Shown: positions 1 to 32,171 of the stretch, piece after piece | Numbering within the stretch: the stretch's first letter is position 1 | Layout of the letters: every line of letters begins with the position of its first letter | Assembly: GCF_000787835.1 (NCBI RefSeq) | Contig: NZ_BBPP01000064.1 | Coordinates: forward strand, 1 to 32,171 | DNA: 32,171 nt | Source: Streptacidiphilus melanogenes | Lineage (GTDB): Bacteria; Actinomycetota; Actinomycetes; Streptomycetales; Streptomycetaceae | Direction of reading: 5' to 3' | Made by a program: the position numbers and the translations under genes | The notes under the pieces: model-generated | What the model saw: only the letters and a program-made list of their open reading frames with translations | Told to the model about the DNA's origin: nothing | The model's database searches: none

Positions 1-1
1 C

Positions 2-844
2 GGGGGGCGCGGCGCGGGCCGCCCGACCGGCGCCCGCACGGCAGAGAGCCGCGCGGGCGGGAGCGGGCGGCCGTGGGCGCTGTTCGTGCCCGCCGTCATC
101 GGCCTCGCCTTCCTGGTGCTGCCCTTCGTCGGCCTGCTCGTCCGTGCGCCCTGGCGTTCCATGCCGGAGCTGCTGAGCGGCGACGTCGTCTGGCCGGCGC
201 TGCGCCTCTCGCTCACCACGGCGACGGCCGCGACCGCCGTCTCGCTCGTCCTCGGCGTCCCGCTCGCCTGGCTGCTGGCCCGCACCGACTTCCCCGGACG
301 GCGGCTCGCCCGCACACTGGTGACCCTGCCGCTGGTGATGCCGCCCGTCGTCGGCGGCGTGGCGCTGCTGCTGGTGCTCGGCCGCAACGGCATCATCGGG
401 CGCTGGCTCGACAGCGCCTTCGGCATCACCCTCCCGTTCACCACGGCCGGGGTCGTCGTCGCCGAGGCGTTCGTCGCGATGCCGTTCCTCGTCCTCAGCG
501 TCGAGGGTGCGCTGCGCAGCGCCGACACCCGTTACGAGGAGGCCGCGTTGACGCTCGGCGCCTCGCGGTTCGAGGTGTTCCGCCGGGTCACCCTGCCGTT
601 GATCGCTCCCGGGGTCGGCGCGGGCGCGGTCCTGGCCTGGGCCCGCGCGCTGGGCGAGTTCGGCGCGACGATCACCTTCGCCGGCAACTTCCCCGGCACC
701 ACGCAGACGCTGCCGCTGGCCGTCTACCTCGAACTGCAGGACAGCCCCGACGCCGCCGTCGCCCTCAGCCTGGTGCTCCTCGCCGTCTCCCTCGCGGTCC
801 TGCTGGCGCTGCGCGGCCGCTGGACGACAGGAGCCCAGGCATGA
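2..844 (+). CDS. modB: Molybdate ABC transporter permease ModB (5' end outside window)
   Basis: Inner-membrane permease of a molybdate-type ABC importer. The frame is open to the left edge of the window, and an Arg/Gly-rich stretch leads into PWALFVPAVIGLAFL, so the true start is probably upstream and the entry is partial; a GTG at 86 is the only start inside the window. About five to six hydrophobic helices are visible. The cytoplasmic EAA loop that docks on the ATPase is present (EEAALTLGASRFEVFRRVTLP, then the conserved ALGEFGATITFAGN segment that is characteristic of ModB/CysT-type permeases). The stop overlaps the start of the ATPase gene (ATGA at 841-844), so the two are translationally coupled. 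The binding protein ModA is expected just upstream. Substrate could in principle be tungstate or sulfate; the GEFGATITFAGN signature and ModC partner favour molybdate. Confidence 0.9.
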   Translation, partial: GGRGAGRPTGARTAESRAGGSGRPWALFVPAVIGLAFLVLPFVGLLVRAPWRSMPELLSGDVVWPALRLSLTTATAATAVSLVLGVPLAWLLARTDFPGRRLARTLVTLPLVMPPVVGGVALLLVLGRNGIIGRWLDSAFGITLPFTTAGVVVAEAFVAMPFLVLSVEGALRSADTRYEEAALTLGASRFEVFRRVTLPLIAPGVGAGAVLAWARALGEFGATITFAGNFPGTTQTLPLAVYLELQDSPDAAVALSLVLLAVSLAVLLALRGRWTTGAQA

Positions 845-2100
845 CCACCCAACCGCCGCCGCCCGAGCCCGCGTCGGGCGCCGCGGCCGACCCGGGCAGC
901 GCGGCCGACCCGGGCACCGCTGCTGCGCCGGTCACCGACCCGATGCGCGAAGCCGGGCCGGTCGCGTGGGGGGAGGCCCTGCCGGTCGGCGGGCCCGTTC
1001 CGGAGGGGCCGCCTGCGCGGTCCGGCGCCGGGTCAGGGACCGGCGCGTCGGCGCTGGACGCGCGGTTGGTCGTCGACCGCGGCTCCTTCTCGCTCGATCT
1101 CCGGCTCACGGCCGCCTCCGGGGAGGTCGTCGCGCTGCTCGGCCCCAACGGCGCGGGCAAGACCACCGCGCTGCGAGCCCTCGCGGGTCTCACCCGACTG
1201 ACGGACGGTCACCTCTGCCTGGACGGCACGCTCCTGGAGGACCCGGGCGCCCGCGTGTGCGTGCCGACCGAGCGTCGGCCCGTCGGCGTCGTGTTCCAGG
1301 ACTATCTCCTCTTCCCGCACATGTCCGCGCTCGACAACGTCGCCTTCGGCCTGCGCGCGCACGGACAGGCCAAGGCCGAGGCCCGGGCCCACGCGTACGA
1401 GTGGCTCGAGCGCGTCGGCATCGCCGACCTCGCCCGCTCGCGTCCCCGGGCCCTCTCGGGCGGTCAGGCGCAGCGCGTCGCCCTGGCCCGCGCGCTCGCG
1501 CCCCGCCCGCGCCTGCTGCTGCTCGACGAGCCCATGGCCGCGCTCGACGCCCGCACCCGCCTGGAGGTCCGCACGACGTTGCGCCGCCACCTGGCCGCGT
1601 TCGAGGCGGTCGCCGTCCTGGTCACCCACGACCCGCTCGACGCCATGGTCCTGGCGGACCGTCTGGTTGTCCTGGAGGACGGCCGCGCCGTCCAGGAGGG
1701 CGCGCCCGCGGACATCGCCCGCCACCCGCGCAGCGACTACATCGCCCGCCTGGTCGGCCTGAACCTCTTCCGCGGCACCGCGACCGGCCATGACGTCGCC
1801 CTTGACGCGGGCCCGTCCCTCGCCGTCGCGGACGCCGCCGAGGGCCCCGTCTTCGCCGCCTTCCCGCCTGCGGCGGTCACCGTCCACCGGGCACGCCCGG
1901 ACACCAGTGCGCGCAACCAGTGGCCGGTCACCGTGATCGGCATGGAACGACACGGCGACCAGGTCCGCCTCGACCTCTCCGGCCCGCTCCGCCTCACCGC
2001 CGACCTCACCCCGGCTGCGGTCGCCGACCTCGCCCTTCACGAGGGCAGCGAGGTCTGGGCCGCCGTCAAGGCCTCCCAGACCCGCGCCTACCCGGCCTAG
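841..2100 (+). CDS. modC: Molybdate ABC transporter ATP-binding protein ModC
   Basis: Cytoplasmic ATPase that powers molybdate uptake together with ModB. ATG overlaps the modB stop in ATGA. The 419-residue protein starts with an unusual Pro/Ala/Gly-rich low-complexity extension of about 75 residues, absent from typical ModC, then a complete nucleotide-binding domain: Walker A GPNGAGKT (101-108), Q-loop VVFQDYLLFPHMSALDN, signature LSGGQ (205-209), Walker B LLLLDEP (D229, E230) and H-loop VTHD (H263). The last ~110 residues resemble a degenerate TOBE/MOP molybdate-binding domain (NLFRGTA ... VWAAVKASQTRAYPA). The gene is the last of the operon; the next transcription signal begins about 20 bases after its stop. 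Confidence 0.93.
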   Translation: MTTQPPPPEPASGAAADPGSAADPGTAAAPVTDPMREAGPVAWGEALPVGGPVPEGPPARSGAGSGTGASALDARLVVDRGSFSLDLRLTAASGEVVALLGPNGAGKTTALRALAGLTRLTDGHLCLDGTLLEDPGARVCVPTERRPVGVVFQDYLLFPHMSALDNVAFGLRAHGQAKAEARAHAYEWLERVGIADLARSRPRALSGGQAQRVALARALAPRPRLLLLDEPMAALDARTRLEVRTTLRRHLAAFEAVAVLVTHDPLDAMVLADRLVVLEDGRAVQEGAPADIARHPRSDYIARLVGLNLFRGTATGHDVALDAGPSLAVADAAEGPVFAAFPPAAVTVHRARPDTSARNQWPVTVIGMERHGDQVRLDLSGPLRLTADLTPAAVADLALHEGSEVWAAVKASQTRAYPA

Positions 2101-2120
2101 GGCTCGCGGCTCTGCTCGGG

Positions 2121-2126
2121 TAGGGT
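2121..2126 (+). promoter_or_regulatory. -10 box of a leaderless promoter for the EamA leader
   Basis: TAGGGT fits the actinobacterial TANNNT -10. Exactly seven bases separate it from a GTG at 2134, the spacing expected if transcription starts on the GTG itself. No good -35 hexamer is seen. Confidence 0.5.
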
Positions 2127-2133
2127 CGGGGGC

Positions 2134-2178
2134 GTGAACCTCTACTGGCACGCCGTTCTGCCCCCGCTCTGCGCCTGA
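2134..2178 (+). CDS. Putative leader peptide upstream of EamA exporter
   Basis: A 14-codon frame, GTG to TGA, reads MNLYWHAVLPPLCA. It has no Shine-Dalgarno but sits exactly at the predicted transcription start of the promoter at 2121, so it would be a leaderless micro-ORF. It contains Tyr-Trp-His, a Pro-Pro pair and a penultimate Cys codon, the kind of composition found in ribosome-stalling leader peptides. Its stop codon overlaps the 5' arm of a 10-bp inverted repeat (2178-2187 with 2244-2253), and the exporter gene starts 123 bases further on. I infer a cis-regulatory role; the effector (amino acid, drug or other) is unknown. Confidence 0.5.
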   Translation: MNLYWHAVLPPLCA

Positions 2179-2253
2179 ACGGGCGCATCTGCTGACGGTC
2201 TGATCTCGAAGCCCACCCCGGCGAAGGCCCGGGTGCCGTGGCGTGCGCCCGTT
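2178..2253 (+). promoter_or_regulatory. Leader RNA stem between leader peptide and EamA gene
   Basis: AACGGGCGCA at 2178-2187 is perfectly complementary to TGCGCCCGTT at 2244-2253, closing a 56-nt loop that itself can form a CACCC/GGGTG hairpin (2214-2218 with 2231-2235). The stem begins at the stop codon of the leader peptide, so a ribosome paused on the leader would block it. It could be a translational or transcriptional attenuator; no U-tract follows. Confidence 0.5.
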
Positions 2254-2300
2254 GCGAACCCGATTCCCTGAACGGTTCTCGACAACGGAAGTTCACGACT

Positions 2301-3266
2301 GTGCCGAACCGCACGACGATCTCTTCTTCTTCCTCTTCCTCTGCGATCCCCGTTGCCCCGGCGGACCGTCCCGACCTGCTGCGCGGGCCCGCGCCGATTC
2401 TGCTGACGTCCGTGCTCTGGGGCACGACCGGGACGGCGGCCTCCTTCGCGCCGGCCGGGGCGTCGCCCGTCGCGGTCGGGGCGGCGGGGCTGGTGCTCGG
2501 CGGGCTGCTGCTCCTGCTGTCCAGCCGCGGCGCGCGGACCCTGCCGCGTCGGTGCAGCCGGGCCGAGCGCCGGCTGCTGGCGCTGGGCGCGGTCGCCGTG
2601 GTCGGCTACCCGCTCAGCTTCTACCCGGCCGTGGCGCGCTCCGGCGTCGCCGTGTCGACGGTGGTCGCCCTCGGCAGCGCACCGGTCTTCACCGGGCTGC
2701 TGGCCTGGCTGACCGGGCAGGCACGGCCGACCGGGCGCTGGGGCCTCGCCACAGCCGCGGCCGTCCTCGGCTGCACCTTCCTGGTCCTCGGACCCGACCT
2801 CACCGCCGGAGCCGCGCCGGTGGATCTGCTCGGCGTCGCACTCGCCGCCGTCTCCGGCCTGTCGTACGCGGTCTACACCCTCGTCGGCGGCAGGCTGATC
2901 TCACACGGCCACGACTCGGGGGCGGTGCTCGGCACGATGTTCGGCGGCGCGGCGCTGCTGGTGCTGCCCGTCCTGCTGGGCACCGGCTTCTTCTGGTTGG
3001 CCACGCCGCGCGGCGCGGCGGTGGTGCTGCATCTCGCGGTGATCACCACCTTTCTCGCCTACCGGTTCTTCGGCTACGGCCTGCGGCGGACCAGCGCGCA
3101 GGTGGCCACGACCCTGACGCTGGCCGAACCGGCGGTCGCAGCCGTGCTGGGCGTCGTGGTGGTGGGCGAGCGGCTGCCGCTGGTCTCCTGGTGCGGCCTT
3201 GCGGTGCTGGCCGTCGCCCTCGCGTTCCTGGTCGTCCCGGCACGGGCGTCCCACGCGGGGCGCTGA
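2301..3266 (+). CDS. EamA/DMT-family exporter
   Basis: Ten-helix membrane transporter of the drug/metabolite superfamily, probably an exporter of amino acids or small metabolites. I chose GTG 2301 (321 residues) because GGAAG lies nine bases upstream; an ATG/GTG further upstream would run through the leader-RNA stem. Two EamA repeats are visible: repeat one starts at LLTSVLWGTTGTAASFAP, and repeat two at VALAAVSGLSYAVYTLVGGRLI and ends with LTLAEPAVAAVLGVVVVGERLP, the conserved end-of-repeat motif in which a proline helix precedes G-E. The N-terminus carries an odd run of seven serines coded by a T/C-rich tract just after the start. The gene stands alone, with a leader peptide and RNA stem in front, suggesting attenuation-type control. 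Substrate cannot be told from sequence. Confidence 0.88.
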   Translation: MPNRTTISSSSSSSAIPVAPADRPDLLRGPAPILLTSVLWGTTGTAASFAPAGASPVAVGAAGLVLGGLLLLLSSRGARTLPRRCSRAERRLLALGAVAVVGYPLSFYPAVARSGVAVSTVVALGSAPVFTGLLAWLTGQARPTGRWGLATAAAVLGCTFLVLGPDLTAGAAPVDLLGVALAAVSGLSYAVYTLVGGRLISHGHDSGAVLGTMFGGAALLVLPVLLGTGFFWLATPRGAAVVLHLAVITTFLAYRFFGYGLRRTSAQVATTLTLAEPAVAAVLGVVVVGERLPLVSWCGLAVLAVALAFLVVPARASHAGR

Positions 3267-3269
3267 CGC

Positions 3270-3288
3270 CTCCCGCGCGGCTCGGGAG
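3270..3288 (+). terminator. Hairpin after EamA gene
   Basis: CTCCCG (3270-3275) pairs with CGGGAG (3283-3288) across a seven-base loop, starting three bases after the exporter stop. A second hairpin, GGACCGG/CCGGTCC (3298-3304 with 3319-3325), follows. There is no T-run, as is usual for high-GC actinobacterial terminators. Confidence 0.45.
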
Positions 3289-3394
3289 AACCCGCGTGGA
3301 CCGGCGCGCCGCCACGCACCGGTCCGCATCGCGTCCCAGGATGGACCGCAGACGAACCGAGCGGTGATGCGGATCCCACGGAGGGGCGCGGCAC

Positions 3395-4420
3395 ATGGGT
3401 GTGCGGGAACGACTGCGGGACCGAGTGTGGGCCCGGCCGGTGTCGCCGACGCGACCGGCCGCGCCCCGGGCACGGCTCATGACCGGGGCCGCGGTGGCGT
3501 TGGCCGCCGCCCTGATGGCGGCCTGCGGGAGCGGGAGCACCGCCGCGTCCAGCACCCCTGCGTCCGGAAGCCCGGTGTCCGGGGGCCCCGGCAGCTCCGG
3601 GGCGGCGGCCGTGGCCGCGTCGCCCAGTGGAACCGGCGTCGGCGGCGGTACGCCCGGCACCTCCGGTGAGGCGGTCGTCCGCGCCCTCCCCTCACCCTCC
3701 GCATGGAAGCAGGAACGGCTCACCCGGGCCGTCTCCGCCCACGGCGGGAAGACGGCCACCGCGCCCGCCAACCAGATCACCGCGCGCGTCGGCGCGATCT
3801 TCGCGCACAGCGGCACCGGCGACCACTTCTGCACCGGCAGCGTCGTGCAGAGTGCGGGCCAGAGCATGGTGGTGACGGCCGCGCACTGTGTCCACGGCGG
3901 CAAGGGCGGGAGCTACAACACCGACATCGTCTTCGTGCCCGGCTACCGCGACGGCACCGAGCCGCAGGGCGAGTGGCCGATCCGCAGCATCGTGGTCGAC
4001 CAGCGCTGGATCGACTCCACCGACCCCGACCTGGACGTGGCCTTCCTCGTGCTGGGCACCGTCGACGGGAGGACCATCGCCTCCGTGCTCGGCGGCAACA
4101 AGCTGGGCGTCAACGTCGGCTTCGGACGCACCGTCGCGCTGACCGGCTACCCCGCGAACGCGGGCGAGCCGATCGCCTGCTTCAACACCACGACGCAGCA
4201 GAGCGCCTACCAGATGAAGATCTCCTGCCCGTCCTTCCCCGGAGGCACCAGCGGCAGCCCGTGGCTCACCGGCTTCGACCGCGCGACCCGCACCGGCACG
4301 GTCATCGGCGTCATCGGCGGCTACCAGCAGGGCGGGGACACCCCGGACATCTCCTACAGCCCGTACTTCGACGACGACGTGCTCGCCCTCTACAACCGGG
4401 CCGTCGCGGAAGGCGGTTGA
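3395..4420 (+). CDS. Secreted trypsin-like serine protease, probable lipoprotein
   Basis: Exported S1-type serine protease of 341 residues. ATG 3395 is preceded by GGAGGGG with eight bases of spacing. An Arg-rich N-region is followed by a hydrophobic segment ending in a lipobox, LMAAC, so the mature protein is probably lipid-anchored, then a Ser/Gly/Pro-rich tether of ~55 residues. The catalytic triad is visible: H164 in VVTAAHC, D214 in DLDVAFLVL and S286 in GGTSGSPW. Cys pairs FC...AAHC and ACF...ISC fit the usual trypsin-fold disulfides. The C-terminus ([23 protein letters not shown]) matches almost block for block the protease encoded on the other strand at 8116-9003, so the two are paralogues. 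Specificity and physiological target are unknown. Confidence 0.88.
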   Translation: MGVRERLRDRVWARPVSPTRPAAPRARLMTGAAVALAAALMAACGSGSTAASSTPASGSPVSGGPGSSGAAAVAASPSGTGVGGGTPGTSGEAVVRALPSPSAWKQERLTRAVSAHGGKTATAPANQITARVGAIFAHSGTGDHFCTGSVVQSAGQSMVVTAAHCVHGGKGGSYNTDIVFVPGYRDGTEPQGEWPIRSIVVDQRWIDSTDPDLDVAFLVLGTVDGRTIASVLGGNKLGVNVGFGRTVALTGYPANAGEPIACFNTTTQQSAYQMKISCPSFPGGTSGSPWLTGFDRATRTGTVIGVIGGYQQGGDTPDISYSPYFDDDVLALYNRAVAEGG

Positions 4421-4443
4421 TCCCGAGCGGGAAAGGGCGGGCC

Positions 4444-4845
4444 TCAGCCCCCGGGGCGGCGCGCGTACACCTCGATCTCGATCCTCATCCGCTCGTCGGC
4501 CAGGCCGCACACCATCATCGTCGCGGCCGGCCGCACCTCGCCGAAGCAGCGGCACAGGACCGGCCAGCAGGGCTCGAAGTCGGCCCGGTCGGGCAGGAGG
4601 TAGCGCACCCGCACCACGTCGGCGAAGGTGCAGCCGGCCTCCGCCAGCGCCGCGCCGATGTTGCGCAGGCACTGCTCGGCCTGCTCCACGACGTCGTCGG
4701 AGATGGTCATGGCGGCGTAGTCGTAGCCGGTCGTGCCGGAGACGTGCACCCAGTCGCCGTCGACGACCGCGCGGGCGTAGCCGATCTGCTCCTCGAAGGT
4801 CGAGCCGCTGAGGATCGAACGTCGCTCCCTGATGCTCCCTGTCAT
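4444..4845 (-). CDS. RidA/YjgF-YER057c-UK114 family protein
   Basis: Small (133 residues) Rid-family protein. RidA proteins hydrolyse reactive enamine/imine intermediates in amino-acid metabolism; other Rid subfamilies act in catabolic routes. Visible family features are GYARAVVDGDWVHVSGTTG near the N-terminus, the QAEQCLRNIGAALAEAG helix, VVRVRYLLPD, and the C-terminal RIEIEVYARRP. The Arg in RIEIEVYA matches the carboxylate-binding arginine of this family. The ATG at 4845 has no Shine-Dalgarno but lies seven bases after a TAGCGT -10 box, so it is probably leaderless. It is divergent from a LysR-type gene 72 bases away, the classical layout in which the regulator controls its neighbour. It converges with the protease gene with a 23-base gap. 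Confidence 0.88.
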   Translation of the reverse strand: MTGSIRERRSILSGSTFEEQIGYARAVVDGDWVHVSGTTGYDYAAMTISDDVVEQAEQCLRNIGAALAEAGCTFADVVRVRYLLPDRADFEPCWPVLCRCFGEVRPAATMMVCGLADERMRIEIEVYARRPGG

Positions 4846-4852
4846 GAGCCGA

Positions 4853-4917
4853 ACGCTAGGCGAGCTGCGGTGATACGTCCAATACGCATGGGGGCAGGAC
4901 CTGATATCCCTAGGCGT
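4853..4917. promoter_or_regulatory. Overlapping divergent promoters of RidA and LysR genes
   Basis: On the minus strand TTGGAC (4882-4877) is 18 bases from TAGCGT (4858-4853), which is seven bases from the RidA ATG. On the plus strand TATCCC (4905-4910) is seven bases from the LysR ATG at 4918. ATACG repeats at 4873 and 4882, the latter (ATACGC) inverted as GCGTAT at 4914-4919, and GATATC at 4903-4908, are candidate LysR contacts. Confidence 0.5.
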
Positions 4918-5838
4918 ATGCAGCGTCCCGAACTTCCGCTCCCGCAGCTGCACGCGTTCGTCGTGCTCGCCGAGGAACTCCACTTCGGCCGCGCGGCGGC
5001 CCGGCTGGGGATCGCCCAGCCGCCGCTCAGCCAGCAGATCCGCCGCCTGGAGGAGAAGGTCGGCCATCCGCTGTTCCACCGCGATCCGGGACGCGTCACG
5101 CTCACCCCCGCCGGGCGCGAGCTGCTGCCCGCCGCGCAGCGGGCCCTCGCCGAACTCGCCGAGGGCCTGGCCGCCGCCCGCGACGCGGGCAGCGGTGAGG
5201 CCGGACGGCTCCGGATCGGCTTCGCCGCCTCGCTCGCCCTGACCGTCCTGCCGGGGCTGCTGCGCGCGTACCGGGAGCGCTTCCCTCACGTGCGGCTCGA
5301 CATCCGCGAGATGACCAGCTCCCCGCAGCTGACCGCGCTGCGCGAGGGCGGCATCGATATCGGCCTGCTGCGTGAACCCCCGGACGACGAGCCGGAGTTC
5401 GGCTTTCGCGTGGTGCTGCGCGAGCCCTTCGTGGCGGTGCTTTCGAGCGGGCATCCGCTTGCGGCCCAGCGCACGGTTCCGCTCGCGCGGCTGGCCGACG
5501 CGCCGTTCGTGCTGCTGCCCCGCTCCGTCGGACCGCAGCTCCACGACCGGATCGTCGGGCTCTGCGAGCAGGCCGGATTCACCCCGCGGGTCGTCCAACG
5601 CGCCGTCGAGTGGCAGACGCTGTGCGCCCTCGTCCAGGCGGGGCTGGGCGTCACCCTCGCCCCGGCAAGCATCCGCCGCATCCGCCTGGACGGCGTCGTC
5701 CACCGCCCGATCACGCCGGGCGACGCGCGCACCCGCGTGGCCGTCGCCTGGCGCCGCGCCGACCGCAACCCGCTGGTCGCCAACCTCCTGTCGTCCCTCG
5801 ACGACTGGCTGCCGGGCGACCGGCCGGGCCAAGGCTAG
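4918..5838 (+). CDS. LysR-family transcriptional regulator
   Basis: DNA-binding regulator of 306 residues, usual LTTR length. The N-terminal winged helix-turn-helix is complete: [38 protein letters not shown] and [22 protein letters not shown]. The effector-binding domain begins near LRIGFAAS (about residue 98), with DIGLLREPP and [14 protein letters not shown] as family landmarks. ATG 4918 has no Shine-Dalgarno and sits seven bases after a -10-like TATCCC, so I take it as a leaderless start. Being divergent from the RidA gene with overlapping promoters, it most likely represses itself and regulates the RidA gene; effector unknown. Its TAG stop overlaps the TAG of the convergent acyl-CoA synthetase gene inside the palindrome CTAG. 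Confidence 0.93.
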
Positions 5839-7475
5839 AGCCCGAGCAGCCGACGGGACTCCTCGCGCATCTCCACCTTGCGGATCTTGCCGGTGACGGT
5901 CATCGGGAAGGCGTCCACCAGGTGCACGTAGCGCGGGACCTTGTAGTGGGCGAGCTTGCCCGAGCAGAACGCGCGGAGCTGCTCCACCGTCAGCTCCGGC
6001 GCGCCCGGGCGGAGTTTGACCCAGGCCATGAGCTCCTCGCCGTAGCGCTCGTCGGGCACGCCGATCACCTGGACGTCCTCGATGTCCGGGTGGGTGTAGA
6101 GGAACTCCTCGACCTCGCGCGGGTAGACGTTCTCGCCGCCGCGGATCACCATGTCCTTGATCCGGCCGACGATCGAGACGTAGCCGTCCGCGGCCATCTC
6201 GGCCAGGTCCCCGGTGTGCATCCAGCCGTCCGCGTCGACGGCCTCGGCGGTGCGCTCCGGCTCGTTCCAGTAACCGATCATCACCGAGTAGCCGCGGGTG
6301 CACAGTTCGCCCGGCGTGCCGACCGGGACCGTCGCGCCGGACTCCGGGTGGACGACCTTGACCTCGACGTGGGGGTGGACCCGGCCCACCGTCGCCACCC
6401 GGTGCTCCAGCGAGTCGTCGGGGCGGGTCTGCGTGGAGACGGGGGAGGTCTCGGTCATGCCGTAGGCGATGGTCACCTCCGCCATGCCCATCTCGGCCAT
6501 CACCCGCTTCATCACCTCCACCGGGCACGGCGAACCGGCCATCACGCCGGTGCGCAGCGTGGACAGGTCCCAGCGGCCCGGGTGGGCCTCCAACTGGCCG
6601 AGTTCGGCGATGAACATCGTCGGCACGCCGTACAGCACCGTGCAACGCTCCGCCTCGACGGCGTCCAGCGCGTCGACCGGGTCGAACAGCGCGCCGGGCA
6701 CGACGATGCACGAACCGTGTGAGGTGGCGCCCAGGTTGGCCATCACCATGCCGAAGCAGTGGTAGAAGGGCACCGGCACGCAGACCCGGTCCCGCTCCGT
6801 CCAGCCCTGCACCTCGGCCACCTGGAAGCCGTTGCCGAGGATGTTGCGGTGCGAGAGCGTCGCGCCCTTGGGGCGGCCCGTCGTTCCCGAGGTGTACTGG
6901 ATGTTGGCCGCGTCGTCCGGGGACAGGCCCGCCTCGCGCTCGCGCAGCGCGGACAGCGGGACGTCGGCGCCGCCCTCGACCAGGGTGTCCCAGTCGGGCG
7001 TGCCGATGAACACCACCCGCTGAAGGTCCGGGCACTCGTCACGGACGGCCTGCACCAGCGCGACGTAGTCGCTGGTCTTCACGCGGGTGGCGGAGACGAG
7101 CAGCCGGGTGCCGGACTGCTGGAGCGCGTAGGCGATCTCGTGCCTGCGGTAGGCCGGGTTGAGGTTGACCAGGATCGCCCCGGCGCGCGCGGCGGCGTAC
7201 TGGGTCAGCACCCACTCCGCGCAGTTCGGCGACCAGATCCCGACCCGGTCGCCGACCTCGACCCCGGCGGCGAGCAGCCCCCGGGCCAGCTCGTCCACGG
7301 CGGCGTCGAACGCGGCGTAGCTCCAGCGGCGCCCGGTCGCGCGTTCCACCAGTGCGTCGTTGTCGGGGAACGCACGGGCGGTGCGGGCGAGGTCGGCGCT
7401 CACGGTGGCGTCCGGCAACGGCGGCGCGGACGCGCCTCGGCGGTGGGAGAGACCCGGATCGAGCTCGACGGACAT
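5835..7475 (-). CDS. AMP-binding fatty-acid/acyl-CoA synthetase
   Basis: Adenylate-forming enzyme of 546 residues that activates a carboxylic acid with ATP and ligates it to CoA. ATG 7475 has AGGGAG nine bases upstream; longer frames upstream lack homologous content. Motifs in order: P-loop [11 protein letters not shown] (194-204), [15 protein letters not shown], the hinge region [25 protein letters not shown], and the C-terminal catalytic lysine in TGKIRK (K530). The sequence resembles FadD/medium-to-long-chain acyl-CoA ligases of actinobacteria ([27 protein letters not shown]), but chain-length preference cannot be fixed. It converges on the LysR gene with overlapping stop codons and is divergent from a small unknown gene at 7694. 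The 200-base region upstream is less GC-rich than the rest and holds dyads that may be operators. Confidence 0.93.
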
Positions 7476-7629
7476 GGGTGAGGGCTCCCTGTTCACGACG
7501 GGTTTGATGGCTCGGAGCCTAGGGGAGTGGTGGGTTGGTGTCGACGGGTCCACGGACCGGAAGCGGACGGCGCGGTTCGTGATCAAGAAATGCGGAATGT
7601 GTGCGTATTCGTTGAAGGAATGCGCGTAC

Positions 7630-7642
7630 ATGCCAGAGGCAT
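7630..7642. promoter_or_regulatory. Dyad in the acyl-CoA synthetase / small gene intergenic region
   Basis: ATGCC-AGA-GGCAT is a perfect 5-bp dyad, flanked symmetrically by GCGC on both sides (7622-7625 and 7645-7648). It lies between the start of the synthetase gene and the start of the plus-strand gene at 7694, where a shared operator would be expected. Bound protein unknown. Confidence 0.35.
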
Positions 7643-7693
7643 TTGCGCCATGATGAGTCCACGAACCCTCGCCCTCTTTTTGGAGCCGTCGAC

Positions 7694-7990
7694 GTGGGAC
7701 GTCACGCAAACGAACCACTGCCGCCTCCGGCAGTGACGCGCACCCATCTGCGGGTGCTCTCCACACTCCTGGCCAGACACGCGGCTGAACTTCCCGACGA
7801 ACGCCTGCTCGACGCGTCCGCGCAGGACGCGGTAAGGCTGCTGGCCTGGTCCACCTCGGCCGCGGCGCTCGCGGCGGCGGCTCTGGCGGAAACCGATCCC
7901 CAGCAGGCCGTCCGGTACCGCAACCAGGTCCGCGACACCCTCGCCGAGGCCCACGCTCTCGCCTGGTATCCGGGCAGCGGCAATTCCTGA
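7694..7990 (+). CDS. Small protein of unknown function
   Basis: A 98-residue product that I do not recognise. GTG 7694 is chosen because GGAG lies eight bases upstream; an in-frame ATG at 7643 has no ribosome-binding site. The sequence looks largely alpha-helical and Ala-rich: [16 protein letters not shown], then [24 protein letters not shown] and [17 protein letters not shown]. There is no signal peptide, no cysteine and no long membrane helix. Codon use is like its neighbours, which supports it being real. The start codon sits inside a GACGT-GGG-ACGTC palindrome (7691-7703). It is divergent from the acyl-CoA synthetase and convergent with the second protease gene. Confidence 0.6.
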
Positions 7991-7997
7991 ACCGGGA

Positions 7998-8040
7998 GTT
8001 CGCGGAGTCTGCCGAGTTCGCGGCTTCGCGGAGTTCGCGG
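7998..8040. repeat. Three short GTTCGCGG direct repeats
   Basis: GTTCGCGG occurs at 7998, 8016 and 8033 (18- and 17-base periods) between two convergent genes, with a related CTTCGCGG at 8024. It is too short and too degenerate to be a CRISPR array; it is probably a slippage product or a structured 3' region. Confidence 0.5.
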
Positions 8041-8115
8041 GGCTCAGGAAGTCTCCCGGAGTTCACCCCTTCGAGTGCGCTCCGGCGGCGGCATTCCCGA
8101 AGACGCTCGGTGCTT

Positions 8116-9003
8116 TCAGCCCTTCGCGTCCTGGGCCACGGCCTCACGGTAGAGATCGCCGACGCGGTCGCCGAAGTACGAACTGTACGAGATGTCGTCC
8201 GTGTACCCGCCGGTCTCGAAGCCGCCGATCACCCCGATGACCGTGCCCTCGTCGTGGGTCGGGCCGCCCTGGCCCGGGATCAGCCACGGACTGCCGCTGG
8301 TGCCGTCGCTGTAGCCGGTGCAGTCGATCCTCATCTGCGTCGTGCTGAAGCGGTCGACCAGGTCCGAGCAGGTGATCGGCAGATCCGTCGAGCCCGGATA
8401 GCCCGTCATGGTGACGACGTGGTCGAAACCCTCGTCGACGGCGAGGCGGTTGGCGCCCAGCGTCTGCTGGACGGTGCGGCCGTTCACGGGGGCGACCAGG
8501 GCGAACGCGACGTCGACGTCGGCGTCGCCGCCGTCCGTCCAGGACGGGTCCTCGAAGGTGCGGGTGATCGGCCAGACGCCGTGCGGGGCCGAGCCGTCCC
8601 GGTAGCCGGGGACGAAGACCTTGTCGCCGTCGTCGCCGCTGAGGCAGTGCGCGGCCGTGACGATCATGTTGCCCTTGGGGCTGTCGATCACGCTGGCCGT
8701 GCAGTAGTGGGTGCCGTCGATCCCGCCGGTGAAGACGGCTCCCACACGGTCGCTGATCCGGTCCGCGGAGGCGATGCGCGAGGTGCCGAGCGCCCCGGAG
8801 GGGGAGGCGGCGCCGGTGGCGCCGGCGAGGGCCAGGGCCACCAGCCAGGCCACGGCCGCGACCGTGGGACGTCGGCGCGGGGTCGGAGGCTCGCCCCCGT
8901 CGACGGGGGCGGCGGGAGGAGCGCCGTCGAGATCGGCGTCCTCTGCGGAGTGCGGGGCGGGGATCAGCGGGACCTCGCAGTGCGAAGGGGAGGTTGGGCA
9001 CAT
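8116..9003 (-). CDS. Secreted or membrane-anchored trypsin-like serine protease (paralogue)
   Basis: A 295-residue S1-type serine protease, second copy of the family at 3395-4420. The N-terminus is a ~45-residue Pro/Asp/Glu-rich cytoplasmic stretch followed by [24 protein letters not shown], a signal peptide or anchor of unusual length. Catalytic residues are H119 (IVTAAHC), D164 (DVDVAFALV) and S236 (DGTSGSPW). Cys pairs YC...AAHC and ITC...IDC match the paralogue, as does the end [25 protein letters not shown]. Unlike the first copy there is no lipobox. ATG 9003 has only a weak GGG upstream; an internal Met/Val start close to the hydrophobic segment cannot be excluded. The promoter region abuts the ArsR operator region at 9020-9090, so co-regulation is possible but unproven. 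Confidence 0.85.
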
Positions 9004-9060
9004 GCTGCCCTGCCGTTGCCGCTGGTCACAAGGTGCACCCGTGGGAATTTAAGCGATGGC

Positions 9061-9090
9061 TTGACATGTGACCAGAAGGTCACCTATTTT
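9061..9090 (+). promoter_or_regulatory. Promoter with embedded palindromic operator for the ArsR-SRPBCC gene
   Basis: A near-consensus promoter, TTGACA (9061-9066) and TATTTT (9085-9090) with an 18-base spacer. The spacer contains the perfect dyad GTGACC-AGAA-GGTCAC (9068-9083). Transcription would begin at the GTG start codon 9097. A further half-site GGTCAC (9024-9029) and the palindrome GGTGCACC (9032-9039) lie upstream. Occupation of the dyad would block RNA polymerase, so autorepression is the simple reading. Confidence 0.75.
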
Positions 9091-9096
9091 GCTGAT

Positions 9097-9855
9097 GTGG
9101 ACGAGGTCTTCAAAGCCCTGGCCGACCCCACCCGGCGTGCCCTTCTCGACGCGCTGTACGAACGGGACGGCCAGACGCTGAGTGCGCTGGAAGCGCGGTT
9201 CGAGACGAGTCGCTTCGCTGTGATGAAGCACCTCAAGCAGTTGGAAGAGGCCGGCCTGGTCGTCACCCGACGCCAGGGCCGGGAGAAGCTGCACTTTCTG
9301 AACCCCGTCCCGATCCGGTTGGTCCACGACCGGTGGGTCAGCAAGTACGCCGAGCCCTGGGCGGCTGCGCTCAGCGGCCTCAAGCGCGATCTGGAGTCCA
9401 CCATGGAGAAGGTCTTCGAGATCTATGTCCGCACCACCCCGGAGCGGCTCTGGGAGGCGATCACGGATCCCGCGATCCGTGCCAAGTACAACTTCGGAGC
9501 CGGCATGATCGGGAAGCTCGAGCCGGGCGCCCCGTTCACGATGTCCGCCCCCGGCGCCCCTACGCCGCTCGGCGAGGGCGTCACCCTGGAGGTCGATCCG
9601 CCCCGCCGCCTGGTCCAGAGCATGACGGCGTTGTGGAGCGACGAGGTGAAGGCCGAGGGCACGTCCCGGGTCACCTGGGAGATCGAGCCGGTCGGCGATT
9701 CCTGTCGGCTCACCGTCACCCACGACCAGCTCCGCGAGGGTGCCAACGACCAGCTGTACGGCGGCTGGCCGATGATACTGTCGGGCCTGAAGACCTGGCT
9801 CGAGACGGGCGAGGTACTGACCACCCCTGGCTCACTGATGTACGGTCACGGCTGA
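9097..9855 (+). CDS. ArsR-type regulator fused to SRPBCC (AHSA1-like) domain
   Basis: A 252-residue two-domain protein. Residues 1-~95 form an ArsR winged helix (VFKALADPTRRALLDALYERDGQ, then the recognition region FETSRFAVMKHLKQLEEAGLVV and the wing TRRQGREKLHFLN). Residues ~108-240 form an SRPBCC/AHSA1 fold (MEKVFEIYVRTTPERLWEAITDP, GEGVTLEVDPPRRLVQSM, WEIEPVGDSCRLTVTHD, GGWPMILSGLKTWLETGE). The HTH half has no cysteine, so it is not a classic metal sensor; the SRPBCC cavity presumably binds a hydrophobic small molecule or lipid and gates DNA binding. GTG 9097 lies six bases after a TATTTT -10, with no Shine-Dalgarno, so the message is leaderless. The operator inside the promoter argues for autoregulation. 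Such fusions are known in actinobacteria; the ligand is not known to me. Confidence 0.88.
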   Translation: MDEVFKALADPTRRALLDALYERDGQTLSALEARFETSRFAVMKHLKQLEEAGLVVTRRQGREKLHFLNPVPIRLVHDRWVSKYAEPWAAALSGLKRDLESTMEKVFEIYVRTTPERLWEAITDPAIRAKYNFGAGMIGKLEPGAPFTMSAPGAPTPLGEGVTLEVDPPRRLVQSMTALWSDEVKAEGTSRVTWEIEPVGDSCRLTVTHDQLREGANDQLYGGWPMILSGLKTWLETGEVLTTPGSLMYGHG

Positions 9856-10046
9856 CGGGCGTCCCCCGTCCGCCCCACGGTCGCTGTGGTCCTCGTGGCC
9901 CACGCGGTCCGTGCGGCTCGAGGGACTTTCGACCCTTGCGGGACCTTCGCCTCTTGGAGGAACGGCCGCGGCCGGGGAGGCTGGAGAGGTACAGGGCCCT
10001 GCCGAGGAACGGGCCGCTCCCCGGATAGGAGGGACGATCCCCTTCC

Positions 10047-10715
10047 GTGACCGCACACTCGTCCGCACCTGCCGTGCTCACCGTCGACGCCGTCCTCTTC
10101 GACAATGACGGCACCCTGATCGACTCGGTGGGCTCGGTCCGTCGTTCCTGGGCCCGCTGGGCTCAGGAAGCCGGTCTGGCTCAGGAGCGGCTCGAGGAGG
10201 TGGGCTACCTCGGCCGCCGCGTCCACGAGGTGATCGGCGAACTCCTGCCGGAGCCGCAGGTGGCGGCCGCCGCCGAACGGGTCCAGCAGCTGGAGTTGGC
10301 GGACGCTCCGAACAGCAGACTGCTCCCGGGCGCGGAGGAACTGCTCTCGGCGTTGCCCAGAGACCGCTGGGCGGTGGTCACCGCCGCGACCAGGACGCTC
10401 GCCCTGCGCCGCTTCTCCACGCTGGGCCTGACCGTGCCGATGCTGGTCGGCGCCGAGGACGTCCACCGCGGTCACCCCGACCCGGAGGCCTTCCTGACCG
10501 CGGCGGACCGCCTGGGCGTGGAGCCGGCCCGCTGTCTGGTGGTCGAGGACGCGCCCGCCGGCCTCGCCGCGGGCCGTGCCGCCGGGATGCGCACCCTCGC
10601 CCTCGCGACCAGCCATGACCCGGTCGACCTGGAGGCGGACGTCATGATCGCCGACCTCTCCCAGGTCCGCCCCCTGGTCGAACGCGACGGCTCGCTGGCA
10701 CTGCTGATCGGCTGA
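10047..10715 (+). CDS. HAD-superfamily phosphatase/phosphohexomutase-like hydrolase
   Basis: A 222-residue HAD subfamily IA enzyme. Motif I is FDNDGTLIDS (nucleophile D19, D21), motif II is VVTAAT, motif IV VVEDAPAGLAAGRAAGM; the cap domain lies at about residues 30-95. The motif III position reads RGHPDPEAF where most members have GKPxPE, so the catalytic lysine is replaced by His or taken over by the neighbouring Arg. Length and cap type fit sugar-phosphate phosphatases (glycerol-3-phosphatase / 2-deoxyglucose-6-phosphatase-like). GTG 10047 has AGGAGGG but at a long spacing of about 13 bases; GTG 10074 is an alternative start. The 190-base region upstream holds no other gene. It converges on the endoglucanase gene. 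Confidence 0.85.
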   Translation: MTAHSSAPAVLTVDAVLFDNDGTLIDSVGSVRRSWARWAQEAGLAQERLEEVGYLGRRVHEVIGELLPEPQVAAAAERVQQLELADAPNSRLLPGAEELLSALPRDRWAVVTAATRTLALRRFSTLGLTVPMLVGAEDVHRGHPDPEAFLTAADRLGVEPARCLVVEDAPAGLAAGRAAGMRTLALATSHDPVDLEADVMIADLSQVRPLVERDGSLALLIG

Positions 10716-10777
10716 CGGCACGGCCCGCGTCGCGCCGCACCGGGCGCGGGCGCGCCCGCACGGAGCCCGACGTCGGA

Positions 10778-12313
10778 TCAGCTGAGCGCGGCCAGGTGCG
10801 CCTTGTAGCCCGCGCCGAAGCCGGTCGGCGTCCCGTCGTAGGCGCTGATCAGGGCCGGACCGCTGGAGCAGTCCCAGGTGTTCCAGGTCCAGGCCAGGTA
10901 GGAGGCGCCGATGCCGTCGAGCCAGGGCAGCAGCGAGTCCAGGTAGCCGTGGGCGCAGTCGTTCTCGCCCAGCTCGCCGGTGACCAGCGGCACCTTGGCC
11001 GCCACGGGCGCGATCTGCGCGTTCCAGCAGGAGCTGGAGCTGCAGGCGTTGAAGTTGTACGAGTGCCAGGACGCCGCGATGTTGCCGGTCGGGTCGGAGG
11101 GCTCGTACGCCAGCCACTGGGTGAGGTCGTTGGAGTAGGCGAGACCGCCCAGCATGACCACGTTGGTCGCGCCGGTGCCGCGCACGGCGTTGTCGAGGGA
11201 CTGCATGCCCGCGACGGTGTAGCCGATGCCCGGGCAGGTGCCGCCGTCCCGCCAGCAGGTCCAGCCGCCGGTCTCACTGCCGGTCGCCCGGTCCGGGTAG
11301 GGCTCGTTGAACAGGTCGAAGACGACGGCGTTGTCGCCCTTGAAGGTCGAGGCGACCGAGGTCCAGAACGGCACCGCGCCCGCCGCGTCCGGCATGGGCT
11401 TCTGGCACACCGCCGTCGCACCGGAGCAGCCGGAGGAGTTGCCGGTGTAGGCGCCGTCGGTCCAGTGCAGGTCGAGGATGACGTTCAGGCCGTTCCGCTC
11501 CAGCAGGGCGACGTAGGTCTTGATGGCCGCGATGTAGTCGGTCCCTGAGTAGGCGGGGTTGACGCCGTTGGTGCCGAGCCAGCAGTCCTCGTTGAGCGGC
11601 ACCCGGACGGCGTTGATGTGCCACGAGGTCATCGCCGAGACCGACGTCTGGTCGACGGGTCCGTCGAAGATGCCGGTGTTCTGGACGCAGGCGAACTCGG
11701 AGCCGGACCGGTCGACACCGCGCAGGGTGACGGTCCGTCCGCTCGCGTCGACGAGGTGGTTGCCGGACACGTGCAGCGCGGGCGCGGCGCCCGGGGATCC
11801 CGTCGGGCTCGACGTCGGGCTCCCGGACGTGCTCGGCGACGTGCTCGGGCTGGAGCTCGGCGAGGCGCTGCCGCCGCACGCGACGCCGTTGACGGTGAAG
11901 GACGTCGGGGCGGTGTTCACGCCCGAGTAGCCGAAGTTGGCGTCCGTCGTGTACGAGGCTCCGGGTGTGATGGTGGTGGCCCAGCTGGGCGCGGTGACCG
12001 TCACGGCGCTGCCCGCCTGGCTCCAGGTGCCGTTCCAGCCGGACTGGAGCGTCTGGTTGCCGCTGTAACCGTAGCCGAGGCTCCAGGAGGCGAGCGCTGC
12101 GGTGCCGGTGTCCGTGATGGTGATCGCGGCGGTGAAGCCGGTGCCCCAGTCGTTGCTGACGGCGTAGGAGACGCTGCAGGCCGCCGAGGCGCCGGCGGCC
12201 GGTGTCGGCGTCGCGGCGGTCGCGGTGAGCGGGACGACGGCGGCGGTGAAGCCGCCGAGTGCGGCGGCGACGGCCGCCAGCTGAGTATGCGGGCGCATGG
12301 CGCGAAGACGCAT
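10778..12313 (-). CDS. Secreted GH5 endoglucanase with N-terminal CBM2
   Basis: Extracellular cellulase of 511 residues cutting internal beta-1,4-glucan bonds. ATG 12313 has AAGGAG (12329-12324) ten bases upstream. Order of parts: signal peptide (about 1-33, cleavage near TATAA), CBM2 cellulose-binding module (46-146, bounded by cysteines, with exposed Trp in DWGTGF, SGWNGTW and APSWATT), a Ser/Thr/Pro/Gly linker (147-178), and a GH5 barrel (179-511). The acid/base is E337 in DLFNEPYPD and the nucleophile E447 in VTGELGEND; HW in DLHWTDG and WHSYN also fit clan A enzymes. It is divergent from the GH6 cellobiohydrolase, with TGGGAGCGCTCCCA boxes between them, so both are likely induced together on cellobiose. 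A TACGGT (12385-12380) is a possible -10. Confidence 0.93.
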   Translation of the reverse strand: MRLRAMRPHTQLAAVAAALGGFTAAVVPLTATAATPTPAAGASAACSVSYAVSNDWGTGFTAAITITDTGTAALASWSLGYGYSGNQTLQSGWNGTWSQAGSAVTVTAPSWATTITPGASYTTDANFGYSGVNTAPTSFTVNGVACGGSASPSSSPSTSPSTSGSPTSSPTGSPGAAPALHVSGNHLVDASGRTVTLRGVDRSGSEFACVQNTGIFDGPVDQTSVSAMTSWHINAVRVPLNEDCWLGTNGVNPAYSGTDYIAAIKTYVALLERNGLNVILDLHWTDGAYTGNSSGCSGATAVCQKPMPDAAGAVPFWTSVASTFKGDNAVVFDLFNEPYPDRATGSETGGWTCWRDGGTCPGIGYTVAGMQSLDNAVRGTGATNVVMLGGLAYSNDLTQWLAYEPSDPTGNIAASWHSYNFNACSSSSCWNAQIAPVAAKVPLVTGELGENDCAHGYLDSLLPWLDGIGASYLAWTWNTWDCSSGPALISAYDGTPTGFGAGYKAHLAALS

Positions 12314-12457
12314 GGAAGGCACGCTCCTTGACGGTGGGTGGTTCCGGAGGAGGAGTGCTCCCTGTGCTGCCCGGCCGACACCGTAGCGGAGCCGACAGCG
12401 GGCCGACAGCCCCCAGGCGTAGTCGCCGTGGAATTTACCCGAACACCGACAAGGCAC

Positions 12458-12486
12458 TTGACGCCGCGTCAGGAGCTGCCAACGAT
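12458..12486 (+). promoter_or_regulatory. Promoter of the GH6 cellulase gene
   Basis: TTGACG (12458-12463) and AACGAT (12481-12486) are separated by 17 bases. The first CebR-type box begins at the very next base, so it would cover the transcription start. The -10 is a weak match. The -35 overlaps a TGACG-CCG-CGTCA dyad. Confidence 0.5.
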
Positions 12487-12500
12487 TGGGAGCGCTCCCA
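12487..12500. promoter_or_regulatory. CebR-type operator, site 1
   Basis: TGGGAGCGCTCCCA is a perfect 14-bp palindrome identical to the box bound by the cellulose-utilisation repressor CebR in Streptomyces. It sits directly downstream of the predicted -10 of the GH6 gene and about 170 bases upstream of the GH5 gene on the other strand. Confidence 0.9.
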
Positions 12501-12574
12501 TGTGCTGCCCGAGCCCTTCAGGTGCGCCCCTGCTCTCCGTGCGGGCGTCCTGCGAGGGAATCCCCCTTCGGATC

Positions 12575-12588
12575 TGGGATCGCTCCCA
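12575..12588. promoter_or_regulatory. CebR-type operator, site 2
   Basis: TGGGATCGCTCCCA differs from site 1 at one base. It lies 20 bases before the GH6 start codon and just before the AAAGG ribosome-binding site, so a bound repressor would form a roadblock or a loop with site 1, 88 bases away. Confidence 0.85.
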
Positions 12589-12608
12589 GGGACAGAAAGG
12601 TATCCACC

Positions 12609-14621
12609 GTGGCGCATCCACCCCTGCGCAGACGCCGCCGGATCGCGGCCGTGGCCGCGACGTTGGGCATGGCCTGGCTGGTCGTCCCGCTCGCCACCGC
12701 CCCGTCCGCCCACGCCGCCGTGACCCATCTGGCCAACCCGTTCGTCGGAGCCACCCCGTACCTCAACCCCGACTACGTCGGCGAGGTCACCACCCAGGCC
12801 AAGGCCGACGGCGGCACGCTCGGCACGGCCGAGGCCAAGGTCGCCGGCTACCAGACCGCGATCTGGATGGACCACATCGGCGCGATCGCCGGTGACAGCA
12901 CCCACCTGGGTCTGCAGGCCCAGCTCGACAACGCCGTGGCCGACGGGGACAACCTCTTCGAGGTGGTCGTCTACGACCTCCCCGGACGCGACTGCGCCGC
13001 GCTCGCCTCCAACGGCGAGATCCCGGCGACTGCCGCCGGTCTCACCGAGTACGAGTCGCAGTACATCGACCCGATCGCCTCGATCCTGGGCAACAGCAAG
13101 TACGCCGGCATCCGGATCGCCGCGATCATCGAGCCGGACTCGCTGCCCAACGCCGTCACCAACCAGAGCAAGAGCGCCTGCGCGACGGCCACGCCCTACT
13201 ACGAGACCGGCGTCGAGTACGCGCTCAACAAGCTGCACGCGATCCCGAACGTCTACGACTACCTGGACATCGGCCACTCCGGCTGGCTCGGCTGGTCCAG
13301 TAACATGACCCCGGCGGCGCAGGAGTTCGCCAAGGTCGCCAAGGCCACCACCGCGGGTGTGGCCAGTGTCGACGGCTTCATCAGCGACACCGCCAACACC
13401 ACACCGCTGGACGAGCCGTTCCTGCCCAACTCCACGCTCCAGGTGGGCGGCCAGCCAATCGACTCGGCCAAGTTCTACCAGTACAACCCCGAGTTGGACG
13501 AGCACCACTACGACGAGGACATGCACGCCGCGCTGGTCGCCCAGGGCTTCCCGAGCAGCGTCGGCATGATCGTCGACACCTCGCGCAACGGCTGGGGCGG
13601 CTCGGCCCGGCCCACCGCGCTCAACGGGGCGCCCACCACCGTCGACGCGTACGTGGCCGCGAACAAGGTCGACCAGCGGCCGTTCCGCGGTGACTGGTGC
13701 AACGTCAACGGCGCGGGCATCGGCGCCCGGCCGCAGGCGCAGCCGTACGGGAGCAGCGACCCGATCATCGCCTTCGTCTGGGTCAAGCCGCCGGGCGAGT
13801 CCGACGGCGACTACCCGACGGCCACGCACGCCCATGGCGACCCGCACTGCGACCCGAACGGCACCCAGACCGACGGCAACGGCGGCACCTACCCGACCGA
13901 CGCCATCCCGGGCTACGACGTCCCAGCCGGCCAGTGGTTCGCCGCCCAGTTCCAGCAGCTGGTGACGAACGCCTTCCCGAGCCTGGGCGCCTCCTCCGGC
14001 GGCGGCGACACCACCCCGCCCAGCACGCCGACCGGACTGACCGTCACCGGCACCACCAGCAGCAGCGTCTCGCTGTCCTGGACGGCCTCGACCGACAACG
14101 TCGGCGTCACGGCGTACAGCGTGTACCGGGGCGGCGCCAAGGTCGCCACGGTGACCAGCGGCACCAGCTACACCGACACCGGCCTGACGGCGTCCACCGG
14201 CTACACCTACACCGTCACCGCGCAGGACGCGGCGGGCAACGTCTCGGCGGCTTCGGCAGCCGTGACCGGCACGACGTCGGCCTCGGGCGGCGGCACGGGC
14301 GGTGGTACCGGAGGCGGGAGCGGCTGCACCGCGAGCTACACCGTCAGCAGCGACTGGGGCAGCGGCTTCAACGCCAACGTCACCGTCACCAACAACGGAA
14401 CGGCGGCGACCACGGGCTGGAAGGTCACCTGGTCGTTCGGCGGCAACCAGACGGTCTCGAACATGTGGAACGCGGGCTACACCCAGAGCGGGGCGAGTGT
14501 GACCGCCGCCAACATGTCCTACAACGGTGCGCTCGCGGCCGGAGGCAACACCAGCTTCGGGTTCGGTGCGACGTACAGCGGTACCAACGCCGTTCCGACG
14601 CTCACCTGCACGGCCTCCTGA
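12609..14621 (+). CDS. Secreted GH6 cellobiohydrolase with Fn3 and CBM2 modules
   Basis: Extracellular exo-acting cellulase of 670 residues, releasing cellobiose from chain ends. GTG 12609 has AAAGG eight bases upstream and opens a clear signal peptide (RRRRR, hydrophobic core, cleavage after AHA36). The GH6 barrel spans about 40-460: YDLPGRDC with D128 and IIEPDSL with D177 are the conserved catalytic aspartates. The long loop segments around AHGDPHCDPNGTQ fit the tunnel-forming exoglucanases (T. fusca Cel6B type) rather than endoglucanases. An Fn3 domain (467 to ~555, starting TTPPSTPTGLTV) and a Gly/Thr linker lead to a C-terminal CBM2 (573-670). It is divergent from the GH5 gene and controlled by CebR-type boxes at 12487 and 12575; a strong hairpin terminator follows. 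Confidence 0.95.
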   Translation: MAHPPLRRRRRIAAVAATLGMAWLVVPLATAPSAHAAVTHLANPFVGATPYLNPDYVGEVTTQAKADGGTLGTAEAKVAGYQTAIWMDHIGAIAGDSTHLGLQAQLDNAVADGDNLFEVVVYDLPGRDCAALASNGEIPATAAGLTEYESQYIDPIASILGNSKYAGIRIAAIIEPDSLPNAVTNQSKSACATATPYYETGVEYALNKLHAIPNVYDYLDIGHSGWLGWSSNMTPAAQEFAKVAKATTAGVASVDGFISDTANTTPLDEPFLPNSTLQVGGQPIDSAKFYQYNPELDEHHYDEDMHAALVAQGFPSSVGMIVDTSRNGWGGSARPTALNGAPTTVDAYVAANKVDQRPFRGDWCNVNGAGIGARPQAQPYGSSDPIIAFVWVKPPGESDGDYPTATHAHGDPHCDPNGTQTDGNGGTYPTDAIPGYDVPAGQWFAAQFQQLVTNAFPSLGASSGGGDTTPPSTPTGLTVTGTTSSSVSLSWTASTDNVGVTAYSVYRGGAKVATVTSGTSYTDTGLTASTGYTYTVTAQDAAGNVSAASAAVTGTTSASGGGTGGGTGGGSGCTASYTVSSDWGSGFNANVTVTNNGTAATTGWKVTWSFGGNQTVSNMWNAGYTQSGASVTAANMSYNGALAAGGNTSFGFGATYSGTNAVPTLTCTAS

Positions 14622-14642
14622 CGCGGAGACAGCGCGGCACGA

Positions 14643-14672
14643 CGGGACCCGCCCCACCGGTGGCGGGTCCCG
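14643..14672 (+). terminator. Terminator after GH6 gene
   Basis: CGGGACCCGCC (14643-14653) pairs perfectly with GGCGGGTCCCG (14662-14672) around an eight-base loop, 21 bases after the stop codon. No T-run, as usual in this GC range. Confidence 0.85.
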
Positions 14673-14731
14673 CCTTCCGTCCGCCTCGTTCCTGCGGTGA
14701 CGGGGCGAAGGATCACGGGTAGGCCGCTCTC

Positions 14732-15589
14732 ATGCGCTTCGCCTTCGAGACGTCACCGCAGGACACCACCTGGCCCGAGCTGCTCGCCGTCTGGCAGGCC
14801 GCCGACGGGATCGAGCTGTTCGAGTCGGGCTGGACCTCCGACCACTTCCACGCCACGCACGCCGCCGACCCCGCGACCCCGCGCCTGGAGGCCTGGACGA
14901 GCCTCGCCGCACTGGCCCAGGCCACCCGACGCCTGCGGCTCGGCACGCTCGTCACGGGGATCCACTACCGGCACCCGGCCGTGCTGGCGAAGATGGCCGC
15001 CACCGTGGACGTCCTTTCCGGAGGCCGCCTCGAACTCGGCGTCGGCGCGGGATGGAACGCGGAGGAGTCCCGCGCCTACGGGATCGAGCTGGGCACGCCC
15101 AAGGAGCGAAGCGACCGCTTCGAGGAGGCCTGCCAGGTGCTGACGTCCCTGCTCTCGCCCCGGCCCGCCACGACCTTCCACGGTGCGCACTACCGGCTCA
15201 CCGACGCCCGCTGCGACCCGAAACCACTCCAGCGTCCCCACCCGCCGCTCTGCGTCGGCGGCAACGGCGAGAAGCGGACCCTGCGTACCGCGGCCCGCTA
15301 CGCCCAGCACTGGAACTACGACATCGGCCCCCTCGACGGCTTCCGCCGTGCCCGCGACATCCTGCACGCCCACTGTGCGGACCTCGGCCGCGACCCGTCC
15401 GACATCCGCCTCTCCTGCCAGATCCGGCACGCGGGCGACGCCCCCGCGACCGCCGCGACGTCGGCCGCCTTCGCAGCCGAGGGCGCGCAGTTGGCGATCG
15501 TCTACCTGACCCCGCCGTACACGCCCGCCGTCCTGGAACCGCTCGCCGAGGCGCTCGCGGAGCTCGCCACCACCACGACGGGGCGGTGA
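14732..15589 (+). CDS. LLM-class (F420-dependent-type) oxidoreductase
   Basis: Luciferase-like TIM-barrel flavin or F420 enzyme of 285 residues. Landmarks: MRFAFETSPQDTTWPELLAVWQAAD at the N-terminus, ESGWTSDHFHA (the D-H-F motif typical of F420-dependent LLM proteins), TRRLRLGTLVTGIHYRHPAVLAKMAATVDVLSGGRLELGVGAGW and PPLCVGGNGEKRTLR. The GTLVTGIHYRHP segment matches the cofactor-binding non-prolyl cis-peptide region of the family. Substrate unknown. The ATG at 14732 lacks a Shine-Dalgarno; a TAGGCC six bases upstream may be a -10 for a leaderless start, though its last base deviates. It lies between the GH6 gene and the LacI regulator without an operator of its own, so a link to cellulose use is not supported. 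Confidence 0.88.
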   Translation: MRFAFETSPQDTTWPELLAVWQAADGIELFESGWTSDHFHATHAADPATPRLEAWTSLAALAQATRRLRLGTLVTGIHYRHPAVLAKMAATVDVLSGGRLELGVGAGWNAEESRAYGIELGTPKERSDRFEEACQVLTSLLSPRPATTFHGAHYRLTDARCDPKPLQRPHPPLCVGGNGEKRTLRTAARYAQHWNYDIGPLDGFRRARDILHAHCADLGRDPSDIRLSCQIRHAGDAPATAATSAAFAAEGAQLAIVYLTPPYTPAVLEPLAEALAELATTTTGR

Positions 15590-15656
15590 GGGCATCACTT
15601 CAAGAATCGAAAGCAGCAGGGACTCTTGACGGCGCTTTGTGTTCCTGGCTCCATAC

Positions 15657-15670
15657 TGGGAGCGCTCCCA
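15657..15670. promoter_or_regulatory. CebR-type operator, site 3 (regulator promoter)
   Basis: TGGGAGCGCTCCCA, flanked by C and G to give a 16-bp perfect palindrome. TTGACG at 15626-15631 is a -35 candidate, and CATACT at 15652-15657 a loosely spaced -10. The site lies 40 bases before the LacI-family start codon, implying autoregulation. Confidence 0.9.
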
Positions 15671-15709
15671 GTTGTGCGGGCCATGTCGAGAACTCAAGGA
15701 GTCGCATCC

Positions 15710-16699
15710 GTGACCGCGAAGCCGACGCTCGCCGAGGTCGCCCTGCGGGCCGGGGTGTCCACCGCGACCGCGTCCCGCGCGCTCAGTCGGTCCGCCCGGG
15801 TCAGCCAGGCGGCGCGCCGGGCCGTCGAGCAGGCCGTGGCGGACCTCGGCTACGTCCGGCACCGGGCCCGGCGCGCAGGGGCCCGTGACACCGGCGCGGT
15901 GGCGGTCGTGGTCTGCGAGGACATGCTGCACTGCCAGTCCGACCTCTTCTACACGCGCCTGCTCGTCGCGATCGAGCGCGCACTCGTGCCGCAGCAGCGG
16001 GAGTTGCTCGTGCTGACCGCCCTGCGCCACACCTCCCGGCCCTCCCTGCTGCGGTTCCTGGGAGGGGGCCATGTCGACGGCGTGGTGCTGGTCGGCCTGC
16101 GCGGGGACGACACGCTGCCGCGACTGCTGCGCGCGGCCGACGTCCCCGTCGTCTCGATGGGGCGGCCGCCCGGCGGCGCGGAGATCCCGTTCGTCGACGC
16201 CGACAACGTCGGCGGAGCCGCCGACGCGGTCCGCTACCTGCAGGCACGCGGGCGCCGCCGTATCGCCACCATCGCGGGCCCCGCGGACATGTCCGTCGGC
16301 GTCGACCGCCTCACCGGCTACCGTCGCGCGGTGCGCCTCACGGGCGCGGCCCGGGAGATGGTGGTCCACGGCGACTTCACGGTGGCCTCCGGAGAGGCCG
16401 CGGCGCTGCGCCTGCTGGACCGGGCCCCCGGGCTGGACGCCGTCTTCGCCGCCTCCGACCCCATGGCGGCGGGCGCGCTGCGCGCGCTGGCGCGCCTGGG
16501 CGTCCGCGTGCCCGACGACGTCGCGGTGATCGGCTTCGATGACGACGCCCTGGCCCGCCGCACGACTCCCCGCCTCACGACGGTGCGGCAGCCGGTGGAG
16601 GAGATGGGCGCACGGGTCGTGTCCGAGCTGGTCGGCGGCGGCCCCTTGTCGGGACGCGTGGTGATGGCCACTCGGCTCGTGGTGCGACAGTCGGCCTGA
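15710..16699 (+). CDS. LacI-family repressor, probable CebR-like cellulose regulator
   Basis: A 329-residue LacI-family repressor. GTG 15710 is preceded by AAGGAG at eight bases; ATG 15683 is an alternative. The HTH is PTLAEVALRAGVSTATASRAL and the hinge region LGYVRHRARR; the sugar-binding core follows (GAVAVVVCEDML, FVDADNVGGAADAVRYLQARGRRRIATIAGP, AVFAASDPMAAGALRAL, VPDDVAVIGFDDDALARRTTPRLTTVRQP). The operator in its own promoter is the exact sequence bound by CebR, and the same box controls the adjacent GH6 gene, so I infer that this protein represses the cellulase island until cellobiose or a related sugar binds. In Streptomyces cebR normally sits beside the cebEFG transporter; here it sits beside cellulases, so it may be a second, local paralogue. 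Confidence 0.9.
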   Translation: MTAKPTLAEVALRAGVSTATASRALSRSARVSQAARRAVEQAVADLGYVRHRARRAGARDTGAVAVVVCEDMLHCQSDLFYTRLLVAIERALVPQQRELLVLTALRHTSRPSLLRFLGGGHVDGVVLVGLRGDDTLPRLLRAADVPVVSMGRPPGGAEIPFVDADNVGGAADAVRYLQARGRRRIATIAGPADMSVGVDRLTGYRRAVRLTGAAREMVVHGDFTVASGEAAALRLLDRAPGLDAVFAASDPMAAGALRALARLGVRVPDDVAVIGFDDDALARRTTPRLTTVRQPVEEMGARVVSELVGGGPLSGRVVMATRLVVRQSA

Positions 16700-16705
16700 G
16701 CCGAA

Positions 16706-16741
16706 GCGCCCCGGGACCCCCAGGCTCCGGCTGAGGGGCGC
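16706..16741 (+). terminator. Hairpin after the LacI-family gene
   Basis: GCGCCCC (16706-16712) pairs with GGGGCGC (16735-16741), starting six bases after the stop; the 22-base loop can fold further. The rest of the region up to 16967 contains no convincing gene. Confidence 0.5.
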
Positions 16742-16967
16742 CGCACGGTGCGGTCGGATGCAAAGCGGACGGCGCCGGCGGGCCGGTCAGCCGGCTGCGG
16801 CCGTCTGCACCGGCTCTGTCTCCTCCCGTTCGGCCGGCCGTGCGTCGGGGGGACGTGGAGTGCGCGCCAGGCCCGGGTCATGCCGGACGTCGCGGTGGCG
16901 CGGACGGCGTCCCGCCTGCGGAGGTGACGTCAGGTCAACCCTCCCGAAGGACGTCGGGAACCGGCTG

Positions 16968-17477
16968 CTAGCGCGGGAGCAGGCCGCGCACGTACGCGGC
17001 CTGACCGGCGTGCTGCAGGGCGTCGGAGACGACGCTGACCAGCCGCACCGCCGCGGTGACGGGCGGGACCCAGTTGGAGTCGACGATCCGGTCGAGGTGG
17101 TGGATGCCGGGCCCGGCGAGGAAGGTGACGGTCCGGTCGTGCACGTCGTCGTGGTAGCCGAGCAGCCGCTCCGCGTCGATGCCGCTGAGCGACGCGACCT
17201 GCCGCGAGCTGTGCCCGTAGCCGGTGGCGCCCGGACCGAAGGGCAGGTCGAAGCGCTCGTGCCAGCCGAGCTCGGTCCACGCCTGCGGCTGCTCGGCCAG
17301 GTCGCTGATGTGGTCGTCCTCGATGCGGGTGAGGTGCCAGACGAGCCAGCCGATCGAGTTGCCGCCCGGCTCCGGACGGAACGCCAGCTGGTCGGGCGTC
17401 AGATCGGCGACCGTCTCCTGGACGACCTCCCTGATCCGGCCGAAGGTGTCCGTGAGCAACTCGGTGGCGATGGTCAT
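16968..17477 (-). CDS. DinB-like (DUF664) metal-dependent protein
   Basis: A 169-residue four-helix-bundle protein of the DinB/DUF664 superfamily, which in actinobacteria includes mycothiol-dependent S-transferases. Typical metal ligands are present: H48 (WLVWHLTRIEDDH), H56 and H156 (DALQHAGQAAYVRG). The N-terminus (IREVVQETVADLTPDQLAFRPEPGGNSIGWLVWHL) is standard for the family. ATG 17477 has GAGGAG nine bases upstream. The stop of an MFS gene lies six bases before it on the same strand, and the ribosome-binding site overlaps that gene's end, so the two form an operon. The thiol substrate and the exported compound are unknown; joint detoxification (conjugation plus efflux) is a plausible inference only. 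Confidence 0.88.
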   Translation of the reverse strand: MTIATELLTDTFGRIREVVQETVADLTPDQLAFRPEPGGNSIGWLVWHLTRIEDDHISDLAEQPQAWTELGWHERFDLPFGPGATGYGHSSRQVASLSGIDAERLLGYHDDVHDRTVTFLAGPGIHHLDRIVDSNWVPPVTAAVRLVSVVSDALQHAGQAAYVRGLLPR

Positions 17478-17483
17478 GACGGC

Positions 17484-18746
17484 TCACTCCTCGTCGCGCG
17501 CGCTCCGTGTGCGTAGCACGACCCTAGCCGCAGGGTGCGGCTCCGGCCCGGGACGCACCGGCGGATGCGGCGAGTCGGGGGTCACCCGCAGGTGCAAGGC
17601 GGCGAGCAGCACGCACAGCGCGGCCGTCGCCGTCCACAGCGCCGTCGCCCCGGCACGGGCGAGCAGCTGGGTGCCGAGCAGCGGCGCGAGCGTCGCGGCC
17701 ACGCCCCAGCTGGTGCCGAAGACGGCGAGGTAGCGGCCGCTGCCGCCCGGCGGCGCGAGGTCGGCGACCAGCGCGTAGGCGCGGCCCATGACCAGCAGGT
17801 CGCCGAGGCTCCAGACCGCCGACGCGCAGAGCAGGGCCGGCAGCGAGTGCAGCAGCGCGTAGCCGACGAGCCCGGCGGCGAGCAGCAGATGAGCGAGGGA
17901 CAGCGCGACGGGCGTCCGGAGCCGAGCCACCCGGCGCAGCCGGACCAGTGGCTGCGCGAGCACGGTCGTGGCCGCGGCGGCGGTGAACAGCAGCCCGGCG
18001 TCGGCGGCAGGCCGTCCCTGTCGGGCGAGCGCGAGCGGCAGGGACATCACCGTCTGCTGGTTGATCAGGGCATAGGCGGTGCCCGTGGCCAGGATGCTCG
18101 CCAGTGCCAGGTCCCGCAGCGGCCGGACGGGCGTCGCCTCGGTGGCGGTCGCGCTCCCGCGCCTGCGTGGGACCGCGGCGGGCCGGTCGTGGGGGAGCGC
18201 CAGCCGGATCAGCAGCGCGCAGGCGAGGCAGGTGGCGGCGTCGACGACGAACAGCCAGCGCAGGTCCCAGCGGCCGAGCAGCGCGGCGAGCAGCCCCGCG
18301 CCCATGCCACCGGCCGCGAGCGCGGCGCTGAACAGGCTGAACGCGCGCACCCGCTGCCGCGGCGGCATGGACTCACCGATGATCGCCTGGCTCGGCGGCT
18401 CGTAGAGCTCGAAGGCGAGCCCGAGCACGACCGCGCCCGCCACCGCCCAGGCGAGTGACGCCGAGGCGGCGATGGCCAGCTGGGCCAGGGCGCAGCCGCA
18501 GAGCCCGAGCACGATGGTGAGCCGCCGTCCGAGGCGGTCGGCGAGGCGTCCCCCGGCCAGCCGGGACGGGATGGTCGCCAGGCCGAAGGCGGCGGTGACC
18601 AACCCCGCGGTGGGGAGGCTCGCGCCGTGGTCGGCGCAGATCATCGCGGTCAGGAAGGGCAGGGAGAAGGCGCCGAGGCGGTTGACGACCCGGGCGAGCA
18701 GCAGCAGGCGGACGGTGCGGGGGAGCGGTTCGTCGGATCGCCGCAC
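17484..18746 (-). CDS. Major facilitator superfamily permease
   Basis: A 12-helix MFS transporter of 420 residues. GTG 18746 is chosen because AAGGGG lies nine bases upstream. Family landmarks: the helix 2-3 loop motif GGRLADRLGRRLTIVLG, RLGAFSLPFLTAMICADHG in helix 1, ELYEPPSQAIIGESMPPRQRVRAFSLFSAALAAGGMGAG in helices 4-5, and a central loop rich in Arg/Pro between the two six-helix halves. The overall look is of drug or metabolite efflux proteins. First gene of a two-gene operon with the DinB-like protein. It is divergent from the CGNR gene with 93 bases between starts; a CACTG...CAGTG dyad (around 18768-18793) lies there and may be an operator. Confidence 0.88.
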   Translation of the reverse strand: MRRSDEPLPRTVRLLLLARVVNRLGAFSLPFLTAMICADHGASLPTAGLVTAAFGLATIPSRLAGGRLADRLGRRLTIVLGLCGCALAQLAIAASASLAWAVAGAVVLGLAFELYEPPSQAIIGESMPPRQRVRAFSLFSAALAAGGMGAGLLAALLGRWDLRWLFVVDAATCLACALLIRLALPHDRPAAVPRRRGSATATEATPVRPLRDLALASILATGTAYALINQQTVMSLPLALARQGRPAADAGLLFTAAAATTVLAQPLVRLRRVARLRTPVALSLAHLLLAAGLVGYALLHSLPALLCASAVWSLGDLLVMGRAYALVADLAPPGGSGRYLAVFGTSWGVAATLAPLLGTQLLARAGATALWTATAALCVLLAALHLRVTPDSPHPPVRPGPEPHPAARVVLRTRSARDEE

Positions 18747-18839
18747 GGTCAGCCGCCCCTTCGTGTCACTGGTGAATCGACTATCGTCAGTGATGGACTC
18801 GGTGGGATCACCGTAGGCGGGCGAAAGGTAACCGGTCAA

Positions 18840-19421
18840 GTGCTCTTCGACAGTCACATGCGCACGCTGCTCGACGCCTCGGCCGCGCTGGTCAACGCAC
18901 TGACCGACGGACAGGCGCGCGGACGCGGCTACCTCGCCCCCGAGGGAGCCGAACGCGTCGGCGCGGTACGTGCCGTCCTGAACGCCGACGCCGATCTCGG
19001 CCGCGAGGCCGCGGACCACCTGGCCGCCACCGCGCGCACACTGCGCGTCGTCTTCGAGGCCGTCGCCGAGGACCGCCTCGACGAGGCGGCGCTTGCACTG
19101 AACACGCTGCTGCGCGAGAGCGGCGCACGCCCGCAGCTCGACCGCGTTCCCGGCGAGCCGTGGCAGGTCCACTTCCACGGCGCCGACGACTCGTACGCCG
19201 TCGGCTGGAGCGCCGGCTGCGCCACCGGCCTGGCCATGGCCATCGGCGGCGACTACGCCGGCCGCCTCGGCGTCTGCGCGGCCCCGCGCTGCGACCGCGT
19301 CTACGTGGACACCTCCCGCAACGCGGGCCGGCAGTTCTGCTCGACGGCCTGCCAGAACCGCGTCAAAGCCGCGGCCTTCCGCGCCCGCCGCGGGAGCGAG
19401 GCCGGGCCGCCCGAGCGGTGA
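18840..19421 (+). CDS. CGNR zinc-finger (ABATE-type) regulator
   Basis: A 193-residue protein with an N-terminal stress-associated ABATE-type domain (DASAALVNALTDG, LAATARTLRVVFEAVAEDRLDEAALALNTLL) and a C-terminal zinc-finger region, CAAPRCDRVYVDTSRNAGRQFCSTACQNRVKAA. The four metal ligands C-x4-C ... C-x3-C are intact, but the family signature CGNR reads CQNR here. GTG 18840 has AAAGG eleven bases upstream; ATG 18858 is an alternative. Such proteins are presumed transcription regulators. Divergent position relative to the MFS-DinB operon suggests that this is its control gene; direct evidence is lacking. A 17-bp terminator hairpin lies downstream. Confidence 0.88.
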   Translation: MLFDSHMRTLLDASAALVNALTDGQARGRGYLAPEGAERVGAVRAVLNADADLGREAADHLAATARTLRVVFEAVAEDRLDEAALALNTLLRESGARPQLDRVPGEPWQVHFHGADDSYAVGWSAGCATGLAMAIGGDYAGRLGVCAAPRCDRVYVDTSRNAGRQFCSTACQNRVKAAAFRARRGSEAGPPER

Positions 19422-19611
19422 TCCGGGCCGCTGTCATGCGGTGCCGACGGGCAGCAGGCGTGGACGGCAGGCCTGTCCTCCGGCAGCCTTCGCCCGCCGA
19501 AGCCGCCGAAGCCGCCGATCCGGTCGGGCGCGGCCGTGGCCTCGGGAGCGTCGGCCATCCTGGACCTGCGCTCTCGCAGCCGGCCGCCGTGCACCGCACT
19601 CCTCGGACACT

Positions 19612-19649
19612 CCGAGGGCACCGCGTCGTGGTCGACGCGGTGCCCTCGG
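19612..19649. terminator. Bidirectional terminator, 17-bp perfect stem
   Basis: CCGAGGGCACCGCGTCG (19612-19628) pairs without mismatch with 19633-19649 around a TGGT loop, between the convergent CGNR and DHA2 exporter genes. It can serve both strands. Confidence 0.85.
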
Positions 19650-19671
19650 CGTACTGAAGGGTGACGGGCGC

Positions 19672-21288
19672 TCAGGCCGCCGTGCTGCCCGAGACCTCGG
19701 CGCCCTCCGCCTCGGGGTCGGGCGCCGGCGCGGTCTGCACGCCGCCGCGCAGGCCCAGCAGGGCGACGACCGCGCTGAGGGCCATCAGTCCGGCCATGAT
19801 GTACAGGACGTACTGGACGCCCTGGGCGAAGTCGTAGCGGACGAAGTGCGGGATGGCCGCCGCGGAACCCCCGCTGCCCGAGCCGCCGGACCCGCCGCCG
19901 CTGAACGCGCCGTGGGTCGAGGCCTCCGCCGCGGCGTTCGCCGCCGCGCGGGACATGTGCTGGTCGTTGACCAGGGAGTCGGCGATCCGGGACTGGAAGA
20001 CCGAGATCATCACCGTGCCCAGCACGGCGAAGCTCAGGCTGGACGCGTAGTTGCGAACGGTCTGGGTGATGCCGGTGGCCTCGCCGTAGGAGACGCTGGA
20101 CGCCCGGTTGACGGCGTCCGTGTTGGACGGGCCGACCATCATGCCCATGCCCGCGCCGGAGACGATGATCGCCCAGGTGAGCTGGTTGAGGTCGAGCGAG
20201 GTGACCTTGCTCGCCCAGAGGTAGAAGCCCACCGCCGCGACCACCGAGCCGATGACGACCGGGCGCTTGGCGCCGAACTTGTCCAGCATCCGACCGCCGA
20301 TCTGCGCGGTCACGACGAAGCCGATGAAGAAGTAGAGCAGGGTGATGCCGGACTTCTGGGTGTTCTGCCCGAGCGAGACGGCCGCGTACTCACTCGCGAA
20401 GAAGAACATCGGCAGGAAGACCGCCATCGCGATGGCCAGGATCACGCACTGCACCAGGAAGGCGCGGTCGCCGAAGATCCCCACGTCGATCAGCGGGGCG
20501 GACCGCCCGCGCTCGTAGCGGAAGAAGACGACCAGCAGCACCGCGCCCGCGGCGATCGAGAGCCCGATGAACGGGTTGTGCCAGCCCCACACGTGCGACT
20601 GCTGGAAGCCGAAGACGCTGAGCGCGACGCCGACGGCGATCAGCACCACGCCGAGCCAGTCGATCGGCGCCGGGCGGAACTGCGTCTTCGGACGCGAGAC
20701 CGCGATCAGCAGCAACGCGACGAGGGCCACCGGGATGTTGACCCAGAAGATGCCGCGCCAGGTCCACTCCGTCAGGTAGCCGCCCAGCACCGGGCCTACG
20801 GCGGTCAGGCCTCCGGCGATGCCGAAGAACAGGGCGAGCGCGCGACCACGCGAGCGCAGGTCGTAGGTGTTGACCACGATCGCCAGGGCGGCCGGGTACA
20901 TCAGCGCACCGCCGAGCCCCTGCACCGCGCGGAACACGATGATCCACGCCTGGGCGGCCGAGCCGTGCGGCGTCAGCCCGCACAGTCCGGAGGCTCCGGC
21001 GAAGACGATGACGCCGATCACCACCATCCGGGTGTGCCCGAGCGTGTCGGACAGGCGTCCGCCGAGCGCGAAGAAGGCGGCCAGGGCCAGCAGGTAGGCG
21101 TTGACCGCCCACTGCACGCCGGTCCCGCTCAGGTTCAGCTCGCTCTGGATCTTGGGTGCGGCGATCGAGACGATGGTCTGGTCGATGAAGGTCATCGCCA
21201 CGGCGCAGATCATCGCGGCGAGGACGAGACCCTTGCGCCCCCCTGCGGACGACCCCGCGTCAGATGTCATGCCGGTACTGGCACTCAT
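19672..21288 (-). CDS. DHA2-family (EmrB/QacA-type) multidrug MFS exporter
   Basis: A 14-helix proton-coupled drug exporter of 538 residues. ATG 21288 has AGGGGGA about eight bases upstream. Motif D1 (FIDQTIVSIAAPKIQSEL in helix 1), motif A (GGRLSDTLGHTRM) and motif C (GPVLGGYLTEWTWRGIFWVNIP in helix 5) are all present and identify the DHA2 group. A Gly/Ser-rich stretch, FSGGGSGGSGSGG, interrupts the loop before the last helix, and the C-terminus is acidic and Pro-rich. A -10-like TAGGGT on the minus strand (21331-21326) provides a promoter. No TetR/MarR regulator is adjacent; the nearest neighbour is a divergent DUF488 gene. Substrate unknown. Confidence 0.92.
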   Translation of the reverse strand: MSASTGMTSDAGSSAGGRKGLVLAAMICAVAMTFIDQTIVSIAAPKIQSELNLSGTGVQWAVNAYLLALAAFFALGGRLSDTLGHTRMVVIGVIVFAGASGLCGLTPHGSAAQAWIIVFRAVQGLGGALMYPAALAIVVNTYDLRSRGRALALFFGIAGGLTAVGPVLGGYLTEWTWRGIFWVNIPVALVALLLIAVSRPKTQFRPAPIDWLGVVLIAVGVALSVFGFQQSHVWGWHNPFIGLSIAAGAVLLVVFFRYERGRSAPLIDVGIFGDRAFLVQCVILAIAMAVFLPMFFFASEYAAVSLGQNTQKSGITLLYFFIGFVVTAQIGGRMLDKFGAKRPVVIGSVVAAVGFYLWASKVTSLDLNQLTWAIIVSGAGMGMMVGPSNTDAVNRASSVSYGEATGITQTVRNYASSLSFAVLGTVMISVFQSRIADSLVNDQHMSRAAANAAAEASTHGAFSGGGSGGSGSGGSAAAIPHFVRYDFAQGVQYVLYIMAGLMALSAVVALLGLRGGVQTAPAPDPEAEGAEVSGSTAA

Positions 21289-21325
21289 GCCGGATTTCCC
21301 CCTGGTTATGTCGTTCGGCGCGCAG

Positions 21326-21331
21326 ACCCTA
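21326..21331 (-). promoter_or_regulatory. -10 box upstream of DHA2 exporter gene
   Basis: TGCTAGGGT on the minus strand gives an extended TGN-TAGGGT -10, about 37 bases before the ATG at 21288. No clear -35 is seen. Confidence 0.4.
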
Positions 21332-21423
21332 GCACTGCAGGACTACCCCTTGGGAGCCGACGGTCCGCCGCTCCATGGCGTGCCGTGCGGACTGACACGC
21401 GCCGCCTCGGTGAGACTTGGGGC

Positions 21424-21798
21424 ATGAGCCCCGCAGCCCGCCGCAGTCCGCGTGTCCGCCGCGTCTACGACGCACCGGAACCGGAGGACGGCGCGCGCGT
21501 CCTGGTCGACCGCCTCTGGCCGCGCGGCCTGTCCAAGGAGGAGGCCGAACTGGACGACTGGCCCAAGGCGCTGACGCCCTCGACCGAGCTGCGCCGCTGG
21601 TACCACGCGACCGACGAGGGCAACGTCGCCTTCGCCGAGTTCCGCGCGCGCTACCTCGCGGAACTCGCGGAACCCGACCAGTCTGCCGCCCTCGACGCCC
21701 TCCGCGCCAAGCTCGCGGCCGGCCCGGTCACCTTGCTCACGGCCTCCAAACACCCGGAGCACAGCCACGTCACGGTCCTCCTGGAACGCCTGCGCTGA
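21424..21798 (+). CDS. DUF488 family protein
   Basis: A 124-residue DUF488 protein of unknown biochemical role. The conserved core is present: VYDAPEPEDGARVLVDRLWPRGLSKEEAELDDWPKALTPSTELRRWYHA and the C-terminal LLTASKHPEHSHVTVLLE (the family usually has a Lys/Asn-His motif here). ATG 21424 has only GGGG two bases upstream; GAGACT six bases before it is a weak -10, so the start may be leaderless. It is divergent from the DHA2 exporter and followed by a hairpin at 21807. Confidence 0.88.
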   Translation: MSPAARRSPRVRRVYDAPEPEDGARVLVDRLWPRGLSKEEAELDDWPKALTPSTELRRWYHATDEGNVAFAEFRARYLAELAEPDQSAALDALRAKLAAGPVTLLTASKHPEHSHVTVLLERLR

Positions 21799-22149
21799 GC
21801 CCCGGTCGAGCCGCCTGCCGACGGCTCGCGACTGAGCCGAGGGCGGCGAAGCCGGTGGCGGCAGCGCCGTGGCCGCCGGGGGCGCACAGGGCCCGCCACC
21901 TCCACGGGTCGACGCACCCAGCCCGGCTGGCAGGCCGTCATCGGCGGCGCGTACCGCCTCGCAGGAGGCACGCACACTCAGGTCCTGGCAGCGCCCAGAC
22001 GACGCGCCGATCCCGCCTGGCGTACCGCCACCGCCGCACGCACGGCGTCGCCCGGGCCCAGGTGGCGTAGCCGCCCACGGCAGCGGCGTGGTCGGCGGGA
22101 CACGCACGCCCAGGCCTGCCCGCTGCCGCCCCGGGCCGGCGCGTCCCGA
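21799..22149. other. 351-base gap between convergent genes
   Basis: Apart from the hairpin at 21807-21828 I see no supported gene. All frames are Arg/Pro-rich, have no ribosome-binding site and no recognisable domain. A decayed reading frame is possible but cannot be shown. Confidence 0.5.
21807..21828 (+). terminator. Hairpin after DUF488 gene
   Basis: CGAGCCG (21807-21813) pairs with CGGCTCG (21822-21828) around an eight-base loop, eight bases after the stop codon. Confidence 0.5.
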
Positions 22150-23181
22150 TCACTTGCCCTTGGGCTCGGGCTCCGGGTCGTGGCGGGCGCGGCTGGGTTG
22201 GACGCGCTTGGGCTCGCCCGGCATCTTCGGGTACTCCGGCGGGTAGGGCATGTCGCCGAGACCGTGGTCGTTCTCGTGCGCGTCCGCCAGGGCCAGGGCG
22301 GCCGTGATGTCGTGGCGCTTCGCGTCCATCTCCGCGTGGACGTCGCCGAGCTCCGCGTAGCGGGCGGGCATCGTGGTGATGTCGAAGAGGTCCGGCCGGA
22401 CCTGGTCGACCTCGTCCCAGTGCAGGGGTGCGGAGACGGGGGCGTTGGGGAACGGTCTGACGGAGTACGCCGAGGCGATGGTGCGGTCCCGCGCCATCTG
22501 GTTGTAGTCGACGAAGATGCGCTCGCCCCGCTGCTCCTTCCACCAGGCCGTGGTCACCCGGCCCGGCATGCGGCGCTCCAGCTCGCGGCCGATCGCGATG
22601 ACGGCCCGTCGCACCTCGGTGAAGGTCCAGCGGGGCTGGATCGGGACGAAGATGTGCAGGCCGCGGCCGCCGGAGGTCTTCGGCCAGCCGTGCAGGCCCA
22701 GCTCCTCCAGGAGGCCGCGCAGCTCCAGCGCGGCCCGCACGGCGTCGGAGAAGTCGGTGCCGGGCTGCGGGTCGAGGTCGATGCGGAGCTCGTCCGGGTG
22801 GTCGGTGTCCTCGCGGCGGACCGGCCAGGGGTGGAAGGTGAGACAGCCCCGGTTGACCGCCCACAGGACCGCCGCCTCCTCCGTCGGGCACATCTCGTCC
22901 GCGAAGCGCCCGCTGGGGAAGGCGATGCGGGCGGTGGGGATCCAGTCCGGCATGTCACGCGGGGCGCGCTTCTGGTAGAACGCCTCGCCGCCGATGCCGT
23001 CGACGAAGCGCTGGAGCGTCGTCGGCCGGTCCCGCAGCGCCCGCAGCGCTCCCGGGGCGACGGCCTCGAAGTACCGCGCGATGTCGATCTTGCGGAAGCC
23101 GGCGTCGGGGAAGTAGACCTTGTCCGGGTTGCTGACGCGCACCGCGCGCCCGCCGATCTGCAGCTCCATGGCCTCGCCCAT
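22150..23181 (-). CDS. LigD-type DNA polymerase/primase domain protein
   Basis: Stand-alone polymerase module of the archaeo-eukaryotic primase superfamily, as found in bacterial non-homologous end joining. 343 residues. Landmarks: VRVSNPDKVYFPDAGFRKIDIARYFEAVAP, the metal-binding DLDPQPG (D-x-D) at LRIDLDP, KTSGGRGLHIFVPI, WWKEQRGERIFVDYNQMARDRTIASAYSVRP. The C-terminus ends in a Pro/Arg/Lys tail. ATG 23181 lies seven bases after TACGGT (23194-23189), so it is probably leaderless; a longer frame upstream has no homologous content. It is divergent from an ATP-dependent ligase at 23257. Together they would provide gap filling and sealing, the two activities joined in LigD elsewhere. No Ku or nuclease gene is in the window. 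Confidence 0.93.
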   Translation of the reverse strand: MGEAMELQIGGRAVRVSNPDKVYFPDAGFRKIDIARYFEAVAPGALRALRDRPTTLQRFVDGIGGEAFYQKRAPRDMPDWIPTARIAFPSGRFADEMCPTEEAAVLWAVNRGCLTFHPWPVRREDTDHPDELRIDLDPQPGTDFSDAVRAALELRGLLEELGLHGWPKTSGGRGLHIFVPIQPRWTFTEVRRAVIAIGRELERRMPGRVTTAWWKEQRGERIFVDYNQMARDRTIASAYSVRPFPNAPVSAPLHWDEVDQVRPDLFDITTMPARYAELGDVHAEMDAKRHDITAALALADAHENDHGLGDMPYPPEYPKMPGEPKRVQPSRARHDPEPEPKGK

Positions 23182-23188
23182 GTTCCTC

Positions 23189-23249
23189 ACCGTAGGACGG
23201 ACACCGGCGGCGCGCCCGTCGGGCGCACGGCGTGGGCGGGCCGCAGAAT
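23189..23249. promoter_or_regulatory. Divergent leaderless promoters with central palindrome (LigD-pol / ligase)
   Basis: TACGGT on the minus strand (23194-23189) and CAGAAT on the plus strand (23244-23249) each lie seven bases from their start codons. Between them GCGCCCG-T-CGGGCGC (23212-23226) is a perfect 15-base palindrome, a candidate shared operator. Confidence 0.5.
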
Positions 23250-23256
23250 CGGCTGC

Positions 23257-24336
23257 ATGGACCTGCCCGTGATGCCGCCCGTCAAGCCGATGCTCGCGAA
23301 GTCCGTGACCAGGATCCCGCCAGGGATGCTCTACGAGGCCAAGTGGGACGGCTTCCGCGCGGTGGTCCACCGCGACGGCGACGAGACGGTCATCGGCAGC
23401 CGCACCGGCAAGCCGCTCACGCGCTACTTCCCGGAGCTGGTCGCCCAGCTGGAGGCGCAGCTGCCGCAGCGCTGCGTCGTGGACGGCGAGATCATCCTGA
23501 TCCGCGGCGACCACCTCGACTTCGACGCGCTGACGGAGCGGATCCACCCGGCCGCCTCGCGGGTGCGCCTGCTCGCCGAGCAGACCCCGGCGTCCTTCGT
23601 CGCGTTCGACCTGCTCGCCCTCGACGAGCTCGACCTGATGCCGGTGTCGCAGCGCGAACGCCGCGCCGCGCTGGAGGAGATCCTGGAGACCGTCGTGCCG
23701 CCGCTCCACCTCGCTCCCGCCACGCTCGACCCGGAAGAGGCCGGGCGCTGGTTCGACCAGTTCGAGGGCGCGGGACTGGACGGCGTCATCGCCAAGCCGC
23801 TGGACGCCGCCTACGCACCGGACCAGCGGCTGATGTTCAAGATCAAGCACGAGCGCACCGCCGACTGCGTCGTCGCCGGCTACCGCGAGCACAAGAGCGG
23901 ACCGGTCGTCGGCTCGCTGCTGCTCGGCCTCTACGACGCAGGCGGCCGCCTCCAGCACGTCGGCGTCTGCGCGTCCTTCCCGATGAAGCGGCGCGAGGAG
24001 CTGGTCGCCGAACTCGCCCCGCTGCGCATGGATCCTGTCGCCGGCCACCCCTGGGCCGACTGGGCCGACGAGGAGGCGCAGGCCGGCTCCCGGATGCCGG
24101 GCGCGACCAGCCGCTGGACGGGCACCAAGGACCTGTCCTGGGTGCCGCTCCGCCCCGAGCGGGTCATCGAGGTCGCCTACGACCACATGCAGGGCGACCG
24201 GTTCCGTCACACCACGCAGTTCCGTCGCTGGCGGCCCGACCGCGAGCCGTCGAGCTGCACGTACGAGCAGCTCGACGAGCCGGTCCGCTACGACTTGGCG
24301 GACATCCTCAGCGGCTCCTCGGCCGAAGGCTCCTGA
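23257..24336 (+). CDS. ATP-dependent DNA ligase (LigC / LigD-ligase type)
   Basis: A 359-residue ATP-dependent DNA ligase. Nucleotidyltransferase motif I YEAKWDGFR carries the adenylated lysine K29; motif Ia/III region GSRTGKPLTRYFPEL, motif III VVDGEIIL, FVAFDLLALD, motif IV DGVIAKPLD and motif V MFKIKHERTADCVVAG follow. The OB-fold half continues to RPERVIEVAYDHMQGDRFRHTTQFRRWRPD (motif VI). It lacks polymerase and nuclease domains. ATG 23257 sits seven bases after CAGAAT, so the message is probably leaderless. The partner polymerase is divergent. The last 49 bases overlap the 3' end of the convergent MFS gene. Confidence 0.94.
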   Translation: MDLPVMPPVKPMLAKSVTRIPPGMLYEAKWDGFRAVVHRDGDETVIGSRTGKPLTRYFPELVAQLEAQLPQRCVVDGEIILIRGDHLDFDALTERIHPAASRVRLLAEQTPASFVAFDLLALDELDLMPVSQRERRAALEEILETVVPPLHLAPATLDPEEAGRWFDQFEGAGLDGVIAKPLDAAYAPDQRLMFKIKHERTADCVVAGYREHKSGPVVGSLLLGLYDAGGRLQHVGVCASFPMKRREELVAELAPLRMDPVAGHPWADWADEEAQAGSRMPGATSRWTGTKDLSWVPLRPERVIEVAYDHMQGDRFRHTTQFRRWRPDREPSSCTYEQLDEPVRYDLADILSGSSAEGS

Positions 24337-25616
24337 ACGGCGGCCTGCACCGCGGGCGCCTGAGCGTCGGTCACGGGGGTGGTTGCAGGAGCGTCCGCCA
24401 CCGTCAGGGGCGTGCGCGCCGACGTCCACCGCTCGTGGCCGAGCGCGAGCGCCGCCAGCAGGGTGCCGATCACACCCGAGACGGCGAAGCCCCAGAACGG
24501 CGAGAAGCGGTCGATCACCGAGCCGGCCAGCGGCGCGCCGAGGGAGCCGCCCAGCGTCAGCGCCGCCGCCTGGAGACCCATCGCCTGACCGCGCGCGGAC
24601 GCGGGGACGGCCGCGCTGATCGCCTCGGCGGTGGAGGCGATGGTCGGCGCGCAGACGAACCCGGCCGGGATCAGCGCGAGACAGGTCCACTGCCAGCCCA
24701 GCCCGGCGATGAACCCGACCGGGATCGTGCCGAGCCCCAGCAGCAGCATCAGCAGCGACAGTCGACGCGGGCGCGGGGTCGAGCCGTGCCAGAACCCGCC
24801 GAGCAGGGAGGCGCAGCACCAGGCGATGATCGTCAGCCCGGCCCACTGCGTCTGCCCGTGCTCGCGCAGGCTCGCGACGACGGCGACCTCGGTGCCGGAC
24901 AGCGTCAGGTTCGCGGCCGTGCACATCGCCAGGACCAGGAGCAGCGTCGGGTTCAGCCACGTGCCGCGCGGCAGCCGCGCGGGCCGCTCCCGGGCGTCCT
25001 GCTGCGCCGCGGGGTCGACCCGGCGATGCGGCATCAGGATCCGGCCCAGCGGCCACAGGCCGAGGACGCTCGCGAGGGTCAGCACGGCGGTCGCGTACAT
25101 CGAGGGCGTCGCGGTGTGCAGCCCGGTGACGGCGATGACGGCGACGGCGGGGCCGACCATGTACGAGAGCTCGACGATCATCGAGTCCAGGGCGAAGGCC
25201 TGCCGGCGCAGCTCACCGGGCACGTGCGCGGCGACCGCCTGCCGGATCACCGGGAAGACCGGCACCGACACCACTCCGCCCGCGAACGTCGCCGCGACCA
25301 GCGCCGGATACGGGAGCGACGGGGCGATCACCCAGTAGAGCGCCTCGGCGATACCGGTCACCACCAGCACCGGGCGTAGCCCGTGACGGTCCACCATCCG
25401 CCCGGCGATCGGTGAGCCGATCGCGAAGCCGAGTGTCAGCGCCATGGCCACGACACCGGCGGCGCCGTACCCGCGCTGCTGGTCGAGGACGACGTGCAGC
25501 GTGAGCAGCATGCCCTTGGCGGTGCCCGGGACCCGGGCGAGAAGCGCGACGGCGAACAGAGCTCGGCTGCCCTGGATGGCGAAGACAGATCGGTAAGGAC
25601 CGAACAGACGGTGCAT
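24288..25616 (-). CDS. Major facilitator superfamily permease
   Basis: A 442-residue, 12-helix MFS transporter of the sugar- or drug-efflux type. ATG 25616 has GGAGGG eight bases upstream. Visible features: VFAIQGSRALFAVALLARVPGTAKGMLLTLHVV in helix 1, the loop motif IAGRMVDRHGLRPVLVV, a Pro/Arg central loop (HRRVDPAAQQDARERPARLPRG), and SARGQAMGLQAAALTLGGSLGAPLAGSVIDRFSPFWGF in helices 10-11. The C-terminal tail (~40 residues) is Ala/Thr/Pro-rich and overlaps the ligase gene by 49 bases in antisense. Substrate unknown. Confidence 0.88.
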   Translation of the reverse strand: MHRLFGPYRSVFAIQGSRALFAVALLARVPGTAKGMLLTLHVVLDQQRGYGAAGVVAMALTLGFAIGSPIAGRMVDRHGLRPVLVVTGIAEALYWVIAPSLPYPALVAATFAGGVVSVPVFPVIRQAVAAHVPGELRRQAFALDSMIVELSYMVGPAVAVIAVTGLHTATPSMYATAVLTLASVLGLWPLGRILMPHRRVDPAAQQDARERPARLPRGTWLNPTLLLVLAMCTAANLTLSGTEVAVVASLREHGQTQWAGLTIIAWCCASLLGGFWHGSTPRPRRLSLLMLLLGLGTIPVGFIAGLGWQWTCLALIPAGFVCAPTIASTAEAISAAVPASARGQAMGLQAAALTLGGSLGAPLAGSVIDRFSPFWGFAVSGVIGTLLAALALGHERWTSARTPLTVADAPATTPVTDAQAPAVQAAVQEPSAEEPLRMSAKS

Positions 25617-25701
25617 GGGTTATCCCTCCGCCCGGATCATTGCAGATGGCACCCGCGATCCGCTCGGGGATATTCGCCACAGGGAGTCGACGCCGGGACG
25701 G

Positions 25702-25707
25702 TAGCCT
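25702..25707 (+). promoter_or_regulatory. -10 box of leaderless phosphatase-like gene
   Basis: TAGCCT lies six bases before ATG 25714; no Shine-Dalgarno is present between them, so the transcript probably starts at the ATG. Confidence 0.5.
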
Positions 25708-25713
25708 GGCGGG

Positions 25714-26145
25714 ATGCCTTCGACCTGGGAGACCGACGCCGTCGGTGTGCTCGTGCTGCCCTCGGGCCGGAAGCTGCGGGGGAGAGGACTGCGCGACCCC
25801 CTCCCCGGGGGCCCGCCGCCCGACTTCGGGCTGTACCTCCAGGGCGTGGAACCCCCGGCGACCCCGTGGGAGTCGCGCTGGGTGCGGTGGCCGGACTTCC
25901 GACTGCCCGCCGATGGACCCGCCGCCGCCCGCGCCCTGAGGGACGCATGGGAGCGGGCGGCGGGCGAGCGGGTCGAGGTCGCCTGTACCGGGGGGCGAGG
26001 GCGGACCGGGACCGCCCTCGCCTGCATCGCCGTGCTGGACGGCGTGCCGCCCCGCGAGGCCGTCGCCTACGTGCGGGCGCACTACTCGCGCCACGCCGTG
26101 GAGACGTTCTGGCAGCGCCGCTACGTGGCGCGGTTCACGCCCTGA
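25714..26145 (+). CDS. Protein-tyrosine/dual-specificity phosphatase-like protein
   Basis: A 143-residue protein with a cysteine-phosphatase signature, ACTGGRGRTGTALA: C91-x5-R97 followed by Thr/Gly, the phosphate-binding loop. The downstream helix (GVPPREAVAYVRAHYSRHAVET) fits small single-domain phosphatases. A general-acid Asp may be in WVRWPDFRLP (the W-P-D loop). The usual His before the catalytic Cys is Ala. ATG 25714 is probably leaderless. Substrate unknown; it may act on protein or nucleotide/phosphoinositide phosphate. It is divergent from the MFS gene (97-base gap) and converges on the glycosyltransferase gene with 14 bases between stops. Confidence 0.82.
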   Translation: MPSTWETDAVGVLVLPSGRKLRGRGLRDPLPGGPPPDFGLYLQGVEPPATPWESRWVRWPDFRLPADGPAAARALRDAWERAAGERVEVACTGGRGRTGTALACIAVLDGVPPREAVAYVRAHYSRHAVETFWQRRYVARFTP

Positions 26146-26159
26146 CCGGCCCTTCCTGA

Positions 26160-28412
26160 TCAGGCGTCGTCTCCGCAGGAGTACAGCTGCTGGGACGCGC
26201 CCGCGCGGCCGAACGGCGACGGACCGCCTTCCTGGTCGCTCCGCTGGGACGGCGCGGTCGCGCCGTAGGCGCTCGGCGGGACGACGGCGCACGACTGGCG
26301 GACCCAGGACTGCACCGGGCTGCTCTGGCCTGCCCCCATGCCGCCGCCCAGCAGGACGAAGCGGAGCTGGCGCGTGGAGACCAGGTGCTGGAACTGACTC
26401 AGCGTCGGGCTCGGCACCGCGCCGGTGAAGCCGCCCATCGGGAGGACCTCCTTGCCGGTGGCCAGGATGAACGGCGAGGCGGTGCTCCAGCTGGACGTCG
26501 CCATCAGGTAGCGGGCGCTCCCGTCGTGCGAGGTCACATACGAGAAGAGCTGCTGTTGCGCCGCAGACAGCGTCGTGGTGCCGCCGAACCCGCCACCGAG
26601 GCCTTCGCCCCGGCCCCCGCCACCGCCGAGGCCGCCACGGCCGCCGCCCTCGCGGTGACCCGCGCCGCCGCGCGTCGCGCCCGCGAACCCCGCGAAGCCG
26701 CCATGTCCGCTCGGGCCGACCGAGCCCATCATCGAGGCCATGCCGCCGCCCGTGCCGGTGGACAGGACCGAGGTGGCCCAGGCCGCCGGGGTCACGACCA
26801 CGGCGAGCAGTCCGGCCGCCAGGCCGGCCGCGGCGAGGCGCGGGCGCGCCAGGCGCGGCACGCGGCCCACCGCCAGGAGCGCGAGAGCGACGGTGGTCGC
26901 GGCGATCGCGACCGGCGCGGCCCACGGGCGGAAGGTCGGGAACGGGTTCGCCAGCCACACCGCCCACGCCGCGGTCGCGGCGATGGCGACGGGCAGCACC
27001 AGCGCCTTGCGTCCGCCGGAGCGGTACGCGCGCCACATGCCGACCAGGCCTGCCGCGCTCAGCGCGGCGAGCGGCGTGGCGATCACGCCCATGTAGTAGC
27101 TGTGCCCGCCGACGCTTCCCGCGCTGAAGGCGAGGAAGAAGACGGCCAGCCAGGTTCCCCACATGAGGTAGCCCGCGCGCAGCGGGTCGGTGCGCGGCCG
27201 ACGACGGCGCCAGGCGAGACCGCAGACGAAGGAGATCGCCGCGAGCGGGTAGAGCCAGCCGGTCTGGGAGGCGATCGACGAGCCGAACATCTTGGACCAG
27301 CCGCCGTCACCGCCTCCGCCGCCGCCGAGCACGGCCGCCTGTGCCGCGAGCGACTGCGCGGACGTGCCCTGCCCGCCGCCACCGCCGCCCGCGGACCCCT
27401 GCTGTCCCGTGCCGCCCACGCCCTGACCCGCCGTGCCCTGGCCGCCGGAGCCGTGCCCCCTGGCGCCCGCGCCGGACCCGTGACCGCCACCGCCCCGGAC
27501 GGCCTGGATGCTGCCGGTGTCCGAGGCGCTCATGCCGACCGAGGAGAAGCGGTTCAGGAAGTTGTAGCCGACCACCATGCTGTACGCGGAGTTGTCCGTG
27601 GTCCCGTCCACATAGGGCCGGTCCTTCGCGGGCGTCAGCGTCACCAGCGCGATCCAGGAGGCGGAGACGGCGACCGTCACCACGCCCGCCACCAGGACGT
27701 GGCCGAGGCGACGCCGCAGCGGCGCGGGCGCGGAGACGAGGTAGACCAGCGCCAGCGCGGGCAGCACCGCCCACGCCTCCAGCATCTTGGTCTGGAAGGC
27801 CAGGCCCACCCAGACGCCGGAGAGGACCAGCGTCCGCAGTCGGCCGGTCCGTGCCGCGCGCTGCGCCGCCTCCGCGGCGCAGATCAGCAGCAGCGTGAAG
27901 GCGGGGTCCTCGACGGAGGTGCGGAACAGTCCGGCGATCACCGGAGTGAGCGTGAACAGCCCGCAGGCGAGCAGCGCGGCGCTCGCGCCGGCCCACTGCC
28001 GGACCGCCCGGTAGAGCACCAGGACCGCGAGCACGCCCTCGACCGCCTGCGGCAGCGCCACCGACCAGGCGTGGAACCCGAAGATCCGCGCGGACAGCGC
28101 CTGCGGCCACACGAAGCCGGGCAGCTTGTCCAGCGTGATGGTGCCGGCCGGGTCGAAGGAGCCGAAGACGAACGCCTTCCAGCTCTCCGCGCCGCTGCGC
28201 GCGGCGTTCGCGTAGAAGCCGTGGAAGGTCGCCTGGTCGATCCGCCAGAAGAACAGCAGGGCGGCCAGGGCCGCGATCCCGAGCAGGGCGGGCCGGGCGT
28301 AACCGGGCTGGTCGGCTGGGGATCTCCAGGGGCGGAGACGGGTGGCGCGAGAGACGTTCGGAGAATCCGGGGGCGTCGTGAGGACGCCCGTGACACTTGG
28401 AGCCATAGACAT
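26160..28412 (-). CDS. GT39-family membrane glycosyltransferase (ArnT/PMT-like)
   Basis: Polytopic GT-C enzyme of about 750 residues, transferring a sugar from a polyprenyl-phosphate donor on the outer face of the membrane. The first luminal loop FHGFYANAARSGAESWKAFVFGSFDPAGTITLDKLPGFVWPQAL is the family's catalytic region, followed by many helices (VEGVLAVLVLYRAVRQWAG, TPVIAGLFRTSVEDPAFTLLL). Two Gly-rich inserts break the protein: one of ~55 residues at about 300-360 and one of ~35 residues at about 590-625. A soluble C-terminal domain (QQQLFSYVTSHDGSARYLMATSSW ... QLRFVLLGGGMG) ends in YSCGDDA. I chose ATG 28412; GTG 28451 and ATG 28406 are alternatives, none with a clear ribosome-binding site. 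Acceptor (protein, lipid or wall polymer) unknown. Divergent from the thrS leader. Confidence 0.88.
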   Translation of the reverse strand: MSMAPSVTGVLTTPPDSPNVSRATRLRPWRSPADQPGYARPALLGIAALAALLFFWRIDQATFHGFYANAARSGAESWKAFVFGSFDPAGTITLDKLPGFVWPQALSARIFGFHAWSVALPQAVEGVLAVLVLYRAVRQWAGASAALLACGLFTLTPVIAGLFRTSVEDPAFTLLLICAAEAAQRAARTGRLRTLVLSGVWVGLAFQTKMLEAWAVLPALALVYLVSAPAPLRRRLGHVLVAGVVTVAVSASWIALVTLTPAKDRPYVDGTTDNSAYSMVVGYNFLNRFSSVGMSASDTGSIQAVRGGGGHGSGAGARGHGSGGQGTAGQGVGGTGQQGSAGGGGGGQGTSAQSLAAQAAVLGGGGGGDGGWSKMFGSSIASQTGWLYPLAAISFVCGLAWRRRRPRTDPLRAGYLMWGTWLAVFFLAFSAGSVGGHSYYMGVIATPLAALSAAGLVGMWRAYRSGGRKALVLPVAIAATAAWAVWLANPFPTFRPWAAPVAIAATTVALALLAVGRVPRLARPRLAAAGLAAGLLAVVVTPAAWATSVLSTGTGGGMASMMGSVGPSGHGGFAGFAGATRGGAGHREGGGRGGLGGGGGRGEGLGGGFGGTTTLSAAQQQLFSYVTSHDGSARYLMATSSWSTASPFILATGKEVLPMGGFTGAVPSPTLSQFQHLVSTRQLRFVLLGGGMGAGQSSPVQSWVRQSCAVVPPSAYGATAPSQRSDQEGGPSPFGRAGASQQLYSCGDDA

Positions 28413-28536
28413 GACACTGGGTGACAAACCTGTGAAAACGCGCTGAAACACCCCGACTCGCCGGTTTTCATAACCCGCTCTGGTGCAGGTCTTGCCGTGT
28501 ACGGAGAAATTCTCAGCCGAGCTGCGGCCCGACTGC

Positions 28537-28542
28537 TACCTT
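28537..28542 (+). promoter_or_regulatory. -10 box of the thrS leader
   Basis: TACCTT followed by exactly seven bases and the ATG of the leader peptide at 28550, the geometry of a leaderless transcript. No good -35 is seen. Confidence 0.55.
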
Positions 28543-28549
28543 CTCTCCC

Positions 28550-28603
28550 ATGCAGCTCGCAGCCGCCTCCACGACGACGCCGGATCCCGTCCCGGCGCGC
28601 TGA
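28550..28603 (+). CDS. Threonine-rich leader peptide of thrS
   Basis: A 17-residue peptide, MQLAAASTTTPDPVPAR, with three consecutive Thr codons (ACG at 28571-28579). It starts at the predicted transcription start and ends 20 bases before an intrinsic terminator hairpin that precedes a threonyl-tRNA synthetase gene. This is the layout of ribosome-mediated attenuation: lack of charged tRNA-Thr would stall the ribosome on the Thr triplet and allow read-through into the synthetase gene. The peptide itself has no other expected role. Confidence 0.78.
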   Translation: MQLAAASTTTPDPVPAR

Positions 28604-28623
28604 GAGCTGTCAGAGTCCAGTCC

Positions 28624-28650
28624 AAGCCCCGGGCGAGTGCCCGGGGCTTT
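28624..28650 (+). terminator. Attenuator terminator in thrS leader
   Basis: AAGCCCCGGGC (28624-28634) pairs perfectly with GCCCGGGGCTT (28639-28649) around a GAGT loop and ends in CTTTC. It lies between the leader peptide and the thrS start (28706). The competing antiterminator pairing could not be resolved by eye; CCCGG at 28590-28594 is one weak candidate. Confidence 0.8.
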
Positions 28651-28705
28651 CGCATGCGGTCACTCGTTCCGGTCCCCGACGTACCAAGACCACGAGGTGA
28701 CCCCG

Positions 28706-29923
28706 ATGCACGACCACCGCAAGCTCGGCCGCGAGCTGGGCCTCTTCGACACCGACCCGATGATCGGCGCCGGGCTGCCGTACTGGCTCCCCGACGGCGC
28801 CGTCCTCCGCCACGAGCTGGAGGAGTACGTCCGGGACCTGGAGCGGCGCGCCGGTTACCGGCACGTCTACTCGCCCGTGCTCGGCAAGCGCGACCTCTAC
28901 GAGCGGTCCGGGCACTGGGCGCACTACCGCGAGGACATGTTCCCGCCCATGCGTCTCGGCGAGGAGGAGGTCGTGCTGCGACCGAGCCTGTGTCCCCACC
29001 ACGCGCTGATCTACCGCTCCCGCGCCCGCAGCTACCGCGAGCTGCCGCTGCGGTTCGCCGAACTCGGCGGCATGTACCGGTCCGAACTCTCCGGTGTGCT
29101 GGGCGGCCTGACCAGGGTTCGGGCCATCCAGCTCAACGACGGCCATGTCTTCTGCACCCTGGACCAGGTCGCCGACGAGGCGGCGCGGGCACTGGAGTTG
29201 ATCCGCGAGGTCCACCGGGTTCTCGGCGTCGAGCCGGTCCGCTACCGGCTCTCCCTCCCCGGCGAGGGCGGCAAGTACGTGGCCGCACCCGAGCTCTGGG
29301 AGCGGTCGGCGGCCCTGCTGACCGAGGTGCTGGAGAAATCCGGCCTTCCCTTCGAGGCGCAACGGGGCGAAGCGGCCTTCTACGGACCCAAGATCGACGT
29401 CCAGATCGCCGACGGCGCCGGACGGGAGGCGACCCTGTCGACCGTGCAGGTCGACTTCCACCAACCCGAGCAGTTCCAGCTCGAGTACGTCGGCGCGGAC
29501 GGCGGGCGGCACCGCCCGGTGATGGTCCACCGCGCGGTCATCGGCAGCATCGAGCGCGCCGTCGCGCACCTGATCGAGCTCTACGGCGGCGCGTTCCCGG
29601 CCTGGCTGGCGCCCGTCCAGGTGGTGCTGCTCCCGGTCTCGGCAGCGGAGGAGCCCCAGGCCGAGGAGGTCGCGGCCCGGTGCCTGGAGCTCGGGCTGCG
29701 GGCCGAGGTCGCCGGGCCGCAGCAGGGCACCCTCGGCGCGCGGATCCGCGCCGCGCGGCTCGCGCCCTACCAGGCCGTCATCGGCGCCCGCGAGGCCGCC
29801 GACGGCCTGGTCGCCCCGCGTCTGCGCGACGGCTCCCGCGCCGCGCCGCTCCCGGCGGCGGAGTTCGTCGCGCGCGTGACCGCGGGCGTCGCGTCGCGCG
29901 AACGCGAGCCGCGGCTCGGCTGA
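28706..29923 (+). CDS. thrS: Short threonyl-tRNA synthetase lacking TGS and editing domains
   Basis: A 405-residue class II synthetase that charges tRNA-Thr. ATG 28706 has GAGGTGA five bases upstream. The protein begins directly with DHRKLGRELGLFDTDP, where the catalytic domain of full-length ThrRS (~640-660 residues) begins, so the N-terminal TGS and Ser-tRNA-editing domains are absent. Zinc ligands C96 (LCPHH, usually NCPGH), H147 (NDGHVFC) and H275 (PVMVHRA) are kept, as are motif 2 (YRSELSGVLGGLTRVR) and motif 3 (GSIERAVAHL). The C-terminal anticodon-binding domain (WLAPVQVVLLPVSA...) is complete. Most likely a second, inducible copy beside a housekeeping thrS elsewhere; possible roles are rescue under Thr limitation or resistance to a ThrRS inhibitor such as borrelidin. 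Controlled by the Thr attenuator. Confidence 0.93.
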   Translation: MHDHRKLGRELGLFDTDPMIGAGLPYWLPDGAVLRHELEEYVRDLERRAGYRHVYSPVLGKRDLYERSGHWAHYREDMFPPMRLGEEEVVLRPSLCPHHALIYRSRARSYRELPLRFAELGGMYRSELSGVLGGLTRVRAIQLNDGHVFCTLDQVADEAARALELIREVHRVLGVEPVRYRLSLPGEGGKYVAAPELWERSAALLTEVLEKSGLPFEAQRGEAAFYGPKIDVQIADGAGREATLSTVQVDFHQPEQFQLEYVGADGGRHRPVMVHRAVIGSIERAVAHLIELYGGAFPAWLAPVQVVLLPVSAAEEPQAEEVAARCLELGLRAEVAGPQQGTLGARIRAARLAPYQAVIGAREAADGLVAPRLRDGSRAAPLPAAEFVARVTAGVASREREPRLG

Positions 29924-29933
29924 GACCGCGACG

Positions 29934-30398
29934 TCAGGAGACCTGGATGTGGGTGTCCATGCCCAGGCTCTTGTGGCTGTCGACGGGGCACCACAGCTCG
30001 TAGCTGCCCTTCTGCAGGGTGACCGTCAGGTTCGCGCTGGAGCCCGGGTCGAGCGTGCCGGTCTGCGTGGTCGGCACTCCCGGCCCGGCGATGGCGAGCG
30101 CGTGGGAGACGTGACCGTCGTCCTTCGCCACGAAGGTGTAGGAGCCCGGTGTGAACGACGTCTGCGAGAGGTGGAGCGTGAACTCGGTCTCGGTGACCGT
30201 GACCGTCGTCGCTCCACCCGTCGCGCCCGCGCTCGCGCCGGTCGCCGCGGCGGTGGTTGCGGCGGCGCTCGGAGTGGTCGGCTGCGACGCGGAGTTGGAG
30301 CTCTTCGAGGAACTGCATGCGGCGGTCGCCACGGACACGAGGAGCGCGAGGACGACCAGACCCGGGCGCAGACGGCCCGGAGGAAGAAGGCGTGGCAT
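29934..30398 (-). CDS. Cupredoxin-domain lipoprotein
   Basis: A 154-residue exported copper-type protein. The signal peptide ends in a lipobox, VATAAC, with lipidated C28, followed by a ~35-residue Ser/Thr/Ala tether. The cupredoxin fold (TVTVTETEFTLHLSQTSFTPGSYTFVAKDDG) carries a type-1 copper set: His in GHVSHAL, then Cys, His and Met in ELWCPVDSHKSLGMDTHI. It probably transfers electrons or binds copper at the outer membrane face of the cell. ATG 30398 has GGGAG five bases upstream. It converges on thrS with a 10-base gap and is divergent from the RIO kinase leader. A GCGTGC/GCACGC dyad (30423-30443) lies in its upstream region. Confidence 0.9.
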   Translation of the reverse strand: MPRLLPPGRLRPGLVVLALLVSVATAACSSSKSSNSASQPTTPSAAATTAAATGASAGATGGATTVTVTETEFTLHLSQTSFTPGSYTFVAKDDGHVSHALAIAGPGVPTTQTGTLDPGSSANLTVTLQKGSYELWCPVDSHKSLGMDTHIQVS

Positions 30399-30468
30399 GA
30401 GGTCTCCCTATCAGTCCGACCGGCGTGCGGCCCGGCGGCACGCGGGCGACGGCCTCGCGTTAATTCGG

Positions 30469-30496
30469 TTGCGCCGGACGGGGGGCGGGCTAGAGT
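30469..30496 (+). promoter_or_regulatory. Promoter of the RIO kinase leader
   Basis: TTGCGC (30469-30474) and TAGAGT (30491-30496) with a 16-base spacer. Transcription would start near 30504, about 195 bases before the kinase start codon. Confidence 0.55.
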
Positions 30497-30503
30497 GGGC
30501 GCG

Positions 30504-30545
30504 TTGCCGAAGTTCCTGGGCCGCCGAACGTGTGCCCGGACGTGA
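30504..30545 (+). CDS. Putative leaderless micro-ORF 1 upstream of RIO kinase
   Basis: TTG to TGA frame of 13 residues (MPKFLGRRTCART) whose start coincides with the predicted transcription start seven bases after TAGAGT. No Shine-Dalgarno. The match of -10, spacing and start codon is the only support; TTG leaderless starts are inefficient, so translation is uncertain. Confidence 0.3.
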   Translation: MPKFLGRRTCART

Positions 30546-30566
30546 CGAGAGTGGAGGTGTGCAGAC

Positions 30567-30641
30567 ATGGTCGCCGTTCTGACGCGGCGCGCGTTCGCCT
30601 GCGCGCCAGATGCCTCCCCTTGTCACCCGCTCGCCGGCTGA
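30567..30641 (+). CDS. Putative micro-ORF 2 upstream of RIO kinase
   Basis: A 24-residue frame (starts MVAVLTRRAF, contains two Cys, ends HPLAG). ATG 30567 has GGAGG with nine bases of spacing, a good ribosome-binding site. A GGCGCGC/GCGCGCC hairpin (30586-30592 with 30601-30607) lies inside it. It ends 57 bases before the kinase start and 24 bases before the hairpin that masks the kinase ribosome-binding site, so its translation could tune the kinase. No known family. Confidence 0.45.
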   Translation: MVAVLTRRAFACAPDASPCHPLAG

Positions 30642-30665
30642 GCCTCGCGTCCTACCGCTGACGCG

Positions 30666-30689
30666 CTCCGGCGGGCCCTCCCGCAGGAG
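30666..30689 (+). promoter_or_regulatory. Shine-Dalgarno-masking hairpin of RIO kinase gene
   Basis: CTCC-G-GCGGG (30666-30675) pairs with CCCGC-A-GGAG (30680-30689) around a CCCT loop: nine pairs and one G/A mismatch. The 3' arm contains the AGGAG ribosome-binding site (30685-30689) of the TTG start at 30699, so the folded form would block initiation. Confidence 0.6.
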
Positions 30690-30698
30690 ATTCCTCCC

Positions 30699-31709
30699 TT
30701 GCGCAAGCGATTCGCCGACAGCGATTCCTTCGTCCGCATCACCCCCAAGGGCGGCAACCGCCGTGGCCGCCGCTCCGACTTGGCCGACGACGCCTACGAG
30801 CCCGTCGCGTACACCCCCGCCGACTTCGGCTGGTTCGAGGGCGACGTCGACTCCGCCGACACCGACCTGATCGACGCCGACTCCTGCGACGCCGGCTTCC
30901 CGCCCTCGGGCAGCGCCGAAGCGCCGCCCGAGGGCGACCGCTGGTCCACCTGGGACCAGTCCACTCCGACCGAGAAGGGCCCCGAACCGCGCCCGGACTG
31001 GGTCGTCACCGAACTCGCCGCGGTCGACACCGAGTTGGGCATCGTGAAGACCGGCAAGGAAGCCGACGTCTTCCTGCTCGAACGCGCCGTTCCCGGCACC
31101 GACCGGCGCACCCTGATGGCGGCCAAGCGTTACCGCGACGGCCACCACCGGCTCTTCCACCGCGACGCGGGCTATCTGGAGGGCCGCAGCCACAAGGAGT
31201 CCCGGGTCAGCCGGGCCATGGCCAAGCGCACCGAGTTCGGCAAGCAGGCCATCGCCGGGCAGTGGGCCGCCGCCGAGTTCGCGGCGCTCTCCCGGCTGTG
31301 GCTGGCGGGCGCCTCCGTGCCCTACCCCGTCCAGATCCTCGGCACCGAGATCCTCATGGAGTTCGTCGGCGACGAGTCCGGCGCCGCCGCGCCGCGCCTC
31401 GCCCAGGTGCGCCCCGAGGAGGCGGACCTGGACGACCTGTGGGACCAACTCGGCCAGAGCCTCTCGCTGCTGGCCCGCGACGGGTACGCCCACGGCGACC
31501 TGTCCGCGTACAACATCCTGGTCCACGAGGGCCGGCTCGTCATCATCGACGTGCCGCAGATCGTCGACGTCATCGCCAACCCGCGCGGTCGCGACTTCCT
31601 GGAGCGCGACGTGCGCAACGTCGGCGCCTGGTTCGTCGCGCGCGGTCTGCCCGAGCGGCGGGTCGAGGAGCTGGCGGCGGCCCTCGCCTTCGATGCGAGG
31701 CTCGACTGA
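30699..31709 (+). CDS. RIO-type serine protein kinase
   Basis: A 336-residue atypical kinase/ATPase of the RIO1 family. TTG 30699 is the start, with AGGAG nine bases upstream (masked in a hairpin). The N-terminal ~105 residues are acidic and Asp/Gly/Pro-rich, without domain. The kinase core shows the flexible P-loop KTGKEADVFLLERA, ATP-binding K143 (AAKRY), the hinge region ILMEFVGDES, the catalytic loop HGDLSAYN (H265, D267, N272) and the metal-binding D284 in IIDVPQIVD. RIO1 proteins in archaea and eukaryotes act in ribosome maturation; the bacterial members have no settled function. A promoter, two micro-ORFs and two hairpins precede it, which is unusually elaborate. A hairpin terminator follows. 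Confidence 0.93.
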   Translation: MRKRFADSDSFVRITPKGGNRRGRRSDLADDAYEPVAYTPADFGWFEGDVDSADTDLIDADSCDAGFPPSGSAEAPPEGDRWSTWDQSTPTEKGPEPRPDWVVTELAAVDTELGIVKTGKEADVFLLERAVPGTDRRTLMAAKRYRDGHHRLFHRDAGYLEGRSHKESRVSRAMAKRTEFGKQAIAGQWAAAEFAALSRLWLAGASVPYPVQILGTEILMEFVGDESGAAAPRLAQVRPEEADLDDLWDQLGQSLSLLARDGYAHGDLSAYNILVHEGRLVIIDVPQIVDVIANPRGRDFLERDVRNVGAWFVARGLPERRVEELAAALAFDARLD

Positions 31710-31744
31710 ACGGCAGTTGAACGGCGGGAAGATTAGCAGGCGGG

Positions 31745-31788
31745 ACGGGCCTGTGTGCGAAGTTTGCGAGATCTCCGCACGGGCCCGT
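31745..31788 (+). terminator. Terminator after RIO kinase gene
   Basis: ACGGGCC (31745-31751) pairs with GGCCCGT (31782-31788) and the inner GTGCG (31755-31759) with CGCAC (31776-31780), a 12-bp bulged stem, 36 bases after the stop. Confidence 0.6.
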
Positions 31789-31851
31789 GCTGGGCTGCGA
31801 TCGTGGGCGAAAGGTCCGGATTTCACCGGTCCGTGCACGCCCGGAGGAGCC

Positions 31852-32171
31852 GTGAGGTACTGCCCACCCTGTCGCCGCTACGTCAGCGGCACCGCGTTCT
31901 CCTGTGCCGGCTGCGGCGTCGCGGCCACGAAGCTTCCGTATGTGGGCCCCGACGCGCCGCTGACGCGGGAGCAGCCGCCTGTCGAGCTCCCCGTGCCGCC
32001 GATGCCGCCGCGGGTCGTGCCCCTGCACGCCGCGCCGCAGGCGCGCCGCTCCCGGGTTCGGCTCGCTCCCGCGCTGCTCGTCGCGGGTCTCGGCTTCGCG
32101 GGCCTGTGCGCGGTCGCGGGCAGTTCGACCCCCGGTGGCGCGGCGAGCGCGCAGGGCGCGCAGCCGCTCAC
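31852..32171 (+). CDS. Zinc-ribbon membrane protein (3' end outside window)
   Basis: An open frame from GTG 31852 to the right edge (106 complete codons, no stop). GGAGGAG lies just before it (31843-31849), spacing short but usable. The N-terminus is a zinc ribbon, CPPCRRYVSGTAFSCAGCG (two C-x2-C pairs), then a Pro-rich linker and a membrane segment, LAPALLVAGLGFAGLCAVAG, followed by a Gly/Ala/Ser-rich external stretch. This resembles actinobacterial single-pass zinc-ribbon proteins of unknown role. Function cannot be assigned from the part visible. Confidence 0.7.
   Translation, partial: MRYCPPCRRYVSGTAFSCAGCGVAATKLPYVGPDAPLTREQPPVELPVPPMPPRVVPLHAAPQARRSRVRLAPALLVAGLGFAGLCAVAGSSTPGGAASAQGAQPL

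Follow-up and report, generated by a model that had tools for sequence, protein, structure and literature searches.

A threonine leader peptide and hairpin upstream of a short threonyl-tRNA synthetase gene of Streptacidiphilus melanogenes, a probable attenuator with a putative second, translational layer

Overview of the thrS2 leader region

A leader region comprising a small threonine-rich ORF and a stable hairpin was identified upstream of thrS2, a gene coding for a short threonyl-tRNA synthetase (ThrRS), in Streptacidiphilus melanogenes. The window analyzed is the whole stretch of 32,171 nucleotides of contig NZ_BBPP01000064.1. The occurrence of the Thr leader together with the hairpin before the short thrS gene is not due to chance. 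The RNA element, which is conserved in many actinobacteria of the soil, probably turns the spare thrS gene on when ribosomes stall for want of Thr-tRNA. Judged by the comparison of related sequences, the assignment of the region as a thrS2 attenuator is well supported, and covariation supports a putative second layer of control. We regard it as likely that thrS2 is subject to a two-layer control, consisting of an attenuator which is operated by the Thr leader and of a translational layer which is formed by the hairpin loop and a strand complementary to the Shine-Dalgarno (SD) sequence.

An initial annotation of the window had described a -10 box, a leaderless 17-residue peptide with three consecutive threonines and an 11-bp hairpin in front of a ThrRS gene, and all of these elements were recovered where it had placed them. 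It had overlooked the strand at 28658-28666, for which either the loop of the hairpin or the SD region is a possible pairing partner, and the AT-rich box at 28506-28511. The features of the region are listed below in the order in which they lie on the plus strand.

28506..28511, plus strand: WblC/WhiB7-like box GAAATT (GAAAWY), which precedes the start of the -10 hexamer by 31 nt
28537..28542, plus strand: -10 hexamer TACCTT, 7 nt before the ATG of the leader
28550..28603, plus strand: ORF of the conserved leader peptide MQLAAASTTTPDPVPAR∗, 17 residues, probably leaderless
28571..28579, plus strand: the three control Thr codons ACG ACG ACG
28589..28595, plus strand: core of region 2, GTCCCGG, a potential antiterminator by pairing with the 5′ arm of the hairpin; in the ribosome-free state it can pair with upstream leader sequence instead
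28624..28634, plus strand: 5′ arm of the hairpin (region 3), AAGCCCCGGGC
28635..28638, plus strand: tetraloop GAGT of the hairpin (strand A), SD-like, covarying with strand B
28639..28649, plus strand: 3′ arm of the hairpin (region 4), GCCCGGGGCTT
28658..28666, plus strand: strand B, GGTCACTCG, which pairs with the loop (ACTC:GAGT) or with the SD region
28693..28702, plus strand: strand C, CGAGGTGACC, which holds the SD sequence GAGGTG (28694-28699), is predicted to pair with 28658-28666 and covaries with strand B
28706..29923, plus strand: thrS2, coding for a short ThrRS of 405 aa that consists of the catalytic core and the anticodon-binding domain only

The short threonyl-tRNA synthetase

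The gene thrS2 starts with an ATG at 28706. Its product scores 438 bits with the NCBIfam model TIGR00418 (cut-off 383.65) and is thus a member of the ThrRS family. The match spans positions 171-563 of the 565 positions of the model, with which the Pfam search agrees, and the alignment to the full-length ThrRS of Escherichia coli (1qf6) begins at residue 242 of the latter. The editing and TGS domains are absent. The source genome also encodes a full-length ThrRS, which is 44% identical to the short one. In the 450 nt upstream of this housekeeping thrS no Thr leader was seen by eye, and the upstream region gave no match to the covariance model R1 of the leader region. The best named relatives among the matches listed are Streptacidiphilus anmyonensis and S. 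neutrinimicus, with ThrRS identities of 96 and 95%, respectively.

In four loci (L027, L062, L117, and L118) the short ThrRS was seen by eye to carry an N-terminal tail upstream of the conserved start. These tails have the appearance of repeats in which His, Asp, and Arg codons abound, and they are located at the place which the editing domain takes in the full-length enzymes.

Distribution and linkage to thrS2

The short thrS gene is present in 12 of the 14 genomes of the genus and in 62 of the 394 genomes sampled from the class, belonging to 18 of 138 genera, and at least 80 named short-ThrRS loci were retrieved. The sequence pattern ACGCCGGNNNNNGTCCCGGCGCGCTGA was found once per genome in 50 of the 394 class genomes, and 49 of these occurrences adjoin a short thrS gene, while the reversed pattern, which served as control, was found in none. 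In the fiftieth genome (G247) the element is located at a contig end.

With the covariance model R1, 150 Streptomycetaceae genomes were searched; 88 of them gave 89 matches of at least 60 bits, and the next lower score was 41. Of these strong matches 70 were retrieved, and 68 precede a short ThrRS gene; the other 18 genomes with strong matches were already among the genus and class genomes with a short thrS. Overall, a strong match lies ahead of a short thrS in 86 of the 88 genomes. The two exceptions are L177, which is the contig-end element of G247, and L220, a relic without the gene. The weak matches of R1 behave differently, as none of the eight that were retrieved adjoins a ThrRS gene; together with the single occurrence of ACGCCGGNNNNNGTCCCGGCGCGCTGA per genome, this led us to reject a use of the leader ahead of other genes. 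The distribution, which covers 18 genera or more among the class genomes sampled, gives an evolutionary basis to a leader which, as far as the available text goes, is briefly entered in a reannotation paper (PMC8079986).

The relic L220 (G416, positions ~147-260) has no ThrRS gene, and its start codon and Thr run are decayed; its loop CGGT and the strand ACCG still match. Near the start of contig C1 of genome G455, two copies of the element with equal scores lie inverted to each other at 26641-26786 and 52960-53105, perhaps as the result of a duplication.

The threonine leader peptide

The leader ORF starts with the ATG at 28550. A leader with three consecutive threonines was identified in 139 of 146 upstream regions of orthologues (85 distinct loci of a first set and 61 of a second set), where some rows stand for one genome that entered via two collections, e.g., L041 and L094. 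Four of the seven regions without a leader (L068, L082, L128, and L150) reach a contig end and comprise too little sequence. In L154 the leader is present, but further upstream; L073 has lost both leader and hairpin from its short thrS, and L058 has the hairpin and no recognizable leader within its 155 nt. A further short thrS without a leader was noticed in L219 (G424), where the hairpin and strand B are kept.

The typical leader reads M-K-R-A-A-x-T-T-T-P-E/D-x-V-P-A-R. The first, second, and third Thr codon is ACG in 132, 138, and 139 of the 139 loci, respectively; in four genes of the window ACC (56) is used more often than ACG (31). The residues just before the Thr run vary among the loci. 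The initial annotation had tied its reading of the leader and hairpin as an attenuator to the conservation of the Thr codons and of the hairpin among orthologues, and the counts given above support it.

The nucleotides of the leader are nearly invariant and thereby steadier than the peptide alone would require. In L133 and L142 the sequence CCCGGCGCGCTGA is retained though the reading frame is shifted there. Since nucleotides are kept out of frame in these two loci, a constraint at the RNA level is the better reading, and a nascent-chain arrest peptide with the conserved tail PESVPAR, which was considered as well, was ruled against.

The promoter and its WblC-like box

In 131 of 138 loci, a hexamer TAnnnT ends 6 or 7 nt ahead of the first codon of the leader, whereas a looser spacing of 4-10 nt was found for 66 of 6,850 random upstream positions, which served as control. 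According to the available text of PMC8079986, the -10 motif of S. lividans is TAnnnT, with a mean of 6.3 nt between the -10 region and the transcription start, so that the mRNA is probably leaderless. A consensus scan of 28400-28800 called no sigma-70 promoter, and no -35 motif stands out among the leader promoters.

An AT-rich patch is located 28-32 nt upstream of the -10 hexamer, with an AT content of 0.72-0.87 at positions -31 to -29 against a background of 0.29. Of 130 promoters, 35 have the motif GAAAWY at -34 to -31 from the -10 hexamer, and the remainder of the 80 nt upstream is free of it. With at most one mismatch it is present in 73 of 126 distinct promoters, compared to 0-4 of 126 in six shifted windows. 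A GAAAWY box upstream of the -35 region at a fixed spacing is the arrangement of promoters of the WblC/WhiB7 regulon, and the leader promoters conform to it in sequence. In the accessible parts of PMC7157823 the WblC signal is given as GAAAWY, 3 nt upstream of the -35 region, and thrS2 of S. coelicolor is listed as activated by WblC. The gene SCO3778, which is named as a threonyl-tRNA synthetase in the available text of PMC10771440, may be the orthologue of the short ThrRS gene of the window. The predicted WblC-like box suggests a place for the spare ThrRS in the antibiotic response.

On the minus strand (26160-28451), a large protein with Gly-rich insertions is encoded divergently to the leader promoter, and the start of its ORF lies ~55 nt from the WblC-like box.

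The hairpin and its termination potential

The hairpin AAGCCCCGGGC-GAGT-GCCCGGGGCTT at 28624-28649 has 11 bp, and the folding energy of 28540-28706 has a z-score of -3.1 relative to 200 shuffled sequences. In region 2, the sequence CCCGG and CGCGCTGA following it are invariant throughout the 62 rows of alignment A1. The hairpin had initially been called a terminator. The 11-bp stem is there, but it is a candidate terminator only, as three T follow the stem in the window and the consensus scan of 28400-28800 called no terminator. The same is seen in the orthologues, which are poor in U-tracts: the longest T run has at most three residues in 132 of the 139 loci, and runs of four to six were found in seven, e.g., in L077 (TTTTTT after the stem) and L119 (TTTTT).

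The statement that the region has no T-box features held up. In the window the T-box, like every other family, stayed below its Rfam gathering score, by which a T-box or another known RNA family was rejected as an explanation.

Pairing of strand B with the loop and with the Shine-Dalgarno region

A strand B resembling GGTCACTCGC lies downstream of the hairpin in all aligned loci except a few variants. In the matching loci the loops AAGT, GGGT, GGAT, AGGT, GAAC, and GAGC are answered by the B sequences ACTT, ACCC, ATCC, GCCT, GTTC, and GCTC, respectively. Loop and strand B are fully paired in 106 of the 139 loci, with 13 loop types; none of 20,000 permutations reached the observed value, where the permutations, here as for the pairing of B with C, leave the relatedness of the loci in. 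Among the loops other than GAGT, 32 of 53 are fully paired. When the register was shifted by -2, -1, or +1, the mean fell from 3.6 to 1.4-1.8 of four pairs, and an unplanned negative control, in which the columns of B were taken off by one, gave no signal.

Alignment A1 consists of 62 of the 134 listed loci, where L033, L046, L047, L061, and L153 are out of its reference list due to long insertions or divergence. It contains two-sided changes in all four A:B pairs, and for the hairpin and A:B together 52 two-sided cells were counted versus 11.6 in shuffled data. Alignment A2 was built from 53 of the 70 strong loci, picked outside A1, using a model without the A:B pairs; two of its rows (L181 and L196) are the same as rows of A1, leaving 51 new rows. 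Here, 85.4% of the A:B cells are paired versus 78.8% after shuffling, with 16 versus 4.9 two-sided cells. All of these A:B counts include rows in which strand B has moved or is lost.

By eye, L212 and L215 (G470 and G466) have the loop GAAC or GGAC together with a downstream strand that is mismatched in the usual register. Their SD sequence appears to be covered by another strand.

The covariation of B with C is weaker than that of A with B. Of the B:C cells, 84.9% are paired versus 82.6% in shuffled data, and two-sided changes occur in seven of the nine pairs. The duplex energy of B with its own C is 1.4 kcal/mol better than that with a swapped one (-14.1 versus -12.7 kcal/mol), which none of 20,000 permutations reached. 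Tested by columns on 54 distinct types, the pairing lies mildly above the permuted data (328 of 20,000), and the part CTCGC:GCGAG alone was reached by 3,323 of 20,000 permutations. A separate design was found in L153 and L154, whose ThrRS is 56-57% identical and which keep the TTT leader with a different RNA: GGGCUCC pairs with the SD sequence GGAGCCC and matches an upstream GAGCCC. A conserved helix over the SD sequence, as it characterizes a translational attenuator, is thus found both in the B:C covariation and in these two loci. Strand B enters the transcript only once the hairpin has been made, so that it is unable to act in termination there; this points to a role in translation (or in RNA stability).

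At the level of sequence comparison, the leader, its ACG codons, the spacing to the -10 hexamer, the hairpin, the covariation of A with B and of B with C, and the exclusive link to the gene can be taken as established.

Proposed mechanism

From the promoter with its WblC-like box, an mRNA would probably be made that is leaderless, with the thrL leader at its very start. With ample Thr-tRNA, the ribosome would reach the stop codon of the leader and cover region 2, so that the GC hairpin 3:4 forms. If no ribosome translates the leader, upstream leader sequence would sequester region 2 (1:2), and again the hairpin 3:4 would form. If instead the ribosome stalls at the ACG codons, region 2 would stay uncovered and could form the helix 2:3 with the 5′ arm of the hairpin. 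The hairpin itself may have two outputs. It could act as a transcription attenuator, at least in species with a T run, and by tying up strand A in its loop it could let strand B fold onto the SD sequence, by which translation is blocked. In the case of an unformed hairpin, the free strand A would take strand B right upon its synthesis, at a time when the SD region has yet to be transcribed, and the SD sequence would stay open. Such a switch would follow a kinetic order, in which A is made first, B next, and the SD sequence last. We infer the timing of these steps, the readthrough, the sense in which the switch works, and uncharged tRNA-Thr as its signal; thrS2 would then be induced by uncharged tRNA-Thr or by an inhibitor of ThrRS.

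The stalling was simulated for 134 loci (5 of the 139 were skipped), where the RNA was ended before the 3′ arm and a ribosome footprint of 28 nt was masked. The 2:3 helix was formed in 126, 124, and 91 of the 134 loci with the ribosome at the first, second, and third Thr codon, respectively, in 23 without a ribosome, and in none with the ribosome at the stop codon, where region 2 itself is masked. The pattern is the one expected for classical attenuation; in a control with the letters of the 5′ arm shuffled, however, at least five 2:3 pairs were still formed in 975 of 1,340 folds (73%), and the simulation therefore argues only weakly for 2:3. Regions 2 and 3 hardly vary and thus contain no covariation information on this helix.

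The state with 2:3 forced is 12.7 kcal/mol less stable. In its minimum-energy folds strand B pairs with the loop in 26 of 126 loci and with the SD side in 72 of 126, and by the criterion used B meets the SD side in 70 of 126 in the OFF fold. With 2:3 forced, 5.72 of the 8 SD bases are paired versus 5.63, by which the SD sequence is no freer in silico. A clean thermodynamic switch is unsupported, as SD pairing stays about unchanged, and the switch would have to be kinetic.

Alternative explanations

A plain transcription attenuator of the trp type, made up of the leader, 1:2, 2:3, and a terminator 3:4, would reduce strand B to a part of an SD hairpin or of the untranslated region. The order and spacing of the elements fit this, 2:3 is available upon ribosome stalling, and the T runs of four to six in 7 of the 139 loci, among them L077 and L119, are in line with it. 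We nevertheless regard it as unlikely, since T runs do not exceed three in the other 132 loci and the covariation of the loop with a strand transcribed after the hairpin is left unexplained. In a purely translational attenuator, there would be no termination at the hairpin, and leader translation would decide only on whether B covers the SD sequence. The poor U-tract, the covariation of B with C, and the independent counterpart in L153 and L154 agree with it, as does thrL of S. lividans, for which a hairpin without a U-rich sequence is likewise given in the available text of PMC8079986. However, a classical attenuator is what the conserved complementarity of region 2 to the 5′ arm and the place of the hairpin resemble, and GC-rich hairpins of Actinobacteria without a U-tract may still terminate. 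We regard this explanation as very unlikely.

The other two alternatives concern the signal and the purpose of the system. The leader could mainly sense ribosome-targeting antibiotics instead of Thr-tRNA and act within the WblC response, as the WblC-like box and the listing of S. coelicolor thrS2 among the WblC-activated genes (PMC7157823, accessible parts) would suggest. Chloramphenicol is reported to stall ribosomes most just after Ala, Ser, or Thr codons (available text of PMC12121999, citing Marks 2016), and the leader of the window reads AAASTTT. This is quite unlikely to be the main signal, as a Thr run which is fixed at three ACG codons, stands before a Thr enzyme, and is preceded by variable residues points to tRNA-Thr. 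Second copies of ThrRS such as ObaO serve in self-protection (PMC11252418, as far as accessible), and thrS2 could in the same way be an immunity gene coding for a borrelidin- or obafluorin-resistant enzyme. This is extremely improbable: at the site where ObaO has Ser (E. coli Gly463, beside Tyr462) the short ThrRS has Gly, within the motif FYGPK, the position of Leu489 appears to be Gln in the alignment read by eye, and an occurrence in 62 of 394 class genomes and 18 genera is too widespread for the immunity to one product.

Under the two-layer attenuator responding to Thr-tRNA, a synthetase without editing would answer to a signal specific for Thr, and its promoter box would make it a part of the antibiotic response. 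With the SD-mimic loop, a single leader peptide would link termination to translation by compact means. More tentatively, and with considerable doubt, these parts can be combined to a switch with three gates, in which WblC would open the promoter under antibiotic stress, stalling would open the attenuator, and the SD-mimic loop would relay the decision to translation by taking the anti-SD strand. The stall at the Ala, Ser, and Thr codons would then result from uncharged tRNA-Thr or from an antibiotic acting on the peptidyl transferase. If this holds, production of the editing-free ThrRS would require antibiotic stress and stalled translation at the same time.

Comparison with known leader regions

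The basic idea is already in print, as a leaderless Thr leader peptide (MKRVRPFLETTPGFVPAR∗) upstream of thrS is described for S. lividans TK24 in the available text of PMC8079986 (thrL-thrS, SLIV_19412/SLIV_19410). Both systems have a Thr leader before thrS, one hairpin, and no U-rich tract, and MKR, TTP, and VPAR occur both in the S. lividans peptide and in the leaders of this study. In contrast, the accessible parts of that paper concern one strain and a leader with two Thr and do not describe alternative folds, an SD layer, or a comparison among species. A back-translated pattern of PGFVPAR from the S. lividans peptide was found in 0 of 200 Streptomycetaceae genomes, so that the link to thrL is one of peptide likeness only. 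Beyond the published thrL, the covariation of the loop, strand B, and the SD region adds a further layer, and the WblC/WhiB7-like box is added at a fixed distance. A part of the puzzle of the thrL hairpin that lacks a U-tract (PMC8079986, available text) may be answered by a conserved partner of the loop which lies downstream and touches the SD sequence. No paper on a thrS or threonyl leader in Streptomyces was found besides PMC8079986 in word searches of openly accessible literature, and an earlier prediction may exist.

The proposed control can be examined in ordinary laboratory Streptomyces. The auxiliary trpRS1 of S. coelicolor is reportedly controlled by attenuation, as is said to be the finding of Vecchione and Sello. 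Leader-peptide attenuators of trpS and leuS were found in Streptomyces, and no conserved RNA structure was reported for actinobacterial threonine genes, both according to the available text of PMC1262725. The trpS and leuS attenuators resemble the thrS2 region in that an auxiliary or regulated synthetase stands under a leader with many residues of the amino acid it charges (PMC1262725, same parts), whereas here the loop of the hairpin also pairs with an anti-SD strand.

In tlrB (yxjB) of Bacillus subtilis, one leader peptide likewise affects both termination and an SD-sequestering hairpin. In contrast to the thrS2 leader, tylosin is sensed there by a nascent-chain arrest motif, and an SD mimic in a hairpin loop is not described in the accessible parts of that paper (PMC6851288). 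The second ThrRS of Anabaena, T2, is similarly auxiliary, impaired in proofreading, and induced by stress; it differs in being under the zinc-regulated Zur, and a leader is not described in the available text (PMC4787780). Finally, the LEU element and the translational T-boxes are RNAs of actinobacterial amino-acid genes which also use a pseudoknot or SD sequestration, but in the LEU element the Leu codons pair with the SD sequence and the T-boxes bind tRNA (PMC1262725, available text).
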